A DNA stretch of 64,000 bases, from contig NZ_WJBU01000012.1 in the NCBI RefSeq assembly GCF_009646335.1, positions 62,001 to 126,000 of the forward strand, written 5' to 3'. The notes beneath the pieces are model-generated. The model was not told the DNA's origin and ran no database searches. It saw only the letters and a program-made list of their open reading frames with translations. The stretch is from Caenimonas koreensis DSM 17982 (GTDB lineage: Bacteria; Pseudomonadota; Gammaproteobacteria; Burkholderiales; Burkholderiaceae_C). Shown here piece by piece: positions 1-64,000 of the stretch (position 1 is its first letter; each line of letters starts with the position of its first letter). A program made the translations under genes and the position numbers.

Positions 1-71
1 GCACTTCCGCCACTGAACCGGCACTGAAGGCGGGCCGTTGAGGCCGGTTGTTCGGGCCGGCCTTCGCTCTA

Positions 72-860
72 TCAGGAAACGTAGAGCGAGCCGTTGCGAT
101 ACGCCACACTGTAGGGGGCAGCCTTGAGTGCGATGGAGCCGATGCTTTCACCGGCGCTGCCCGCGACTTTCAATTCCGTGCCAGACACTTCGGCGATGTA
201 AACGGCAGAGCCATCAGTGGCCACGTCGTAGGGCAGGAACAGGTCGTTGCGATACGTCGAAACGACGCCGCCATTGAAAGAGAGCTTCAGCACTTTGTGC
301 AGGCCGGGATCGGCGACGATCACACCGTCTTCGACCACGGTGAGCCCACGAGGCGCGCTCAAAATGCCGGCGCCGAGAATGCGCGTGACCTGGCCCGACG
401 GCGAAAAAGCAACGATGCGCCCATTGCGCGAATCGGATACAAAAATTTCAGTGGCGCCTGCGGCAATGCCACCCGGGTAGAGCAGCTGGCCCTCGCCAAT
501 GATTCCGACCGATTTGCCAAGGGCATCGAACACCTGCACGCGGTGATTGCCGACTTCCACCACATAGGCCAGGCCATTCAATACGGCAACGCCGCCCGGG
601 AAATTGAGTTTGCCTGCCGCTGTGCCCAAGCCGCCAACGCGTTTTTGCGTGCCGGCTGGTGCGGTGATCACAAGGGCGTGATCCTTGCCGACGACCTGGA
701 ACTTGCTGCCGTCCTTCGCTGTTGCGAGCGGGCCGCCAGAAAGGGTCGAGACAGCAGGGAAGGAAGCGCCGCCCCCACCGCAACCGGCCAAAGTCAGGGC
801 TCCTGTGGCAATAGCGCTTGTGCCATAGGAGAGGAATGTACGGCGGTCGATGGAGCTCAT
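72..860 (-). CDS. NHL-repeat beta-propeller lipoprotein with Tat-like signal
   Basis: 262 residues. The N-terminus reads DRRTFLSYG, a twin-arginine pattern, followed by a hydrophobic stretch that ends in LTLAGC, a lipobox with Cys at about residue 27 and a GGGG run after it. A Tat-exported lipoprotein is therefore likely. The rest is built of NHL-type blades, for example GGVAVLNGLAYVVEVGNHRV and GGIAAGATEIFVSDSRNGRI, which should fold as a beta-propeller; no catalytic motif is visible. It is transcribed away from the DUF6916-like gene with a 77-bp gap. NHL propellers usually bind protein, carbohydrate or RNA; in the cell envelope a scaffold or ligand-binding role is the cautious inference. 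Its closeness to the collar-protein cluster may be functional or accidental. Confidence 0.75.
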   Translation of the reverse strand: MSSIDRRTFLSYGTSAIATGALTLAGCGGGGASFPAVSTLSGGPLATAKDGSKFQVVGKDHALVITAPAGTQKRVGGLGTAAGKLNFPGGVAVLNGLAYVVEVGNHRVQVFDALGKSVGIIGEGQLLYPGGIAAGATEIFVSDSRNGRIVAFSPSGQVTRILGAGILSAPRGLTVVEDGVIVADPGLHKVLKLSFNGGVVSTYRNDLFLPYDVATDGSAVYIAEVSGTELKVAGSAGESIGSIALKAAPYSVAYRNGSLYVS

Positions 861-937
861 TGGGAGATTCTAAGGTTCCAGTTCGGCGTGTCTACAGGTT
901 GAGTGGATAAACTGTGGCAAACATGCGGGAGTCAAAC

Positions 938-1228
938 ATGACAGTGGAGCTGAAACGGCAGGATTTCATGGCAGATGCAGTTGCGGGGCTCGCGTTCGAG
1001 TTGCCCGACGGCGGCAGGCTTGCCTTGGCTGTTGCTGAACTGCGGGACCTGCCGCCAATCTCATCGCGCAAAGAGCCTTTTGCCGTGGTGCTGCAAGGCC
1101 CAGCCAATCCGGCATATGCGCAGGGCATCGTGCCGCTGCTGCATCCTGTGCATGGGCGCTGTGACGTCTTTGCGGTGCCGATCGCGCGGGACGCGCAAAA
1201 GACACTGTACGAACTAATTTTTAACTAG
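938..1228 (+). CDS. DUF6916-like small protein
   Basis: 96 residues from the ATG at 938, chosen because GGGAG at 927-931 lies at a good distance; a GTG at 914 and an ATG at 923 are in frame upstream but have worse ribosome sites. The sequence has the pattern I associate with DUF6916: a short N-terminal DF motif, a beta-rich middle with LALAVAEL, a segment FAVVLQGPANPAYAQG, then a closing LYELIFN. No signal peptide or membrane segment is visible. Family members often sit next to tail-collar (microcystin-dependent) proteins, as here. Its 3' end overlaps the convergent acetyltransferase gene by 8 bp. Function unknown; the family assignment is from memory of the pattern. Confidence 0.6.
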   Translation: MTVELKRQDFMADAVAGLAFELPDGGRLALAVAELRDLPPISSRKEPFAVVLQGPANPAYAQGIVPLLHPVHGRCDVFAVPIARDAQKTLYELIFN

Positions 1229-1778
1229 CCTTGCCGTGCGGCATGCGTTGCATCAAAACGTAGTAGCCGTGTGTTTCAACGTCGAGGAAGCCGCAACGCT
1301 GGTAGAGGCGCTTGGCCGGGTTGTACGGCTCGACGTGGAGCGTCACTGGCAGGCCTTGCAGATCCGCGAAATCCAGCAGCGCACTCATCAGCGAAGTGCC
1401 GAGACCAGCGTTTCGATGCGCCGGTAAGAGCGATATTTCCATCAGGCGGATTTCGCTGTTTGTCTGCTCGACATAGATCCGGCCGGCCGGCTCACCAGCT
1501 TGTTCAAGAATCAGCCACAGGGCGTCCGGGTAGCCCGAGAGATAGTGCGTGTGCTGCTTGTTGAACTGGTCTTGCAGGAATGCCTGCTTGACTTCGGGTG
1601 GCCACGGCACGATCCGCATCTCATCTTCGCGCGTGGATGCGTACAGCGTCGAGAGAAAAGCCATGTCGGCGTCGACGCGGTGCCTGATGGTCCATCGCGC
1701 AGAAAGGTTCGCAGCGAGAGCGGCCACCATGCCCGCGCTGGCCGTGCCAGGTGTCACGGCATGGCTCGCTTGCTGCAC
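1221..1778 (-). CDS. GNAT-family N-acetyltransferase
   Basis: 185 residues from a GTG at 1778, three bases after the stop of the collar gene upstream, so it is probably the last gene of the collar operon. GNAT motif A is clear: ISLLPAHRNAGLGTSLM, with the R-x-x-G-x-G acetyl-CoA pyrophosphate loop, followed by YNPAKRLYQRCGF typical of motif B. The first 16 residues are low-complexity and a start at the ATG of residue 17 (position 1730) is possible. The substrate cannot be told. Being joined to three collar proteins and a DUF6916-like gene suggests it may modify a partner protein or a small molecule made with them, but this is inference. Confidence 0.8.
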   Translation of the reverse strand: MQQASHAVTPGTASAGMVAALAANLSARWTIRHRVDADMAFLSTLYASTREDEMRIVPWPPEVKQAFLQDQFNKQHTHYLSGYPDALWLILEQAGEPAGRIYVEQTNSEIRLMEISLLPAHRNAGLGTSLMSALLDFADLQGLPVTLHVEPYNPAKRLYQRCGFLDVETHGYYVLMQRMPHGKAS

Positions 1779-1781
1779 GGG

Positions 1782-2324
1782 TCAGGACTGGGACGGGAAG
1801 ATGCCCTGTAGCGCGATGATGTAGTTCAGCGTCAGGTACGGCATCATGTTTTCGTGCGGCTGGCTGCCCCCTATGTTCGTGACCGCAGTTGGCGACATGC
1901 TCACCAATGACGCGTACGGCCCATAGAGATTCAGCGCCGCACTCTGCCCACCCTGCTGCGCAACCTGTCCGCCAGCGAAGGTCTTGCCAGTCGGAACGCT
2001 GTTGGCGGCCGTTGCGGGCATGGTATCGCCTCGCCCGGACACCACGTGGTTGTGCGTGGGCATCTCTAGTGAGGTGATCGTGTGGGCGGTCTCGCCCGCC
2101 CTTTCGCCGAGGGTGAAGCCCGCGCCCATGTGAATCGGCACGCGCCCCTGCAGATTGGGCAGTCCGAAGGTAGTCTGGCCGTTGCCGCCATACGTCGTTC
2201 CGAGTAACGAGAACAGCGCCTGGTTTTGGTTGATAGCAAGTAGCTGGCCGTTGCAAAGCGCCCAGCCTTTTGGCGCAAAACCGAATGAGACGGCTCTGAT
2301 TTCGCTCAAGAATGGTTCGGACAT
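1782..2324 (-). CDS. Tail-collar domain protein, paralogue 1
   Basis: 180 residues, start preceded by AAGGA. The N-terminal half is a textbook phage tail-collar domain (PF07484 type): EIRAVSFGFAPKGWALCNGQ, then LFSLLGTTYGGNGQTTFGLP and NLQGRVPIHMG. The C-terminal half ends in a conserved NIGGSQPHENMMPYLTLNYI block and IALQGIFPS. Such free-standing 170-190 residue proteins are often annotated microcystin-dependent protein (MdpB-like). No signal peptide is seen. It is the third of three tandem paralogues and lies 20 bp downstream of the second. No other phage structural gene is near, so a domesticated role (fibre-like trimer, carbohydrate or surface binding) is more likely than a prophage remnant. 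Confidence 0.88.
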   Translation of the reverse strand: MSEPFLSEIRAVSFGFAPKGWALCNGQLLAINQNQALFSLLGTTYGGNGQTTFGLPNLQGRVPIHMGAGFTLGERAGETAHTITSLEMPTHNHVVSGRGDTMPATAANSVPTGKTFAGGQVAQQGGQSAALNLYGPYASLVSMSPTAVTNIGGSQPHENMMPYLTLNYIIALQGIFPSQS

Positions 2325-2344
2325 TTCTTATTCCTTCAGGAGTT

Positions 2345-2890
2345 TCAGGACCGCGGCGGAAAGACGCCTTGCATCGCGATGCAGAAATTCAGCGTGAGGT
2401 ACGGCTGCATGTTGTTGTGCGGCTGGTCCCCGCCGGCGAGAGCCAGCATCTGTGCGTGCATCGGCTGATTCGGCGCGGCGCTCGAGTAAGCGCCGCCAAC
2501 GCCTGAATTGCTGCCATCGTCCCAGCCAGGTCGGGCAGCCAGGTTGGCAGTTGGATCCTGCGAGAGCGCCAGTGCATCGTTGCCGGCCCTGACCGTGTGG
2601 TTGTGGATGGGCATTTCCGACTGCAACAGCGTGACGGTGGCAGAGCCGCCCGTCTCACCCAGGAACCGTTCCGACAGGCCAGGCCCCTGTCCGGATTGCA
2701 TGGGAGCGTTGCCTTGCATGTTGGGCAGCCCAAAGGTGGATTTGCCGTCACCGCCGTAGTAGGTGCCCAGCAGCGAGAACAGTGCGGTGTTCTGCGAAAT
2801 TGGCAACAGCTGCCCGTCGCAAAATGCCCAGCCCGTGGGCGCAAAGTTGAACGGGAAGATTCGAATCTCGGCTACGAAAGGATCAGCCAT
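2345..2890 (-). CDS. Tail-collar domain protein, paralogue 2
   Basis: 181 residues. It has the same architecture as its two neighbours: EIRIFPFNFAPTGWAFCDGQ, LFSLLGTYYGGDGKSTFGLP, NMQGNAPMQSGQGPG, then a variable glycine/alanine-rich middle (about residues 95-145) and a conserved end, GGDQPHNNMQPYLTLNFCI. The ends are alike in all three paralogues while the middle (LSERFLGETGGSATVTLLQ and after) differs, the usual sign of a conserved scaffold with a variable tip. It lies 38 bp downstream of paralogue 3 and 20 bp upstream of paralogue 1, so one transcript is likely. Confidence 0.88.
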   Translation of the reverse strand: MADPFVAEIRIFPFNFAPTGWAFCDGQLLPISQNTALFSLLGTYYGGDGKSTFGLPNMQGNAPMQSGQGPGLSERFLGETGGSATVTLLQSEMPIHNHTVRAGNDALALSQDPTANLAARPGWDDGSNSGVGGAYSSAAPNQPMHAQMLALAGGDQPHNNMQPYLTLNFCIAMQGVFPPRS

Positions 2891-2928
2891 AGTGTGCTTT
2901 CTGTGTCGGGAGGATTCTTGGCGGCCGG

Positions 2929-3450
2929 TTACGAGCTCGTCGGAAAGATGCCGTACAGCGAGATGATGAAGTTGATCACGAGGTACGGCTGCGTGTTCTC
3001 GTGCGGCTGGTTACCACCGGCGTTCGATACGGCGGTCGCGCTCATGTTCACCGGCAAATCGGTGCTGTAGTAGAGCGTGTTCGTTACGGCGGAGCTGGGC
3101 CTCGCCAGGATGCTGCCGGACGGCAAAGACACCGAGGCAGCGGTGTTGTTCGCAACCATCTGGTGGGTATGCGAAGGAATCTGGTTGGTATTCAGCGTGA
3201 CCTGTTCAGTCCCGCTTGCCTGGCCAATGACATAGGTGTTGATGTTGGTGCCCATGTGGATGGGCACGCGGCTGGCCAGGTTCGGCAGATTGAAGGTTTC
3301 CTGGCCGTCGCCGCCATAGGTCGTGCCGATCAGGTTGAAAAGTACTTCGTTTTCGGCGATCGACATCGTCTGCCCCTGGCAGAGCATCCACCCCAGCGGT
3401 GCGAAGTTGCCGCCGAACATGCGGATTTCGCCGACATATGGTTGTCCCAT
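2929..3450 (-). CDS. Tail-collar domain protein, paralogue 3 (operon leader)
   Basis: 173 residues from the ATG at 3450, which has GAGGGGGAG just upstream; an in-frame extension to 3522 has no ribosome site and does not resemble the N-terminus of its paralogues. Key blocks: EIRMFGGNFAPLGWMLCQGQ, LFNLIGTTYGGDGQETFNLP, NLASRVPIHMGTNIN, and the end block GGNQPHENTQPYLVINFIIS. It is the first gene of the collar operon and is divergent from the giant adhesin gene across 251 bp, so the two may share regulation. Likely cytosolic at synthesis with no Sec signal; how it would leave the cell is not visible here. Confidence 0.87.
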   Translation of the reverse strand: MGQPYVGEIRMFGGNFAPLGWMLCQGQTMSIAENEVLFNLIGTTYGGDGQETFNLPNLASRVPIHMGTNINTYVIGQASGTEQVTLNTNQIPSHTHQMVANNTAASVSLPSGSILARPSSAVTNTLYYSTDLPVNMSATAVSNAGGNQPHENTQPYLVINFIISLYGIFPTSS

Positions 3451-3701
3451 GTTGAAGCTCCCCCTCGGACAAGTTGTCTCAATGAAGAAAACATTATTGA
3501 CAGGATTGCGACCGCTGCGCAATTACTGCGTGCCCTGCGCCGCAGAATTTCTTTGTGATTTTTTGATGGCAATTCATGCCTCCTCCGGCAAACCGACTAG
3601 ACGGATTGCCACCTTGCGGAGTTAGTATTGCCCGACGTGTTTTTTGCGCGCGCGCGGCCCGTGCGTGCGCTCAAAATTTCAATGACATTCAGGGGTCTGA
3701 C
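3451..3701. promoter_or_regulatory. Divergent intergenic region between collar operon and giant adhesin
   Basis: 251 bp, more AT-rich than its surroundings around 3481-3570. A perfect TTGACA lies at 3497-3502 on the plus strand, but the best -10 at an 18-bp spacing (AATTAC, 3521-3526) is poor, so no promoter is assigned with confidence. AGGGG at 3691-3695 is a good ribosome site for the giant gene. A GC-alternating run GCGCGCGCG is present near 3647-3655. Confidence 0.35.
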
Positions 3702-6700
3702 ATGACAGCTACCGTATTGACTGCAGGCGACGTTGCCGTTGTGAGTTACAACACGGGCCAGACCGATGCGGTCGGAACCACGGCAGACAGCATCCAGATC
3801 GTCCTGCTCAAAGCCATCGGCTCCGGCACCACGATTTACCTGTCGGACCGGACGTGGAACGGATCGGCATTCACTGCCGGCGCAAGTGATGGCTCCACGT
3901 CCTACACGGCTGGCGCCGATCTTCCAGCCGGTACCGTCATCAATGTGCCGATAGGTCTCAGCTTCAACCCTGAAGAGGCCGGGGACGCGATCTACGTGTA
4001 CCAAGGCACCACGGCAGACGCGCCCACCACCTTCCTCTTCGCCATCGAGATTGCCGACGGCAACACGACGTTTGCAGGATCGCTGTCGGGAACCGGCCTC
4101 GTCGCCGGCACGACGGCAGTCGGCATTGCGCTCGACAGCGCCACCTACAGCGGCCCGACCACTGAAGCAGCCGCCTTCGTTTTCAACGGCAAATCACTGC
4201 TGCAGAACATTGCGGATGCCAGCAACTGGGTCGGCGATGACCCCGACTCCGTGACCGTGAAGCCGCTTGACCAGCCAGATATCAGCGGCCCTTTTGGCGT
4301 GGCTTCTGACTTCAGCATGTGGGCCGCAGTGGCCAGCGGCGGCGGCGGCGTCGTCAGCTTCCAGGGTGACGCGAATGTGAGCAGCGGCAATGCCGGCTTC
4401 AACGTGGCGCAGCTTTATACGGCGCAGACAATTCCAGGCATCACTGGTACGTCACTGTTTCATCCGCAGGATCTCATCTTTGACAGCGTCCACGGCAAGT
4501 TCTTCCTCGTTGACAGCGACATCGGTGGCGGACACAACCGCATTTTGCAGGGCAACATCAGCGACCTGCTCGGCAATCCGTCCGCAGCACCCACGCTCAC
4601 GACCTTGTATGAGGACACGGGCACGACGACGGCCGCGCGCCTGGACAACATCGAGGTCGATCCAAACAACGGCATCGTGTATTTCACGCACGGCCAGACG
4701 TTCCAGAAGATCGTCTACAACACGGCGAACCAGACGCCGGTGACGCTGGCAAGTTTTTCGACAGGCAATCCCAACGGATCGTCGAACAACTTCATCGACG
4801 ACTTCGTTATCGACTTTGCAAACGGCAACGCCTACTTTTCCAGCCATCGCGTGACAGCTGCGGTGGACGGTGACATCGTCTCGCGCAACTACATCTACAA
4901 GATCAGCGGGCTCACGCCATCGTCGGTCGCAAATGCATTCAGTTTCGCAGGCGGCAACCTCACCAGCCTGCCTTTCAGCCCCGACGCCGACACGACTGGC
5001 TACAACAACGGCGTGACCTTCCCGAACAACGGCTTCCCGCAGCAGTTCGGCACGATCGAGGGCCTGGCGTTGAACGGCAGCACGCTCTACTTCGCTACGG
5101 CCAGCACGCTCTACGACGACAACGGCGACGGCGGCTTTCCTGGCGATGGCAATCCGGCCACCACGGATCCGCTGCTCAAGATGGGCGGCATCTATTCCTA
5201 CGCGCTCACAGGCAACCCGACCGGCGTCTACACCAACATCTACCAACCCACGGACGACGGCGACACGAATTCGCAGACGATCCAGGTCGGCTTCGGTCCG
5301 CAGGGTCTGCTGGACGACCTGGAGATCGATCCCGTCACCGGCAAGCTCTATTTCATCGACTTCACCGGCGACCAGCTCGGCGCGAGCAATCCGCCCGGCG
5401 ACGAAGGCATCTGGCGCATCGATACCGATGGCACGCCCGACCCTGTCTTTGTTCAGGGCATCAGCAACATCAACGGCCTGACGGCGGCAAGCCTTGAGTT
5501 CAATCGCGCGCCGACGGTCACTGCCCACGTCGAGGCCACACCGACGACGACGGAAGCGAACAACGCACCGAGTTCCGGTGCGACAACGTTGGTCCAGCCA
5601 TTCGTGAGCGCCACGTTGACCGATGCTGAGTCGGCCAGCCTGACCGACCAGCTTGCAGGCGCGGTGATCCGCATCTCGGGCAACTTCCAGACCGGCTCGA
5701 CCCATGCCGACTCGCTGACGCTCAATGGCGTGACGAGCGGCACGCTCGGCAGCGGCATTTCATTCAGCTACAACGCCGCGACAGGCGTGATGTCACTGTC
5801 GGGCGCCAACACGTTCGCCAATTACGCTGCTGCCGTGGCGCTGGTGCGCTTCAACACGAGCGGCGATGACGTCACTGCATTTGGCAGCGCCACCTCCCGC
5901 ACCATCGCGTGGTCGGTGACCGACGGCTTGAATTTCAGCGACGAAATCGCGACCACAGTGACAGTCGTCGGCATCAACGATGCGCCGGTGAACACCCCCG
6001 GCAGTGCTGCGACCGTGTCTGAAGACAGCACGAGCCAGACGATCACGGGTATTTCAGTCTTTGATGTTGACTCCAACCCGGCGACGCAGAGCATCACCGT
6101 GACGCTCTCCGTTGCACACGGTGCGCTCACCATGTCCACGGTGGTGGCGGGCGGCGTCACCTCGGGCATGCTGACTGGCAATGGCACGGCCTCCGTGGTC
6201 ATCACCGCGACACAAAACCAGATCAATGCGACGCTCAGCTCCGGCCTGACGTACACGCCAACAGGCAACTTCAACGGCCCCGACACGCTGACTATCGTCA
6301 CCAATGACGGCGGCTTCAACGGCACCGATCCAGGACTCACCGGCACGGGCACCAGCGAGCAGGACAGTGACACCAAGACGATCAATGTCACCGCCGTGAA
6401 TGACGCACCTGTTGTGACGGGTGGCACCACACAAGCTGCAGCAGCGATCTTTGAAGACCAGCCGAGCGCGCTTGGCGAGACCGTGAGCAGCCTGTTCGCA
6501 TCGCACTTCGACGATTCGATCGACCAGGTGAGCGGCGGCTCGTCGGCCAATACGCTGGCCGGCATTGCCGTCACGGCGAACGGCTCGGGCGCGAATGGCG
6601 ACTGGCAGTATTTCAACGGCACGGTGTGGACCAACATCGGCGCCGCTTCAACATCCTCGGCCGTCCTGATCAGCGCTGCCACGGCGATCCGTTTCAATCC

Positions 6701-9700
6701 CGCGTCGAATTTCAACGGAACCGCACCAACGCTGGACGCGCACCTGGTGGACAGCTCCGGCGCCGGCATCACCAACGGTGCGACGGTTGACCTCACGACC
6801 TCAGGTGGCACGACGCGCTACTCGTCTGGCACCGTGACGCTGAGTGAAACCGTCAACCCGGTGAACGACGCGCCCACTTCGACGAACCTGCAAGGTGACA
6901 CGGCGACCTATATCGAAGGTGGCGCGGCCGTGAAGCTGGATACCAGCGGCAATGCGACGCTCGCAGACATCGACAGCGCCGATTTCAACGGCGGCACGCT
7001 GACGGTGTCCGTGACTGGCAATGCGGCGGCGAGCGAAGACCTGATCTCTGTGGATACCAGCGGCGCCGTCACGCTATCGGGTGGCAGCGTGCTCGTGAGC
7101 AGCGTTGCCGTCGGCACGTACACCGGCGGCACCGTGGGGGCGAACTTCGTCATCACGATGAATGCGAACGCAACGGCATCCACCATGCAGCAAGTGCTGC
7201 GCGCGCTGCAGTACACCGACACCAACACCGGCAATCCGTCCACCGCTGCACGCACGGTGACCATCGCCCTCAAGGACGGTGACGGCGTAGCCAATGGCGG
7301 CGCGGACACATTGACGGCGACGACGACCGTCAACGTGACCGCAGTGAACGACGCACCTGCCGGCACCGACAACGCCAAGACGATTCTCGAAGACAACACC
7401 TACACGTTCGCGAACGCCGATTTCGGCTTCTCCGATCCGACCGATGGTGGCGCGAATTCGCTGCAATCGGTCGTCTTCACCACGGTGCCGGCCAGTGGCT
7501 CGCTGATGTACGACGCCGACGGCCCTGGCGGCGCGGCGGCGGTGGCGCTGACCAGTGGCGCCGAAGTGCCGGCCAGCAACATTGCACTCGGACGCCTGAT
7601 CTTCGTGCCCGTTGCCGATGCGAACGGAACGCCTTACACGAGCTTCACGTTCCAGGTTCGAGACAACGGTGGAACAGTCAACAGCGGTGTCGATCTGGAT
7701 CAGTCGCCGAACACATTCACGCTGAATGTCTCGGCTGTGAACGACGCGCCGGTCGTCGATCTTGATGCATCTGGCGGCGGCACCGGCTTCACGTCAACTT
7801 TCACGGAAGGCGCCGGCGCCGCACAAGGTGCAGCCGTCTCGATCACCGACACAGATGTGTCACTCACCGATATCGATAGCGCCAATCTCGGCAGTGCGAC
7901 GATCACGCTGACGAACCGCCAGAGCGGCGACGTGCTGTCGGTCAATGGCGCGCTGCCGGGCGGTATCACGACAACGGGCTACGACAGTGGTACAGGCGTT
8001 CTGACGCTGTCCGGCACCGCGACCAAGGCGCAGTACCAGACAGCACTCTCGCAAATCCAGTTCAGCAACACCAGCCAGAACCCGTCGGCCGTCGATCGCA
8101 CGATTAGCATCACTGTGACGGACGATCTCGCCGCCACCAGCACGGCTGCGGTTGCCACCGTGCATGTCACGCCGGTCAACGATGCGCCGACGCTCGATCT
8201 GGATGCGAACAACTCGACGGCGAGCGGCGCCAATTACCAGAGCCTGTACATCCCCGGTGGCGGCGCGGCCTCCATCGTGGACACCGACAGTGCGGTTGGC
8301 GACGTGGACGACACGAACATCGAGTCCGCCACCATCACGCTGACCAATGCGAAGCCTTCCGACCTGATCGCTGCCAGCGCGGCGCTGCCGGGCGGCATCG
8401 TTGCATCGGCCTTCACCGTTGCGGCCGGCGTCGGAACGCTCACGCTCACGGGCTCCGCCACGCTGGCCCAGTACGAAAGCGCGCTCGAGCTGCTGCAGTT
8501 CAGCAATTCGCTGGGCGCCGGCGCGGATACGACCACGCGCACGATCAACATCACCGTCAACGACGGCAATGTCGACAGCAACACGGCTGTCTCGACGATC
8601 ACGCTGAACCAGCCGCCGACTGTTCCGGTGGACACGAACGCCGCAGGCAATTCAGTGACCGAAGGTGCCACTGCTGGCACGACGGTGGGCGTGACTGCGT
8701 CTTCGACGGACCCGGAAGCGGGCGGCGCCATCGTGTACTCGCTCAGCGATAGCGCTGGCGGGCGGTTCCAGATCAATTCATCGACCGGCGTCGTCACCGT
8801 GTCAGCCGCGGGCGCGACCACGATCGACTACGAAAACGCGTCGAGCTACAGCATCACGGCCGTCGCGACCGACGTGCTCAATGGCAGCAGCTCGCAGACG
8901 TTCGTCATCAACGTGACGAACGTCGCGCCGACGAGCCCCACGGACAGCGATGCCGGGACCAACACGGTGAGTGAAGGCGCCGTGAACGGCGCCACCGTCG
9001 GCGTGACCGCGTCCGCGACGGACGTCAATGGCGGCGCGCCCATCTACAGCCTGGCGAACGACGCTGGCGGCCGCTTCACGATCAACAGCTCGACCGGCGT
9101 GGTCACGGTGGCCGATGCGAGCCTGCTGAATTTCGAAGCGGCGACCTCGCACAGCATCACCATCCACGCGCAGGACGCGGCTGGCTTGTCGTCCAGCGAC
9201 ACGATTGTGTCGATCGCTGTGACCAACGTGGCCGCGACAAGCGCCGTCGACAGTGACGGCGCCACGGGTGGCAGCGTCGCCGAAGGCGCTGCCAACGGCA
9301 CTGCCGTCGGCATCACGGCCTCATCGACCGACGTCCATGGCGGCACCATCACCTATAGCCTGGCGAACAATGCAGGCGGGCGCTTTGCGATCAACAGTTC
9401 GACCGGCGTCGTGACAGTGGCGAACGCCGGTTTGCTGAACTATGAGGCGGCCACATCGCACGACATCATCGTGCACGCAGCAGACCCGAGCGGCGCTGCG
9501 TCGAGCGACACCACGTTCACCATCGCCGTCACGAACGTCGCGCCGTCGAGCCCGACTGACAGCAACGTCGGCACCAACACGGTCAGCGAAGGCGCAGTCA
9601 ATGGCGCAACGGTCGGCGTGACTGGGGCGTCCAGCGATGTCAACGGCGGCACGATCACTTACAGCCTGGTGAACAACGCCGGCGGGCGCTTCGCCATCGA

Positions 9701-12700
9701 CAGTGCCACAGGCGTGGTCACCGTTGCCGACGCATCCCTGCTCGACTTCGAGACTGCGACTTCGCACAACATCACGATCCATGCGCAGGACGCGAGCGGC
9801 GCTGCGTCATCGGACACGATCGTCGCGATTGCCGTGACGAACGTCGCGCCATCGAGCGCGACGGACAGCAACGCGGCAACCAACTCCGTTGTGGAGGGCG
9901 CCGCCAACGGCTTCGCGGTCGGCATCACCGCTGCGGCGACTGATGTGCACGGCGGCACGATCACCTACAGCCTGGCCGACAACGCCGGCGGGCGCTTTGC
10001 GATCGACAGCAGCACAGGTGTCGTTACCGTTGCCGATGGCACCAAGCTGAATTTCGAATCGGCGACGTCGCACAACATCACCGTGCATGCGGTGGATTCG
10101 AGCGGTGCGGCATCGACCGACACCGTCTTCAGCATTGCTGTGACGAACGTTGCGCCGAGCAGCGCGGTGGACAGCGACGGCGCCACGGGCGGCAGCATCA
10201 GCGAAGGCGCCAGCAATGGCGCTGCCGTGGGTGTGACTGCATCGTCCACCGACGTCAATGGCGGCACGATCACCTACAGCCTGGCGAACAACGCGGGTGG
10301 CCGCTTTGCGATCAACAGCTCGACGGGTGTGGTCACGGTGCTGGATGCGACCTTGCTCAACTACGAGACGGCGACGTCTCACGACATCGTCGTGCATGCG
10401 GTGGACCCGAGCGGTGGCTCGTCTGCCGACACGACTTTCACCATTCAGGTCACGAACGTTGCGCCGTCGAGCCCGACAGACTCTGACGCAGCCACCAACA
10501 CGGTGAGCGAAGGTGCCGTCAACGGCGCTGCGGTCGGCGTCACGGCGGCGTCGAGCGATGTGCACGGCGGAATCATCACGTACAGCCTGGCCGACAATGC
10601 AGGCGGGCGCTTCGCGATCAACAGCGGCACGGGTGTCGTCACTGTCGCCGATGCCACACTGCTGAACTACGAGTCGGCGACGTCGCACAACATCACGGTG
10701 CACGCGGTCGATTCGAGCAACGCCTCGTCCACCGACACGATCATTGCCATCGCAGTAACGAACGTAGCGCCAAGCAGCGCCGTCGACAGCAATGTCGGCA
10801 CCAACACGATCAGCGAAGGCGCTGCCAATGGCGATCTCGTCGGCGTGACGGCATCGTCGAGCGACGTGCACGGCGGCACGATCACCTACAGCCTGGCGAA
10901 CAACGCCGGCGGGCGTTTCGCGATCGACAGCGCAACGGGTGTGGTGACGGTGGCGAATGCCGCGCTGCTGAACTACGAGTCGGCGACGTCGCACGACATC
11001 GTCGTTCACGCAGTGGACGCGAGTAATTCGTCGTCGGCTGACGCGACCTTCACCATCCAGGTGACGAACGTGGCGCCGACCAGTGCGGTGGATTCCAACG
11101 CGGGCACCAATACTGTCAGCGAGGGTGCCACCAACGGCGCGACCGTCGGCGTCACGGCGTCGGCGAGTGACGTCAATGGCGGAACGATCACCTACAGCCT
11201 GGCAGACGATGCAGGTGGCAGGTTCGCCATCAACAGCAGCACTGGCGTCGTCACGGTTGCCGATGCCACCAAGCTCGACTACGAGTCGGCAACCTCGCAC
11301 AACATCACCGTGCATGCGGTGGACGCGAGCGGTGCATCGTCGAGCGACACGACCTTCACGGTGACTGTCACGAACGTTGCACCGACGACGCCTGCGGACG
11401 GCAATGCCACCGCGAATTCGATTTCCGAAGGTGCTGCCAACGGCGATGCAGTCGGCATCACGGCAACGTCGAGCGACGTGCATGGCGGCACGGTCACGTT
11501 CAGCCTGTTCGACAATGCGGGCGGCCGCTTCGCGATCAATTCGAGCACCGGCGTCGTCACAGTCGCGAATGCCTCGGCGCTCGACTATGAAACCGCCACC
11601 TCGCACACCATTACCGTGCGTGCGACCGACGGCACCGACACCACCGACCAGACTTTCACGATTGCCGTGACCGACGTGGCACCAGTCACGCCCACCGACA
11701 GTGACGCCGGCACGAACACAGTGTCGGAAGGCGCTGTCAATGGTGCAACCGTCGGCATCACCGGTGCGTCGAGCGATGTCAACGGCGGCACGGTGACGTA
11801 TTCGCTGTCGAACAGCGCGGGCGGCCGCTTCACGATTGATGCCTCGACTGGCGTCGTCACAGTGGCCAACGCCAACTTGCTGGATTTTGAGTCAGCCACC
11901 TCGCACGACATCACTGTGCGCGCGGCTGATGCCAGCGGCGCCTACACCGAGCAGACCTTCACCATCGCGGTGACGAACGTTGTCCCGACCGTGCCGACAG
12001 ACGGTAACGCCGCAACGAACACTGTGTCCGAGGCGGCAGCCAACGGTGCACTGGTGGGCGTCACGGGGTCGGCGACCGATGTGCACGGCGGCACCGTGAC
12101 GTACAGCCTCTCAGACGACGCCAACGGTCGCTTCGCGATCAATGCGTCCACAGGTGTCGTGACTGTGGCCGACGCAAGCCAGCTCGATTTCGAAAGTGCA
12201 ACCTCGCACAGCATCACGGTGCGCGCTTCGGATGGCACCGGTTACAGCGAACAGACGTTCACGATCGCAGTCGCCAATGCACCGCCGTCGGCAGCAGCCG
12301 ACGTGGACGCCACGACGAATTTCATCGCCGAGAACGCAGCGAATGGCACTGCTGTGGGTATCACCGCGTCGTCGAGCGATCCGCACGGCGGCACGGTGAC
12401 GTTCTCGCTGGCCGACAATGCAGGCGGCCGCTTTGCCATCGACGCTTCAACGGGCGTGGTCACGGTGGCCAACGGCACGCTGCTCGACTACGAAGTTGCG
12501 CATGCCTACAACATCACGGTTCGCGCGAGCGACGCATCGAGCGCGTTCAGCGACCAGACATTCACCATTGCGCTGGGTGACCTGAACGACGTCGCACCGA
12601 CGATCACGACGGCGGCTGCTTACAACGTCTTCGAGAATTCAACGCTGGTTGCCGCGTTGGCCTCGACCGATCCTGACTCTGTGGGCACGAACCCCGCAAC

Positions 12701-14177
12701 GTTCTCGATCGTGGGCGGCGCCGACCAGGCGCTGTTCTCCATCGTTGGTGGCAACCTGGTATTCACGGCAGCGCCCGACTATGAGTCGCCGGTCGACAAC
12801 GGCTTCAACAATACTTATGTTGTCCAGGTGCAGGCGTTTGACGGCACGAACACGACAGTCAAGACGATCACCGCTACGGTGAAAGACGTGAACGACAAGC
12901 TGCCGATGATCCAGACGCCGTCGAATCAGTCGATCAACGAGGGCCAGACGGTCGTCGTTGCGCTGAAGGCGGTGGACCCGGATACGGTGGGGACCATTCC
13001 CGCGGTGTTCAGCATCAACGGTGGTGCGGACGCGGCGCGTTTCTCGGTCGTGAACGGCAACCTTGTCTTCAAGAGCGCGCCGGACCGCGAGAACCCGCTC
13101 GACAGCGACCACAACAATGTCTACCTGGTGCAGGTCAAGGCATTCGACGGCGTCAACTACACGCTCAAGATGCTGTCCGTGACGGTGAACGACATCAATG
13201 ACACGGCGCCTGTCCTCACCGTCGCGTCGCCGATCAGCGTGAACGAAAACACGACGCTGGTTGCAACCCTGACCTCGACCGACGCCGACTCCGTGTCGAG
13301 CGGGCCGCCGAGCTATTCCATCACCGGCGGTGCCGACGCTGCATTCTTTGAAATCGTGGGCGGCCAGCTGAAGTTCAAGGTCGCGCAGGACTTCAACACG
13401 CCGCATGACGCAGGCGCCGACAACAGCTACCTCGTGCAGGTCACATCGAGCGATGGCATCCAGAGCAGTAACAAGATGCTCACGGTGAACGTGCTCGACC
13501 TGGGCCTGCACCTGGTTGGCGATGCAGGCCCGAACAACATGGTGGGCAGCACCTACGACGACACATTCGTCGGCAATGGCGGCAACGACAGGATGAATGG
13601 CCGTGCAGGCAACGACACGATCGACGGCAGTGCAGGCATTGATACAGCGATCTTTGCCGGCAACAAGGCCGCCTATAACGTTGTCGTGACAAGCCCTGGT
13701 CAAATGACAGTGACCGGCCCCGACGGCACTGACGGCCTGACCAGCGTCGAGCGCCTGCAGTTCACCAATGCCAATGTGGCATTCGACCTGGACGGCAACG
13801 CGGGCATGGTCGTCAAGCTGATCGGCGCGCTTTTTGGTGCGCCGACCTCGCACAATGCGACCGCCGTGGGTATCGGCATCGGTTATGCGGACGAAGGCAT
13901 GACCGAGTTGCAGCTGGCAAACCTGGTCGTGGCCTCAGACGCGTTTGCGCAGCAGGCGGGCTCACACAGCAACACCGACTTCGTCAATTACGTCTATCAC
14001 AACCTGTATGGCGTGGCACCGACTGCGTCGGTCAGGGCGGAGCTGGTTGGGCTGCTCGACTCCCACACCTTGACGCAAGGTGCGATGGCCGTGCTTGCCG
14101 CGCACCAGGATGTGAACGCGGTGAACGTTGACATCGTCGGCCTGACTGCACACGGCATTGACTACATCCCGTATTGA
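3702..14177 (+). CDS. Giant RTX/cadherin-repeat surface protein
   Basis: 3,491 residues from the ATG at 3702 (AGGGG at 3691); a 42-residue in-frame extension back to 3576 is Arg/Cys-rich and probably untranslated. Order of parts: residues 1-200, an N-terminal beta domain (GDVAVVSYNTGQ) of the lamin-tail-like kind seen in exported proteins; 245-600, a beta-propeller-like region (HPQDLIFDSVHGKFFLVD); 600-1635, long cadherin-like/VCBS-like units; 1636-2964, thirteen near-identical units of about 102 residues; 2965-3267, three classical cadherin units joined by NDxxP; about 3273-3314, RTX nonapeptides (GGNDRMNGRAGNDTIDG) that bind calcium; 3367-3491, a DUF4214-like C-terminus. No N-terminal Sec signal, so type I secretion through the C-terminal end is expected. 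Role inferred: adhesin or biofilm/matrix protein. No ABC exporter, membrane fusion protein or TolC gene is in the window. Confidence 0.9.
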   Translation: MTATVLTAGDVAVVSYNTGQTDAVGTTADSIQIVLLKAIGSGTTIYLSDRTWNGSAFTAGASDGSTSYTAGADLPAGTVINVPIGLSFNPEEAGDAIYVYQGTTADAPTTFLFAIEIADGNTTFAGSLSGTGLVAGTTAVGIALDSATYSGPTTEAAAFVFNGKSLLQNIADASNWVGDDPDSVTVKPLDQPDISGPFGVASDFSMWAAVASGGGGVVSFQGDANVSSGNAGFNVAQLYTAQTIPGITGTSLFHPQDLIFDSVHGKFFLVDSDIGGGHNRILQGNISDLLGNPSAAPTLTTLYEDTGTTTAARLDNIEVDPNNGIVYFTHGQTFQKIVYNTANQTPVTLASFSTGNPNGSSNNFIDDFVIDFANGNAYFSSHRVTAAVDGDIVSRNYIYKISGLTPSSVANAFSFAGGNLTSLPFSPDADTTGYNNGVTFPNNGFPQQFGTIEGLALNGSTLYFATASTLYDDNGDGGFPGDGNPATTDPLLKMGGIYSYALTGNPTGVYTNIYQPTDDGDTNSQTIQVGFGPQGLLDDLEIDPVTGKLYFIDFTGDQLGASNPPGDEGIWRIDTDGTPDPVFVQGISNINGLTAASLEFNRAPTVTAHVEATPTTTEANNAPSSGATTLVQPFVSATLTDAESASLTDQLAGAVIRISGNFQTGSTHADSLTLNGVTSGTLGSGISFSYNAATGVMSLSGANTFANYAAAVALVRFNTSGDDVTAFGSATSRTIAWSVTDGLNFSDEIATTVTVVGINDAPVNTPGSAATVSEDSTSQTITGISVFDVDSNPATQSITVTLSVAHGALTMSTVVAGGVTSGMLTGNGTASVVITATQNQINATLSSGLTYTPTGNFNGPDTLTIVTNDGGFNGTDPGLTGTGTSEQDSDTKTINVTAVNDAPVVTGGTTQAAAAIFEDQPSALGETVSSLFASHFDDSIDQVSGGSSANTLAGIAVTANGSGANGDWQYFNGTVWTNIGAASTSSAVLISAATAIRFNPASNFNGTAPTLDAHLVDSSGAGITNGATVDLTTSGGTTRYSSGTVTLSETVNPVNDAPTSTNLQGDTATYIEGGAAVKLDTSGNATLADIDSADFNGGTLTVSVTGNAAASEDLISVDTSGAVTLSGGSVLVSSVAVGTYTGGTVGANFVITMNANATASTMQQVLRALQYTDTNTGNPSTAARTVTIALKDGDGVANGGADTLTATTTVNVTAVNDAPAGTDNAKTILEDNTYTFANADFGFSDPTDGGANSLQSVVFTTVPASGSLMYDADGPGGAAAVALTSGAEVPASNIALGRLIFVPVADANGTPYTSFTFQVRDNGGTVNSGVDLDQSPNTFTLNVSAVNDAPVVDLDASGGGTGFTSTFTEGAGAAQGAAVSITDTDVSLTDIDSANLGSATITLTNRQSGDVLSVNGALPGGITTTGYDSGTGVLTLSGTATKAQYQTALSQIQFSNTSQNPSAVDRTISITVTDDLAATSTAAVATVHVTPVNDAPTLDLDANNSTASGANYQSLYIPGGGAASIVDTDSAVGDVDDTNIESATITLTNAKPSDLIAASAALPGGIVASAFTVAAGVGTLTLTGSATLAQYESALELLQFSNSLGAGADTTTRTINITVNDGNVDSNTAVSTITLNQPPTVPVDTNAAGNSVTEGATAGTTVGVTASSTDPEAGGAIVYSLSDSAGGRFQINSSTGVVTVSAAGATTIDYENASSYSITAVATDVLNGSSSQTFVINVTNVAPTSPTDSDAGTNTVSEGAVNGATVGVTASATDVNGGAPIYSLANDAGGRFTINSSTGVVTVADASLLNFEAATSHSITIHAQDAAGLSSSDTIVSIAVTNVAATSAVDSDGATGGSVAEGAANGTAVGITASSTDVHGGTITYSLANNAGGRFAINSSTGVVTVANAGLLNYEAATSHDIIVHAADPSGAASSDTTFTIAVTNVAPSSPTDSNVGTNTVSEGAVNGATVGVTGASSDVNGGTITYSLVNNAGGRFAIDSATGVVTVADASLLDFETATSHNITIHAQDASGAASSDTIVAIAVTNVAPSSATDSNAATNSVVEGAANGFAVGITAAATDVHGGTITYSLADNAGGRFAIDSSTGVVTVADGTKLNFESATSHNITVHAVDSSGAASTDTVFSIAVTNVAPSSAVDSDGATGGSISEGASNGAAVGVTASSTDVNGGTITYSLANNAGGRFAINSSTGVVTVLDATLLNYETATSHDIVVHAVDPSGGSSADTTFTIQVTNVAPSSPTDSDAATNTVSEGAVNGAAVGVTAASSDVHGGIITYSLADNAGGRFAINSGTGVVTVADATLLNYESATSHNITVHAVDSSNASSTDTIIAIAVTNVAPSSAVDSNVGTNTISEGAANGDLVGVTASSSDVHGGTITYSLANNAGGRFAIDSATGVVTVANAALLNYESATSHDIVVHAVDASNSSSADATFTIQVTNVAPTSAVDSNAGTNTVSEGATNGATVGVTASASDVNGGTITYSLADDAGGRFAINSSTGVVTVADATKLDYESATSHNITVHAVDASGASSSDTTFTVTVTNVAPTTPADGNATANSISEGAANGDAVGITATSSDVHGGTVTFSLFDNAGGRFAINSSTGVVTVANASALDYETATSHTITVRATDGTDTTDQTFTIAVTDVAPVTPTDSDAGTNTVSEGAVNGATVGITGASSDVNGGTVTYSLSNSAGGRFTIDASTGVVTVANANLLDFESATSHDITVRAADASGAYTEQTFTIAVTNVVPTVPTDGNAATNTVSEAAANGALVGVTGSATDVHGGTVTYSLSDDANGRFAINASTGVVTVADASQLDFESATSHSITVRASDGTGYSEQTFTIAVANAPPSAAADVDATTNFIAENAANGTAVGITASSSDPHGGTVTFSLADNAGGRFAIDASTGVVTVANGTLLDYEVAHAYNITVRASDASSAFSDQTFTIALGDLNDVAPTITTAAAYNVFENSTLVAALASTDPDSVGTNPATFSIVGGADQALFSIVGGNLVFTAAPDYESPVDNGFNNTYVVQVQAFDGTNTTVKTITATVKDVNDKLPMIQTPSNQSINEGQTVVVALKAVDPDTVGTIPAVFSINGGADAARFSVVNGNLVFKSAPDRENPLDSDHNNVYLVQVKAFDGVNYTLKMLSVTVNDINDTAPVLTVASPISVNENTTLVATLTSTDADSVSSGPPSYSITGGADAAFFEIVGGQLKFKVAQDFNTPHDAGADNSYLVQVTSSDGIQSSNKMLTVNVLDLGLHLVGDAGPNNMVGSTYDDTFVGNGGNDRMNGRAGNDTIDGSAGIDTAIFAGNKAAYNVVVTSPGQMTVTGPDGTDGLTSVERLQFTNANVAFDLDGNAGMVVKLIGALFGAPTSHNATAVGIGIGYADEGMTELQLANLVVASDAFAQQAGSHSNTDFVNYVYHNLYGVAPTASVRAELVGLLDSHTLTQGAMAVLAAHQDVNAVNVDIVGLTAHGIDYIPY
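8607..12593 (+). repeat. Thirteen tandem ~306-bp repeats encoding cadherin-like units
   Basis: Units of about 100-103 codons start at NVAP(S/T) or its variants and carry SEGAxNG, D(V/P)(N/H)GG, GGRFxIxSSTGVVTV and (L/F)xYExATSHxI. The first unit (8607) and the last (12277) are the most divergent; units in between are very alike in DNA. Measured starts include 8919, 9225 and 9534, giving 306 and 309 bp. The signature fits bacterial cadherin domains. Confidence 0.93.
13518..13644 (+). repeat. RTX calcium-binding nonapeptide repeats
   Basis: Codes for GDAGPNNMVGS, TYDDTFVGNGGND and RMNGRAGNDTIDGSAG, i.e. about four GGxGxDxUx-like repeats near the C-terminus of the giant protein. Such repeats fold on calcium outside the cell after type I secretion. 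Confidence 0.85.
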
Positions 14178-14205
14178 ACGGGCCGTGGCAAGGACCTGAA
14201 TTGCT

Positions 14206-14227
14206 CCCTCCCCTTACGAGGGGAGGG
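14206..14227. terminator. Perfect 9-bp hairpin between convergent genes
   Basis: CCCTCCCCT, loop TACG, AGGGGAGGG. It lies between the stop of the giant gene (14177) and the stop of hemL (14243), so it could end transcription from both sides; there is no T tract on either strand, so it may instead be a copy of a dispersed extragenic element. Confidence 0.5.
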
Positions 14228-14242
14228 CAGCGGGGCCCCAAA

Positions 14243-15571
14243 TCAGAGCGCTTCGAACACCTCGCGCGCCGCCGCGACGGTTTGCGCGATGTCATCGGTC
14301 GAGTGTGCCGCGCTCACAAACCCGGCTTCGTACAACGCGGGCGCGATGTACACACCGCGATCGAGCAAGCCGTGAAACAGGCGATTGAAGCGAGGGCCAT
14401 CGCTGGTCATCACAGTCGCGTAGTTTTGCGGCAGCTGTGGCAACAGGAAGAAGCCGAACATACCGCCCTCGCTGTCGGCGCTGAAAGGCACCCCGCAAGC
14501 GTTTGCCGCGGCTTTGAGGCCATCGACGAGTTCGCGTGTGTGCGATGCAAGCGTGTCAAAGAAGCCGGGCCTGGAGATTTCCTGGAGCGTTGCCAGGCCG
14601 CATGCCGTGGCGACCGGATTGCCGCTCAAGGTGCCAGCCTGGTACACCGGGCCAAGCGGCGCCAGCATTTCCATCACTGAGCGCCGGCCGCCAAATGCCG
14701 CAAGCGGCATTCCGCCGCCGATCACTTTGCCAAGCACGCTGATGTCGGGCGCAAAGCCGGGAATGTGTTTCGCGTAGATCGACTGCGCGCCGCCCAGCGC
14801 AACGCGAAAGCCCGTCATCACTTCGTCGAAGACCAGCAGCGCGCCATGTTGCGTGCAGAGCTCGCGGCAGCGCTTCATGAAGGGAACGCTGGCACGCACA
14901 AAGTTCATGTTGCCCGCGATCGGCTCGATCATGACGCATGCGAGTTCCGCGCCGTGAAGCGCGAACGCTTCTTCGAGCTGTGTGAGGTTGTTGTATTCGA
15001 GCACGAGCGTGTGCTGCACGACTTCGGGTGGCACGCCTGCGCTCGTCGGATTGCCGAATGTTGCAAGGCCGGAGCCGGCCTTCACGAGCAGTGCATCGGC
15101 GTGGCCGTGATAGCAGCCTTCGAACTTGATGAACTTGCTGCGCCCTGTTGCGCCGCGTGCGAGGCGAATCGCGCTCATCGCGGCTTCAGTGCCGGAACTC
15201 ACCAGACGGACCATCTCGATGGAGGGCACGAGATCGATGATCGCCTGCGCCAGGTCAATCTCGCGCTCGGTGGGCGCGCCGTAGGAAAACCCTTCGGTGA
15301 CAGCGCGCTGCACGGCATCGACCACTGCCGGGTGGCCATGACCCAGAATCATTGGGCCCCAGGATCCGATGTAGTCGATGTACCGCTTGGCATTGGCGTC
15401 CCAGAAGTGCGCGCCCTGCGCGCGCTGCACGAATCGCGGTGTGCCACCCACAGCGCGAAATGCACGCACCGGCGAGTTCACACCGCCGGGGATGATCGTC
15501 TTCGCGCGATCGAAGAGTTGCTGGTTGAGATCGACGGTGCTCGCGCCGATGTTGTCAGTGTTTGGTGTCAT
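14243..15571 (-). CDS. hemL: Glutamate-1-semialdehyde 2,1-aminomutase
   Basis: 442 residues from the ATG at 15571; an ATG five codons upstream also exists. PLP-dependent class III aminotransferase fold that turns glutamate-1-semialdehyde into 5-aminolevulinate in the C5 haem pathway. Visible marks: [19 protein letters not shown] near the N-terminus, [39 protein letters not shown], and the PLP lysine at residue 282 in [16 protein letters not shown]. Length fits the family (about 430). The start overlaps the 3' end of thiD by 17 bp, so the two genes are co-transcribed. It faces the giant adhesin gene tail to tail. Confidence 0.96.
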
Positions 15572-16484
15572 GGGCTGGCATATCAAAAACCTGCAGGGCC
15601 TGCGCTTCCTCTTGGGTCAGTGGCGTGGTCTCACCCTCGGGCTGGGCCCAGAAGAGGCGGTCTGGCACAACGTTCCCCATGCCGGGGCGAAAACCCGCAT
15701 CGAGGCAGCGATCGAGGTACGACAACGCTTCGGTCGTGGCGGCAACCAGGTCGCTGCCGCTGGCAATCAGCGCGGCAAGTGCGGCTGACAGCGTGTCGCC
15801 CGCGCCCGAGAAGACGGCTTCGAAGCGCTCGAATTTTTCGCTGCCGAGGATGGCCTCCGGCGTGGCGAGCACGTTGTCGATGAACTGGTCGGGCAGTGGG
15901 ATGCCGGTGATGAGTGTGTAAGGCACGCCGAGCTCGGCAGCGGCCTTCGCGATGTCGCGCGGCCCGGGGCTGCGATCTGCGCTCCAGTCGGGCAACAGCC
16001 ACCGCCACAAAGTGCTGTGGTTTCCCACCAACACGGTTGTTTGCGGAAGCATCAGCTCGCGAAACGCATCCTGGTACAAGTCGATCTGTGCCTCCTGCCA
16101 CCACGACAGATTCGGCATGTATGCGACGAGCGGGACGTCCGCGTAGTCGGCTGCGATCTCCGCAATCGTGCTCACCGCTTCGGGCGAGCCCACGAAGCCA
16201 ACCTTGAACACTTGCGCCTGGACATCCTCTAGGATGGCGCGCGCCTGTTCTGCGATGGCTTCTTCGTCGAAGGAAAAATGGTCGAAGACTTCGGCCGTGT
16301 CGCGCGCATAGGCGCCGGTCACAACAGGCAGTGCGTGTGCACCGACCGATGCGATGGCAGACACGTCTGAGGCAAGCCCGCCCGCACCGCTTGGGTCGCT
16401 TGCGTTGAAGACAAGCACGCAGGCCGGAGTGCCTTCATCATCGTCTTCAGCGCTGAGGCTCTCGTCTAGGGTGGGGTTTGTCAT
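15555..16484 (-). CDS. thiD: Hydroxymethylpyrimidine/phosphomethylpyrimidine kinase
   Basis: 309 residues. Ribokinase-like kinase of thiamine synthesis that phosphorylates HMP and HMP-P. The N-terminal substrate loop reads [20 protein letters not shown], a Burkholderiales variant of the usual GSDxSGGAG; the anion-hole/catalytic motif is [14 protein letters not shown] with Asp at residue 230. The first about 18 residues are acidic and extra compared with E. coli ThiD (266 residues), and the C-terminal tail is also longer. It is the first gene of thiD-hemL and is divergent from the rubredoxin gene across 94 bp. No TPP riboswitch was recognised in that gap. Confidence 0.9.
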
Positions 16485-16541
16485 AGCCCGGAATTTTCAA
16501 GCTGTCGGCACGCTTAGCGGTGAGCCAGCAGAGGGCCTAGA

Positions 16542-16547
16542 TACAAT
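16542..16547 (+). promoter_or_regulatory. -10 box (TACAAT) for rubredoxin/pil cluster
   Basis: TACAATCG; start of transcription would fall near 16554, giving a leader of about 25 nt before the GTG at 16579. No good -35 is visible at 16-18 bp. Confidence 0.4.
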
Positions 16548-16578
16548 CGTTGCATTCTATTCGAAGGCCCTTTAAGCT

Positions 16579-16752
16579 GTGACTGATAGCAAAACATGGA
16601 TGTGTCTGATTTGCGGGTGGATCTACGACGAGGAGGCCGGGGCCCCCGATCATGGCATCGCGCCGGGTACTCCTTGGTCCGCGGTTCCAATGAACTGGAC
16701 TTGCCCGGAGTGTGGAGCCCGCAAAGAAGATTTTGAAATGGTTCAGATTTAA
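16579..16752 (+). CDS. rubA: Rubredoxin
   Basis: 57 residues. One-iron electron carrier: the two iron knuckles are MCLICGW and CPECGA, with the typical IYDEEAGAPDHGIAPGT, W-x-x-VP and final DFEMVQ. Start is GTG at 16579: the frame is closed just upstream by TAA at 16573-16575, and the next ATG would remove the first knuckle's flank. AAGG at 16563-16566 is a weak and distant ribosome site. It sits directly before pilG (73 bp), an arrangement common in Comamonadaceae, where it need not be related to pilus function. Physiological partner unknown; rubredoxins serve alkane hydroxylases and oxidative-stress reductases. Confidence 0.93.
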   Translation: MTDSKTWMCLICGWIYDEEAGAPDHGIAPGTPWSAVPMNWTCPECGARKEDFEMVQI

Positions 16753-16825
16753 CGCGGGTAGCGACTGTTACATCTTCGGATGAAAGACGCCCCTTTAAGC
16801 AGTAACCAATGAGGAGCAGCGTCAC

Positions 16826-17218
16826 GTGAGCACGACTGGGTTCAAGGTGCTGGTGATCGACGACAGCAATACCATCCGGCGCAGTGCTGAGATATTTCTG
16901 AAGCAGGGCGGCCATGATGTGCTTTTGGCCGAAGACGGTTTTGATGCGTTGGCCAAGGTCAACGACTATCAACCGAATCTGATCTTCTGCGACATCCTCA
17001 TGCCCCGCCTCGACGGGTATCAGACGTGCGCGATCATCAAGCGCAACGCCAAATTCGCATCAGTGCCGGTTGTCATGCTGTCTTCGAAAGACGGCGTTTT
17101 CGACAAGGCCAGGGGACGGATGGTCGGCTCGCAGGACTACCTGACGAAACCGTTCACCAAGGACCAGCTGTTGCAGACAGTGCAGCAGTTCGGTGCCGCA
17201 AAAGAAGGAGTGTTGTGA
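16826..17218 (+). CDS. pilG: Twitching-motility response regulator PilG
   Basis: 130 residues, GTG start with GAGGAG upstream. A single REC domain and no output domain: acidic pair in VLVIDDSNTIRR, phospho-acceptor Asp56 in FCDILMPRLDG, the Ser of VVMLSSKDG, and Lys of YLTKPF. In Pseudomonas PilG is phosphorylated by ChpA and promotes pilus extension and cAMP signalling. First gene of pilGHIJ-chpA; the pilH start codon begins one base after its stop codon. The N-terminus is shorter than some PilG proteins but the domain is complete. Confidence 0.92.
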   Translation: MSTTGFKVLVIDDSNTIRRSAEIFLKQGGHDVLLAEDGFDALAKVNDYQPNLIFCDILMPRLDGYQTCAIIKRNAKFASVPVVMLSSKDGVFDKARGRMVGSQDYLTKPFTKDQLLQTVQQFGAAKEGVL

Positions 17219-17219
17219 G

Positions 17220-17585
17220 ATGGCTATCCATAAAGTACTTGTCGTTGACGATTCCAAGACTGAATTGATGTTCATGACGGACCTGCTGCAAAAGAACGGC
17301 TTCGCCGTGAAGACGGCAGAAAACGCTGAAGACGCGTTTCGTCGCCTTGGAGAAGAAAAGCCCGACCTGATCCTGATGGATGTCGTCATGCCTGGCCAGA
17401 ATGGTTTCCAGCTCACGCGCGCCATCACGCGAGACCCTCTCTACGCAGACGTGCCGATCATCATGTGCACGAGCAAGAACCAGGAGACCGATCGTGTGTG
17501 GGGCATGCGCCAGGGCGCACGTGACTACATCACGAAGCCGGTCGACGCCGACGAACTCATGGCCAAGATCAAGGCCCTGAGCTGA
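17220..17585 (+). CDS. pilH: Twitching-motility response regulator PilH
   Basis: 121 residues from the ATG at 17220, with AAGGAG at 17205-17210; upstream in-frame Met codons lie inside pilG and lack a site. REC-only protein: VLVVDDSKTELMF, Asp54 in LMDVVMPGQNG, IIMCTSKN with the conserved Thr/Ser, and DYITKPV. In Pseudomonas PilH acts as the second regulator that limits ChpA signalling and favours retraction. It differs clearly from PilG in the alpha4-beta5 face, as expected for two regulators with separate targets. Confidence 0.92.
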   Translation: MAIHKVLVVDDSKTELMFMTDLLQKNGFAVKTAENAEDAFRRLGEEKPDLILMDVVMPGQNGFQLTRAITRDPLYADVPIIMCTSKNQETDRVWGMRQGARDYITKPVDADELMAKIKALS

Positions 17586-17613
17586 AGCGCCGTTCCAGAC
17601 CTTCATAGAAGCA

Positions 17614-18144
17614 ATGGCCAACCGCGAAGCACTCCGAGAATTACAGAACCGGCTGGCGAGCCGACTGCAGGCCGCCAAGACCGAAGGCGTGCAGGCATCG
17701 TGGCTCGCTGTTGAAGCCGCGGGCAGGAAATTCCTCTTTCCGCTGGCTCAGTCTGGCGAAATCTTTCCCTTTGCGCCGCCGCAGACCGTTCCGTACACCC
17801 GCGAATGGTTTCTGGGCGTTGCCAACCTTCGCGGTGGCCTCTACGGCATCGTGGACCTCTCCAGTTTTGTGGCGGGCACATCGCCCGCGATGCGCTCGGA
17901 CGCGGTGCGGGCTGAATCCCGGCTGGTCGCGCTGAATGCGCTGCTCGAAGTCAATTGCGCATTGCTGATCGACCGCCTGGCCGGTCTTCGCAATCTGGAG
18001 GCTTTCTCGTCGTCTGCGCAGCCGCCGGCAGGCTCGCCCGAGTTTTTCGGCACTGCGTATACCGATAAAAACGGAGCGCACTGGCAGGAAATCAATCTCC
18101 AGGTGCTTTCACAAACGCCGCAGTTCCTGAGCATCAGCGCTTAA
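17614..18144 (+). CDS. pilI: CheW-like adaptor PilI
   Basis: 176 residues. CheW domain that bridges the transducer PilJ and the kinase ChpA: the region FLFPLAQSGEIFPF, the loop VPYTREWFLGVANLRGGLYG and IVDLSSFV are standard CheW features. The N-terminal 30 residues are a helical extension (REALRELQNRLASRLQAAK). It follows pilH by 28 bp and precedes pilJ by 30 bp. Confidence 0.9.
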   Translation: MANREALRELQNRLASRLQAAKTEGVQASWLAVEAAGRKFLFPLAQSGEIFPFAPPQTVPYTREWFLGVANLRGGLYGIVDLSSFVAGTSPAMRSDAVRAESRLVALNALLEVNCALLIDRLAGLRNLEAFSSSAQPPAGSPEFFGTAYTDKNGAHWQEINLQVLSQTPQFLSISA

Positions 18145-18174
18145 AGATAAGCATTCCCGTAAAGGCCTTGCATC

Positions 18175-20463
18175 ATGTCCGTCGTTGACCAACTGAAAAA
18201 CCTGTTTTCCAAAAAGGAGCCGGAGGCTTCTGTCGACCCCAGCGGGGAGCTGAGCCTGGCAATGCCACAGGAGTCGTCAATGGATCCCATGGCGACCGGC
18301 GCGCTCGAGGCGAGCAACGCCAGGGCGACGAGCCCTGCGGACCCTGACAGCGCCAACGAAGATTCGCTGTCGCCCATGGAGTCCGTCGACGACGCCGACC
18401 TGATTTCGGTTCCGCTGCTCGGACGCCGGTCGATCGTCACCCATCAGCGCATCCTGTTCACGTTGCTGGCCGTGTCGCTGGCTGTGTTGGGCGGCGTGGC
18501 CATCATCGCGGTGCGCCAGGCGGACACGGTCGCCAAGCAGGTGGCCGGTACCGGCCAGTCGCTGATGCAGTCGCAACGCCTTGCCAAGTCGGTTTCGCAG
18601 GCGCTGGTGGGAAGCCCGCAAGCCTTCCCCGACGTGAAAGAATCTGCTGACGTGCTGGCAAAGACGGTGCGCGGTTTGAAGAGCGGCGACGACTCACTGA
18701 GCATCAAGCCGGTTGCCACCGAATACCAGGAAGACGTCGACAAGATCGAGCCGCTGATGGTGCGCGCTGAAAAGAATGCCGCCACCGTGATGGGCCAGCA
18801 GAAAATCTTGACGCAGGTGGGCAACGCCCTTCGCACCATTAACCGCCAGTCGTCCGACCTGCTTGAAATCGCCGAAACCGTTTCGTCGCTGAAGCTGCAG
18901 CAGAACGCGGCGCCTGCCGAAATTTCTGCCGCGGGCCAGCTGGTGATGTTGACGCAGCGTATCGGTAAGTCAGCCAACGAGTTCCTGACGATGGAAGGCG
19001 TGTCGCCAGAAGCCGTGTTCCTGCTGGGCAAGGACTTGAACTCCTTCAAGGAAATTGCGCAAGGCCTGCTGGACGGCAGCCCTGAGTTGCGCCTGGCCGG
19101 CTCGAAAGATCCGCAGACGCGCGAGCGCCTCGAAGCACTGCTCAAGCTCTACGAGCAGACGCGCACGCAGGCCGGCGCCATTCTTGGCAACCTGCAGGGC
19201 CTGGTGTCCGCGCGTGAAGCACAGGCAGCGATCATTGCCGACAGCGAGCCACTGCGCCGGTCGATGGAAGACCTGCAGGGCAAGCTGTCGTCACAAACCG
19301 GTCTTGGCGTGGGTGCACTGACGGCCCTGGTGCTGTCGTCGATCTTCGCTATCTTGTGTGCCGTTGGCCTGGCCTTTGTGCAGCTGCAAGACTCACGCAA
19401 ACGCCAGACAGTTGCTGAACAGCAGCGACTCGAAGCCGAGCATCAGGAGCAGGAAGCCAAGCGCGTGAACGACGCGAACCAGGCGGCCATTTTGCGATTG
19501 ATGAACGAACTGCAGACAGTGGCTGAAGGCGACTTGACGCAGGAAGCCACGGTGACGGAAGACATCACCGGCGCCATCGCCGACTCGGTGAACTACACGG
19601 TGGAAGAACTTCGCCAGCTGGTGGGTAACGTGCAGAACACGGCTACCAAGGTGGCGCAGACGACGGCGCAAGTGGAAAGCACGTCCACAGAGCTGCTCGC
19701 CGCTTCAACCGAGCAGCTGCGCGAGATTCGCGAAACCGGCCAGTCGGTGCTCGACATGGCGGGCCGAATTAACCAGGTGTCCGGCCAGGCGCAGGAATCT
19801 GCCCAGGTGGCGCGCCAATCACTGATGGCTGCCGAGTCGGGCCTGACGGCTGTGCAGAACGCCATCGGCGGTATGAACTCCATTCGCGACCAGATCCAGG
19901 AAACCTCGAAGCGGATCAAACGACTGGGCGAATCCTCGCAAGAGATTGGTGAAATTACAGAACTGATTTCAGACATTACCGAGCAGACGAACGTGCTGGC
20001 TCTTAACGCTGCCATCCAGGCGGCGTCCGCCGGTGAAGCCGGGCGAGGCTTCTCGGTGGTGGCCGAAGAAGTGCAGCGACTGGCCGAACGCTCCGCAGAC
20101 GCTACGCGCCAGATCTCGGCGCTGGTGAAGGCGATTCAGACCGACACGCAGGACGCCGTAGCCGCTATGGAGCGCTCGACGCAGGGTGTGGTGGAAGGAG
20201 CAAAGCTCTCCGACAACGCAGGTACCGCACTGACCGAGATTGACCAGGTGTCGCGCAAACTCGCCGACCTGATTGAGCAGATTTCCACTCGCGCAGCCAG
20301 CGAAGCCGAGTCTGCCAACGTGGTGGCCGGGAACATCCAGCACATTTTTGCGGTGACGGAACAGACGGGTGAAGGTACACGCTCGACGGCGCAGCAGGTG
20401 CGCGAGCTGTCACGCATGGCCGAAGAGCTTCGCCAGTCGGTGTCACGGTTCAAGATCGCATAA
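18175..20463 (+). CDS. pilJ: Type IV pilus methyl-accepting transducer PilJ
   Basis: 762 residues. A cytoplasmic acidic N-terminus of about 90 residues precedes the first membrane helix ([20 protein letters not shown], about 98-117); a long periplasmic part with two PilJ-type helical modules follows; then the second helix ([21 protein letters not shown], about 380-402), a HAMP-like linker, and the signalling domain with the conserved hairpin tip [20 protein letters not shown]. The extra N-terminal segment is longer than in Pseudomonas PilJ (682 residues). The role is to sense surface contact or retraction and control ChpA. GC-rich repeat DNA separates it from chpA. Confidence 0.92.
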
Positions 20464-20465
20464 AT

Positions 20466-20556
20466 GGCTCCCCCCCGAAGCGCCTGCGGCGCCTCCCCCT
20501 CAAGGGGGCACCACCCGCGGCCCGGCGAAGCCGGCCGCGTGGTGGCTCCCGAACTG
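20466..20556. repeat. GC-rich extragenic hairpin element between pilJ and chpA
   Basis: CTCCCCCTCAAGGGGG followed by a larger inverted repeat whose arms read CCACCCGCGGCC-CGGC and GCCGG-CCGCGTGGTGG around a GAA loop. The layout matches the repeats at 29038-29210 (C-run/G-run hairpin, then a GGCCCGGCG palindrome). Confidence 0.7.
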
Positions 20557-20573
20557 CACTGCACGGGTGAGTG

Positions 20574-23500
20574 ATGGAATCTTCTGCTGATCTCGATCTC
20601 GCAACGACTGACCTGGGTCCCCTGGCCTGGGTGCTGGACGAGCTGAGAAAGTCGCTCGACTCTGCTTCGGCTGCGCTGCGCCGCTTCGTTCGCGATACCG
20701 CCATGGCCCGAGGCACGGACATGGCGTCGGTTGACGGTGGCCAGCTGCGAATTGCGCGGCAGCAATTGCACCAGGCCGTTGGTGCCCTCGAGATGGTGGG
20801 CCTCGGCGCACCGGCGCACGTGCTGCGCTCGATGGAGGCAGCGGTGCAGAAGTTTGTCGACCGGCCTGATCTGTGCGATGAAGCTGGCGCTGCCAAGGTG
20901 GAGCGCGCCGGCTTTGCCCTGACCGAATATCTCGAAGGCCTGTTGCACGGCAAGAGCGTTTCCGCCCTCGCCCTGTTCCCGCAATACAAGGACACCCAGG
21001 CGCTTGCGGGTGCCGAGCGAGTGCATCCGGCCGACCTCTGGTCGCTGGACTGGCGCTGGAGCGATCCTGCGACACCCGCCGCCACCGAGGCATTCGTGTA
21101 TGACCCCGCAGTGCGCTCGCGCATGGACCAGGGCGTGCTGAAGCTGGTCAAGACGGGCGAGCCGGAGGCTGCCCGCGAGATTGCACATATCAGCCTTGGC
21201 CTTGCGGCGACCCAAAGCGCGCGCCAGCCCAAGGTCTTCTGGAAAATCTGCGCCGGTTACTTCGAGGCACTTGGGCTGGGCCTGTTGCCGCAAGACCTCT
21301 ACGTCAAGCGTGCCGCGTCGCGCATCCTGCTGCAGTACGCATCGCTCGCAAAGGGCGAGCTCGGCGTGTCGGATCGCCTTGCACAAGACCTGGTGTTCTT
21401 TTGCTCGCAGGCTGTGCCGCCCGCTGGCGCTCAATGCCCGAGCCTGGACGCCGTGCGCGAAGCATGGGGCCTGGCTCGATTCAAGCCTGTCGACTACAAC
21501 ACGGCGCAATTCGGCCGGTTCGATCCGGTGCTGCTGTCGCAGGCGCGCAAGCGCATCGGTGCCGCCAAGGAAACCTGGTCAGCCCTCTCCGGCGGCGATG
21601 CGAACAAGCTCAAGGGCTTGCAGGAGCAGTTCAACCTCGTTTGTGATTCGCTCGTCAAACTCCATCCGCCAAGCCAGCCCCTGGCACAGGCATTGACCAA
21701 CGTTGTCGAGAGCGTGGTGCGGTCGGCGCGTCCGCCCGGTGCCGAGCTTGCGATGGAAGTTGCAACGGCGGTGCTGTATCTCGAAGCCGCATTCATGGAT
21801 CTCGATCCGTCCGATCCGCAGTTGGCGGTGCGCACGGGCCGGCTGGCAGAGCGGCTGGACACGGCGCGCCAGGGCGGCCAGCCCGAGCCGCTCGAGCCGT
21901 GGATGGAAGAGCTCTATCGCCGCGTGAGCGACCGCCAGACGATGGGCAGTGTGGTGGGCGAATTGCGCGGCACCCTTGGCGAGCTCGAAAAGTTGCTCGA
22001 CCAGTATTTCCGCAACCTGCAGGACAAAACACCGCTGCGCGACGCGCCGACGCATCTGGCGCAGATGCGGGGCGTGCTGTCAGTGCTGGGTTTGGACCAG
22101 GCGGCGCAGGCCGTCTCGCGCATGCGCGAGACTGTCGAAGAAATCATCATCATGGAGATCGACGAGACGCGCGCGCGCGCCGCCGGTACCTTCGACAAGC
22201 TCGGCAACAACCTCGGTGCGCTGGGCTTTTTGATCGACATGCTGAATTACCAGCCGGCGCTGGCCAAAAAGCTCTTCGTGTACGACGACACAACTGGCGA
22301 ACTGAGCCCGTTGATGGGTCGCACCGGTACTGAGGACGCATCGCCGGGCCAAGTGCCTGCGCAGGCCGCCGTAGAACCGGAAGACCTGGACCGCGCCGCA
22401 CGCGAAGCCGTGCTCGCGATGACGTCCGCCGATCCCGAAGTGGCCGCATCTGCATTCAGCAGGCTCGACGATGCCGTGAGCGCGATGGCGCCACTGGACG
22501 CAGCACCGGCCCCGGCCCCGGCGCCTGTGCAGGCGGCAGCGCTGCCCCTGCCGCCGAGCGATTCGGACGACATCGAAGAAGACGACCTGCTCGACATCTT
22601 CCTGGAAGAAGCGCGTGAAGTCGTTGGCAATGGCCTGGCCGCCATCGAAACGCTGGCGGCCAATCCGGCCGACGCGAGCGAGCTCACCACCTTGCGCCGC
22701 GCATTCCATACGCTCAAGGGCAGCTCGCGCATGGTGGGCCTCAATGAATTCGGCGAAGCAGCGTGGTCGATGGAGCAGGTCCTCAACACGTGGCTGGCCG
22801 ACCAGAAACCCGCCACAGACGAGTTGCGGATTCTCTCGACCGATGCCATGAAGGGATTCGGCCGCTGGACCGACGACATCGCGGCGCACAACGATTCAGC
22901 GTGGAAGGCTTCGCAATTCCGCGTTGCGGCCGATGCATTGCGCATCGAGAACCGCTTGATGTCGCTGTCATTGCCGCAGGCGACAGAGCAGGTCGCGTCC
23001 GTGCAAGCGACCGATCTTGCCTTCGACCTGCCTGAAGAGTTTTCGCTCGATTTGCCGGACGCGCCTGTACAGGCAGCCGGCCAGCCGCCCGCCGAGCCGG
23101 AAATCCAGATCCCCGAGATCGACCTGCCTGATGCCGACGTTCCACCGGCGCAAGAAGATCCCACGATCAGCATTGATCCGCTTCACGCGCCCGTCACGGA
23201 GCCAGGCCTTGACCCGCTGCCGGTTGACATGAATTTCGGCGAGACACACGTCATCCGCGGTGAGCCGGCGCAAGCGCTGGAGATCCCGCACGGCGAGTTG
23301 CCCAAAGAGCTTGCTTTCGATGCGGCGCGCACCGTGATCTTGCGCTCGCCGGAGCCTGAACAAGCGCCGCCGCAGCCGATGGCGCCGGAGATGACTGCCG
23401 ACATCGAAGGCATTGACTTTGGCAGCCTGGCTGAGGTTGCCGGGCCCGCGTCCGCTACACCCGAGCCAGCGCAGGTGCCTGCCATCGAGGTTTCGTTTGA

Positions 23501-26500
23501 CGAGCTTGAGGACTTGGGCGAGGAAATCGACCTGTCACAGTTCGACGCGCCGCTCGACTTGCCGGCTGTAGAGCCAGCTTCCCCACTCGCGAGCCAGCCT
23601 GAAGCAACACCTGTGCAGGCTGACGAAGCTGTGCACGACGAGGCCACCGCTGCGGTGGCCGATGAACACGCCGATCTGCTCGCAGACTCCTTCGAGCCCC
23701 TTGAGGTCGCTTCAGAGATCGACGAGCAGGTCAAGGTCATCGGGCCATTGCGCATCGGCATACCGCTCTACAACGTTTACCTGAACGAAGCCGACGAATG
23801 GTCGCGCCGTCTTGCGACCGAGGTCGCCGAATGGGCGCTCGAGCTGAACCAGCCAGTGCCGGATTCGACAGTCGGTCTGGCCCACGCGCTTGCAGGCAGT
23901 TCCGCAACTGTGGGCTTTCATGCGCTGTCCGATATCGCGCGCGCCCTTGAAGCAGAGCTGCAGCACACCCAGCGCCTGGCTTGGGCCACGCCGCAACACG
24001 GCCGCGTGTTCAGCGAAGCCGCCGAGGAAATCCGCCGGCTCCTCCACCAGTTCGCGGCAGGGTTCCTGAAGGAGCCAACTGCGGGTGTCATCGAGGCGAT
24101 GCAGAACCTGCGCGAACTCGAAATTCCGCGACGTGCCGAAGAGCCCGAAGATCTTGAGGAAGAGAGCTCGTTCGCCCCACCGGACTTCCAGGACACGCCC
24201 GTTACAGCGGATGCGGACAATGTGCACCTGTCGGCGCAGCCGCAGGAAGCGCAGCCCGAGCCCGTTGCCGAGTTCCTGCCCGAAGTGGTGCACGAAGAAG
24301 CGCCGGAAGAAGCGCCGGAAGAAGCGTCTGAAGTCGTGCTGGAAGCAGTCGCTGATGAAGCGCTGGAACCAGCTCCCGACGAGGCGCTGGATGTTTCTGC
24401 GCCGCAGGAGCCGACCCCGCTCGCGCCAGTGTTTTCCGCTTCGACCATGGCACCGCTGGTTGAGCGTCGCCAGGTCATGACCGAGCAGGACCAGGACGAC
24501 TTCGACATTGCCGACGCAGTGGACCCCGACCTGTTCCCGATCTTCGAAGAAGAGGCGACCGAGCTGCTGCCGCAACTCGGTGGCGCCTTGCGCCAATGGA
24601 CGGCGCGCCCCGAAAACCGCAGCGCGCGTGATGAATCGCTGCGCGCCTTGCACACCCTCAAGGGCAGTGCCCGGCTTGCTGGCGCTTTGCGCCTGGGTGA
24701 ACTTGCGCACCGGATGGAATCGGAGATCGAGTACCTCGGCTTCGAGACGGTGACCACCTCCGACATCGAGCCCATCCTGCAAAGCTTCGACAACATGCAG
24801 GCGAACTTCGACGCGCTGCGCGCGACGGGGGGCCTGCCGCCTGCTGCCGCAGTTGAAGCCGCTCATGACGAGCCGGAAGAAGTCGATCTGTCGGGTGTCG
24901 ATGCGCCTGCCGTGCAGCCGCTGGCTGATGACGCTGAGACGGCGCCGCCCACCGCGGTGTCGCCAGGCGCACAGACGCAGGCAGTCGATTGGGCGCAGGC
25001 CACCGCCCGGTCGCTGGTTGCCAAACCCGCTGCCATGAATCTCGCGCCGCAGCGCGCAGCCTCCAACCAGGCGGTGCGCGTGCGCTCGCAGCTTCTCGAC
25101 CGCTTGGTGAACCAGGCTGGCGAGGTGATCATCACCCGTTCGCGCCTCGAAGCAGAATTGCGGCAGCTGCGCGGCTCGCTCACCGATCTCACAGGCAACC
25201 TGGACCGCCTGCGCGCGCAACTGCGCGATATCGAGCTGCAGGCCGAATCGCAAATGCAGTCGCGCCTGGCACAAGCCAAGGATTCGGCGGCTGGCTTCGA
25301 TCCGCTGGAGTTCGACCGCTTCACGCGTGTGCAGGAACTCACGCGGATGATGGCTGAGTCGGTGAACGACGTCGCAACCGTGCAGCGCAACTTGCAGCGC
25401 ACGGTTGAATCGACGGAAGACGACCTGATCGCCCAGGCCCGCCAGACTCGCGAGTTGCAGCGCGACCTGCTGCGCACTCGCATGGTCGAATTCGAAGGCA
25501 TTTCGGATCGCCTTTATCGCGTCGTGCGCCTGGCCTCCAAAGAGACAGGCAAGCAGGTCAAGCTGGACATCACCGGTGGTTCCATCGAAATGGACCGCGG
25601 TGTGCTGGACCGCATGACGCCGGCGTTCGAGCACCTGCTGCGCAACTGCGTGGCGCACGGGATTGAAGACCCGCAGGTGCGTATTGCATCCGGCAAGGAT
25701 GCTGCAGGCACGATCCTGATTGGCCTGCAGCACGAAGGCAACGACGTGTCCGTCGAGTTCCGCGATGATGGCGCCGGCCTTGACGTGGCGCGCATTCGCG
25801 AAAAGGCCTTGTCGCAGGGCCTGATCGCACCAGATGCGCAGCTGTCCGACCAGGATGCGGCCAACCTGATTTTCATGCCGGGCTTCTCGACGGCTGCCAC
25901 GGTGACCGAACTCTCCGGCCGCGGTATTGGCATGGACGTTGTCCGTGCCGAAGTCAATGGCCTGGGTGGCCGCATCGAAACGGCCACGCAAGCAGGCAAA
26001 GGCACGAGTTTCCGTCTTGTGCTGCCATTGACGACGGCCGTGACGCAGGTCGTGATGATCCGCAGCGGCAAGCAGTCCGTGGGCGTGCCTGCAAACTTGA
26101 TCGAAATCGTGCGGCGCGCGACGCCCAAGGACATCGAGCAGGCCTACAACTCGGGCACGTATGAATTTGGCGGCGAGCAGCTGCCGTTCTACTGGTCGGG
26201 GGCGCTGCTTCAATCATCGCAGCGCAGCGACGAGCCTCAATCGCGCACGCTACCTGTCGTCATCTTTCGAAGCGCTGCACAGCGCATTGCCGTGCACGTC
26301 GATGAAGTGTTGGGCAACCAGGAAGTCGTGGTGAAGAACCTCGGGCCGCAGCTCGCGCGCCTGCCGGGTCTTGCCGGCATGACGGTGCTGGCCTCTGGTG
26401 CTGTCGTGCTGATCTACAACCCGGTGGCGTTGTCCACTGTGTATGGCGAGCAGGCGCGCCAGATGAGCGCCGATCGTGCACAGCCCGACATGCTGGAAAG

Positions 26501-26918
26501 CGGCGGTGCCAGCACACCTGTGGCGCCGGTCGTGGCGCAGATTCCGCTCGTGCTGGTGGTGGACGATTCGATCACGGTGCGCCGCGTGACGCAGCGCCTG
26601 CTGCAGCGCGAAGGCTATCGTGTGGCGCTTGCCGCCGATGGCCTGCAAGCGCTCGAACGGCTTGCCGACGAGAAGCCCACCGTGGTCTTGTCGGACATCG
26701 AAATGCCGCGCATGGATGGCTTCGACCTGGCTCGCAACATTCGCGGCGACGCACGGCTCAAAGACCTGCCGATCATCATGATCACCTCGCGCATCGCGGA
26801 AAAGCATCGCGAACACGCGAAGGAACTCGGCGTCGATCACTACCTGGGCAAGCCGTACTCGGAAGAAGAGCTGCTGTCGCTGGTCAAGCACTACAGCACG
26901 GCTGCTTCGCTGGCCTAG
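20574..26918 (+). CDS. chpA: Giant hybrid chemotaxis kinase ChpA/PilL
   Basis: 2,114 residues from the ATG at 20574 (a GTG lies directly before it). Order: N-terminal degenerate Hpt-like helices (1-600); Hpt with His712 (HTLKGSSRMVG); Pro/Glu-rich linker; an Hpt-like site with His1104 in HALAGSSATVG, where Ala replaces the usual Lys; a second Glu/Pro linker; Hpt with His1360 (HTLKGSARLAG); dimerisation helix; HATPase with N box HLLRNCVAHG, DDGAGLD and GRGIGMDVV; CheW domain; C-terminal REC with Asp2041 (SDIEMPRMDG). Pseudomonas ChpA (about 2,480 residues) has more phospho-transfer sites. It would autophosphorylate and feed PilG and PilH. No pilK (CheR) or chpB (CheB) follows; the operon ends here against phrB. 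Confidence 0.93.
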   Translation: MESSADLDLATTDLGPLAWVLDELRKSLDSASAALRRFVRDTAMARGTDMASVDGGQLRIARQQLHQAVGALEMVGLGAPAHVLRSMEAAVQKFVDRPDLCDEAGAAKVERAGFALTEYLEGLLHGKSVSALALFPQYKDTQALAGAERVHPADLWSLDWRWSDPATPAATEAFVYDPAVRSRMDQGVLKLVKTGEPEAAREIAHISLGLAATQSARQPKVFWKICAGYFEALGLGLLPQDLYVKRAASRILLQYASLAKGELGVSDRLAQDLVFFCSQAVPPAGAQCPSLDAVREAWGLARFKPVDYNTAQFGRFDPVLLSQARKRIGAAKETWSALSGGDANKLKGLQEQFNLVCDSLVKLHPPSQPLAQALTNVVESVVRSARPPGAELAMEVATAVLYLEAAFMDLDPSDPQLAVRTGRLAERLDTARQGGQPEPLEPWMEELYRRVSDRQTMGSVVGELRGTLGELEKLLDQYFRNLQDKTPLRDAPTHLAQMRGVLSVLGLDQAAQAVSRMRETVEEIIIMEIDETRARAAGTFDKLGNNLGALGFLIDMLNYQPALAKKLFVYDDTTGELSPLMGRTGTEDASPGQVPAQAAVEPEDLDRAAREAVLAMTSADPEVAASAFSRLDDAVSAMAPLDAAPAPAPAPVQAAALPLPPSDSDDIEEDDLLDIFLEEAREVVGNGLAAIETLAANPADASELTTLRRAFHTLKGSSRMVGLNEFGEAAWSMEQVLNTWLADQKPATDELRILSTDAMKGFGRWTDDIAAHNDSAWKASQFRVAADALRIENRLMSLSLPQATEQVASVQATDLAFDLPEEFSLDLPDAPVQAAGQPPAEPEIQIPEIDLPDADVPPAQEDPTISIDPLHAPVTEPGLDPLPVDMNFGETHVIRGEPAQALEIPHGELPKELAFDAARTVILRSPEPEQAPPQPMAPEMTADIEGIDFGSLAEVAGPASATPEPAQVPAIEVSFDELEDLGEEIDLSQFDAPLDLPAVEPASPLASQPEATPVQADEAVHDEATAAVADEHADLLADSFEPLEVASEIDEQVKVIGPLRIGIPLYNVYLNEADEWSRRLATEVAEWALELNQPVPDSTVGLAHALAGSSATVGFHALSDIARALEAELQHTQRLAWATPQHGRVFSEAAEEIRRLLHQFAAGFLKEPTAGVIEAMQNLRELEIPRRAEEPEDLEEESSFAPPDFQDTPVTADADNVHLSAQPQEAQPEPVAEFLPEVVHEEAPEEAPEEASEVVLEAVADEALEPAPDEALDVSAPQEPTPLAPVFSASTMAPLVERRQVMTEQDQDDFDIADAVDPDLFPIFEEEATELLPQLGGALRQWTARPENRSARDESLRALHTLKGSARLAGALRLGELAHRMESEIEYLGFETVTTSDIEPILQSFDNMQANFDALRATGGLPPAAAVEAAHDEPEEVDLSGVDAPAVQPLADDAETAPPTAVSPGAQTQAVDWAQATARSLVAKPAAMNLAPQRAASNQAVRVRSQLLDRLVNQAGEVIITRSRLEAELRQLRGSLTDLTGNLDRLRAQLRDIELQAESQMQSRLAQAKDSAAGFDPLEFDRFTRVQELTRMMAESVNDVATVQRNLQRTVESTEDDLIAQARQTRELQRDLLRTRMVEFEGISDRLYRVVRLASKETGKQVKLDITGGSIEMDRGVLDRMTPAFEHLLRNCVAHGIEDPQVRIASGKDAAGTILIGLQHEGNDVSVEFRDDGAGLDVARIREKALSQGLIAPDAQLSDQDAANLIFMPGFSTAATVTELSGRGIGMDVVRAEVNGLGGRIETATQAGKGTSFRLVLPLTTAVTQVVMIRSGKQSVGVPANLIEIVRRATPKDIEQAYNSGTYEFGGEQLPFYWSGALLQSSQRSDEPQSRTLPVVIFRSAAQRIAVHVDEVLGNQEVVVKNLGPQLARLPGLAGMTVLASGAVVLIYNPVALSTVYGEQARQMSADRAQPDMLESGGASTPVAPVVAQIPLVLVVDDSITVRRVTQRLLQREGYRVALAADGLQALERLADEKPTVVLSDIEMPRMDGFDLARNIRGDARLKDLPIIMITSRIAEKHREHAKELGVDHYLGKPYSEEELLSLVKHYSTAASLA

Positions 26919-26926
26919 GCCTGGCT

Positions 26927-26964
26927 GAAGCCGCGGGTAAGGCAGGGCCTTACTTCACGGCTTC
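26927..26964. terminator. Nested inverted repeat between convergent chpA and phrB
   Basis: Outer arms GAAGCCG and CGGCTTC, inner arms GTAAGGC and GCCTTAC with a 3-nt loop. It lies just after chpA and takes in the phrB stop codon at 26955-26957. A bidirectional terminator is likely although no T tract follows. Confidence 0.5.
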
Positions 26965-28400
26965 ACCGCTGCCGCATACCGCTTCAACGTCTTTTCCCTT
27001 GCTTCGTCGTGCTTCACGACAGGTAAGGGATAGTTCTTGATGCCATGCTCCCACGGCTCGTGAATCGCTTTGGCTCCCAACGCTTCGAGCTGCGGCAAAT
27101 AGCGCTTGATGAAGGTGCCATCCGCATCAAACTTCCTGCTCTGGCTCACCGGGTTGAAGATGCGAAACCACGGCTGTGCATCGCACCCCGTTGACGCTGC
27201 CCATTGCCAGTTGCCGTTGTTCGACGAGAGCTCGTAGTCATTCAAGTGCAGCGCAAAGTAGCGCTCGCCACGGCGCCAGTCGAGCCCCAAGTCTTTCGTG
27301 AGAAAGCTCGCGACGACCATGCGCAGGCGGTTGTGCATGTACCCCGTACGGTTGATCTGCGCCATCGCGGCGTCCACCAGCGGGTAGCCCGTGCGGCCTT
27401 CGCACCATGCGGCAAAGAGCGCGTCGGCGTGTGAACCCTCCTCCCATTGCACCGCGTCGTAAGCAGGCCTGAAATTCGCGCCGGCGTGGTCGGTGCCCGC
27501 CACATGCGGAAAGTTCGCAAGGATCTGGAAGAAGAAGTCGCGCCAGATGAGCTCGCCCAGCCAGGTTGCTGCGCCTTCGTCGCCTTTGGCCTGTGATGCG
27601 TAGGCGCGCCGCGCCAGTTCGCGGACCGACACCGTGCCAAAGCGCAAATGCACCCCGAGATAGCTGGCACCTTGCAGGGCCGGAAAGTCGCGTGTCGCTG
27701 CATAGTCACTCACGCGATCGGCAAACGCATTGAGCAGGCCGCGGCCACCCGCGCTACCCGTGCCGATCTGCAGTTCTCGCAGATTCGTCGACTGGAACCC
27801 CAGCTCGGCAAGCGTCGGCACGGCCCGTTGCATGGGCTGCGGTCGCGCTGCAAGGGCCGCAGCATGAGGCGCAATCGGGTAGGACTTCAGGTAGAACGCA
27901 TCGGCCGCCTTGGCCAGCCATGCGCGCTTGTAGGGCGTGAACACCGTGTAGGGCGTACCTGCCTGCGTCAGCACTTCCTGGCGCTCGAAGATCGTGTGGT
28001 CCTTGAACGTGTGAAACGCAATGCCCGCGCGCTGCAGTGCTTCGCGCACAAGCTGGTCGCGCGCGAGCGCCAGCGGCTCATCATCGTGATTTGCAAACAC
28101 TGCCTGCACGCCGAGTTCCACGGCAAGCGCCGGCAGTTCAGCCACTGCGCTGGAACGCCGTGTGATGAGCCCCGCGTGTTCATTGCCGGCGAGCAGCCTC
28201 AGGTCGTCATCCAGCGAAGCAACCGAGTCGCGGATGAATTCCACCCGCCGGTCTTTGCGCGGCAGTGCGTCGAGGATGGTGGTGTCGAAGATGAACGCCG
28301 CCTGCACGGCGCGGCATGAGCGCAGCGCGTGGTGCAGCGCTGCGTTGTCGTGGGCGCGCAGGTCGCGTCGAAACCACATTAACCCCTTGGCGTAGTTCAC
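26955..28400 (-). CDS. phrB: Deoxyribodipyrimidine photolyase (class I)
   Basis: 481 residues. Light-driven repair of cyclobutane pyrimidine dimers with FAD and an antenna chromophore. Marks: N-terminal GLMWFRRDLRAHDN of the Rossmann-like antenna domain, and in the C-terminal FAD domain WLGELIWRDFFFQIL, MHNRLRMVVASFL, NDYELSSNNGNWQWAASTG, and DAQPWFRIFNPVSQSRKFD. Start is GTG at 28400; an ATG seven codons in (28379) has a closer AAGGGG but would cut into the first beta strand. Divergent from yqgE with only 30 bp between. Confidence 0.95.
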   Translation of the reverse strand: MNYAKGLMWFRRDLRAHDNAALHHALRSCRAVQAAFIFDTTILDALPRKDRRVEFIRDSVASLDDDLRLLAGNEHAGLITRRSSAVAELPALAVELGVQAVFANHDDEPLALARDQLVREALQRAGIAFHTFKDHTIFERQEVLTQAGTPYTVFTPYKRAWLAKAADAFYLKSYPIAPHAAALAARPQPMQRAVPTLAELGFQSTNLRELQIGTGSAGGRGLLNAFADRVSDYAATRDFPALQGASYLGVHLRFGTVSVRELARRAYASQAKGDEGAATWLGELIWRDFFFQILANFPHVAGTDHAGANFRPAYDAVQWEEGSHADALFAAWCEGRTGYPLVDAAMAQINRTGYMHNRLRMVVASFLTKDLGLDWRRGERYFALHLNDYELSSNNGNWQWAASTGCDAQPWFRIFNPVSQSRKFDADGTFIKRYLPQLEALGAKAIHEPWEHGIKNYPLPVVKHDEAREKTLKRYAAAVKP

Positions 28401-28416
28401 TGGTATGGGTCGGCGT

Positions 28417-28422
28417 TAAAAT
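28417..28422 (+). promoter_or_regulatory. -10 box (TAAAAT) at yqgE
   Basis: TAAAATCG ends eight bases before the yqgE ATG (28431), so transcription would start within a base or two of the start codon. No convincing -35 is visible. Confidence 0.4.
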
Positions 28423-28430
28423 CGTGGATC

Positions 28431-29033
28431 ATGCCCGCCGATGAACCTCCCATCAACCTGACGCATCACTTTCTTATTGCGATGCCGGGTCTGCAGGATG
28501 AGGCATTCTCCAAAAGCGTCGTTTACCTCTGCGAGCACAGCGCTCGCGGCGCGCTCGGCCTGGTGATCAATAAACCTAGCGACATCGACCTGCGCAAGCT
28601 CTTCGACAAGGTCGAGCTGCCGCTGGGCCGCGACGACCTCGCGCGCACGCCGGTTTTCCAGGGCGGCCCGGTGCAAACAGAGCGCGGTTTCGTGCTGCAC
28701 GAGGCGGTGTTCGCCGGTGATGGCGCCGCGCCTGCCGATCCCGTTTATGCCTCGACGATGACCATTCCGGGTGGCCTTGAAATGACCACGTCGAAAGACG
28801 TGCTCGAAGCCATTTCCACCGGAGCAGGCCCACGCAAAGTCCTGATCTCGCTCGGCTATTCGGCCTGGGGTGAAGGCCAGCTCGAATCGGAACTGGCCGA
28901 AAACAGCTGGCTGACCGTCGGTGCCGATCTCGCGGTCATTTTCGACACGCCAGTCGAGCAGCGCTACGCCAAGGCACTGATGCTGCTGGGTTTGGAAGCC
29001 TGGATGCTCTCCCCCGAGGCGGGACACGCATGA
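28431..29033 (+). CDS. yqgE: YqgE/AlgH family protein (DUF179)
   Basis: 200 residues, typical family length of 185-200. Conserved blocks: LTHHFLIAMPGLQDEAFSKS, VVYLCEHSARGALGLVINKP, PVFQGGPVQTERGFVLH, and ALMLLGLEAWMLSPEAGHA at the end. The biochemical role is not settled; in Pseudomonas the homologue AlgH affects alginate production and other traits. The gene almost always neighbours ruvX, as here, although 175 bp of repeats now separate the two. No signal peptide or membrane segment. Confidence 0.93.
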   Translation: MPADEPPINLTHHFLIAMPGLQDEAFSKSVVYLCEHSARGALGLVINKPSDIDLRKLFDKVELPLGRDDLARTPVFQGGPVQTERGFVLHEAVFAGDGAAPADPVYASTMTIPGGLEMTTSKDVLEAISTGAGPRKVLISLGYSAWGEGQLESELAENSWLTVGADLAVIFDTPVEQRYAKALMLLGLEAWMLSPEAGHA

Positions 29034-29037
29034 AATT

Positions 29038-29210
29038 GAGCCCCCACGCTCCCCCACTGCGTGTGGGTCGCTGCCCCCCGAGGGGGGCCCGCCCGCCTTG
29101 GGGCGGCCCGGCGGCGGGCGGCGTGAGCCCCCACGCTTGCCACTTCGTGTGCTGCGCTGCCCCCCAAGGGGGCTCCGCCCGCCTTGGGGCGGCCCGGCGG
29201 TGGGCGGCAT
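29038..29210. repeat. Two tandem ~87-bp GC-rich extragenic repeats
   Basis: Copy 1 is 29038-29124 and copy 2 is 29125-29210. Each starts GAGCCCCCACGCT, passes through a hairpin CCCCCC(G/A)AGGGGG, then CCGCCTTGGGGCGGCCCGGCGG and ends GGGCGGC(G/A)T. They fill the whole gap between yqgE and ruvX. Such elements recur in intergenic DNA of Comamonadaceae. Confidence 0.88.
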
Positions 29211-29622
29211 GAGCGCCCCCGTGCTCGACGTCCCGCCCCACTTCAATACCTTTTTAGCTTTCGATTACGGCTTGAAGCGCACAGGCGTCGCCGTGGGCAA
29301 TCGCCTGCTGCGCACAGCCACGGCGCAAAGCACCATCAAGGCTGAAGGTGACGCGCGGCTGGCGCAGGCCGAGTTGCGAGTCAAAGAGTGGCAGCCCGAC
29401 GCACTCGTCGTCGGTGTGCCTTTCCACCCCGATGGCGCGAGCCACGACAATACGCTGCGCGCCCGCAAATTCGCGCGCCAGTTACGCGGGCGGCTGAAGC
29501 TGCAGGTGTATGAAGTCGATGAGCGCTACAGCACCACCGAAGCCCTTGCGGGCGGCGCGCGCGACCCGGACGGCGGCGCCGCCTGCGTGATTCTTGAACA
29601 GTTCCTGAGGAGCCTGCCATGA
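29209..29622 (+). CDS. ruvX: RuvX/YqgF, pre-16S rRNA nuclease (Holliday junction resolvase-like)
   Basis: 137 residues from the ATG at 29209. RNase H-like fold: FLAFDYGLKRTGVAVG holds the first catalytic Asp, LVVGVPFHPDG follows, then VDERYSTTEA and ARDPDGGAACVILEQFL with the last acidic residue. The family trims 16S rRNA precursor ends. A longer frame back to 29098 would translate the repeat DNA and is rejected. The start codon is the last three bases of the repeat tract (see findings), and no ordinary ribosome site precedes it apart from the repeat's own GGTGGG. Confidence 0.9.
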   Translation: MSAPVLDVPPHFNTFLAFDYGLKRTGVAVGNRLLRTATAQSTIKAEGDARLAQAELRVKEWQPDALVVGVPFHPDGASHDNTLRARKFARQLRGRLKLQVYEVDERYSTTEALAGGARDPDGGAACVILEQFLRSLP

Positions 29623-29632
29623 GGACAACACT

Positions 29633-30133
29633 GTGAGCAGCCTGATGCTGGATGCCGAAGCCCTGTACCGCGAACTCGCCCGCGGCGTGCGGCAGCTGGC
29701 CACATCCGACACACGCCTGGTCGGCATCACGTCCGGCGGCGCCTGGCTGGCCGAGCGCCTGCACAAGGACATGAATCTTCCCGGCGCACCCAGCGCGATC
29801 TCGTCGGCCATGCACCGCGACGACTTCTCCAAGCGCGGCATGTCCGGCGCGGGCACGCAGACCGTGCTCGACTTCGACGTGAACAACGCCAACATCATCC
29901 TGCTCGACGATGTGCTCTACACCGGCCGCACGATTCGCGCGGTGCTCAACGAACTCTTCGACTACGGCAGGCCGGCAAGCGTGAAGCTCGCCGTGCTCGT
30001 TGACCGCGGCGGGCGCGAGTTGCCCGTGCAGCCCGACTACGCGGCGGCACGCGTCACGTTGCCTTCTGCCCAGTCACTCTCGCTTGCGCGCGACGACGCA
30101 GGCGTCTTCAGCTTTCGCATCGAGGGTAACTGA
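29633..30133 (+). CDS. pyrR: PyrR, pyrimidine operon regulator / uracil phosphoribosyltransferase
   Basis: 166 residues, GTG start at 29633. Type I phosphoribosyltransferase: the PRPP loop is IILLDDVLYTGRTIRA, with LVGITSGGAWLAERL and LVDRGGRELPVQPDY as in PyrR. In Bacillus it binds pyr mRNA to attenuate transcription; no attenuator was recognised in front of this operon, so here the enzyme activity or another regulatory mode may matter. It is followed after three bases by pyrB and preceded at 10 bp by ruvX. Confidence 0.9.
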   Translation: MSSLMLDAEALYRELARGVRQLATSDTRLVGITSGGAWLAERLHKDMNLPGAPSAISSAMHRDDFSKRGMSGAGTQTVLDFDVNNANIILLDDVLYTGRTIRAVLNELFDYGRPASVKLAVLVDRGGRELPVQPDYAAARVTLPSAQSLSLARDDAGVFSFRIEGN

Positions 30134-30136
30134 CCC

Positions 30137-31099
30137 ATGCTGTACAAGCGCAACCCGCAACTCAACAAGAACGGCGAACTCGTTCACCTGCTCTCCATCG
30201 AGGGCCTGCCGCGCGACATCGTCACGCACATCCTCGACACGGCTGCAAGCTTCGTGAGCGTGAGCGACCGCGAGGTCAAGAAGGTGCCGCTGCTGCGCGG
30301 CAAGAGTGTGTTCAACCTGTTCTTCGAGAACTCGACACGCACACGCACCACCTTCGAGATCGCGGCCACACGCCTGTCCGCCGACGTGATCAATCTCGAC
30401 ATCGCGCGCTCATCGGCCTCCAAGGGCGAGTCGCTGCTCGACACGATCGCCAACCTGTCAGCGATGGCTGCTGACCTGTTTGTCGTGCGGCACAGCGAGT
30501 CGGGCGCGCCGTACCTCATCGCGCAGCATGTCGCGCCGCATGTGCATGTGATCAATGCGGGCGACGGCCGGCACGCGCACCCCACGCAGGGGCTGCTCGA
30601 CATGTACACGATCCGTCACTACAAGAAAGACTTCTCGAACCTCACGGTGGCCATCGTGGGTGACGTGCTTCACTCACGCGTGGCACGCTCGGACATCCAT
30701 GCGCTCACGACGCTCGGCTGCGCTGAAGTGCGCGTGGTCGGCCCCAAGACGCTCGTGCCCGGCGACATGGCGCAGATGGGTGTGCGTGTGTGCCACTCGC
30801 TCGAAGAAGGCATTCGCGATTGCGACGTCGTCATCATGCTGCGCCTGCAGAACGAGCGGATGAGCGGTGCGCTGCTGCCATCGTCGCAGGAGTTCTTCAA
30901 GAGCTTTGGCCTCACGCCCGAGAAACTGCAACTCGCCAAGCCCGACGCCATCGTGATGCATCCGGGGCCGATCAATCGCGGTGTCGAGATCGACTCTGCG
31001 GTGGTCGATGGCAAACAGAGCGTGATCTTGCCGCAGGTCACATTCGGCATCGCGGTGCGAATGGCGGTGATGAGCATCGTTGCAGGGAACGACGCATGA
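30137..31099 (+). CDS. pyrB: Aspartate carbamoyltransferase catalytic subunit
   Basis: 320 residues. Second step of UMP synthesis: carbamoyl phosphate plus aspartate gives carbamoyl aspartate. The carbamoyl-phosphate motif [16 protein letters not shown], the [12 protein letters not shown] loop, VIVMRH-equivalent [27 protein letters not shown], and the C-terminal [12 protein letters not shown] are all present. No pyrI regulatory subunit gene follows; instead a dihydroorotase-like gene overlaps it by ATGA, which is the class of ATCase that needs an inactive DHOase partner. Confidence 0.95.
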
Positions 31100-32400
31100 A
31101 CATACTGATCAAAAACGGCCGCGTGATCGACCCGGCCTCGGGGTTCGACAAAGTCAGCGACATCGCGATGGCGGCGGGCCAGATTGTTTCGATCGGCGCA
31201 GCGCCAGCTGGCTTTTCGCCCGCAAAGACCATCGACGCTACCGGCTGCATCGTCGCGCCGGGCCTTGTCGATCTCGCGGTGCGGCTGCGCGAGCCGGGGC
31301 ACGAACACGAGCGCATGCTTGAGAGCGAAATGGCAGCCGCCGTCGCAGGCGGCATCACGAGCCTGGTGTGCGCGCCCGATACCGAGCCCGTGCTCGATGA
31401 GCCGGGCCTGGTCGAAATGCTGAGGTTCCGTGCAGAGAAGTTGCATCAGGCGCGCGTGTTCCCGCTCGGCGCCCTCACACGAAATCTCGAAGGCGAAATC
31501 CTCACCGAAATGGTCGAGCTCACCGAGGCCGGCTGCGTCGGCTTCAGCCAGGCGGAGATTCCGCTGGCGAACACGCAAGTCATGCTGCGCGCCCTGCAGT
31601 ACGCGGCCACTTACGGCTACACGGTGTGGCTGCGGCCGCAAGAGCAGTTCCTGGGCCGCGGCGTTGCAGCAAGCGGCGCGCTGGCCACGCGGCTTGGGCT
31701 TTCCGGCGTGCCTGTGGCGGCCGAAACCATCGCGCTGCACACGATCTTCGAACTGGTGCGCGCGACCGGGGCGCGCGTGCACCTCTGCCGACTGAGCAGT
31801 GCGGCGGGCGTCGACCTGCTGCGTGCTGCCAAAAAGCAGGGCCTGCCGGTGACTGCCGACGTCAGCATCAACTCGCTGCACCTGACGGACAACGACATCG
31901 GCTACTTTGACAGCCGGCTGCGCCTGAACCCGCCAGTGCGCCAGCAGCGCGACCGCGACGCGCTGCGTGAAGGCCTGGCCGACGGAACGATCGACGCGCT
32001 GGTCTCCGATCACACGCCCGTCAATGAAGACGCAAAGACCTTGCCGTTCGCGGAAGCAGAGCCTGGTGCCACGGGCCTGGAGTTGCTGCTGAGCATGGCG
32101 GTCAAATGGAGCGACAACAGTGGCGTCGCGCTCAGTCGTGCGCTCGCCGTGTTGACGCATGAGCCGGCCAAAGTGCTGGGCGCGTCACTGGGCACTTTGC
32201 AGTCCAGCGCGGGCCGGCTCGTAGAAGGCGGTGTCGCCGACTTGTGCATCTTCGATGCGGCGGCGCACTGGACCGTGACGGACGCCGCGCTGCGCAGCCA
32301 GGGCAAGCACACACCGTTCTCGGGTTACGAAGTGCCGGCACGCGTGCGCTGCACGATCGCTGCCGGGCAGGTCGCCTACGAAGGCTGGGCGCAGGCTTGA
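31096..32400 (+). CDS. pyrC': Dihydroorotase-like protein, probably non-catalytic (PyrC')
   Basis: 434 residues from the ATG at 31096, overlapping the pyrB stop as ATGA. Amidohydrolase fold. The metal site appears lost: where active type I enzymes have DxHxHL this one reads [14 protein letters not shown]; HVxH becomes VHLCRLSS; the PHH motif becomes INSLHL. The late Asp is kept (VSDHTP) and [10 protein letters not shown] matches the C-terminal block. In Pseudomonas an inactive PyrC' forms a dodecamer with PyrB and is needed for ATCase activity, which is the inferred role here. A catalytic dihydroorotase should be coded elsewhere. It is followed by plsC with a 4-bp overlap. Confidence 0.88.
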
Positions 32401-33134
32401 AACTTCTGCGAGCGGTGTGGACGGCATTGCGCGTGATCGCGCAGGTATTGTCCGGCGTGGGCATCATCCTCACGCAGTTCAAGCGCATCGACCAGCCAGC
32501 GCGCGAAGCGCACGTGCAGGCCTGGGCCAACCGGATGTTGGGCGCCCTGGGCATCACGCTCGAAGTGCGCGGCGAACCCGTCGCACAGGGGCCAACGATG
32601 ATGGTCGCCAATCACATTTCGTGGCTCGACATCCTGGTGATGCACGGCGCGCGGTACTGCCGCTTTGTGTCGAAGGCCGACGTGAAGCACTGGCCACTGA
32701 TCGGCACGCTGGCAACGGGCGCTGGCACGATCTACATCGAGCGCGAATCACGGCGTGATGCGCTGCGTGTGGTGCACCACATCGCCGAGAGCCTGCAGCG
32801 CGGCGAAGTGGTCGGGGTGTTTCCTGAGGGCACGACCAGTGACGGGCTCGGCCTGCTTCCCTTCCACGCCAACATCATTCAGGCGGCGATCGCAGCGCAT
32901 GCACCCGTGCAGCCCGTTGCGCTGCAATACGTTGATTCGGCCACTCGCGGGGCGAGCCTCACGCCGTGCTACGTCGGCGACGACACGCTGGTCGGCTCCG
33001 TGTGGAAGCTGTTGACGGGTGCGCCTGTGACAGCAGTGGTCAGCTTCGGCCCACCGCAGCAATCGCAGGGGCGCGATCGCAGGGCGTGGGCGGCTGATCT
33101 GCGCACGGCAGTAGGCTCGCTCAGGCAAACCTGA
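32397..33134 (+). CDS. plsC: 1-acyl-sn-glycerol-3-phosphate acyltransferase
   Basis: 245 residues if the TTG at 32397 is used (TTGA overlap with the upstream stop); a GTG at 32415 is an alternative. Adds the second acyl chain to lysophosphatidate at the inner membrane. Motif I is MMVANHISWLDIL (NHxxxxD), motif II region IYIERESRRDA, motif III VFPEGTTSDG, and a later PVQPVALQY. The N-terminus is an amphipathic/hydrophobic helix (VWTALRVIAQVLSGVGIIL). Last gene of the yqgE-plsC run. Confidence 0.9.
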   Translation: MKLLRAVWTALRVIAQVLSGVGIILTQFKRIDQPAREAHVQAWANRMLGALGITLEVRGEPVAQGPTMMVANHISWLDILVMHGARYCRFVSKADVKHWPLIGTLATGAGTIYIERESRRDALRVVHHIAESLQRGEVVGVFPEGTTSDGLGLLPFHANIIQAAIAAHAPVQPVALQYVDSATRGASLTPCYVGDDTLVGSVWKLLTGAPVTAVVSFGPPQQSQGRDRRAWAADLRTAVGSLRQT

Positions 33135-33209
33135 GGCAAGTGCACCGGCGGCACGCAAGGCATGCCGCGCACTCAGCCAGCTGCGCGGCAAGGCCGGCGC
33201 GGGCCGCCG

Positions 33210-33443
33210 TCACGCTTCGTCCAGGCCCTCGACGCGGGCCGCACGTGGCGGCTTTCGAAAAAGCACTTCACCCGTCGGAACATGCACAACACGGATCTCG
33301 CTCGCTGGCGAGGTGAAGCTCTTGGCAGCAATGCTGATGGCGAGCGCGTGGTCGCTCACGGCGTAAGACTGTGAACCCGACGCGGGCCAGAACCGGCCAA
33401 TGATGGGCTGGTTGCTTTCAATGCGGTAATCGGCGGAAGTCAT
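33210..33443 (-). CDS. Small hypothetical protein
   Basis: 77 residues from the ATG at 33443, which has GGAGAGG at a good distance; an upstream in-frame Met at 33548 has none. I do not recognise a family. The sequence has no signal peptide or membrane helix; the middle (ALAISIAAKSFTSPASEIRVVHVPTGEVLFRK) looks like alternating beta strands and the C-terminus is basic (PPRAARVEG). It stands alone between plsC (convergent) and the tRNA gene. Confidence 0.6.
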   Translation of the reverse strand: MTSADYRIESNQPIIGRFWPASGSQSYAVSDHALAISIAAKSFTSPASEIRVVHVPTGEVLFRKPPRAARVEGLDEA

Positions 33444-33558
33444 GGGGCCTCTCCTGTGATTCGCAGGATGCAGGTTACGCCGATCCGGTGGCAAATGGAT
33501 GAAAGAAATCGCACAACACTGCGTAAAGTCTGCGCTGCGCTGCAACATGACGGACCTT

Positions 33559-33564
33559 TACAAT
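33559..33564 (+). promoter_or_regulatory. -10 box (TACAAT) before tRNA-Arg
   Basis: TACAATCG, nine bases before the first tRNA base, so transcription would start near 33571. The -35 region is weak. Confidence 0.45.
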
Positions 33565-33572
33565 CGCCGCAC

Positions 33573-33647
33573 GCCGCCGTAGTTCAATGGATAGAACGAG
33601 CGCCTCCTAAGCGCTAGATACAGGTTCGATTCCTGTCGGTGGTACCA
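33573..33647 (+). tRNA. tRNA-Arg (anticodon CCT)
   Basis: 75 nt with encoded CCA. Acceptor GCCGCCG pairs with CGGTGGT (two G-U pairs), D stem GTTC/GAAC, anticodon stem AGCGC/GCGCT with loop CTCCTAA, T stem ACAGG/CCTGT with TTCGATT, discriminator A. Reads the codon AGG. Confidence 0.95.
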
Positions 33648-33672
33648 GCTTTCACGGGTACGTGAACCCTCA

Positions 33673-34863
33673 CTACTTCGACAGCAACCGCATCGCCTCT
33701 TCCAGCCCCTTGATCGTCAGCGGGTACATGCGCTGGTTCATCAGTTGCTGCATCACGCTGATCGACTGGCGGTACTGCCAGACTCCCTGTGGCTCGGGGT
33801 TGATCCAGGCGAATTTCGGGAAGGCGTTGGTTAGGCGCTGCAGCCACTCGGCACCAGCTTCCTCGTTGTTGTATTCGACGCTGCCGCCCGGCTGCAGGAT
33901 TTCATACGGACTCATCGTCGCGTCGCCGACGAAGATCAGTTTGTAGTCCTTGTTGTATTTGCGGATGATGTCCCACGTCGCGAACTTCTCGCTGAAGCGG
34001 CGGCGGTTGTTCTTCCACATGAAGTCGTACACGCAGTTGTGGAAGTAATAGAACTCCAGGTGCTTGAACTCCGCCTTCGCCGCTGAAAACATTTCCTCGA
34101 CGCGGTGGATGTGCTCGTCCATCGTGCCGCCCACATCCATCAACAACAGGATCTTCACGTTGTTGTGGCGCTCGGGAATCATCTTGATGTCGAGCCAGCC
34201 CGCGTTGGCAGCGGTGGACTTGATCGTGTCGTCCAGATCCAGTTCGTCGGCCGCGCCTTCACGCGCGAACTTGCGCAGCCGGCGCAGCGCTACCTTGATG
34301 TTGCGCGTGCCAAGCTCCTGCGTATCGTCGTAGTCTTTGTAAGCGCGCTGGTCCCACACCTTCACGGCGCTCTTGTTGCGGCTCTTGTCCTGGCCGATGC
34401 GGATGCCCTGTGGGTTGAAGCCGTACGCGCCGAACGGCGACGTGCCGCCGGTGCCGATCATCTTGTTGCCGCCCTCGTGGCGTTCTTTCTGCTCTTCGAA
34501 GCGCTTCTTGAGCGTTTCCATCAGCTCGTCCCAGCCCATCGCCTCGATCTTCGCCTTCTCTTCGGCGCTGAGTTCGAGCTCCAGGTTCTTGCGCAGCCAC
34601 TCAAGCGGCAAGTCCTTGGTGAAGTCCGCGACCATCTCCACGCCCTTGAAGTAGGCAGCGAAGGCGCGGTCGAATTTGTCGTAGTGCTTCTCGTCTTTGA
34701 CGAGCGATGTACGAGCGAGATAGTAGAAGTCGTCGACGCTCCAGCCGTCTTCACTCGCGGGGCCGACGACGCCTTTTTGCACGGCTTCGAGCAGGACGAG
34801 GTACTCCTTCACCGACACCGGCAACTTCGCGCTGCGAAGCGTGTAGAAGAAGTCGATCATCAT
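33673..34863 (-). CDS. VWA-domain protein, partner of MoxR ATPase
   Basis: 396 residues from the ATG at 34863 (AGGAGA upstream; a second ATG follows directly). N-terminal helical half, then a von Willebrand A domain from about residue 230: NNVKILLLMDVGGTMDEHI is the MIDAS segment, in which the usual DxSxS is D-x-G-G-T, a variant known in CoxE-like/bacterial VWA proteins. FYYFHNCVYDFMW and LIFVGDATMSPYEI follow the Rossmann order. It ends the operon moxR - acetyltransferase - CPBP protease - VWA. Such MoxR/VWA pairs act as ATP-driven chaperones for metal insertion or complex assembly; the target here is unknown. Confidence 0.85.
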   Translation of the reverse strand: MMIDFFYTLRSAKLPVSVKEYLVLLEAVQKGVVGPASEDGWSVDDFYYLARTSLVKDEKHYDKFDRAFAAYFKGVEMVADFTKDLPLEWLRKNLELELSAEEKAKIEAMGWDELMETLKKRFEEQKERHEGGNKMIGTGGTSPFGAYGFNPQGIRIGQDKSRNKSAVKVWDQRAYKDYDDTQELGTRNIKVALRRLRKFAREGAADELDLDDTIKSTAANAGWLDIKMIPERHNNVKILLLMDVGGTMDEHIHRVEEMFSAAKAEFKHLEFYYFHNCVYDFMWKNNRRRFSEKFATWDIIRKYNKDYKLIFVGDATMSPYEILQPGGSVEYNNEEAGAEWLQRLTNAFPKFAWINPEPQGVWQYRQSISVMQQLMNQRMYPLTIKGLEEAMRLLSK

Positions 34864-34874
34864 GGCGTCGTCTC

Positions 34875-35795
34875 CTAGGGGGCGGTCGCTTCGATTGTCT
34901 TGTTCGACCGCCATCTGCGAACGAAGATCGTCCGGTGACGGTATGCGTAGTTGAGCATCCACGCCGATGCGACCAGGCTCAGCGCGACTGCAACCACCGA
35001 TGCTTCCGCGCCAAATGCGCCGCCGCTGAGCCACTCGTTGCCCGGGCGGGTCGAGATGAGCCAGCCTTTCGCCGCGCCGCCTGAGACAGGCACGCCGAAC
35101 ACTGTGCCCTGCACGAAGTTCCACGCCATGTGAATGCCCATGACCAGCGGCAGCGAGCGCGTGAGGTGATACACGAGCCCGAGCAGGACGCCTGCTTCAA
35201 CGGCAATCGCGAACGAGCTCCACACAGTGGCGCCCGGATTCATGATGTGCACTCCGCCGAAAAACAGCGCGGAGATGGCAAGCGCGGGCCACGTGCCCAG
35301 GCCTTCTTCGGCGATGCGAAAGATGACGCCGCGAAAGACGATTTCCTCGGAGACAGCAGCGCCCAGGCCAACCACCAGCAGCGGCTTGACCCAATCCACG
35401 TCGTCTTGCGTGCCTGTGACCACGTAACTGCCAGCCAGCCACATCACGCCGATCGTCGCTGCGATGAAGGCCGCGCCAAAGAAGATGCCGGCCAGGCCGT
35501 GCGGCACGACTTTGCGCCACGCGAGTTCGACCGGCGTGCGCTTCTCGATGAAGTACACGAGGATCCAGTACGCGCCAACAAACGGAACCAGCTGCCTCAC
35601 CAGGATCGACAGGCTCTGTGGGTTGACCGGCGTCCCTCGCACGTCCAGGCCCATCAGGCGCGCACCCACGGTCAGCATAGCGAGCGCGGCTGCGGCCATC
35701 AGCAGGAAGATGACGATTCGCGCGAGCGGCGAATAGACCAGCCGCCGCTTCCATTTTCTGGCGTCCGCCGGGGTCTGATAGGCGATCGTGTTCAT
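34875..35795 (-). CDS. CPBP-family intramembrane glutamic protease (Abi)
   Basis: 306 residues from the ATG at 35795, overlapping the stop of the acetyltransferase as ATGA. About eight membrane helices. The three CPBP motifs are present: EExxxR as SEEIVFRG, FxxxH as FFGGVHIM, and HxxxN as IHMAWNF. Relatives include Rce1-type CAAX proteases and bacteriocin self-immunity proteins. The start excludes a 16-residue extension that lies inside the upstream gene. Its place between an acetyltransferase and a VWA gene is unusual. Confidence 0.88.
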   Translation of the reverse strand: MNTIAYQTPADARKWKRRLVYSPLARIVIFLLMAAAALAMLTVGARLMGLDVRGTPVNPQSLSILVRQLVPFVGAYWILVYFIEKRTPVELAWRKVVPHGLAGIFFGAAFIAATIGVMWLAGSYVVTGTQDDVDWVKPLLVVGLGAAVSEEIVFRGVIFRIAEEGLGTWPALAISALFFGGVHIMNPGATVWSSFAIAVEAGVLLGLVYHLTRSLPLVMGIHMAWNFVQGTVFGVPVSGGAAKGWLISTRPGNEWLSGGAFGAEASVVAVALSLVASAWMLNYAYRHRTIFVRRWRSNKTIEATAP

Positions 35796-36385
35796 CGTGG
35801 CTTGGCCATCAGGTAGTTCAGTTGCGCCTTTGCTTCGGGCCATTCGCCGGCGGTCATGCTGTACATGACGGTGTCGCGCACAGTGCCGTCGCGGCGCGGC
35901 GCGTGGTGGCGCAGCACGCCGTCTTTTTTCGCGCCCAGCCGCTCGATCGCGCGCTGGCTCGCAAAGTTGAAGTTGTCCGTGCGCCAGCCCACGAGCTTCG
36001 CGCCCAGTGTTTCAAAGGCATGCGTCAGCAGCAACAGCTTGCACGATGTGTTCACGTGGCTGCGCTGCCAGCTCTGGCCGTACCACGTGTAGCCGATTTC
36101 GAGCCGTTCGATGGCGGGCACGATGTCGTGATAGCGCGTGGTGCCGATGACTTTGCCGCTCGCTTTGTCGCGCACCACAAAAGGCAGCATGTGGCCGTCG
36201 GCGAAGCCTTTGAGCGCGAAAGCCACATAGGCCGGCGCTTCCCCGGGGGCGGGCACGGAGGTGATCCGCAGGTTCCACAATTCGCCGTCCTGGGCGGCGG
36301 CTTCGATGCCGCCGACGTGGTCAGCGCTCATCGGCTCCAGCCGCACCAGCGGCGTTTCGAGCGTGCAGGGTTCTGGCTTGAGCAT
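35792..36385 (-). CDS. GNAT acetyltransferase, RimJ/RimL type
   Basis: 197 residues. Acetyltransferase_3-like: N-terminal LVRLEPMSADHVGGI, VIGTTRYHDIVPAIERLEIGYTW, the acetyl-CoA segment SWQRSHVNTSCKLLLLTHAF, and NFNFASQRAIERLGAKKDGVLR. RimJ/L-like enzymes acetylate protein N-termini or small amines; the substrate here is unknown. The N-terminal gly loop (QRSHVN) is more polar than the canonical RGxGxG, as often in this subgroup. Second gene of the moxR operon, 24 bp after moxR. Confidence 0.85.
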   Translation of the reverse strand: MLKPEPCTLETPLVRLEPMSADHVGGIEAAAQDGELWNLRITSVPAPGEAPAYVAFALKGFADGHMLPFVVRDKASGKVIGTTRYHDIVPAIERLEIGYTWYGQSWQRSHVNTSCKLLLLTHAFETLGAKLVGWRTDNFNFASQRAIERLGAKKDGVLRHHAPRRDGTVRDTVMYSMTAGEWPEAKAQLNYLMAKPR

Positions 36386-36409
36386 CGTGCGTGACGTATC
36401 AGGCGGGCA

Positions 36410-37264
36410 TCACCGGTTGTGGCGCTGCATGAACACGAGCTTTTCGAACAGGGTCACGTCCTGTTCGTTCTTCAGCAGCGCGCCCACCAGCGGCGGCACC
36501 ACCACCTTGTCGTCCTTGCTTTGCAGCGCCGCGAGGGGGATGTCTTCTGCGACGAGCAACTTCAGCCAGTCGAGCAGCTCGCTCGTCGAAGGCTTCTTCT
36601 TCAGGCCCGGCAAATTCCGCACGTCGTAAAACGTCTTCATCGCGAGCGTGAGCAGATCTTTCTTCAGGCCAGGGAAGTGCACGTCGACGATCTGCTTCAT
36701 CGTGTCGGCGTCCGGGAACTTGATGTAGTGGAAGAAGCAGCGGCGCAGGAATGCGTCGGGCAGCTCTTTCTCGTTGTTGGACGTGATGAACACGAGCGGG
36801 CGGTGCTTCGCCTTGACCAGCTCGCGGGTTTCGTACACATAGAACTCCATGCGGTCGAGCTCGCGCAGCAAGTCGTTCGGGAATTCGATGTCAGCCTTGT
36901 CGATCTCGTCGATCAGCAGTGCGACGGGCTGCTCCGCCGTGAAGGCCTGCCACAACACACCGCGGACGATGTAGTTATGGATGTCCTTGATCTTCTCGCC
37001 GCCGACGATGTCCTTGAGCTGCGAGTCGCGCAGGCGGCTCACGGCGTCGTACTCGTACAGGCCCTGCTGCGCCTTGGTGGTCGACTTGATGTGCCACTGC
37101 AAAAGTGGCATGCCGAGCGCCTGGGCGACTTCTTCGGCCAGCATGGTTTTGCCGGTGCCGGGTTCACCCTTGACGAGCAGGGGGCGCTGCAAGGTGATGG
37201 CAGCGTTGACGGCCAGCATCAGGTCTTGCGTGGCAACGTAGTTCTGGGAGCCTTGAAACTTCAT
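36410..37264 (-). CDS. MoxR-family AAA+ ATPase
   Basis: 284 residues from the ATG at 37264. Walker A GEPGTGKT, Walker B LLIDEIDKAD, sensor 1 FITSNNEKELPDAF, arginine finger region RRCFFHYI and a C-terminal lid helix bundle. MoxR proteins work with VWA proteins to remodel or activate metal enzymes; the VWA partner is three genes downstream in the same direction. First gene of this operon; divergent from the dihaem cytochrome gene across 96 bp. Confidence 0.92.
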   Translation of the reverse strand: MKFQGSQNYVATQDLMLAVNAAITLQRPLLVKGEPGTGKTMLAEEVAQALGMPLLQWHIKSTTKAQQGLYEYDAVSRLRDSQLKDIVGGEKIKDIHNYIVRGVLWQAFTAEQPVALLIDEIDKADIEFPNDLLRELDRMEFYVYETRELVKAKHRPLVFITSNNEKELPDAFLRRCFFHYIKFPDADTMKQIVDVHFPGLKKDLLTLAMKTFYDVRNLPGLKKKPSTSELLDWLKLLVAEDIPLAALQSKDDKVVVPPLVGALLKNEQDVTLFEKLVFMQRHNR

Positions 37265-37325
37265 GGATGACACTCGGGTGGGCAGACCGGGGAGAAAGGT
37301 GATGGGCCGGCGCGCAGACGCCGCA

Positions 37326-37331
37326 TATAAT
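37326..37331 (+). promoter_or_regulatory. -10 box (TATAAT) for cytochrome c gene
   Basis: Consensus TATAAT followed by CG, with a weak -35 (TGGGCC, 37303-37308) at 17 bp. Transcript start near 37338 gives a leader of about 23 nt. Confidence 0.5.
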
Positions 37332-37360
37332 CGAAGGTTGATTCGGATTGTGATCGCAAA

Positions 37361-38071
37361 ATGACCAAGTTGTTGACCACGCTTTTCGCCCTGACTGTCG
37401 CTTTCGTGACGGTGTCGGCCCAAGCACAAACCGCAGCGCCTGCTGCACCGGCGGCCCCAGCTGCAACGCCCGCGGCGAAGGCAGCCACCCCCAAGTCACT
37501 GGAAGCCAAGGCCGCCATGTGCATCGGCTGCCATGCGATCAAGGGCTACCACGCCACATTCCCTGAGGTCTATCGCGTACCGATGATCGCGGGACAGAAC
37601 GCGAAGTACATCGCCTCTGCCCTCACGGCTTACAAGAACGGTGACCGCAAGCATCCGACGATGCGCACCATTGCCGCCAGCCTGAGCGAGCAGGACATCA
37701 CCGATCTGGCTGCGTACTACGAGAGCGAAGGCAAGGCCGAACAGAAGACGCTGGCCGACAAGCCCAACGTGGAGCCGAACGCGCAAGTCTCGGGCCTCAT
37801 GCAAAAAGCAGCTTGCGTCTCGTGCCACGGTGCCAACTTCTCCAAGCCGATCGACCCGAGCTATCCCAAGATCGCGGGCCAGCACCCTGACTACCTGTTC
37901 GTTGCCCTGAAGGCTTACAAGACCGAAGGCAACCCGCAAGTGGGCCGCGCCAACGGCGTGATGGGCGCCATCGCCAAGCAGTTCACCAATGCCGAGCTCA
38001 AAGAGCTTGCCAACTATGTGGGCAAGCTCGACGGCGAGCTGGTCACCAAGCCCCAAAGCCGGATGCGCTGA
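37361..38071 (+). CDS. Dihaem cytochrome c4-type protein
   Basis: 236 residues. Sec signal peptide (LLTTLFALTVAFVTVSAQAQ) followed by an Ala/Pro linker, then two class I cytochrome c domains: haem sites CIGCH (Cys54, Cys57, His58) and CVSCH (Cys152, Cys155, His156), with MRTIAASLSEQDITDLAAYY after the first and KELANYVGKL after the second. Cytochrome c4 carries electrons in the periplasm, often to terminal oxidases. A strong terminator follows, so it is a single-gene transcript. Confidence 0.93.
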   Translation: MTKLLTTLFALTVAFVTVSAQAQTAAPAAPAAPAATPAAKAATPKSLEAKAAMCIGCHAIKGYHATFPEVYRVPMIAGQNAKYIASALTAYKNGDRKHPTMRTIAASLSEQDITDLAAYYESEGKAEQKTLADKPNVEPNAQVSGLMQKAACVSCHGANFSKPIDPSYPKIAGQHPDYLFVALKAYKTEGNPQVGRANGVMGAIAKQFTNAELKELANYVGKLDGELVTKPQSRMR

Positions 38072-38091
38072 ACCCGGCGCTTCGCAACGAC

Positions 38092-38114
38092 AAGGCCCCG
38101 CGCGGGGCCTTTTT
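38092..38114 (+). terminator. Rho-independent terminator after cytochrome c gene
   Basis: AAGGCCCC, loop GCGC, GGGGCCTT, then TTT; 20 bp after the stop codon. Confidence 0.9.
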
Positions 38115-38133
38115 CATTTTCAGCGGCGGGTTT

Positions 38134-38568
38134 CTAGTCCTTGGTGGCGCGCCTTTGCACGCAGGCGACGTAGGCATTCCCGTCCGGTGGCCGCCCCGAC
38201 CGCTGGCTCTCCCACAGCATCGTGCCCAGGCATTCCATCGCTTCATGGTGCGCGTCATGCACCGACCCACGGCGCGCAGCGAGCAATTCGACGGCCTGGC
38301 GGATGCCGCGAGGCTGGTCGATGGAGCATTGCTCGCTGATCGACAAGTGCATCGACAAATGCAAAAACGGATTTGTCTGGCCATCCGCGCCGTCGAACGA
38401 CTTGGCAACGGCTGCGTCTGCATCCGCCATTTCGGCGTCGTACTCCGGGTGTTCCGCCAGCCACTGGCCCGCCAGCGTCTGCAGCGCGTCCATGGGTTGC
38501 GCGTTGCGCTGTCTTGCATGCACATCGCAGAAGAAGCGGCGCACCTCTTCCTGGGAAGGATTGAACAT
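38134..38568 (-). CDS. DUF1841 family protein
   Basis: 144 residues from the ATG at 38568; the family begins MFNPSxxxVRRFFCD as here, so the 30-residue upstream extension is rejected. Conserved features: HPEYDAEMADA, NPFLHLSMHLSISEQ, ARRGSVHDAHHEAMECLG and LWESQRSGRPPDGNAYVACV. All-helical, cytoplasmic, His-rich in the middle. Function unknown; widespread in betaproteobacteria. It is divergent from the thiolase gene across 52 bp and convergent with the cytochrome c terminator. Confidence 0.85.
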   Translation of the reverse strand: MFNPSQEEVRRFFCDVHARQRNAQPMDALQTLAGQWLAEHPEYDAEMADADAAVAKSFDGADGQTNPFLHLSMHLSISEQCSIDQPRGIRQAVELLAARRGSVHDAHHEAMECLGTMLWESQRSGRPPDGNAYVACVQRRATKD

Positions 38569-38620
38569 AGGCGGCCAGCGTAGCACGCGAATAAACTCCC
38601 CGGAAACCGCGGAGACTTTC

Positions 38621-39826
38621 ATGACAACCCACGCCTTCATCTGCGATGCGATCCGCACGCCGTTTGGCCGCTATGGCGGCGCACTTTCATCGGTCCGTAC
38701 GGACGACCTGGCCGCCATCCCGCTGCGTGCCTTGATGGCGCGCAACCCGAATGTGGACTGGCAGGCCGTGACAGACGTGATCTACGGCTGCGCGAACCAG
38801 GCGGGCGAAGACAACCGCAACGTGGCGCATATGGCCAGCCTGCTGGCGGGGCTGCCGCTGGAGGTGCCCGGCGCCACGGTCAACCGCCTGTGCGGCTCAG
38901 GCCTCGATGCGATCGGCATTGCAGCGCGTGCCATCAAGTCAGGCGAGGCCACGCTGATGATCGCTGGCGGCGTCGAGAGCATGAGCCGCGCGCCGTTCGT
39001 GATGCCCAAAGCCGAGTCAGCTTTTTCACGCACGAATACCGTGTATGACACGACGATCGGCTGGCGCTTCATCAACAAGCTGATGAAGGAAAAATACGGT
39101 GTCGACTCCATGCCCGAGACTGCTGAAAATGTGGCGAGCGACTACAAGATCGAGCGCGAGGCGCAAGACCGCATGGCACTCGCTTCGCAAATGAAAGCAG
39201 TGGCCGCGCAGAAGGCCGGCTTCTTTGATGCGGAGATCACGCCCGTCACCATTGCGCAGAAAAAGGGCGATGCCATCGTCGTGTCAAAAGACGAGCATCC
39301 GCGCGAGACCAGCATGGAGTCGCTGGCCAGGCTCAAGGGCGTTGTCAGGCCCGATGGCACCGTCACCGCCGGCAACGCGAGCGGCGTGAACGATGGATCG
39401 TGCGCGCTGCTGATTGCCGACGAGCAGACGGCGGCCCGCTACGGCCTGACTGCGCGTGCCCGCATCGTGGGCATGGCGACAGCCGGCGTGCCGCCGCGCA
39501 TCATGGGTATCGGCCCTGCGCCTGCCACGCAGAAGGTGTTGGCACTCACAGGCCTCACGCTCGAGCAGCTCGACGTGATCGAGCTCAATGAAGCCTTTGC
39601 GGCGCAAGGGCTCGCCGTGTTGCGCACGCTCGGCCTGCGCGATGACGACGCGCGAGTCAACCCGAATGGTGGTGCCATCGCGCTTGGGCATCCGCTGGGT
39701 GCGTCAGGCGCACGCCTTGCCACCACGGCCGTCAATCAGTTGCACCGCACGGGCGGGCGCTATGCGCTGTGCACGATGTGTATCGGCGTCGGCCAGGGCA
39801 TCGCGCTGATTCTCGAGCGCGTCTGA
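38621..39826 (+). CDS. pcaF: 3-oxoadipyl-CoA thiolase
   Basis: 401 residues, the usual PcaF/PaaJ length. Cleaves 3-oxoadipyl-CoA to succinyl-CoA and acetyl-CoA at the end of the beta-ketoadipate or phenylacetate pathway. Nucleophile Cys91 in NRLCGSGLDA, His357 in GGAIALGHPLGASGAR, and Cys387 in CTMCIGVGQG. The segments DTTIGWRFINKLM and YGVDSMPETAENVA are typical of 3-oxoadipyl-CoA thiolases rather than acetoacetyl-CoA thiolases. No other catabolic gene is near, so the exact substrate is inferred from sequence alone. Confidence 0.88.
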   Translation: MTTHAFICDAIRTPFGRYGGALSSVRTDDLAAIPLRALMARNPNVDWQAVTDVIYGCANQAGEDNRNVAHMASLLAGLPLEVPGATVNRLCGSGLDAIGIAARAIKSGEATLMIAGGVESMSRAPFVMPKAESAFSRTNTVYDTTIGWRFINKLMKEKYGVDSMPETAENVASDYKIEREAQDRMALASQMKAVAAQKAGFFDAEITPVTIAQKKGDAIVVSKDEHPRETSMESLARLKGVVRPDGTVTAGNASGVNDGSCALLIADEQTAARYGLTARARIVGMATAGVPPRIMGIGPAPATQKVLALTGLTLEQLDVIELNEAFAAQGLAVLRTLGLRDDDARVNPNGGAIALGHPLGASGARLATTAVNQLHRTGGRYALCTMCIGVGQGIALILERV

Positions 39827-39838
39827 GCGGCTGGCCGG

Positions 39839-42800
39839 CTAAGCCGGCACCGGCTCGATGGCCAGCGCTTGCATGAGGGCGTCGAGCAGTTCGGCCAGTG
39901 GCGCTTCGAATTCAGCAAGCAGTGCCGACACGCGCGTGGCGTCTTCATGCTGCCTGAGCGCCAGCTCCAGCGCGTCTGCGCGTGTCTGCACCAGCGTCGC
40001 GCCTATGTTGGCGGCCACGCCCTTGGACGTGTGCGCGAGCCTTTCCGCCGTGGCCGTGTCGCCTGCATCAAGCGCATCGCGCAGTTCCTGCACCACGCTG
40101 GCTTGCCCGGCGCAGTACCGCCGCAGCATGGCCAGATACAGCGGCTTCTTGTTCATCATGTGCGACAGGCCAAGCCTGGTGTCGAGGCCGCTGACATTTT
40201 GTGGAATGCCGTCGGCGCCAAGCGAGGGGGCCCCTGGTGCAGGCGTCTGCGCAGCAGCGATGTGATCGTCTGCCGGCGCAATCCAGCGCGCCAGCACTGT
40301 TGCCAGCGCCTGCGGATCGATCGGCTTGACGATGAAGTCGTTCATGCCCGCCTCCATGCAATTGCGACGATCCTGCTCCATGGCGTTGGCTGTCATCGCG
40401 GCGATGGGGAGATCGGCCATGCCCGGCAGGCCGCGTATCGCGCGCGTGGCTGTAACGCCATCCATCACGGGCATCTGCATATCCATGAAGACCAGGGCGT
40501 AGCGGGTCTTCTGGACCATCTGCAGTGCCACGAGACCGTTGTCCGCGACGTCCACCGTGACGCCTGCGTCTTCCAGCATTTCGCGGGCGACTTGCTGGTT
40601 GATGTCGTTGTCTTCCACGAGCAGCACGCGGGCGCGACGGTGCGGTGCGCGCAGGTCGTCAGCAACTGCGACAGTGGTGGTGCCACGCGACGCGGGGCGG
40701 GAGCTGCCCAGTGCGCTCATCGTGGTGTCAAAGAGCAGCGAAGGCGTCACGGGTTTGACCAGCACATCGCGGATTCCGGCGTCGTGCGCTTCCTTGCGCG
40801 CCTCTTCGCGGCCATAGGCCGTCACCATCAGAACCATCGGAGGTGACTTCAGGCCGAGTGCGCGAATGCGTCGAGCCGTCTCCATGCCGTCGATGTCGGG
40901 CATGCGCCAGTCCAGGTACACCACGTCGTAGCCTTGCCCGCTGGCGGCGGCGCGCTGCACTTCATTGATGGCGGCCAGCCCGCTCGCCGAGCCGCCGGTC
41001 GTGAAGGTCATGCCCGTCAGCATCTCGGTGATCACGGCCCGCGCCTGGTCGTTGTCATCCACCACCAGCGCCCGACGGCCGCGCAGGTCGGGATTGGGCA
41101 GCAGCTCGCGCTTCCTGGCGGCGCTGATACCGACCCGGGCGCTGAACCAGAACGTGCTGCCCTTGCCGAATTCGCTTTCGACGCCGACATCGCCGTCCAT
41201 CAGGTCCACCAGCCGCTTGGAGATCGCCAGGCCCAGGCCCGTGCCGCCGAAGCGGCGCGTGGTGGATGAGTCGGCCTGCGAAAAACTCTGGAAGAGCCGG
41301 GACTTTTGCTCCGCGGTCAGGCCGATGCCGGTGTCGCGCACGCGAAAGTGCAGCAGCACGTCGGCATCCGTGCGTTCGCTGGCGCGAACCGAGATGACGA
41401 TCTCACCGCTCTGCGTGAACTTCACCGCGTTGTTCGAGAGATTCAGCAGGATCTGCCCGAGGCGCAGCGAATCGCCGATCAGGTGGCTCGGCACATCCGG
41501 CGCCACTTCGAACACCAGCTCCAGGCCTTTGGCATGGCACTTTTCGCTGATGACGCTGCTCGTGGTGTCCAGCAGCTTCTCGACTTCGAACTCGGCCTGC
41601 TCCAGGTCCATCTTGCCGGCCTCGACCTTGGAGAAGTCCAGGATGTCGTTGATCACGCCCAGCAGGTGCTGGCCCGAGGTCTGGACTTTGGTGATGTAGT
41701 CGCGCTGGCGCTCTGTGAGGTCTGTCTTGAGCACCAGGTGCGACAGGCCAATGACCGCGTTCATGGGCGTGCGGATTTCGTGGCTCATGTTCGCCAGGAA
41801 GTTCGACTTCATGCGCGTCGCTTCCTCGGCGATTTCCTTGGCATGGCGAATCTGCTCTTCCTGCCGGCGCCGCTCGGTAATGTTGCGGCTGATGCTCAGC
41901 ACGCCCTGCGCCTGGCCGTCTTCATCCCACAGCGGGGACACCACGGTGTCGTAGAGGACGCGCCGGCCATCGAACAATGTCACCCATTGCTCGCACGACT
42001 GCTCCTGCAGCAGCGCCCTCGTGCGGTCCTCGCAGGCCTGGATCTCACGTGCAACGTCGCTGGGGAACAGGTCGTGCGCAGTGAGGCCGCAGATCGATTC
42101 GGCGGTGCGGCCGACCATCGAGGCGAAGGCCGTGTTGCAGCGGATGTACCGCCCGTCACAGTCCTTGTAGACGATCACGTCTGAAATCGAGTTGATCAGG
42201 GTGGCGAGCGTGGCCTCCTGGCGGCGCTTGCCTTCTTCCGCGCGTTTGAGGGCAGTGACATCCCTGAAGGAGCAGATGTACATCGCTTCGCCCGCGCCCT
42301 GCGTCAGGAAGGCGGTGATCTCCACGTCGCGCAGGCTTGCGTCCTTGCGGCGATGCTGGGATTCGAATGTGACAGGGCGCTTGAATTTGTCGAGCGCCGC
42401 ATCCAGTGCCGGCAGTTCCGTCAGCTGGAACTTGCTGTCGAAATCCGTGAAGCACCGGCCCAGCAAATCGGCCTGCGTGTAGCCGAGGTGGCAGCACGCG
42501 GCAGGGTTGGCGTAGGTGACCTTGCAGGTGAGCCGGCTGAGCCAGATCATCGGGCCCGAGTTTTCAAGGACCAGATGGTTGAACATCATCTTGCCCTCGT
42601 AGCGAAGCCGCTCAGTCACATCGCGGAAGGTGATGATGCCGCCCACCGTGCGGCCATGCACGCGCTGCGGCGTGACATGGCGCTCCAGTGTGCGGCCATC
42701 CTTCAACGCGATGAAATGCAGCGATTCGCTGTCGGGGTTGAGCCGGCGCTGCGCAATGTGGTCGAGCAGCTCCTGCGGATTCGCCATCTGCTCGCACTGC

Positions 42801-43054
42801 AGCGCAATCACATCGGCGGCGCTCAGGTCGGCCAGTTTTTCTTCAGGAATGCGCCACATCTCGATGAAGCGGATGTTGAAGTACACCGACCCGTCTGAAA
42901 ATTGCTGGGTGAGGATGCCGTCGCTTGCGGAATCGAGCGTGGACACCAGCATGTCATGCGAGGCGCGCAGCGCTTCAAGTTCTCGAAGGCGAGCTTGCAG
43001 CTGTTGCTCGGATTCGGCCAGCGCGAGCGCAAGGTCGTTGACGGTTCTGTCCAT
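39839..43054 (-). CDS. Soluble multi-PAS hybrid histidine kinase
   Basis: 1,071 residues with no membrane segment. Order: coiled coil (1-35), PAS 1 (about 35-150), PAS 2 (160-270), PAS 3 (280-400), HisKA with His425 in NMSHEIRTPMNAVIG, HATPase (SNNAVKFT, RDTGIGL, FGGTGLGLAI), REC 1 with Asp715 in LDWRMPDIDG, REC 2 with Asp858 in MDMQMPVMDG, and a C-terminal Hpt with His1008 in AHTSKGVAAN. All phosphorelay residues are present, so it should be active as a four-step relay. No response regulator gene is adjacent. Its signal is cytoplasmic; PAS ligands cannot be told. Convergent with pcaF, 12 bp apart. Confidence 0.93.
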   Translation of the reverse strand: MDRTVNDLALALAESEQQLQARLRELEALRASHDMLVSTLDSASDGILTQQFSDGSVYFNIRFIEMWRIPEEKLADLSAADVIALQCEQMANPQELLDHIAQRRLNPDSESLHFIALKDGRTLERHVTPQRVHGRTVGGIITFRDVTERLRYEGKMMFNHLVLENSGPMIWLSRLTCKVTYANPAACCHLGYTQADLLGRCFTDFDSKFQLTELPALDAALDKFKRPVTFESQHRRKDASLRDVEITAFLTQGAGEAMYICSFRDVTALKRAEEGKRRQEATLATLINSISDVIVYKDCDGRYIRCNTAFASMVGRTAESICGLTAHDLFPSDVAREIQACEDRTRALLQEQSCEQWVTLFDGRRVLYDTVVSPLWDEDGQAQGVLSISRNITERRRQEEQIRHAKEIAEEATRMKSNFLANMSHEIRTPMNAVIGLSHLVLKTDLTERQRDYITKVQTSGQHLLGVINDILDFSKVEAGKMDLEQAEFEVEKLLDTTSSVISEKCHAKGLELVFEVAPDVPSHLIGDSLRLGQILLNLSNNAVKFTQSGEIVISVRASERTDADVLLHFRVRDTGIGLTAEQKSRLFQSFSQADSSTTRRFGGTGLGLAISKRLVDLMDGDVGVESEFGKGSTFWFSARVGISAARKRELLPNPDLRGRRALVVDDNDQARAVITEMLTGMTFTTGGSASGLAAINEVQRAAASGQGYDVVYLDWRMPDIDGMETARRIRALGLKSPPMVLMVTAYGREEARKEAHDAGIRDVLVKPVTPSLLFDTTMSALGSSRPASRGTTTVAVADDLRAPHRRARVLLVEDNDINQQVAREMLEDAGVTVDVADNGLVALQMVQKTRYALVFMDMQMPVMDGVTATRAIRGLPGMADLPIAAMTANAMEQDRRNCMEAGMNDFIVKPIDPQALATVLARWIAPADDHIAAAQTPAPGAPSLGADGIPQNVSGLDTRLGLSHMMNKKPLYLAMLRRYCAGQASVVQELRDALDAGDTATAERLAHTSKGVAANIGATLVQTRADALELALRQHEDATRVSALLAEFEAPLAELLDALMQALAIEPVPA

Positions 43055-43156
43055 CGGACCATGACACCATCGCCAGGCGCTGGCCGCTTAAGCAAATTGC
43101 CTAGTCAGGTTAAGGCAAAGGCAGGGCGGCAAAAGCCACGCCAGGCGCCCCAGGGT

Positions 43157-44995
43157 TCAGGAGCCGCCCCAGCCTCGGGGCTGATCGCTGCGTTCGCGGC
43201 GGCGCTTGTCGCTCTCGGCGCGCTCCTGCGCCATCTGCTCTTCGAGTTGCTGGCGGCCCTGCTTGACGACGGCGATGAGCTTGGCGCGGTCCTTGTAGTG
43301 CGGATACATCTTCTCGAACAGCTCGACGTTGTGGCGGCGAAAGCGCACGGCCAGGTTGCGCGCTTCGTGCGGTGGGTAGCCCAGCACTTCGAGCACCGTG
43401 CGCGCGCTGCGCAGGCTCGCTTCAAACACTTCGCGCTCCACCCGCGTGATGCCGCGGTCGCGAAGGCGGTTCCAGTGCGTCACGTCGCGCGCACGGGCAA
43501 TGAGTTCGAGGTGCGGGAAATGTTCGCGCGCGAGATCGGCAATTTCGAGCGATTGCTCGGTATCGTCCACCGCGATCACCATGATCTTCGCGGTGTCGGC
43601 GCCTGCGGTGCGCAGCAAGTCGAGCCGGGTCGCGTCCCCGTAGAACACCTTGTAGCCGAACGAGCGGGCCGCCTCGATCATGTCGGCATCGTGGTCGAGC
43701 ACCGTGGCCGAAATGCCCTGCGCCCCCAGCAGGCGGCCGATGATCTGCCCGTAGCGGCCGAAGCCCGCGATGATCACCGGCGCGTGCTGCTGCTCGCTGA
43801 TTTCGTCGAGCTGCGCCACGTTGCAGTAGGCCCATCGCGGCAACAGCAGCTTGTCGATCGCCACGAGCACCAGCGGACTCAGCAGCATGGAGACTGCGAC
43901 CGCGCCGATCAGCAACGACGATGTTTCAGGCTGCAGGATGTTTGCGCCCGTTGCCGCCTGGAACACCACGAAGGCGAATTCACCGCCTTGCGCGAGCAGC
44001 AGCGTGAACACCGGCCTTTCCTGCATGGGCAGGTTCATGCCGCGCGAAATGCCGTAGATCACCGCGCCTTTGACGGCCATGAAAGCCAGCACGATGATCG
44101 CCATGAGGCCGGGGGACTTCGCCAGCACGCCAAAGTCGATGCTCATGCCGACGGCGATGAAGAACAGGCCGAGCAAGAGCCCCTTGAACGGCTCGATGTC
44201 GGTCTCCAGTTCGCGGCGGTACTCGCTCTCGGCAAGCAGCACACCGGCCAGGAAGGCGCCAAGCGCCATCGACATGCCCACGAGCTGCATCAGCGCCGCA
44301 ATAGCCACCACCAGCAGCAATGAAGCCGCCGTGAAGATCTCCGGCGTCTTGCTCTTGGCGATCCAGCGCAGCAGCGGGCGCAGCAGAAGACGGCCACCCA
44401 CGACGATGCCCGCCACCACGCCGATGGCCTTGAGCGCTTCAAGCCAGGCGCTGCTGCCGGCATCGCTGCCGCCCGTGCTGCCCAGCAAGGGCAGCAGAGC
44501 GAGAATCGGGATGGCTGCCACGTCCTGGAAGAGAAGAATCGAAAAGCCCGCCTGCCCGCTCGACGTCGGCAGCAGGTTGCGCTCGCCCATCACTTGCAGG
44601 GCGATTGCCGTGGACGACAGCGCGAGCCCCAGCGAGGCCACCAGTGCAATTCGCCACGGCACGCCAGCCGCGATGGCGACGGCGCACAGGACCACCGCGC
44701 AGGCGGCGACCTGGGCTGTGCCCCAGCCGAAGATTGGCCGGCGCAAGGCCCAGAGGCGCTTGGCTTCCAGCTCCAGGCCGACCAGGAACAGCATCAGCAC
44801 CACGCCGAATTCGGCGAAATGGAGGATGTCCTGCACGTTGGTCACCAGCCTCAGCCCCCAGGGGCCGATGGCGATGCCGGCAGCGAGATAGCCAATGATC
44901 GACCCCAGGCCGAGCGCGCGCGAAAGCGGCACGGCAAAGACGGCTGCGCCCAGGTAGATCAGGCTGTTGGTGAGCCAGGCAGGTGCGTGTTCCAT
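43157..44995 (-). CDS. kefC: Monovalent cation:proton antiporter-2 (KefB/KefC type)
   Basis: 612 residues. About twelve membrane helices (starting LTNSLIYLGAAVFAVPLSRA) with the CPA2 signature FLVGLELEAKRLW and LSSTAIALQVMGER, followed by an RCK/TrkA-N domain at about 405-520 (VIIAGFGRYGQIIGRLLGAQ, YGDATRLDLLRTAGAD). Exports K+ and takes in H+ under glutathione-electrophile control in E. coli. A basic tail ends the protein. Its start overlaps the stop of the KefF-like gene by one base (TGATG), matching the usual KefC/KefF pairing. Confidence 0.92.
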   Translation of the reverse strand: MEHAPAWLTNSLIYLGAAVFAVPLSRALGLGSIIGYLAAGIAIGPWGLRLVTNVQDILHFAEFGVVLMLFLVGLELEAKRLWALRRPIFGWGTAQVAACAVVLCAVAIAAGVPWRIALVASLGLALSSTAIALQVMGERNLLPTSSGQAGFSILLFQDVAAIPILALLPLLGSTGGSDAGSSAWLEALKAIGVVAGIVVGGRLLLRPLLRWIAKSKTPEIFTAASLLLVVAIAALMQLVGMSMALGAFLAGVLLAESEYRRELETDIEPFKGLLLGLFFIAVGMSIDFGVLAKSPGLMAIIVLAFMAVKGAVIYGISRGMNLPMQERPVFTLLLAQGGEFAFVVFQAATGANILQPETSSLLIGAVAVSMLLSPLVLVAIDKLLLPRWAYCNVAQLDEISEQQHAPVIIAGFGRYGQIIGRLLGAQGISATVLDHDADMIEAARSFGYKVFYGDATRLDLLRTAGADTAKIMVIAVDDTEQSLEIADLAREHFPHLELIARARDVTHWNRLRDRGITRVEREVFEASLRSARTVLEVLGYPPHEARNLAVRFRRHNVELFEKMYPHYKDRAKLIAVVKQGRQQLEEQMAQERAESDKRRRERSDQPRGWGGS

Positions 44996-45633
44996 CAGCT
45001 GGTGGCCTCGCTGGCAGGGCGGTCAGATACCGGCACTTCACAGGCCGGGCATTGTTCGAGCTCGTCCAGCTCAGGCCATTGCGGCCAGCTGGCGAGGCGC
45101 TCGCTGAAAGTCTTCACGTGGTCGGTCACCGCTTCGTCGCTGGCCGAATGTGCGCCATGCAGCACCATTGGCGGCAAAAACCGCATGCCGCACAAGGCGG
45201 CAGTCTGTTCGTAGGGCGGCAGGAAGGCATCGAAGAAGTAGCGGTTGTAGCTTTGAGGGTGATACGACGATTCGGGGCCGCCCGTGGTCGCGACGAGCCA
45301 GATGTCCTTGCCGCGCAACGCTGTGCCTCTGGTGCCGTAGGCCCAGCCGTAGGTAAGCACTTCGTCCATCCAGAGCTTGAGCAGCGCCGGCATCGAATAC
45401 CACTGCACCGGGTGCAGCAGCACGATGAGCGATGCTGCAGCTGCGGCCCCCTGTTCGGCGGCTACATCGATGTCGTAGTCGGGGTAGAGGGAGTACAGGT
45501 CGTGCACCTTCACGCCCTGCGTGCTGCGTGCCGCATCCATGAGCTGCCTGTTGACGCGCGAGTCCCGCCAGTCGGGGTGGGCCGCCAGAACGAGAACCTG
45601 TGCGGGTGTGCCGCCTTTTACCAACTCTTCCAT
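44995..45633 (-). CDS. KefF/KefG-like NAD(P)H oxidoreductase, ancillary to KefC
   Basis: 212 residues from the ATG at 45633, preferred because a -10-like TATGTT lies exactly six bases before it; an ATG six codons upstream (45651) is in frame. Flavodoxin-like quinone reductase fold: VLVLAAHPDWRDSRVNRQLM binds FMN phosphate, LIVLLHPVQWYSMPALLKLW, YGTRGTALRGKD and LVATTGGPESSYHP are family blocks. In E. coli KefF activates KefC and reduces quinones and electrophiles. Joined to kefC by a TGATG overlap; divergent from the ParA-like gene. Confidence 0.9.
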   Translation of the reverse strand: MEELVKGGTPAQVLVLAAHPDWRDSRVNRQLMDAARSTQGVKVHDLYSLYPDYDIDVAAEQGAAAAASLIVLLHPVQWYSMPALLKLWMDEVLTYGWAYGTRGTALRGKDIWLVATTGGPESSYHPQSYNRYFFDAFLPPYEQTAALCGMRFLPPMVLHGAHSASDEAVTDHVKTFSERLASWPQWPELDELEQCPACEVPVSDRPASEATS

Positions 45634-45639
45634 ATCGGT

Positions 45640-45645
45640 AACATA
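45640..45645 (-). promoter_or_regulatory. -10-like box (TATGTT) six bases before the kefF-like ATG
   Basis: TATGTT, six bases, ATG (45633). Transcription would start on the A of the start codon, giving a leaderless message. Confidence 0.35.
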
Positions 45646-45669
45646 GCCCATTCGTCAAGGAGACTCATC

Positions 45670-46287
45670 ATGCCGGTCGTGGTTGTTGCCAATCCCAAGG
45701 GCGGAGTCGGAAAGTCCACGATGGCCACCAACATCGCGGGTTACTTTGCCAGCCAGGGCCACGCCGTGATGCTCGGGGACGCCGACCGCCAGCAATCCTC
45801 GCGATTGTGGCTGGGTCTGCGTCCGCCTGCAGCGCGGCCGATTTCAGGCTGGGACGCGAGCGACTCGCGCCTGGCCAAGCCGCCCAAGGGCACGACGCAC
45901 GTCGTACTCGACACGCCGGCGGGCCTGCACGGCAAGATGTTCAAGGAGGCATTGCAGCTGGCCGACAAAGTGGTCGTGCCGCTGCAGCCGAGCATCTTTG
46001 ACATCTATGCCACGCGTGCATTTCTTGACGAACTCGCCGAGCACCGCAAGGCCGGCAAGATGCAGGTGGGCATCGTCGGCATGCGCGTGGACCCGCGCAC
46101 CATCGCCGCCGATCACCTCAAGGAGTTCGTCGAAGGGCTCGGCCTGCCGGTACTCGGCTATGTGCGCCATACGCAGAACTACATCCACCTGGCCGCGCGC
46201 GGGCTGACCTTGTTCGACGTGGCGCCGGGCCGCGTCGAACGCGACCTTGAGCAATGGCAGGGCATCTGTCGCTGGCTGGACAAGTAG
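45670..46287 (+). CDS. ParA/MinD-family ATPase, orphan
   Basis: 205 residues from the ATG at 45670 with AAGGAG upstream; a long in-frame extension into the divergent gene is rejected. Deviant Walker A is VVVANPKGGVGKSTMATNIA; the switch region reads HVVLDTPAGLHG, and VVVPLQPSIFDIYATRAFLD is also typical of ParA. Compared with chromosomal ParA it is short and lacks the N-terminal DNA-binding part, and no parB gene or parS-like repeat is adjacent, so it is an orphan that may position a protein cargo rather than DNA. Followed by the maoC-like gene after 28 bp. Confidence 0.88.
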   Translation: MPVVVVANPKGGVGKSTMATNIAGYFASQGHAVMLGDADRQQSSRLWLGLRPPAARPISGWDASDSRLAKPPKGTTHVVLDTPAGLHGKMFKEALQLADKVVVPLQPSIFDIYATRAFLDELAEHRKAGKMQVGIVGMRVDPRTIAADHLKEFVEGLGLPVLGYVRHTQNYIHLAARGLTLFDVAPGRVERDLEQWQGICRWLDK

Positions 46288-46303
46288 GGCGCGGCACGTT
46301 TGC

Positions 46304-46309
46304 TACATT
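46304..46309 (+). promoter_or_regulatory. -10-like box (TACATT) six bases before the MaoC ATG
   Basis: TGCTACATT (TG-extended -10) followed by GGGCCG and the ATG at 46316. Would give a leaderless transcript; no Shine-Dalgarno sequence is present. Confidence 0.4.
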
Positions 46310-46315
46310 GGGCCG

Positions 46316-46771
46316 ATGAAAATTTTCCAGACGCTGGGCGAGCTGCCCGCCTTGATCGGCCAGGAAGTCACGGTAAGCGACTGGCTCACCATCACGCAGG
46401 AACAGGTCAACCTGTTCGCGCAGGCCACGGGCGATCACCAGTGGATCCATGTGGATGTGGAACGCGCGAATGCCGGGCCGTTCGGCGGGCCCATCGCGCA
46501 TGGATTCCTGACCTTGTCGCTGCTGCCCAGGTTCTTCGAGACGTCGATGGCGATCACCGAGTCGCGCATGGGCGTGAATTACGGCCTGAACAAAGTCCGC
46601 TTCATGTCACCTGTGCCAGTGGGCAGCCGCCTGCGTGCGCGGATGAAGTTGCTTGCATGTGACGGCATCGACAACAACGGCATGCAGATGAACTGGCTCG
46701 TCACGATCGAGCGTGAAGGCGCAGACAAGCCCGTGTGCGTGGCCGAGTCGCTTACGCGCCGCTATCCATAG
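46316..46771 (+). CDS. MaoC-like (R)-specific enoyl-CoA hydratase
   Basis: 151 residues, hot-dog fold. The hydratase 2 motif is visible as FAQATGDHQWIHVD, with Asp and His as catalytic pair, followed by GPFGGPIAHGFLTLSL and the strand VNYGLNKVRFMSPVPVGSRL. Single-domain proteins like this often feed (R)-3-hydroxyacyl-CoA to polyhydroxyalkanoate synthesis or act on nodulation-type substrates (NodN-like). The 3' end overlaps the convergent trmL gene by 20 bp. Confidence 0.9.
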   Translation: MKIFQTLGELPALIGQEVTVSDWLTITQEQVNLFAQATGDHQWIHVDVERANAGPFGGPIAHGFLTLSLLPRFFETSMAITESRMGVNYGLNKVRFMSPVPVGSRLRARMKLLACDGIDNNGMQMNWLVTIEREGADKPVCVAESLTRRYP

Positions 46772-47228
46772 CAAAGCCGTTCTGGCGCCACGCTTCGAAG
46801 ACTGTCACCGCAACGGCGTTGGAGAGGTTCAGGCTGCGCTGGCCCGGGCGCATGGGCAACTTCAGGCGCTGCCCTTCGGGGAACGAGTCGCGCAGCGCTG
46901 GTGCAAGACCGCTGGTCTCGCAGCCGAAGACGAACCAGTCGCCGGGCCTGAACGCGACGTCGTGCACGGGCTGTGACCCGCGCGTTGTCATCGCGAAGAT
47001 GCGCGACGTGTCCGGGTTCATCGACGCGATGAAGGCATCCCAGTTGGCGTGTCTGCGCACTTGTGCGTATTCGTGATAGTCCAGCCCTGCGCGGCGCATC
47101 AGGCGGTCTTCCATCGAAAAGCCGAGCGGCTCGATCAGGTCGAGCGTGCAGCCTGTGTTGGCCGCCAGGCGAATGACGTTGCCCGTGTTCGGTGGAATCT
47201 CGGGCTGGACCAGGACGATATGGAACAT
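46752..47228 (-). CDS. trmL: tRNA (cytidine(34)-2'-O)-methyltransferase TrmL
   Basis: 158 residues. SPOUT-class methyltransferase with the trefoil knot: IVLVQPEIPPNTGNVIRLAA at the N-terminus, LDLIEPLGF, FGCETSGLAP, and the knot MRPGQRSLNLSNAVAVTVFE. Methylates the wobble base of tRNA-Leu isoacceptors, using SAM. Start overlaps the comF stop as TGATG, so it is translationally coupled to comF. Confidence 0.95.
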   Translation of the reverse strand: MFHIVLVQPEIPPNTGNVIRLAANTGCTLDLIEPLGFSMEDRLMRRAGLDYHEYAQVRRHANWDAFIASMNPDTSRIFAMTTRGSQPVHDVAFRPGDWFVFGCETSGLAPALRDSFPEGQRLKLPMRPGQRSLNLSNAVAVTVFEAWRQNGFAMDSGA

Positions 47229-47932
47229 CAGTGGGGCTCGTCGGTGCGCGCGAAGACCAGGCCCGTGACGCTGGCGGCGCCCGCCTGCCGCAGTGCCTGC
47301 GCTGCCGCATGAAGTGAGGCGCCGCTGGTCATCACGTCGTCAACGAGCACGATGCGCTTGCCTTTGACTGCCGCGACGCGCAGCGGATCGACCGCGAATG
47401 CGCCCCTGACGTTGGCCAGCCGCGCCTGAAGGTCAAGGGCTGCCTGCGCAGGCGTTTCGCGCAGGCGCAGCAGGAGTGACGAGACGGCCTTGCGCGCATC
47501 CAGTTGCTTCGCCAGCTCGAACGCCTGGTTGAAGCCGCGCTGCGCGAGGCGGGGTGCAGAAAGCGGCATCGGCACGAGCAACTGCGCTGCGTCGAGCGCT
47601 GGCTCGGTCCAGGGCGCGCTGCGCATCAGCATCGCGAATGCGCGTGCCCAGCCAGCCTGGCCACGAAACTTGAATTGCGTGATGAGTTCGGACCACGGGT
47701 AGTCGTAGGAGACTGCGGCGTGACACGCGTCCAGCGGCGGCGGCGACGCTGTGCATCGGGCACACACTGTGTGGCTCGATCCGAGTGGCAAAGCGCATCG
47801 GCTGCATCTGCGAAGTGGTTGGGCAAACCGGCCCACACAGGGCTCGCAAACGGGATGGGCAGGAAAGCGATGGCACACCGCGCAGTGGCCCGGAAGGCGT
47901 GAGGAAATCCCTTCTAACGTTCGACCGAGCAT
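47228..47932 (-). CDS. comF: ComF family phosphoribosyltransferase-like protein
   Basis: 234 residues from the ATG at 47932; the long in-frame stretch upstream lies inside the divergent gene. N-terminal double zinc knuckle: CAVCHRFPAHPVCEPC and CSRCALPLGSSHTVCARC, then a type I phosphoribosyltransferase domain with VPMPLSAPRLAQRGFNQAFE and the PRPP loop IVLVDDVMTSGASLHAA. ComF proteins are linked to DNA uptake, though the enzyme activity is not established. A TATATT box lies six bases before the ATG. Confidence 0.93.
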   Translation of the reverse strand: MLGRTLEGISSRLPGHCAVCHRFPAHPVCEPCVGRFAQPLRRCSRCALPLGSSHTVCARCTASPPPLDACHAAVSYDYPWSELITQFKFRGQAGWARAFAMLMRSAPWTEPALDAAQLLVPMPLSAPRLAQRGFNQAFELAKQLDARKAVSSLLLRLRETPAQAALDLQARLANVRGAFAVDPLRVAAVKGKRIVLVDDVMTSGASLHAAAQALRQAGAASVTGLVFARTDEPH

Positions 47933-47933
47933 C

Positions 47934-47956
47934 GGGTCAATATACTCGTTCGACCC
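47934..47956. promoter_or_regulatory. Divergent -10 boxes inside a GGGTC/GACCC inverted repeat
   Basis: Minus strand: TATATT (47944-47939), six bases, comF ATG. Plus strand: TATACT (47941-47946), ten bases, ATG of the BioC-like gene at 47957. The two -10 boxes overlap and are flanked by GGGTC (47934-47938) and GACCC (47952-47956). Confidence 0.4.
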
Positions 47957-48868
47957 ATGACCTCTGCGCGTCCGCCCACCATCGATCCCGTTGCCGCAGC
48001 GCGTTGGGAGCATGCGCAGCTGGCGAACTCGCCATGGCTGCACGAAGAGGTCGGCCGACGCATGGAAGAGCGGCTCCAATGGATCAGGATGCAGCCCGCT
48101 GCGTGGGCCGACTGGCATCCACTGCGCGGTGGCTTGCAAGCGCATGACCTGGTGCGAAAGCGCTACAAGAACGCGCAATGCCGGGTGGTCGAAGCCGACG
48201 ATTCGCGTGCGGACCTGGCCCGACGCGCCCTGGCCGGGCCGTGGTGGCGGCGCATGGGCGCACCGGGCCTGCTGGCGGGCCCGGTTCCCGACGGCGGGGT
48301 GCAACTGCTCTGGGCGAATATGGCGCTGCATATGTCGGCGGATCCGCAAGCCCTGATTGCACAGTGGCACCGGGCGCTGGCGACCGACGGCTTCCTGATG
48401 TTTTCCTGTTTTGGGCCGGACACCTTGCGCGAGTTGCGTGCGCTCTACGCGTCGCAGGGCTGGCCGCCCCCCGCGCATGACTTCACCGACATGCACGACT
48501 GGGGCGACATGCTTGTGCATGCTGGCTTTGCCGAACCCGTGATGGACATGGAGCGTATTACGCTCACCTGGGCTTCTGCCGACAAACTGCTCGGCGAGCT
48601 GGCGCAGCTGGGGACGAACCTGCATCCGGCGCGGTTCCCGGGCTTGCGTGGGCGCACGTGGCGGGCCGCGCTTGAACAGGCGCTGACAGGCGCGCTCAGC
48701 GGCGGGGACGGCCGGCTTGCCCTGACCTTCGAGATCATTTATGGCCATGCTTTCAAGCCTGCGCCTCGCGTTCGAATGAGCGAGGAGAGCGCCGTGTCGC
48801 TGCAGGACATGCGCGCACTGCTTCGCTCGGGTGGACTTGACCGTGTTCGCGAGAGGAGTCGGGAATAA
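47957..48868 (+). CDS. BioC-like methyltransferase homologue with altered SAM motif
   Basis: 303 residues. The C-terminal two thirds follow the class I methyltransferase/BioC plan: VQLLWANMALHMSADPQALI, QWHRALATDGFLMFSCFGPD, TLRELRALYASQG, DMHDWGDMLVHAGFAEPVMD, and GTNLHPARFPGLRG. Motif I, normally DLGCGTG, is not present; the equivalent stretch reads ADWHPLRGGLQAHDLVRKRY. BioC makes malonyl-ACP methyl ester for biotin synthesis. Whether this protein still binds SAM is open. Divergent from comF with 24 bp between. Confidence 0.75.
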   Translation: MTSARPPTIDPVAAARWEHAQLANSPWLHEEVGRRMEERLQWIRMQPAAWADWHPLRGGLQAHDLVRKRYKNAQCRVVEADDSRADLARRALAGPWWRRMGAPGLLAGPVPDGGVQLLWANMALHMSADPQALIAQWHRALATDGFLMFSCFGPDTLRELRALYASQGWPPPAHDFTDMHDWGDMLVHAGFAEPVMDMERITLTWASADKLLGELAQLGTNLHPARFPGLRGRTWRAALEQALTGALSGGDGRLALTFEIIYGHAFKPAPRVRMSEESAVSLQDMRALLRSGGLDRVRERSRE

Positions 48869-48875
48869 CCCGCGC

Positions 48876-48881
48876 TACAAT
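48876..48881 (+). promoter_or_regulatory. -10 box (TACAAT) before the DUF2244/cox genes
   Basis: GCTACAATG, 26 bases before the GTG start at 48908; -35 poor. May drive the start of the cytochrome oxidase operon. Confidence 0.4.
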
Positions 48882-48907
48882 GTCGGGTTGATTTTCGAGC
48901 CTGATCC

Positions 48908-49384
48908 GTGCCGAACCCCGTCTTTCGATTCGCCACCGTCCAGGACCAGAGCATTCACTGGTTCCTGAAGCGCAATTGCTCGGTCACGCCTGCCCAGTTG
49001 GGCTGGCTCTATGCCTCGCTGTGCGTCGTGTCGTTGTCGATTGGTGTCTTTTTCTGGTTTCATGGTGCGGTGCTGGTCCTGCCGTTTGCCTGGCTTGAAC
49101 TTGCGGCTGTCGGTATTGCCTTCCTGGTGTATGCGCGGCATGCGAGTGACGGAGAGCGAATATCGCTGCAGGGTCGGCAACTGGTGGTCGAGCTCGAAAG
49201 CGCAGGCCACCTGCAGCGAGCGGAGTTCAATCGCGACTGGGTTCGGGTGGAGCCAGGCGGCAGCGGCAGATCGTTGATCGAGCTGTCCGGGCAGGGCCGG
49301 CGGGTGAATGTGGGGCGTTATGTTCGCCCGGAACTTCGTCCCGCATTGGCGCAGGAGATTCGTCGTGCATTGCGCGGCGCCTGA
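48908..49384 (+). CDS. DUF2244 membrane protein of the cox operon
   Basis: 158 residues, GTG start. Two membrane helices (LGWLYASLCVVSLSIGVFFW and AVLVLPFAWLELAAVGIAFL) near the N-terminus, then a C-terminal cytoplasmic beta-rich part ending LRPALAQEIRRALRG. The NCSVTPAQLGWLYASL start is typical of DUF2244. It stands directly before the subunit II gene in many betaproteobacteria, which points to a role linked with cytochrome oxidase, but none has been shown that I know of. Confidence 0.85.
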   Translation: MPNPVFRFATVQDQSIHWFLKRNCSVTPAQLGWLYASLCVVSLSIGVFFWFHGAVLVLPFAWLELAAVGIAFLVYARHASDGERISLQGRQLVVELESAGHLQRAEFNRDWVRVEPGGSGRSLIELSGQGRRVNVGRYVRPELRPALAQEIRRALRGA

Positions 49385-49461
49385 GGAAGTATGCAGAAGA
49401 CCGCAAGGCCCTGAGGGCTTCGCGAACCGGTTTGAATGAAGGCTTGAGCAGTTAAGAAACC

Positions 49462-50622
49462 ATGAAGAGCATGAATACCAAATTGGCCTCGCTGTTGTTC
49501 GCGCTTGGCGCCATCAGCCCGGCGGCTCACGCCGTCAACGACCTGCCCGGCGGCCCCGCCGTCCGCCAGCTGAACCTGCATCCCGCAGTCACGCGAATTG
49601 CCGAAGAGCAGGCATGGCTTCACTGGTTCATGCTGATCACCTGCGTTGTGATCTTCGTGGCGGTCTTCAGCGTCATGTTCTATTCCATCTGGAAGCACCG
49701 CAAATCGGTGGGCCACAAACCGGCCAACTTCCATGAGTCGGTGACGGTTGAAATTATCTGGACCGTCATTCCCTTCCTCATCGTCATCGGCATGGCACTG
49801 CCGGCCACCAAGGTGCTGGTCGCGTCGAAGGACACCACCAACGCAGACCTGACGATCAAGGCCACTGGTTCCCAGTGGAAATGGGGCTACGACTACCTCA
49901 AGGGTGAAGGCGAAGGCGTCTCGTTCCTGGCTACGCTGGACAGCACGCATCGCGAACTCTCCAACGAAGGCGCCCACGGCGTCATGCCGGACAACTACCT
50001 GCTCAAGGTCGACAATCCGCTCGTCGTGCCAGTCGACAAGAAGATTCGCATCATCACCACCGCGAACGACGTGATCCACTCCTGGGGTGTTCCCGCTTTC
50101 GGCGTGAAGCAGGACGCGATTCCCGGTTTCGTGCGCGACACCTGGTTCCGTGCCCAGAAGACGGGCGACTTTTACGGCCAGTGCTATGAGCTGTGCGGCA
50201 AAGAGCATGCCTACATGCCTATCCACGTGAAGGTCGTCTCGGCTGCTGAATACACGGCGTGGGTCGATGGCCAGAAGAAGGCCATGGCGGCCAAGCAGGA
50301 TGACCCGGCCAAGGTCTGGACACTTGCTGACATCACGCAGCGTGGCGAAAAGGTCTATGCGGCCAATTGCGCGGCCTGCCACCAGGCCAACGGCAAGGGC
50401 GCAGGGCCGATCATGCCGCTCGACGGCTCGGCACTCGTGCTCGACGCCGACAAATCCAAGCAGATCAACGTGCTGCTGAATGGGCGCAATGCGATGCCGG
50501 CATGGAAGCAGCTGTCCGACACCGAGATCGCCGCTGTGATCAGCTACACCAAGAATCACTGGTCGAACAGCACCGGCCAGCTCGTGCAGCCGTCGGAAGT
50601 GCTGGCCCAGCGCGGCAAGTAA
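49462..50622 (+). CDS. ctaC: Cytochrome c oxidase subunit II with fused cytochrome c domain (caa3 type)
   Basis: 386 residues. Signal peptide (SLLFALGAISPAAHAV), two membrane helices (WFMLITCVVIFVAVFSVMFY and a second near 105-125 with EIIWTVIPFLIVI), then the CuA cupredoxin domain: Cys241, Glu243, Cys245, His249 and Met252 in GQCYELCGKEHAYM. A C-terminal class I cytochrome c follows with the haem site CAACH (Cys303, Cys306, His307) and Met in NAMPAWKQL. The fusion lets the enzyme take electrons without a separate docking cytochrome. Followed by subunit I after 39 bp. Confidence 0.96.
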   Translation: MKSMNTKLASLLFALGAISPAAHAVNDLPGGPAVRQLNLHPAVTRIAEEQAWLHWFMLITCVVIFVAVFSVMFYSIWKHRKSVGHKPANFHESVTVEIIWTVIPFLIVIGMALPATKVLVASKDTTNADLTIKATGSQWKWGYDYLKGEGEGVSFLATLDSTHRELSNEGAHGVMPDNYLLKVDNPLVVPVDKKIRIITTANDVIHSWGVPAFGVKQDAIPGFVRDTWFRAQKTGDFYGQCYELCGKEHAYMPIHVKVVSAAEYTAWVDGQKKAMAAKQDDPAKVWTLADITQRGEKVYAANCAACHQANGKGAGPIMPLDGSALVLDADKSKQINVLLNGRNAMPAWKQLSDTEIAAVISYTKNHWSNSTGQLVQPSEVLAQRGK

Positions 50623-50661
50623 TCAGCCCAGCCGCTGCAAACGTATTCCAAGGATATCCAG

Positions 50662-52356
50662 ATGAGCGCCGTTCTAGACCATCACAACCACGATCACGCC
50701 CACGATGACCACCACCATGCCCCCACGGGCTGGCGCCGCTGGGTCTATGCGACGAACCACAAAGACATTGGCACGCTGTACCTGCTGTTTTCGTTCGCCA
50801 TGCTGATGTTCGGTGGCCTGCTGGCCATGTTGATCCGCCTCGAGCTGTTCCAGCCCGGTCTGCAGTTCGTGAATCCGGAGCTGTTCAACCAGCTGACGAC
50901 GATGCACGGGCTGATCATGGTGTTCGGCGCGATCATGCCGGCCTTCGTCGGCTTCGCGAACTGGATGGTGCCGCTGCAGATTGGCGCGCCTGACATGGCG
51001 TTCGCGCGCATGAACAACTTCAGCTTCTGGCTGCTGATTCCTGCTGGCCTGATGCTCGTGGGCTCGTTCTTCATGCCCGGCGGTGCACCCGCCGCCGGCT
51101 GGACGCTCTACGCGCCGTTGACGCTGCAGATGGGGCCGTCGATGGACGCCGGTATTTTCGCGATGCACATCCTGGGCGCGTCGTCGATCATGGGCTCGAT
51201 CAACATCATCGTGACCATCCTGAACATGCGCGCACCCGGCATGACGCTGATGAAAATGCCCATGTTCTGCTGGACGTGGCTGATCACCGCTTACCTGCTG
51301 ATCGCCGTGATGCCTGTGCTGGCCGGCGCCATCACGATGACGCTGACGGACCGCCACTTCGGCACCGTGTTCTTCAACCCCGCCGGCGGCGGCGACCCGG
51401 TGATGTACCAGCACATCTTCTGGTTCTTCGGCCACCCCGAGGTGTACATCATGATCTTGCCGGCCTTCGGCATCATCAGCCACGTCGTGCCAGCATTCGC
51501 CCGCAAGCGCCTCTTCGGCTATGCCTCGATGGTGTACGCCACCTCGTCCATCGCCATCCTTTCGTTCATCGTGTGGGCGCACCACATGTTCACCACCGGC
51601 ATGCCGGTGACGGGCCAGTTGTTCTTCATGTACGCCACGATGCTGATTGCGGTGCCGACAGCCGTGAAGATCTTCAACTGGATCGCCACGATGTGGCAGG
51701 GCTCGATGACATTCGAGACGCCCATGCTGTTCGCGGTTGGCTTCATCTTCGTGTTCACGATGGGCGGGTTCACCGGCCTGATCCTCGCAATGGCGCCGAT
51801 CGACTTGCTGCTGCAGGACACGTACTACGTGGTGGCGCACTTCCACTACGTGCTGGTGGCGGGCTCGCTGTACGCCATGTTCGCCGGCTTTTACTTCTGG
51901 GTCCCCAAGTGGACTGGCGTGATGTACAACGAAACACGCGGCAAGATCCACTTCTGGTGGTCGCTGATTGCGTTCAACATCACCTTCTTCCCGATGCACT
52001 TCCTGGGTCTGGCCGGCATGCCGCGCCGCTATGCCGACTACCCGATGCAGTTCGCTGACTTCAACATGATCGCGTCGATCGGTGGCTTCGCGTTCGGTCT
52101 GGCACAGGTGTATTTCTTCTTCTTCGTCGTCCTGCCCTGCATGCGCGGCAAGGGTGAGAAGGCGCCGCAACGCCCCTGGAACGATCCGGATGGCAAGGGT
52201 GCGGAAGGCCTCGAATGGGAAGTGCCTTCGCCGGCACCGTTCCACACGTTCGAGACGCCGCCTGTGCTCGACCCGACGGCTACCCGCGTGCTCGACGCGC
52301 GCGTCATGCCCGAGCGTCACGAAGCCGTCGTGCTTGGTGCGAATCACGCTCACTGA
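50662..52356 (+). CDS. ctaD: Cytochrome c oxidase subunit I
   Basis: 564 residues, twelve membrane helices, haem a, haem a3 and CuB. The low-spin haem ligand lies in [13 protein letters not shown]; CuB His258 is cross-linked to Tyr262 in [28 protein letters not shown] carries the other CuB histidines; and VVAHFHYVL holds the haem a3 and haem a ligands (His393, His395). K-channel and D-channel residues look normal. The N-terminus starts with a His/Asp-rich metal-binding-like stretch ([14 protein letters not shown]) before the first helix. Confidence 0.97.
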
Positions 52357-52377
52357 CCAGCAAGAGTGCCTGACGCC

Positions 52378-52491
52378 ATGACGCAAGAGCAACAGAAGAA
52401 GGCCAATGCCCGGCTCGCGCTGATTCTCGGCTCGATCGTTGCCGTGTTCTTCTTCGGGTTCATCGCCAAGATGTACCTGTTGGGGCATTGA
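52378..52491 (+). CDS. 37-residue cytochrome oxidase small assembly protein
   Basis: Starts MTQEQQKKANARLALILGS and ends KMYLLGH: a short basic N-terminus and one membrane helix (ALILGSIVAVFFFGFIAKMY). It fills the gap between ctaD (21 bp upstream) and ctaG (7 bp downstream), where homologous small proteins are annotated in Comamonadaceae as cytochrome oxidase small assembly protein. Too short for most gene callers. The role is inferred from position. Confidence 0.85.
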   Translation: MTQEQQKKANARLALILGSIVAVFFFGFIAKMYLLGH

Positions 52492-52498
52492 ACCCGCA

Positions 52499-53071
52499 AT
52501 GACCCTGCGCGCAGAAAACGCCAAGATGGTGGGCAAACTCGCCGTGGTCACGGCTGGCATGTTCGCCTTCGGCTACCTGCTGGTGCCGCTCTACAAGCAC
52601 ATCTGCGAAGCAACGGGGATCAACATCCTCTCGCTGTCAGAGCGGCAGGTGCCCGGTGGCGGGACTGCTGGCGCCAGCGTCAATCTCAACACGCAGGTGG
52701 ACACGAGCCGCACGATCACGGTCGAGTTCGACGCAAATGCGCGGGGCCCGTGGGAGTTCAAACCGGCGACGCGCTCAGTGGACGTTCATCCTGGCGCGCT
52801 CACAACGGTGATGTACCAGTTCCAGAACGTGCAGGACCGCCGCATGTCTGCGCAGGCAATCCCGAGCTACGCGCCGCATCAGGCGGCAGCGTACTTCAAC
52901 AAGGTCGAATGCTTCTGCTTCCAGCAGTACACGCTTGAGCCCGGCGAGAAGAAAGAGTGGCCCGTCGCATTCGTGATCGACCCCAAGCTGTCGAAAGACG
53001 TGAAGACGATCACCCTGTCGTACACATTCTTCGAGGTCGGCGGCAAGACGCCACCGGCTCCGCAATCGTGA
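52499..53071 (+). CDS. ctaG: Cytochrome c oxidase assembly protein CtaG (Cox11)
   Basis: 190 residues from the ATG at 52499. One N-terminal membrane helix (VGKLAVVTAGMFAFGYLLVP) and a periplasmic immunoglobulin-like domain. Delivers copper to CuB of subunit I through the motif CFCF (Cys138, Cys140) in NKVECFCFQQYTLEPGE; YKHICEATGIN and ITVEFDANARGPWEF are family blocks. Between ctaD and ctaE as expected. Confidence 0.95.
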   Translation: MTLRAENAKMVGKLAVVTAGMFAFGYLLVPLYKHICEATGINILSLSERQVPGGGTAGASVNLNTQVDTSRTITVEFDANARGPWEFKPATRSVDVHPGALTTVMYQFQNVQDRRMSAQAIPSYAPHQAAAYFNKVECFCFQQYTLEPGEKKEWPVAFVIDPKLSKDVKTITLSYTFFEVGGKTPPAPQS

Positions 53072-53079
53072 CCGCGACC

Positions 53080-53259
53080 ATGAACATCGGACGCACGATC
53101 AAAGCGGTTGCCTGGTCTTTCATCGGCATCCGCAAAGGCAGCGAGTCCCAGCAGGACATGGGCAACCTCAACCCCTTTGCGATCATCGCCGTGGCCCTGG
53201 TGGGTGTGGCCCTGTTCGTCGGCGGATTGATCGCGCTGGTCGGCTGGGTGGCGAAGTGA
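53080..53259 (+). CDS. DUF2970 single-helix protein
   Basis: 59 residues from the ATG at 53080; a GTG at 53068 overlapping the ctaG stop is possible and would add four residues. Family signature KAVAWSFIGIRKGSESQQDM followed by one long membrane helix (PFAIIAVALVGVALFVGGLIALVG). Regularly found between ctaG and ctaE in betaproteobacteria; probable accessory of oxidase assembly, unproven. Confidence 0.88.
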   Translation: MNIGRTIKAVAWSFIGIRKGSESQQDMGNLNPFAIIAVALVGVALFVGGLIALVGWVAK

Positions 53260-53299
53260 GCGAAGCAATCGAAAGCAATTACGGATATCAGGAGTCGAG

Positions 53300-54181
53300 A
53301 TGAGTACCACTACACCGGGCACCACGCCCCACTACTTCGTTCCCCAGCCGTCGCGCCACCCGTTCATGGCGTCAGTTGGTTTGCTGGCCATCATCTTCGG
53401 TGCAGGGCAATGGATCAACGGCGCAGGCTGGGCCATGTACGTGATGCTGTTCGGCTTCCTGTGGCTGTTCACGGTGCTGTTCCAGTGGTTCAGCGAGGCC
53501 ATCGGAGAAAGCCAGAGCAACCAGTACGGCCACAAGGTGGACATGTCGTTCCGCTGGAGCATGAGCTGGTTCATCTTCTCGGAAGTGATGTTCTTCGGTG
53601 CGTTCTTCACAGCGTTGTGGTGGATGCGTTCGCACTCGGTGCCTGCACTCGGCGGTCTTGAGAATTCCCTGATCTGGCCAGACTTCAAGGCGGCATGGCC
53701 GAGTATTGCGCCTGGCACGACGGCTTCGCCCGCGAACATCATCGAGCCGTTCCAGACCATGACGCCGTTCTGGCTGCCAACAATCAATACGGCACTGCTG
53801 CTGTCGTCCGGCGTGACAATCACCATTGCCCACCATGCGCTGCGCGAGAACAAGCGCGGCCGCACCATTGCGTTCATGTGGGTCACCGTCCTGCTCGGCC
53901 TGACGTTCGTGTGCGTGCAAGGCTACGAATATTTCCACGCCTACCATGAGCTGAATCTCAAGCTCACGTCAGGCGCCTATGGCTCGACCTTCTACATGCT
54001 GACGGGCTTCCATGGCTTCCATGTGCTGGTCGGCATGCTGATGCTGTTCTTCATCACGCTGCGCCTGATGAAGGGCCACTTCACGGCAGATAACCACTTC
54101 GGCTTTGAAGGCGCTGCCTGGTACTGGCACTTCGTCGACGTGGTGTGGCTGGGCCTGTACACGCTGGTGTACTGGCTGTAG
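53300..54181 (+). CDS. ctaE: Cytochrome c oxidase subunit III
   Basis: 293 residues, seven membrane helices. Typical blocks: WSMSWFIFSEVMFFGAFFTA with the conserved Glu, HHALRENKRG, GYEYFHAYHELNLKLTSGAY, LTGFHGFHVLVGMLML and AAWYWHFVDVVWLGLYTLVY. Contains no redox centre; stabilises subunit I. Ends 25 bp before a terminator hairpin. Confidence 0.97.
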   Translation: MSTTTPGTTPHYFVPQPSRHPFMASVGLLAIIFGAGQWINGAGWAMYVMLFGFLWLFTVLFQWFSEAIGESQSNQYGHKVDMSFRWSMSWFIFSEVMFFGAFFTALWWMRSHSVPALGGLENSLIWPDFKAAWPSIAPGTTASPANIIEPFQTMTPFWLPTINTALLLSSGVTITIAHHALRENKRGRTIAFMWVTVLLGLTFVCVQGYEYFHAYHELNLKLTSGAYGSTFYMLTGFHGFHVLVGMLMLFFITLRLMKGHFTADNHFGFEGAAWYWHFVDVVWLGLYTLVYWL

Positions 54182-54205
54182 GCGATCCGCTGCAATGCCA
54201 ACAAC

Positions 54206-54229
54206 AAGGGCCGCGATAGCGGCCCTTTG
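54206..54229 (+). terminator. Terminator after ctaE
   Basis: AAGGGCCGC, loop GATA, GCGGCCCTT then TTG; closes the structural cox operon. Confidence 0.8.
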
Positions 54230-54288
54230 TCATTCATTCACCCTGCGAGATTCCACCCCATTGCACTCAACGTGGAACCATCGCTGCG

Positions 54289-54510
54289 TCACCTGCTCAA
54301 TGGAATACCTGTCGGCTGGATGTACCCGAGCTTCCATGCCACCAGAATGCAGATGAACAGCAGCACAGACAGCCCGATGCGAAACGTCAGCGCCCGGACC
54401 ATGTTGTTCGACTTCGCCTTGTCGCCCTTGCCGCCGCGCATCATGAAGAACAGCGCTGAGCCGAGGCTTGCGACAATGGCCAGGAAGGCAAGCAGCACGA
54501 TGTATTTCAT
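54289..54510 (-). CDS. Twin-transmembrane protein (DUF2909)
   Basis: 73 residues. Two membrane helices (MKYIVLLAFLAIVASLGSAL and LTFRIGLSVLLFICILVAWK) joined by a short basic loop with MMRGGKGDKAKSNNMVRA, the DUF2909 pattern. Always close to SURF1/cox genes in this group, here divergent from the SURF1 gene with 15 bp between. Function unknown; a link with oxidase assembly is inferred from context. Confidence 0.85.
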   Translation of the reverse strand: MKYIVLLAFLAIVASLGSALFFMMRGGKGDKAKSNNMVRALTFRIGLSVLLFICILVAWKLGYIQPTGIPLSR

Positions 54511-54525
54511 GGAAGCGATTATCCC

Positions 54526-55269
54526 GTGAGCACGAAGCGCACCGGGCGGTTCTGGCTGGCGACCATTGCCTCATTAGGGGGGATCGCCATCACGATCGCG
54601 CTCGGCTTCTGGCAGTGGGGCCGCGCTGCGCAAAAAGTTGCGCTGCAGGTGAGCATCGACGAGCGCAGGAGCATGCCTGCGATCGACAGCAAGGCATTGC
54701 TGGGTGCGAAGTCGCTGGCCGACATCGTTCATCGCCCGGTGCTGCTGCGTGGCACCTGGCTGGCTCGCTACACGGTGTTTCTCGACAACCGGCAAATGCA
54801 GGGCCACCCTGGCTTTTATGTCGTCACGCCACTCCAGCTCGAAGGCAGCGGCATACCTGTGCTGGTCGAGCGCGGCTGGGTGCAGCGCAACTTTGTCGAT
54901 CGCGAAAAGCTGCCGGCCATCGAGACGCCGGCTGGCGTGGTCGAGCTGCGCGGCCGGGTAGCCCCGCCGCCTGCCAAGCTTTATGAATTCGCCGGCGCAG
55001 CGCAGGGGGCGATCCGGCAAAATCTCGATCTGGCGCAGTTCCGCGCCGAGACCGGCCTGGCGCTGCCCAGCCTGGCCGTCCAGCAAACAGGCGATGCCTC
55101 GCAGGGTCTGCTGCGTGACTGGCCCCAGCCGGGCAGCGGCTCCGAAAGAAACTACGGCTATGCGTTCCAGTGGTGGGCCATCGCCTTCGTGATTGCATTC
55201 CTCTATGCCTGGTTCCAGTTCATCGTCCCGCGACAGCGCTCCCGCCGCCAAGCGCGCCACCATGCTTGA
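54526..55269 (+). CDS. SURF1 family cytochrome oxidase biogenesis protein
   Basis: 247 residues, GTG start. Two membrane helices at the ends (FWLATIASLGGIAITIALGF and YAFQWWAIAFVIAFLYAWFQ) with a periplasmic domain between. Signatures: LGFWQWGRAAQK, HRPVLLRGTW, QGHPGFYVVTPLQ, VLVERGWV and the C-terminal ERNYGYAFQWWA. SURF1 helps insert haem a into subunit I. First gene of the haem A/copper assembly operon; the next gene overlaps its end by 8 bp. Confidence 0.93.
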   Translation: MSTKRTGRFWLATIASLGGIAITIALGFWQWGRAAQKVALQVSIDERRSMPAIDSKALLGAKSLADIVHRPVLLRGTWLARYTVFLDNRQMQGHPGFYVVTPLQLEGSGIPVLVERGWVQRNFVDREKLPAIETPAGVVELRGRVAPPPAKLYEFAGAAQGAIRQNLDLAQFRAETGLALPSLAVQQTGDASQGLLRDWPQPGSGSERNYGYAFQWWAIAFVIAFLYAWFQFIVPRQRSRRQARHHA

Positions 55270-55954
55270 CGAGCCGCTCGGCCTGACGGTGCATACGCTG
55301 CCTGCTCCGCAGGAGGCAGCTACTGCCGATAGCAAACGCACGGCAGTGGGGCGGCTGAAGATGCTGCTGGTGCTTGCCGTGTGCGCCGCGCCGGTCATCG
55401 CGTCCTATTTCACGTACTACGTCGTGCGGCCCAACACCAAGAGCAACTATGGCGAGCTGGTGGAGCCGCAGCGGCCACTGCCTGCACTGACGGGCACGAC
55501 GCTCGATGGCCGGCAGATCGCGTTGCCGTCACTGCGCGGCCAATGGCTGCTGGTCAGCGTGGCGGGTGGTGCATGCAATTCGCTTTGCGAGCGCAACCTC
55601 TATCTGCAGCGGCAGCTGCGGGAGGGGCTGGGCAAAGAAAAAGACCGTGTTGATTGGGTGTGGCTCGTGCCAGACGACGCGCCGGTCAGGCCCGAGCTGA
55701 CGCCCGCCCTCGCACAGGCCACTGTGCTGCGTGTCGATGGCGCGCAGCTGAGGCAATGGCTCTCACCAGCAGCGGGCCACACGCTGGAAGACCACCTCTT
55801 CATGGTGGATCCGATGGGTAACTGGATGATGCGCTTTCCCGCTTTGCAAGGCGCCTCTGTGGACGTCACAGCCGCCAGGAACATGAAGCGCGATGTCGAA
55901 CGGCTGCTGCGCGCATCCGCCTCATGGGACCAACCGGGCCGCAGCCCCAAGTGA
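55262..55954 (+). CDS. SCO-like thioredoxin-fold protein of the cox assembly operon
   Basis: 230 residues from the ATG at 55262, overlapping the SURF1 stop by 8 bp. One N-terminal membrane helix (LLVLAVCAAPVIASYFTYYV), then a thioredoxin-like domain. The copper-site pattern of SCO proteins is kept in altered form: Cys105-x3-Cys109 in GACNSLCERN, and a later His178 in LEDHLFMVDPMGNWMM, which lines up with the DHSAxxYLxDxxG of SCO1. It is often left as hypothetical. A copper chaperone or thiol reductase for the CuA site is the likely job. Confidence 0.75.
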   Translation: MLDEPLGLTVHTLPAPQEAATADSKRTAVGRLKMLLVLAVCAAPVIASYFTYYVVRPNTKSNYGELVEPQRPLPALTGTTLDGRQIALPSLRGQWLLVSVAGGACNSLCERNLYLQRQLREGLGKEKDRVDWVWLVPDDAPVRPELTPALAQATVLRVDGAQLRQWLSPAAGHTLEDHLFMVDPMGNWMMRFPALQGASVDVTAARNMKRDVERLLRASASWDQPGRSPK

Positions 55955-55956
55955 TC

Positions 55957-57114
55957 ATGGCGACGCAACCTTTGCTTGATCTCTCGCCCGTGCTGCACGT
56001 CATGCTGATGGGCCTGGTGGTGGCGCTCGGGCCCATCGCATGGGTGTGGGTGCGCAACCCGAAGGCAGTCGCCACACGACGCCTGCAAGCGCTCACGCTG
56101 ATCACACTCTTTCTCACGTTCGATCTCGTGCTCTTCGGCTCATTCACGCGCCTGACTGACTCGGGCCTGGGCTGCCCCGACTGGCCCGGCTGCTACGGCA
56201 ACGCCAGCCCCACGGGCGCGCATGAGGAAATCAGCCGCGCGCAAGCTGTGATGCCGACAGGACCCGTGACGCACGCCAAGGCGTGGATCGAAATGATTCA
56301 CCGCTACCTCGCGACCGGCGTTGGTGTGCTGATCGCCACGCTCGCGCTGACTACGTGGCTGGAGCGCCGCCGCAGTGGCGGCACGATCCATCCGTGGTGG
56401 CCGACTGTCACGCTGGCATGGGTCTGCGTTCAGGGTGCGTTCGGCGCTTTGACTGTGACGATGAAGCTCTTCCCGGCCATCGTCACCCTGCATCTGCTGG
56501 GCGGTGTTGTGTTGCTCGCGTTGCTGTGCAAGCAGGCGGTTGCCTACGCGCAGGCTGAGCGGGGCACACCGGCAACATCCGTCAGCGCGGGCTTGAAGGG
56601 ATTGCTCATCGCGACGACCGCTGTGCTCTGGCTGCAAATTGCATTGGGCGGCTGGGTCAGCACCAACTACGCCGTGCTCGCCTGCACCGAATTCCCGAAG
56701 TGCCAGGGCAGCTGGTGGCCTGCGATGGACTTCTCGCAGGGCTTCGAAGTGTGGCGTGCGCTCGGGCTCACGTCAGCGGGTGACCACATCAGCTTCGCTG
56801 CCTTATCGGCGATCCACTATGTGCACCGGCTGTTTGCCTATGTGGCCTTCGCTTTCATCGTCGCGCTGGCCATCCAGCTGAACAAGGCCAAAGTGCTGCC
56901 GCTGCAGACGCGATGGCTCGTCGCGCTGGCGTTGATGCAGCTGGTCACGGGCTTGTCGAATGTCGTGCTCGACTGGCCGCTCGTCGCTGCCGTGCTCCAC
57001 ACGGGCGGTGCTGCGGCCCTGGTGGTTGTGCTGACATGGACTCTCTGTGAGAGCAGGGTTGCCGCGGGCGCGCTGGCAACTGCGGCGTCCAACGCGCGGA
57101 GGTCGATCGCATGA
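55957..57114 (+). CDS. ctaA: Haem A synthase (COX15/CtaA)
   Basis: 385 residues from the ATG at 55957, two bases after the previous stop codon. Eight membrane helices. Converts haem O to haem A. Haem-ligand histidines lie in [34 protein letters not shown] and [10 protein letters not shown]; the [20 protein letters not shown] block with its Cys pair and the second [13 protein letters not shown] loop are typical. Overlaps ctaB by ATGA. Confidence 0.95.
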
Positions 57115-58019
57115 GCGCCGCCAGCCAGCCCCAAGTGCAGCCGCTGCACGTGCCGCGGTGGCGGCAGTTCTATTCGCTGATGAAGCCGCGCGTGATCCAG
57201 CTGATCGTGTTTTGCGCACTGATCGGCATGGTGCTGGCCGTGCCCGGTATTCCTTCACTCGACAACCTGCGTGTGGCGCTGATTGCCTGCGCTGGCATCT
57301 GGCTCGTCGCCGGCGCTGCGGCCGTCTTCAACTGCCTGGTCGAAAAGAGCATCGACGCGAAGATGCGCCGCACCTCGTGGCGCGCAACGGCCAAGGGCGA
57401 GATGAGCGACTGGCAGACGCTGCTGTTTGCCGCGGTACTGTGCGCCATCGGCTCGTACATGCTCTATCGCTGGGTGAACCCGCTCACGATGTGGCTCACC
57501 TTCGCCACGTTTGTCGGCTATGCGGTGATCTACACCGTGATCCTCAAGCCGCTCACGCCGCAGAACATCGTGATTGGCGGTGCGTCAGGCGCGATGCCGC
57601 CGGTGCTCGGCTGGGCCGCCATGACGGGCGATGTCGGCCCCGAAGCCTTTATCCTGTTCCTCATCATCTTTTTGTGGACGCCGCCGCACTTCTGGGCGCT
57701 GGCGCTGTATCGCGTGGAGGACTATCGCAAGTCCGGCCTGCCGATGCTGCCGGTGACGCATGGCAATGAGTTCACGCGGCTGCAGATTTTTCTCTACACG
57801 CTCGTGCTGTTTGCCGCCTGCCTCATGCCCTTTGCTTACGGCATGAGCTCATGGCTGTACCTGGTCGCGGCGGTGGCGCTGAGCGTGGGCTTTTCCTGGT
57901 ACGGCTGGCGCCTGCTGCGCGAGTATTCCGACGCGCTGGCACGCAAGACATTCCGCTTCTCCCTCATCCACCTGAGCCTGCTGTTTGCAGCGCTGCTGGT
58001 GGATCACTACCTGTTCTGA
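57111..58019 (+). CDS. ctaB: Protohaem IX farnesyltransferase (haem O synthase)
   Basis: 302 residues. UbiA-type prenyltransferase with about nine membrane helices. The prenyl diphosphate site is [16 protein letters not shown] (N-x3-E-x3-D); the second loop contains [16 protein letters not shown], and [20 protein letters not shown] and [15 protein letters not shown] are COX10 signatures. Supplies haem O for CtaA. Confidence 0.96.
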
Positions 58020-58023
58020 CCTT

Positions 58024-58617
58024 ATGAAACGCCGTCACGTCATTGCCTCATTTGCCGGCGTTGCCTGGCTCGCCGCGCTGTCCGCGTGCACCGAGGCCAA
58101 GCCGCAATTCAAGAGCATCGACCTGACCGGCGCCGACTACGCGAAGGACTTCAAGCTCACCGATGCGAATGGCGCGGTGCGCACGCTCAAGGAGTTCAAC
58201 GGCAAGCTCGTCGTGATCTTCTTCGGCTATACGCAGTGCCCCGATGTCTGCCCCACCACGATGGCCGAGCTGGCCGAGGCCAAACGCATCATGGGCAAGG
58301 ATGGCGAGAAGGTGCAGGGCATTTTCGTGACGGTCGACCCTGAGCGCGATACGCCCCAGGTGCTCAAGGCGTACATGGGCAACTTCGACCCGACGTTTGT
58401 TGCGCTGCGCCCCGCGCCCGAAGAACTCGCCGGCGTGGCGAAGGACTACAAGGTCTTCTACAAGAAGGTCGATGGCAAGACGGCCACGAGTTACACCATG
58501 GACCACTCCGCGGCGAGTTACGTGTACGACACGCGGGGCAACCTGCGGCTGTACACGCGCTACGGCAGCGGAGCGCAGGCCCTCGCGTCAGACCTGCAGC
58601 TGCTGCTCAAGAGCTAG
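58024..58617 (+). CDS. SCO1/SenC copper chaperone (lipoprotein)
   Basis: 197 residues from the ATG at 58024. Signal peptide ending in the lipobox LSAC. Thioredoxin-like fold with the CuA-delivery site CPDVCP (Cys72, Cys76) and His161 in TMDHSAASYVYD; VTVDPERDTPQVLKAYM is a family block. Inserts copper in subunit II. Last gene of the assembly operon, six bases from the convergent Bug gene, with no clear terminator. Confidence 0.95.
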   Translation: MKRRHVIASFAGVAWLAALSACTEAKPQFKSIDLTGADYAKDFKLTDANGAVRTLKEFNGKLVVIFFGYTQCPDVCPTTMAELAEAKRIMGKDGEKVQGIFVTVDPERDTPQVLKAYMGNFDPTFVALRPAPEELAGVAKDYKVFYKKVDGKTATSYTMDHSAASYVYDTRGNLRLYTRYGSGAQALASDLQLLLKS

Positions 58618-58623
58618 GCAGAC

Positions 58624-59622
58624 CTATTCGACCTTGATGTTGCGCTGGGCGATCACGCCGCCGAGCAACGCAGTGTCTGCCTTGATGCGATTGGCCAGAC
58701 CTTCCGCCGATGTGCCTGCCGTCTGCCAGCCTTGCTGGAACAGCTTGGCGCGCACTTCCGGCGAGCGTGCAATTTCACCGATCAGGCGCGACAGCTTTGC
58801 AGCGATGGGCTTGGGCATGGTGGCGGGCGCTGCAGCGGCCGTCCAGATCTCCAGCTGAAAGCCGCGCACGCCGCCTTCGTCAAGGCTCGGGTACTCAGGC
58901 ACCAGCGTGCTGCGTCCTGTTGACGTGACGCCAATCGCCTTGAGTTTGCCCGCCTTGATCTGCGGTGAGGCAAGGCCCGGCGGCAGCAGCGCGAGCTGCA
59001 GTTGCCCGCTGATCATCGCGTTGATCACCTGCGGGTTGCCGGGGTAGGGCACATGCACGGGATCGATGCCGGTCTTGGTCTTGAGCAGCTCCATGCCGAT
59101 GTGTCCCACCGTGCCGACGCCGGGCGTGCCGTAGCTCCACGTGTTGCCGGCAGTGCGCGCAGCCGCAATGAATTCCTGCGCGGTGTTGCCCGGCGCATTG
59201 GCCGGTGCCGTGAGCAAAAGCGGCGCCGTGCCGATTAGGCTGAGCGGTGCCAGGTCTTTGAGGGGATCGAATGGCGTTGCCGGGTTGAGCAGCTTCGCGA
59301 TCGTCATGTTGCCGTTGATCATCACGCCGATCGTGTGGTTGTCCGTGGCCTTGGCCACCATGTCGGCGGCGATGTTGCCGCCGGCACCGGGCTTGTTTTC
59401 CACGATCACCGGCTGTCCAAGTGCCTTGGACAGTGGCTCGGCAATGGTGCGCGCCACGAGGTCGGGTGTGGAGCCGCCGGGAAAGCCGACGAGGATGCGG
59501 ACTGTGCGCGTGGGCCACGCTGCGTCGGCGTCTGCCTTGGCGGCCTTCTGGGCGAGTGCGGTGGTGCCGACGGCGGCCAGTGCGAGCGCCAGCACAGTGC
59601 GGCGCATGAGGTGAGTGGTCAT
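58624..59622 (-). CDS. Bug-type (TctC) periplasmic solute-binding protein
   Basis: 332 residues. Signal peptide LALALAAVGTTALAQK. Family blocks: WPTRTVRILVGFPGGSTPDL, QPVIVENKPGAGGNIAADMV, GTVGHIGMELLKTKTGIDPV, HVPYPGNPQVINAMISGQLQ and KLKAIGVTSTGRS. Binds carboxylates or aromatic acids for tripartite tricarboxylate transporters; such genes are expanded in Comamonadaceae and Alcaligenaceae, often as orphans, as here (no TctA/TctB). Ligand unknown. Confidence 0.94.
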   Translation of the reverse strand: MTTHLMRRTVLALALAAVGTTALAQKAAKADADAAWPTRTVRILVGFPGGSTPDLVARTIAEPLSKALGQPVIVENKPGAGGNIAADMVAKATDNHTIGVMINGNMTIAKLLNPATPFDPLKDLAPLSLIGTAPLLLTAPANAPGNTAQEFIAAARTAGNTWSYGTPGVGTVGHIGMELLKTKTGIDPVHVPYPGNPQVINAMISGQLQLALLPPGLASPQIKAGKLKAIGVTSTGRSTLVPEYPSLDEGGVRGFQLEIWTAAAAPATMPKPIAAKLSRLIGEIARSPEVRAKLFQQGWQTAGTSAEGLANRIKADTALLGGVIAQRNIKVE

Positions 59623-59706
59623 GGATCGGACTTCCTTGGTGTGGTCAGTGCGGCCGTCATGGCGGCTGCGAACGACATCCTAGCGCGTGTGGTCCACTGC
59701 GGCGGG

Positions 59707-61458
59707 TCAGAAGTTCAGTGGGCGTATGAGTTTGCGGGCATCGGGGCGCATCGAATCGAGCCCGTCCACCAGCCATTGCAAACTCCCTGGCGCATCCCGT
59801 TCGCCATCGGGAAGCATCGCGACAGTGATATGGAATTTCAAAGTCGCCGCAGGCGGTAGTGCGTCGTTGGGTCGCAGCCCGCTCGCAACGAGCTGCTGCG
59901 CGCGGCTCATGGCAATTTCGGCGGTTGTAGGCCCTTCGAGCAGCAGCGCGAAGTCGTGACTGCCGACGCGCGCCGCCAGGTCGATATCGGTGATCGCATG
60001 CCGCAGATGCGAGGCGGCGACCACCAGCATGCGCTCACCGGTCTCGCGACCGAACTCCTCGATGATCGCGTCGAAATTCGAGATGCGGGCAGCCAGCAGC
60101 GCGCACGGGCGTTTCAGGGTGCGCGCACGCGCGATGGCGTCGTCGAGCCGCTGCAGCAGCGTGCGCTGATGGGCTATGCCGGTGAGGGCGTCGTTGTGCG
60201 ACAGGGCGGCCGCGCGCACGCGCGACTCGCGGCGGCGGTTGCCGCGCAGCGTGAGCGCATAGAACAGGATCGGCATCTCCACGGCAGCACCGATCGCGAG
60301 CGCATAGCGCGTCAGGCCACTGGCCGGCATCAGGTTGAGGCCGCGGGCCACCGGGAAGAGCGCCATCACGACGACAGGAACGAAGCCGAGCGCAATGAGC
60401 CGGATGTACGGGTCGTCGCCCTTGATCCAGACCATTGCGATGAGTCCGGCCACCGTCACCAGCGACAGGACCGCAAGCACCATCACCACTGCAAACGACG
60501 TGCGTGTGAGCAGCCACGTGTCGAGCGCGACGGCGGCCAGCAGCGCAAGGATCAGCAGCCACACGAACATGTCGAGCACCTTCGAGAAGCGGCCCGGCTC
60601 CGTCACCGTCCGGGCGAACCACAGCGCGGCTGCGCCCGATATGCCGGGCAGCACGAATGTCGCGACCTCGTTCCACTTCAGCATCTCATTCCAGATGTGC
60701 TGCGCCCCGACACCGAGGTAGGCGAGCTGCCCGATGGCCAGGGAGCCGACGTACACGGCATACACAGCGAAATTGCGGTCGCGATAGGCAATCGCATTGG
60801 CTGCAGCCACCAGCGTGATCAGCAAGGCGAGGCCGAAGTACGCGCCCAGCAGGAACTGCTCGCGCTCGCGCGACGCGACGAGTGCTGCCTGGTCATAGAG
60901 CGCCACAGGTGTCGCGAAATCGACGCGTGCGTGCTCCACGCGCAGGAAATGGCGCACAGGTTCCGTGCCCGCACTGGAGAGCTCGAACGTCGGGAAGCGC
61001 CCTGGCACGGGCCAGTCGGACACGGCCTTCACATCGCCCGCCTCCTGCTCGACCCACTGGCCATCTGCGCCCCGGTAAAACAGTTGTGCGCGATCCAGGC
61101 CCGACGACTGCAGCTCGATGAACCAGCGCTTGCGTGTGGGCAGCACCGTGTCAAAGACGATCCACATCGCTTTATTGCCGTCGAGGTTGTATGAGCTGCC
61201 GGGAACACGCAGTTGCCACGGCAGCGTGTCGGCGAGGGCGGCCGCCTCGACTTGTTCGACGGGCCGCTTGCCGGTGTCGTCGATCCAGAAACGGCTGCGC
61301 GAGTCCAGGGAGATCACGCGCTCGCCCGCGCCGAGCACGATGGCAGCCGGAGCGGGCGTGGCGGTGGATGGCGTCCCCTGGGCGCCCGCCATGCCCATCG
61401 AGCACAGCCACCACAACACTCCTATCCAGCAGGAGATGGTTGTCGTTGTTCGTCCCAC
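59707..61458 (-). CDS. 7TM-DISM sensor protein with degenerate GGDEF domain
   Basis: 583 residues. Signal peptide, extracellular 7TMR-DISMED2-like beta domain (about 40-195), seven membrane helices (about 205-400, beginning LLGAYFGLALLITLVAAANA), then a GGDEF-fold domain (about 420-560). The active-site motif GG(D/E)EF is replaced by GSHDF in LAARVGSHDFALLLEG, and the first metal site reads ARISNFDAI. Diguanylate cyclase activity is therefore unlikely. It may bind GTP or c-di-GMP or act as a dimer scaffold. No partner gene is adjacent; it lies downstream of rpoH in the same direction. Confidence 0.82.
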   Translation of the reverse strand: MGRTTTTISCWIGVLWWLCSMGMAGAQGTPSTATPAPAAIVLGAGERVISLDSRSRFWIDDTGKRPVEQVEAAALADTLPWQLRVPGSSYNLDGNKAMWIVFDTVLPTRKRWFIELQSSGLDRAQLFYRGADGQWVEQEAGDVKAVSDWPVPGRFPTFELSSAGTEPVRHFLRVEHARVDFATPVALYDQAALVASREREQFLLGAYFGLALLITLVAAANAIAYRDRNFAVYAVYVGSLAIGQLAYLGVGAQHIWNEMLKWNEVATFVLPGISGAAALWFARTVTEPGRFSKVLDMFVWLLILALLAAVALDTWLLTRTSFAVVMVLAVLSLVTVAGLIAMVWIKGDDPYIRLIALGFVPVVVMALFPVARGLNLMPASGLTRYALAIGAAVEMPILFYALTLRGNRRRESRVRAAALSHNDALTGIAHQRTLLQRLDDAIARARTLKRPCALLAARISNFDAIIEEFGRETGERMLVVAASHLRHAITDIDLAARVGSHDFALLLEGPTTAEIAMSRAQQLVASGLRPNDALPPAATLKFHITVAMLPDGERDAPGSLQWLVDGLDSMRPDARKLIRPLNF

Positions 61459-61490
61459 CCGGCCATTGTCACAGCATCGCGATGCCGCGG

Positions 61491-61520
61491 GAAATAAAAA
61501 AGCCCGGCGGCGCCGGGCTT
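61491..61520 (-). terminator. Rho-independent terminator after rpoH
   Basis: On the minus strand AAGCCCGGC, loop GCC, GCCGGGCTT followed by TTTTATTTC; 28 bp after the rpoH stop codon. Confidence 0.92.
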
Positions 61521-61548
61521 AATGTTGAAGGCCTGATGGCCCAGGCGC

Positions 61549-62481
61549 TCAGGCGTAGGCCGCAAGAGCCTTCTTCATTTTCTTCATTGCTGCCGATTCG
61601 ATCTGGCGGATGCGCTCTGCGCTCACGCCGTATTCGGCAGCCAAGTCATGCAGCGTCAGGCCGCCCGAGCCGTCGTCATTGACCTTCAGCCAGCGCTCTT
61701 CCACGATGCGGCGGCTGCGGTCGTCGAGTGTTGCCAGTGCGGCGGTGATGCCGTCGGTGGCCAGTTCGTCGCGCTGGCGCGATTCGATCATCTGCGTGGG
61801 CTCATGCCCCACGTCTGCGAGATAGGCGATCGGGCCGAAGGCTTCATCACCCTCATCGCTGGGCGAGGGGTCGAGCAGCACATCGCCACCGGCCATGCGC
61901 GCTTCCATCTCGATGACTTCTTCGCGCTTGACGTTCAGCTCGCGCGCCATCGTCTCGATCTGCGAGTCGGTCAGGCTGTCGCGATGCGTCTGCACGCCTT
62001 CGTCGTCCTTGAATCCCTGCTTCATCGAGCGCAGGTTGAAAAACAGCTTGCGCTGCGCCTTGGTCGTCGCGACCTTGACCATGCGCCAGTTCTTCAGGAT
62101 GTATTCGTGGATTTCGGCCTTGATCCAGTGCAGCGCATAGCTCACGAGGCGCACACCCTGGTCAGGGTCGAAACGCTTCACCGCCTTCATCAGGCCGATG
62201 TTGCCTTCCTGGATCAGGTCGCCGTGCGGCAAGCCGTAACCCAGGTACTTGCGCGAGACCGACACTACGAGGCGAAGGTGCGACAGCACCAGCTTCCCGG
62301 CCGCTTCGAGATCGTTTTCATCACGCAGCTTGCGCGCGAATTCCTGCTCCTGTGCCAGCGTCAGCATGGGCAGGCGGTTCACGGCGGAGATATACGCGTC
62401 CAGATTGCCCAGCGACGGAACAACTGCCCACGGATTGGCTACAGCCAGCGCGGTACCCTGGGATGCCAAAGGTGTCGACAT
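61549..62481 (-). CDS. rpoH: Heat-shock sigma factor RpoH (sigma-32)
   Basis: 310 residues from the ATG at 62481, chosen because GAAAGGAA precedes it and because the predicted transcript start (near 62505) leaves almost no leader for an alternative ATG at 62499. Region 1.2 NLDAYISAVNRLPMLTLAQE, region 2 with LRLVVSVSRKYLGYGLPHGD and LIQEGNIGLMKAVKRFDPDQ, the RpoH box QRKLFFNLR, region 4 with LHDLAAEYGVSAERIRQIES. Regulated by a perfect CIRCE operator just upstream, so HrcA probably controls it. Confidence 0.96.
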   Translation of the reverse strand: MSTPLASQGTALAVANPWAVVPSLGNLDAYISAVNRLPMLTLAQEQEFARKLRDENDLEAAGKLVLSHLRLVVSVSRKYLGYGLPHGDLIQEGNIGLMKAVKRFDPDQGVRLVSYALHWIKAEIHEYILKNWRMVKVATTKAQRKLFFNLRSMKQGFKDDEGVQTHRDSLTDSQIETMARELNVKREEVIEMEARMAGGDVLLDPSPSDEGDEAFGPIAYLADVGHEPTQMIESRQRDELATDGITAALATLDDRSRRIVEERWLKVNDDGSGGLTLHDLAAEYGVSAERIRQIESAAMKKMKKALAAYA

Positions 62482-62511
62482 GCGGGGAGTTCCTTTCATA
62501 TAGGGAATGGG

Positions 62512-62541
62512 ATATTAGCACTCGGTTAGACGGAGTGCTAA
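62512..62541 (-). promoter_or_regulatory. Probable rpoH promoter overlapping CIRCE
   Basis: Minus strand: -35 TTAGCA (62541-62536), 18-bp spacer, -10 TAATAT (62517-62512), transcript start near 62505. The -35 is the first half of the CIRCE arm and the -10 overlaps the other arm, so HrcA would block polymerase directly. Confidence 0.55.
62515..62541. promoter_or_regulatory. CIRCE operator (HrcA binding site)
   Basis: TTAGCACTC, nine bases (GGTTAGACG), GAGTGCTAA: an exact match to the consensus inverted repeat for HrcA. It lies 34 bp upstream of the rpoH start codon. Confidence 0.97.
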
Positions 62542-62663
62542 CCAGCAAGTTCACCCGAAGCATAACGAAATTAAGGGTTATCCCGGCAACCAAAAGGTCA
62601 TTTTGCGGGCCGGCTAACCCCCGCCTCACTAAGACTACTTATGGGTTACAGCCGGATGGTCGG

Positions 62664-63710
62664 CTACTGCAGCAACGCCAGCGCAAATTCCCGGGCGTTG
62701 AAGGTTTCGAGGTCTTCCAGCTTTTCGCCGACCCCGACGAAGTAAACAGGCACCGGCTTTTCCGTGGCAATGGCCGCGATCACGCCGCCCTTGGCCGTGC
62801 CGTCCAGCTTGGTGATGATCAAGCCCGTCAGGCCCAGCGCATCGTCGAAAGCACGCACCTGCGCCAGCGCGTTCTGGCCCGTGTTGCCGTCAATCACCAG
62901 CAGTACCTCGTGCGGGGCCGTGGCATCGGCCTTTTGCACGACGCGCTTGATCTTGCGCAGCTCTTCCATCAGGTGCATCTGCGTGGGCAGGCGGCCGGCG
63001 GTATCGACCAGCACTACGTCCTTGCCGCGCGCCTTGCCCGCGGTCACGGCGTCGAATGTCACGGCGGCCGGATCGCCACCGGCCTGGCTCACGATCTCCA
63101 CCGTATTGCGATCCGCCCAGACGGCGAGCTGTTCGCGTGCCGCCGCACGGAACGTGTCGGCAGCGGCCAGCAACACCGTTGCGCCTTCGTCGGCGAGATG
63201 CTTCGTGAGCTTGCCGATCGAGGTCGTCTTGCCGGCGCCGTTCACGCCCGCCACCATGATGATCGTCGGCTTGAACTCGCCGATCACCAGCGGTTTTTCC
63301 AGCGGCTTGAGCAACTGGGTGAGTGAGTCGATCAGGATGTTCTTGACCTGGACGGGCCGCGTCGCGCCGCTGGCTTGCACCCGGCGCTTGACTTCACCGA
63401 GCAGCTGCTGGGTCGCCTTGACGCCGGTGTCCGCCATCAGCAGCGCACTTTCGAGCTCTTCGTAGAGGTTGTCGTCGATCTGCGCGCCCGTGAACACCTG
63501 CGAAATGCCCGTGCTGGTCTTGCGCAGCCCGGCACTGAGTCGATCAAGCCAGCGCTGCCGCTCGGGCGCGACAGCCTCGGGCACAGGAATCTCCATCGGC
63601 TGCACGAGGGCGGTGCCGATGAGACTGCCGCCCGATGAGGCAGGCACGGGTGCGGGGCTGGATGCAGGTGCCGGCGCAGCCGCCGGCTTTTTCCTGAAGA
63701 AACTGAACAT
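62664..63710 (-). CDS. ftsY: Signal recognition particle receptor FtsY
   Basis: 348 residues. Short A region rich in Ala/Pro, then the N domain (LDRLSAGLRKTSTGISQVF) and the SRP GTPase G domain: MVAGVNGAGKTTSIGKL, AADTFRAAAREQL, LVDTAGRLPTQMHLM, ITKLDGTAKGGVIAAI and the closing YFVGVGEKLEDLETFNAREF. Targets ribosome-nascent chains to SecYEG. The acidic domain of E. coli FtsY is missing, as usual in this group. Divergent from the M16 peptidase gene, 29 bp apart. Confidence 0.97.
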   Translation of the reverse strand: MFSFFRKKPAAAPAPASSPAPVPASSGGSLIGTALVQPMEIPVPEAVAPERQRWLDRLSAGLRKTSTGISQVFTGAQIDDNLYEELESALLMADTGVKATQQLLGEVKRRVQASGATRPVQVKNILIDSLTQLLKPLEKPLVIGEFKPTIIMVAGVNGAGKTTSIGKLTKHLADEGATVLLAAADTFRAAAREQLAVWADRNTVEIVSQAGGDPAAVTFDAVTAGKARGKDVVLVDTAGRLPTQMHLMEELRKIKRVVQKADATAPHEVLLVIDGNTGQNALAQVRAFDDALGLTGLIITKLDGTAKGGVIAAIATEKPVPVYFVGVGEKLEDLETFNAREFALALLQ

Positions 63711-63722
63711 TGGGAGGGTTTC

Positions 63723-63740
63723 TAGAATCAGAGGATTCTA
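63723..63740. promoter_or_regulatory. Palindrome TAGAATC-AGAG-GATTCTA with -10-like boxes on both strands
   Basis: Perfect 7-4-7 inverted repeat between ftsY and the peptidase gene. Each arm reads TAGAAT on one strand, a 5/6 match to the -10 consensus, so it may be a symmetrical divergent promoter. The AGAGGA ribosome site of the peptidase gene lies inside it. Confidence 0.45.
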
Positions 63741-64000
63741 TGAAACAGACCATCATGCACCGGCTACGCGGCTTCTCGCTGCTGTTCGCCCTTTTCATAC
63801 CCCCCGTCCTCGCTCCAATGGCGCTTGCCCAGACGACGGCCCCCGTGCCGAAGACTGACGTCTTCAAGCTCAAGAACGGCTTTACCGTTGTTGTGCAGGC
63901 CGACAAGCGCGCCCCCACCGCCGTCCACATGGTCATGGTGCGTGTGGGGTCGATGGATGAGGTCGATGGCAACACGGGTATCGCGCACATCCTCGAACAC
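63740..64000 (+). CDS. M16-family (insulinase-like) zinc peptidase, 5' part
   Basis: The first 87 codons; the gene runs off the window. Signal peptide (LLFALFIPPVLAPMALAQ), then the M16 N-terminal strand FKLKNGFTVVVQADKRAPTA, VHMVMVRVGSMDE, and at the last codons GIAHILEH, the HxxEH zinc motif with its two His and the catalytic Glu. Periplasmic or outer-membrane-side peptidase, YmxG/PqqL-like. Often followed by a second M16 gene in this group. Confidence 0.92.
   Translation, partial: MKQTIMHRLRGFSLLFALFIPPVLAPMALAQTTAPVPKTDVFKLKNGFTVVVQADKRAPTAVHMVMVRVGSMDEVDGNTGIAHILEH

Follow-up and report, generated by a model that had tools for sequence, protein, structure and literature searches.

The window (the whole 64 kb stretch of DNA that was analyzed) ends with rpoH and ftsY, both on the minus strand, followed by the start of another open frame past ftsY. 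Sigma-32, the product of rpoH, is the standard example of a heat-shock regulator, and what is taught about its control comes from E. coli. The gene was identified with NCBIfam model TIGR02392 (394 bits against a cut-off of 323), and the whole genome holds one match above the RpoH cut-off. A CIRCE operator sits between ftsY and rpoH, interleaved with promoter-like elements of two types. The features at the locus are as follows.

61549..62481, minus strand: rpoH (sigma-32), 310 amino acids from the ATG at 62481, with AAAGGAA ahead of the ATG
62512..62520, minus strand: TGC-TAATAT, a candidate extended -10, with TGC and TAA in the right arm of the operator and TAATAT at 62517-62512
62515..62541, no strand assigned: CIRCE operator, a putative HrcA site; an exact 9-N9-9 palindrome, kept at rpoH in the order and the class
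62526..62530, minus strand: TCTAA, sigma-E-type -10, inside the CIRCE spacer and 16 bp from GAACTT
62536..62541, minus strand: TTAGCA, a possible sigma-70-type -35 from the left arm, matching the consensus at 4 of 6 positions
62547..62552, minus strand: GAACTT, sigma-E-type -35, conserved and co-shifting with the -10 in the order set
62664..63710, minus strand: ftsY, the upstream gene, co-directional with rpoH

The list of open reading frames places the start of rpoH at an in-frame ATG, 62499. A ribosome-binding site before 62499 would have no room, because transcription is expected to start at about 62505; we infer that the true start is the ATG at 62481 and judge 62499 less likely. The gene adjoining rpoH (59707-61458, minus strand) encodes a protein with a C-terminal GGDEF domain (NCBIfam TIGR00254, over the cut-off). 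An RNA thermometer in the rpoH leader was considered and found no support, the 5' mRNA folding no better than shuffled sequences (z 1.67).

On the plus strand, the palindrome at 62515-62541 reads TTAGCACTC-GGTTAGACG-GAGTGCTAA without a mismatch, which confirms the claim of an earlier note on this DNA that an exact CIRCE (TTAGCACTC-N9-GAGTGCTAA) lies upstream of rpoH. The operator ends 33 bases before the rpoH ATG at 62481, which puts it in the promoter or leader region of a gene of the heat-shock response. It is the single CIRCE match in the window at up to three mismatches; none of 100 dinucleotide shuffles had any match, and chance is excluded as its source.

The earlier note had made its HrcA reading depend on the presence of an hrcA gene. 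One is present in the same genome (4.6 Mb in 43 contigs), at C1:152616-153593, in a frame free of stops and with a score of 306 bits against the TIGR00331 cut-off of 197.2. The genome contains two CIRCE sequences at up to three mismatches, one at rpoH and one 103 bases ahead of groES, and the reversed control gave 0. As these two are the whole list, hrcA itself carries no CIRCE at up to three mismatches.

Promoter-like elements sharing the operator

The earlier note read TTAGCA (62541-62536) and TAATAT (62517-62512) as the -35 and -10 of one promoter with 18-bp spacing. The spacing is as described; each hexamer agrees with the consensus in four of six positions, and a consensus sigma-70 scan of 62300-62720, in which at least 9 of 12 matches were required, listed no promoter. 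The -10/-35 reading therefore rests on comparison. For this purpose, 251 rpoH sites were used (158 from the order and 93 from the class, including those of four class genomes without hrcA and of four same-genus genomes outside the hrcA search), together with 26 groES sites that have a CIRCE at up to four mismatches, out of 30 genomes; the four genomes dropped are the four that lack hrcA.

At rpoH, the right arm and the three bases that follow it, mostly NAT, form a -10-like TANNNT in 236 of the 251 sites, in comparison to 0 of the 26 groES sites. TGC was present in all 158 order sites and was joined to TANNNT in 155, while TTG opened the left-arm -35 in 39. Changes in the arms at rpoH fell on the left 142 times and on the right 55 times (5 and 6, respectively, at groES), and the first base of the -10 (T) was changed in 2/251 rpoH sites versus 4/26 groES sites. 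Taken together, this supports the rpoH right arm as one that would double as a -10-like element. Among the 101 left-arm changes in the order, 57 were at position 3, all but one of them A to G, and 36 were at position 1; a G at position 3 would be compatible with a TTG -35, whereas the position 1 change would not.

Sigma-E promoters have the consensus GAACTT ... TCNNA, and a second pair of elements of this type is threaded through the CIRCE. GAACTT-N16-TCTAA spans 62552-62526; the pattern GAACTT-N15..17-TCTAA has a single match in the window and none in 100 shuffles, and the looser GAACTT-N15..17-TCNNA has three matches (shuffle mean 0.5). The single-promoter picture of the earlier note was thus incomplete in that it missed these overlapping elements, although its reading of HrcA at rpoH stood. 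When the 158 order sites are profiled position by position, a modest yet clear preference emerges for GGGAACTTTT 8-17 bases ahead of the left arm (at most 0.7 bits per position), and another for T-C-A where the spacer begins. These preferences agree with a sigma-E-type -35 and -10 of the above consensus, the TC of the -10 usually being the final two bases of the left arm.

Exact GAACTT was found in 61 of the 158 order sites, between -24 and -6 and mainly at distances of -16, -15, -13 and -11 from the CIRCE. In 55 of these 61, TCNNA followed at 15-17 bases, in comparison to a mean of 31.8 and a maximum of 41 over 1000 trials in which positions were dealt out among genomes. All seven order sites with GAACTT at -11, the window included, have TCNNA at 16 bases. 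Where the -35 of an order site stands at another distance from the CIRCE, the -10 thus appears usually to shift along with it. The same test in the class gave 29 observed against a permuted mean of 29.0 and is uninformative, since 32 of the 33 exact -35s there are at -15 or -16; the order set alone tests the coupling. GAACTT, a distance of about 16 bp, TCNNA and coupled spacing, the last from the order set, were therefore all found.

Allowing up to one mismatch in GAACTT, the sigma-E-type element is present in 161 of 259 rpoH upstream regions versus 3 of 259 on the opposite strand, the regions being those not called hrcA-less and including that of G120 (see below), five same-genus genomes outside the hrcA search and cases at contig edges. 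In genomes without hrcA, the exact element was found in 5/48 (opposite strand 0) and the one-mismatch element in 7/48 versus 5/48 on the opposite strand, so the element does not appear to be general there. A relic extended -10, TGCTANNNT, was also sought in these genomes and was rejected as weak (14/48 versus 7/48 on the opposite strand; shuffle mean 2.9, maximum 8). By eye, decayed arms with promoter-like bases kept were seen at rpoH loci L240 (genome G070), L458 (G303) and L072 (G217) and in the Pseudomonas locus L350.

Promoter context also separates the two kinds of operator. A sigma-32-like promoter was found at 22/26 groES sites versus 16/251 rpoH sites, and a sigma-E-like element at 0/26 versus 155/251. 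The groES operator accordingly lies just after a sigma-32-like promoter and in no TANNNT, in contrast to the rpoH right arm. At the groES locus L214 of G217, which lacks hrcA, the left arm was decayed, the right arm intact and CTTGAAA kept.

Occurrence of the site with and without hrcA

In order to survey the order, an even draw of 200 genomes was used, of which 197 had rpoH and 3 had no match; 178 upstream regions were read and 19 were left out. A CIRCE at up to four mismatches was present at rpoH in 155 of 156 genomes with hrcA versus 0 of 22 without it. In G166, the single hrcA-bearing genome that missed it, the contig begins with rpoH; in G206, one of the 155, the arms are exact and the spacer is 10 bases long. 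The hrcA-less group includes G120, whose hrcA match (5.4e-7) falls below the cut-off, 177 of the 178 matches being above it, and G221 and G224, which were assigned by elimination; G158, without hrcA and without an rpoH match, is in no count. Five further genomes of the same genus, outside the hrcA search, bring the upstream DNA read to 183 genomes. Four of the five have the site; in the fifth, G031, a contig edge cuts the region off, and no CIRCE at up to two mismatches was found anywhere in its genome.

Both hrcA and the site are absent from G089 (family f4), G070 (genus g39), G197 (genus g100), G149 and G213 (genus g78, family f25) and G217 (family f32), while relatives in the same family (G089, G149, G213, G217) or the same genus (G070, G197) have both. 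Placement by family and genus points to several separate losses of hrcA together with the site. Across the order most arm positions hardly vary, which points to steady selection.

The class sample comprised 140 genomes, nearly all from different families, of which 130 had rpoH and 128, outside the order set, were read. A CIRCE was present at rpoH in 90 of 97 genomes with hrcA versus 4 of 31 without; for class and order alike, the Fisher tests ignore relatedness, and their p-values are set aside here. Four genomes whose hrcA matches fall under the curated cut-off (G341, G295, G317 and G349) were counted as having the gene, and all four have the site. The seven hrcA-bearing genomes without a site at rpoH (G298, G270, G369, G339, G260, G366 and G247) all have CIRCE-like matches elsewhere at up to two mismatches; HrcA therefore probably works in them, though not at rpoH. 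At rpoH of G270, the left arm was decayed and the right arm remained.

Fourteen genomes with neither hrcA nor the rpoH site were scanned whole, and none contains a CIRCE at up to two mismatches; in two of the fourteen, the reversed control had a match by chance. The four class genomes with a CIRCE at rpoH (up to three mismatches) and no detected hrcA (L441/G346, L446/G250, L440/G301 and L474/G353) may reflect recent loss of hrcA or a gap in the assembly. A second CIRCE in G353 makes it possible that its hrcA was missed in an incomplete assembly.

A predicted control site for rpoH

What the DNA shows directly is which elements are present, how they are arranged, that they are conserved, and that hrcA and the site are missing together. 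With a probability of roughly 0.8, we consider 62512-62552 to be a control site for rpoH, in which a sigma-E-type promoter and a sigma-70-type extended -10 are interleaved with one CIRCE through which HrcA would repress rpoH. From these elements we infer HrcA binding, use of the promoters and repression, as well as the link to GroEL and the circuit outlined here. HrcA control of rpoH, as predicted by the earlier note, is supported by the comparison: the site tracks hrcA in both order and class, and the right arm appears to double as a -10-like element.

Bound HrcA would cover the sigma-E-type -10 as well as the -35 and half of the -10 of the sigma-70-type promoter, so that either polymerase would be kept off while HrcA is active; repression would thus proceed by blocking RNA polymerase. 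In other bacteria, HrcA is inactivated by heat or by titration of GroEL, that is, by loss of free GroEL. Heat or unfolded protein would here disable HrcA and free rpoH and groESL together, after which sigma-32 would drive groESL via the sigma-32-like promoter beside the second CIRCE.

Counting against this control-site reading are the seven of 97 hrcA-bearing class genomes that lack the rpoH site and the four of 31 without detected hrcA that keep it, as well as the weakness of the sigma-70 hexamers and the three matches in the window to the looser GAACTT-N15..17-TCNNA pattern. The alternatives differ in what they make of these and other facts. The arrangement proposed by the earlier note, a CIRCE over one sigma-70 promoter with the sigma-E-type elements incidental, gains from the near-invariance of TANNNT past the right arm (236/251), which exceeds that of GAACTT (exact in 61/158 order sites). 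We regard it as unlikely, given that GAACTT-N15..17-TCTAA is found once in the window and in no shuffle, that the -35 and -10 shift together in the order, and that E. coli K-12 rpoH has GAACTT-N16-TCTGA while its best ftsX-rpoH match to CIRCE carries 8 mismatches. It is less probable still that the palindrome is kept for another cause, such as mRNA structure or another repressor, with HrcA inactive at rpoH. HrcA binding at rpoH is a prediction, and the four class genomes that retain the site without detected hrcA would agree with such a cause; against it, site and hrcA are absent jointly, even beside same-genus relatives that have both (g39 and g100), the palindrome lies upstream of the start expected from the sigma-70-type -10, and in 61500-63000 an Rfam search with E up to 1 returned no match, nor is the 5' mRNA fold unusual (z 1.67).

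A somewhat larger, though still minor, share of probability goes to an HrcA that binds and matters little, with translation and turnover setting sigma-32 as in E. coli and the operator trimming basal transcription. The control of sigma-32 in E. coli is mostly post-transcriptional, and the seven hrcA-bearing class genomes manage without a site at rpoH; the near-invariance of most arm positions across the order, suggestive of steady selection, speaks against so small a role.

If HrcA shuts off rpoH in most hrcA-bearing relatives, the two heat-shock systems would form a stack instead of running in parallel, and signals of both chaperonin status and envelope stress would converge on a single site of 41 bases. 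The joint lack of repressor and operator offers a natural series on the rewiring of the heat-shock response after repressor loss. It is somewhat more probable than the opposite that the ancestor of the class had an rpoH with this composite switch, a sigma-E promoter and a sigma-70 extended -10 with an HrcA operator running through both, that E. coli rpoH is the remainder after loss of hrcA, and that the decaying operators with kept promoter bases in some lineages belong to the same history.

Known systems and named relatives

The closest known systems are CIRCE/HrcA at groESL and at hrcA-grpE-dnaK-dnaJ, which resemble the rpoH site in operator, repressor family and heat-shock target; the window genome has the groES case itself. 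E. coli K-12 rpoH has the same kind of upstream element as the window, GAACTT-N16-TCTGA, which we take to be the sigma-E-dependent promoter P3, and no CIRCE between ftsX and rpoH. The control genomes that gave an hrcA match do not include E. coli.

The earlier note mentioned comparative work proposing HrcA control of rpoH in betaproteobacteria. This is supported in part by an exact CIRCE upstream of rpoH in Geobacter sulfurreducens, as in the window, listed at -51 from the translation start in Table 8 of PMC545781, a paper that also cites Permina and Gelfand 2003 for the heat-shock regulons of beta-, gamma- and epsilon-proteobacteria. The target is therefore not new. G. sulfurreducens is one deltaproteobacterium, and the passages of PMC545781 consulted make no mention of promoter overlap or sigma-E at that CIRCE. 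No report of HrcA at rpoH in betaproteobacteria was seen, most subscription papers being outside the scope of the search; we only tentatively call the interleaved layout unreported, as the search was not aimed at sigma-E overlap. The present comparison would add the spread of the site through the class, its absence in step with that of hrcA, and the way a single operator is threaded through promoter elements of two types. In the part of PMC3135505 consulted, a table gives no HrcA for Neisseria gonorrhoeae and N. meningitidis and one each for Chromobacterium violaceum and Laribacter. For Xylella under nitrogen starvation, a review consulted in part (PMC11764788) gives a rise of more than 4-fold for hrcA and of 2-fold for rpoH, a joint rise that counts against simple repression, which does not predict it.

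RpoH relatives were scanned among the best 80 of 589 loci, a set from which near relatives of the window may be missing and in which the presence of hrcA was outside the scan. Among the matches listed, the nearest RpoH has 83% identity (a Pseudomonadota MAG), followed at 79% by Diaphorobacter aerolatus, an Acidovorax MAG and another MAG. Within these best 80 of 589 loci, 54 have a CIRCE at up to three mismatches upstream of rpoH. All 41 loci from L280 (Diaphorobacter) to L320 have one, including Variovorax, Pandoraea, Janthinobacterium, Thiobacillus, Polynucleobacter and Nitrosomonas. The other 26 lack a CIRCE at up to four mismatches and include Haemophilus, Aeromonas, Rahnella, Dickeya, Photorhabdus, Halomonas and Pseudomonas; the sigma-E-type element was exact in 16 of the 25 examined. 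Xanthomonas pisi (L322), counted among the 26, has a changed CIRCE with five mismatches and an exact sigma-E-type element. In its left arm GCAGTC replaces GCACTC, as it does at rpoH in L326 (Luteimonas), L372 (G246) and L355 (Lysobacteraceae). The change in L355 is symmetric in both arms (TTAGCAGTC-N9-GACTGCTAA), which hints at a lineage-specific operator.
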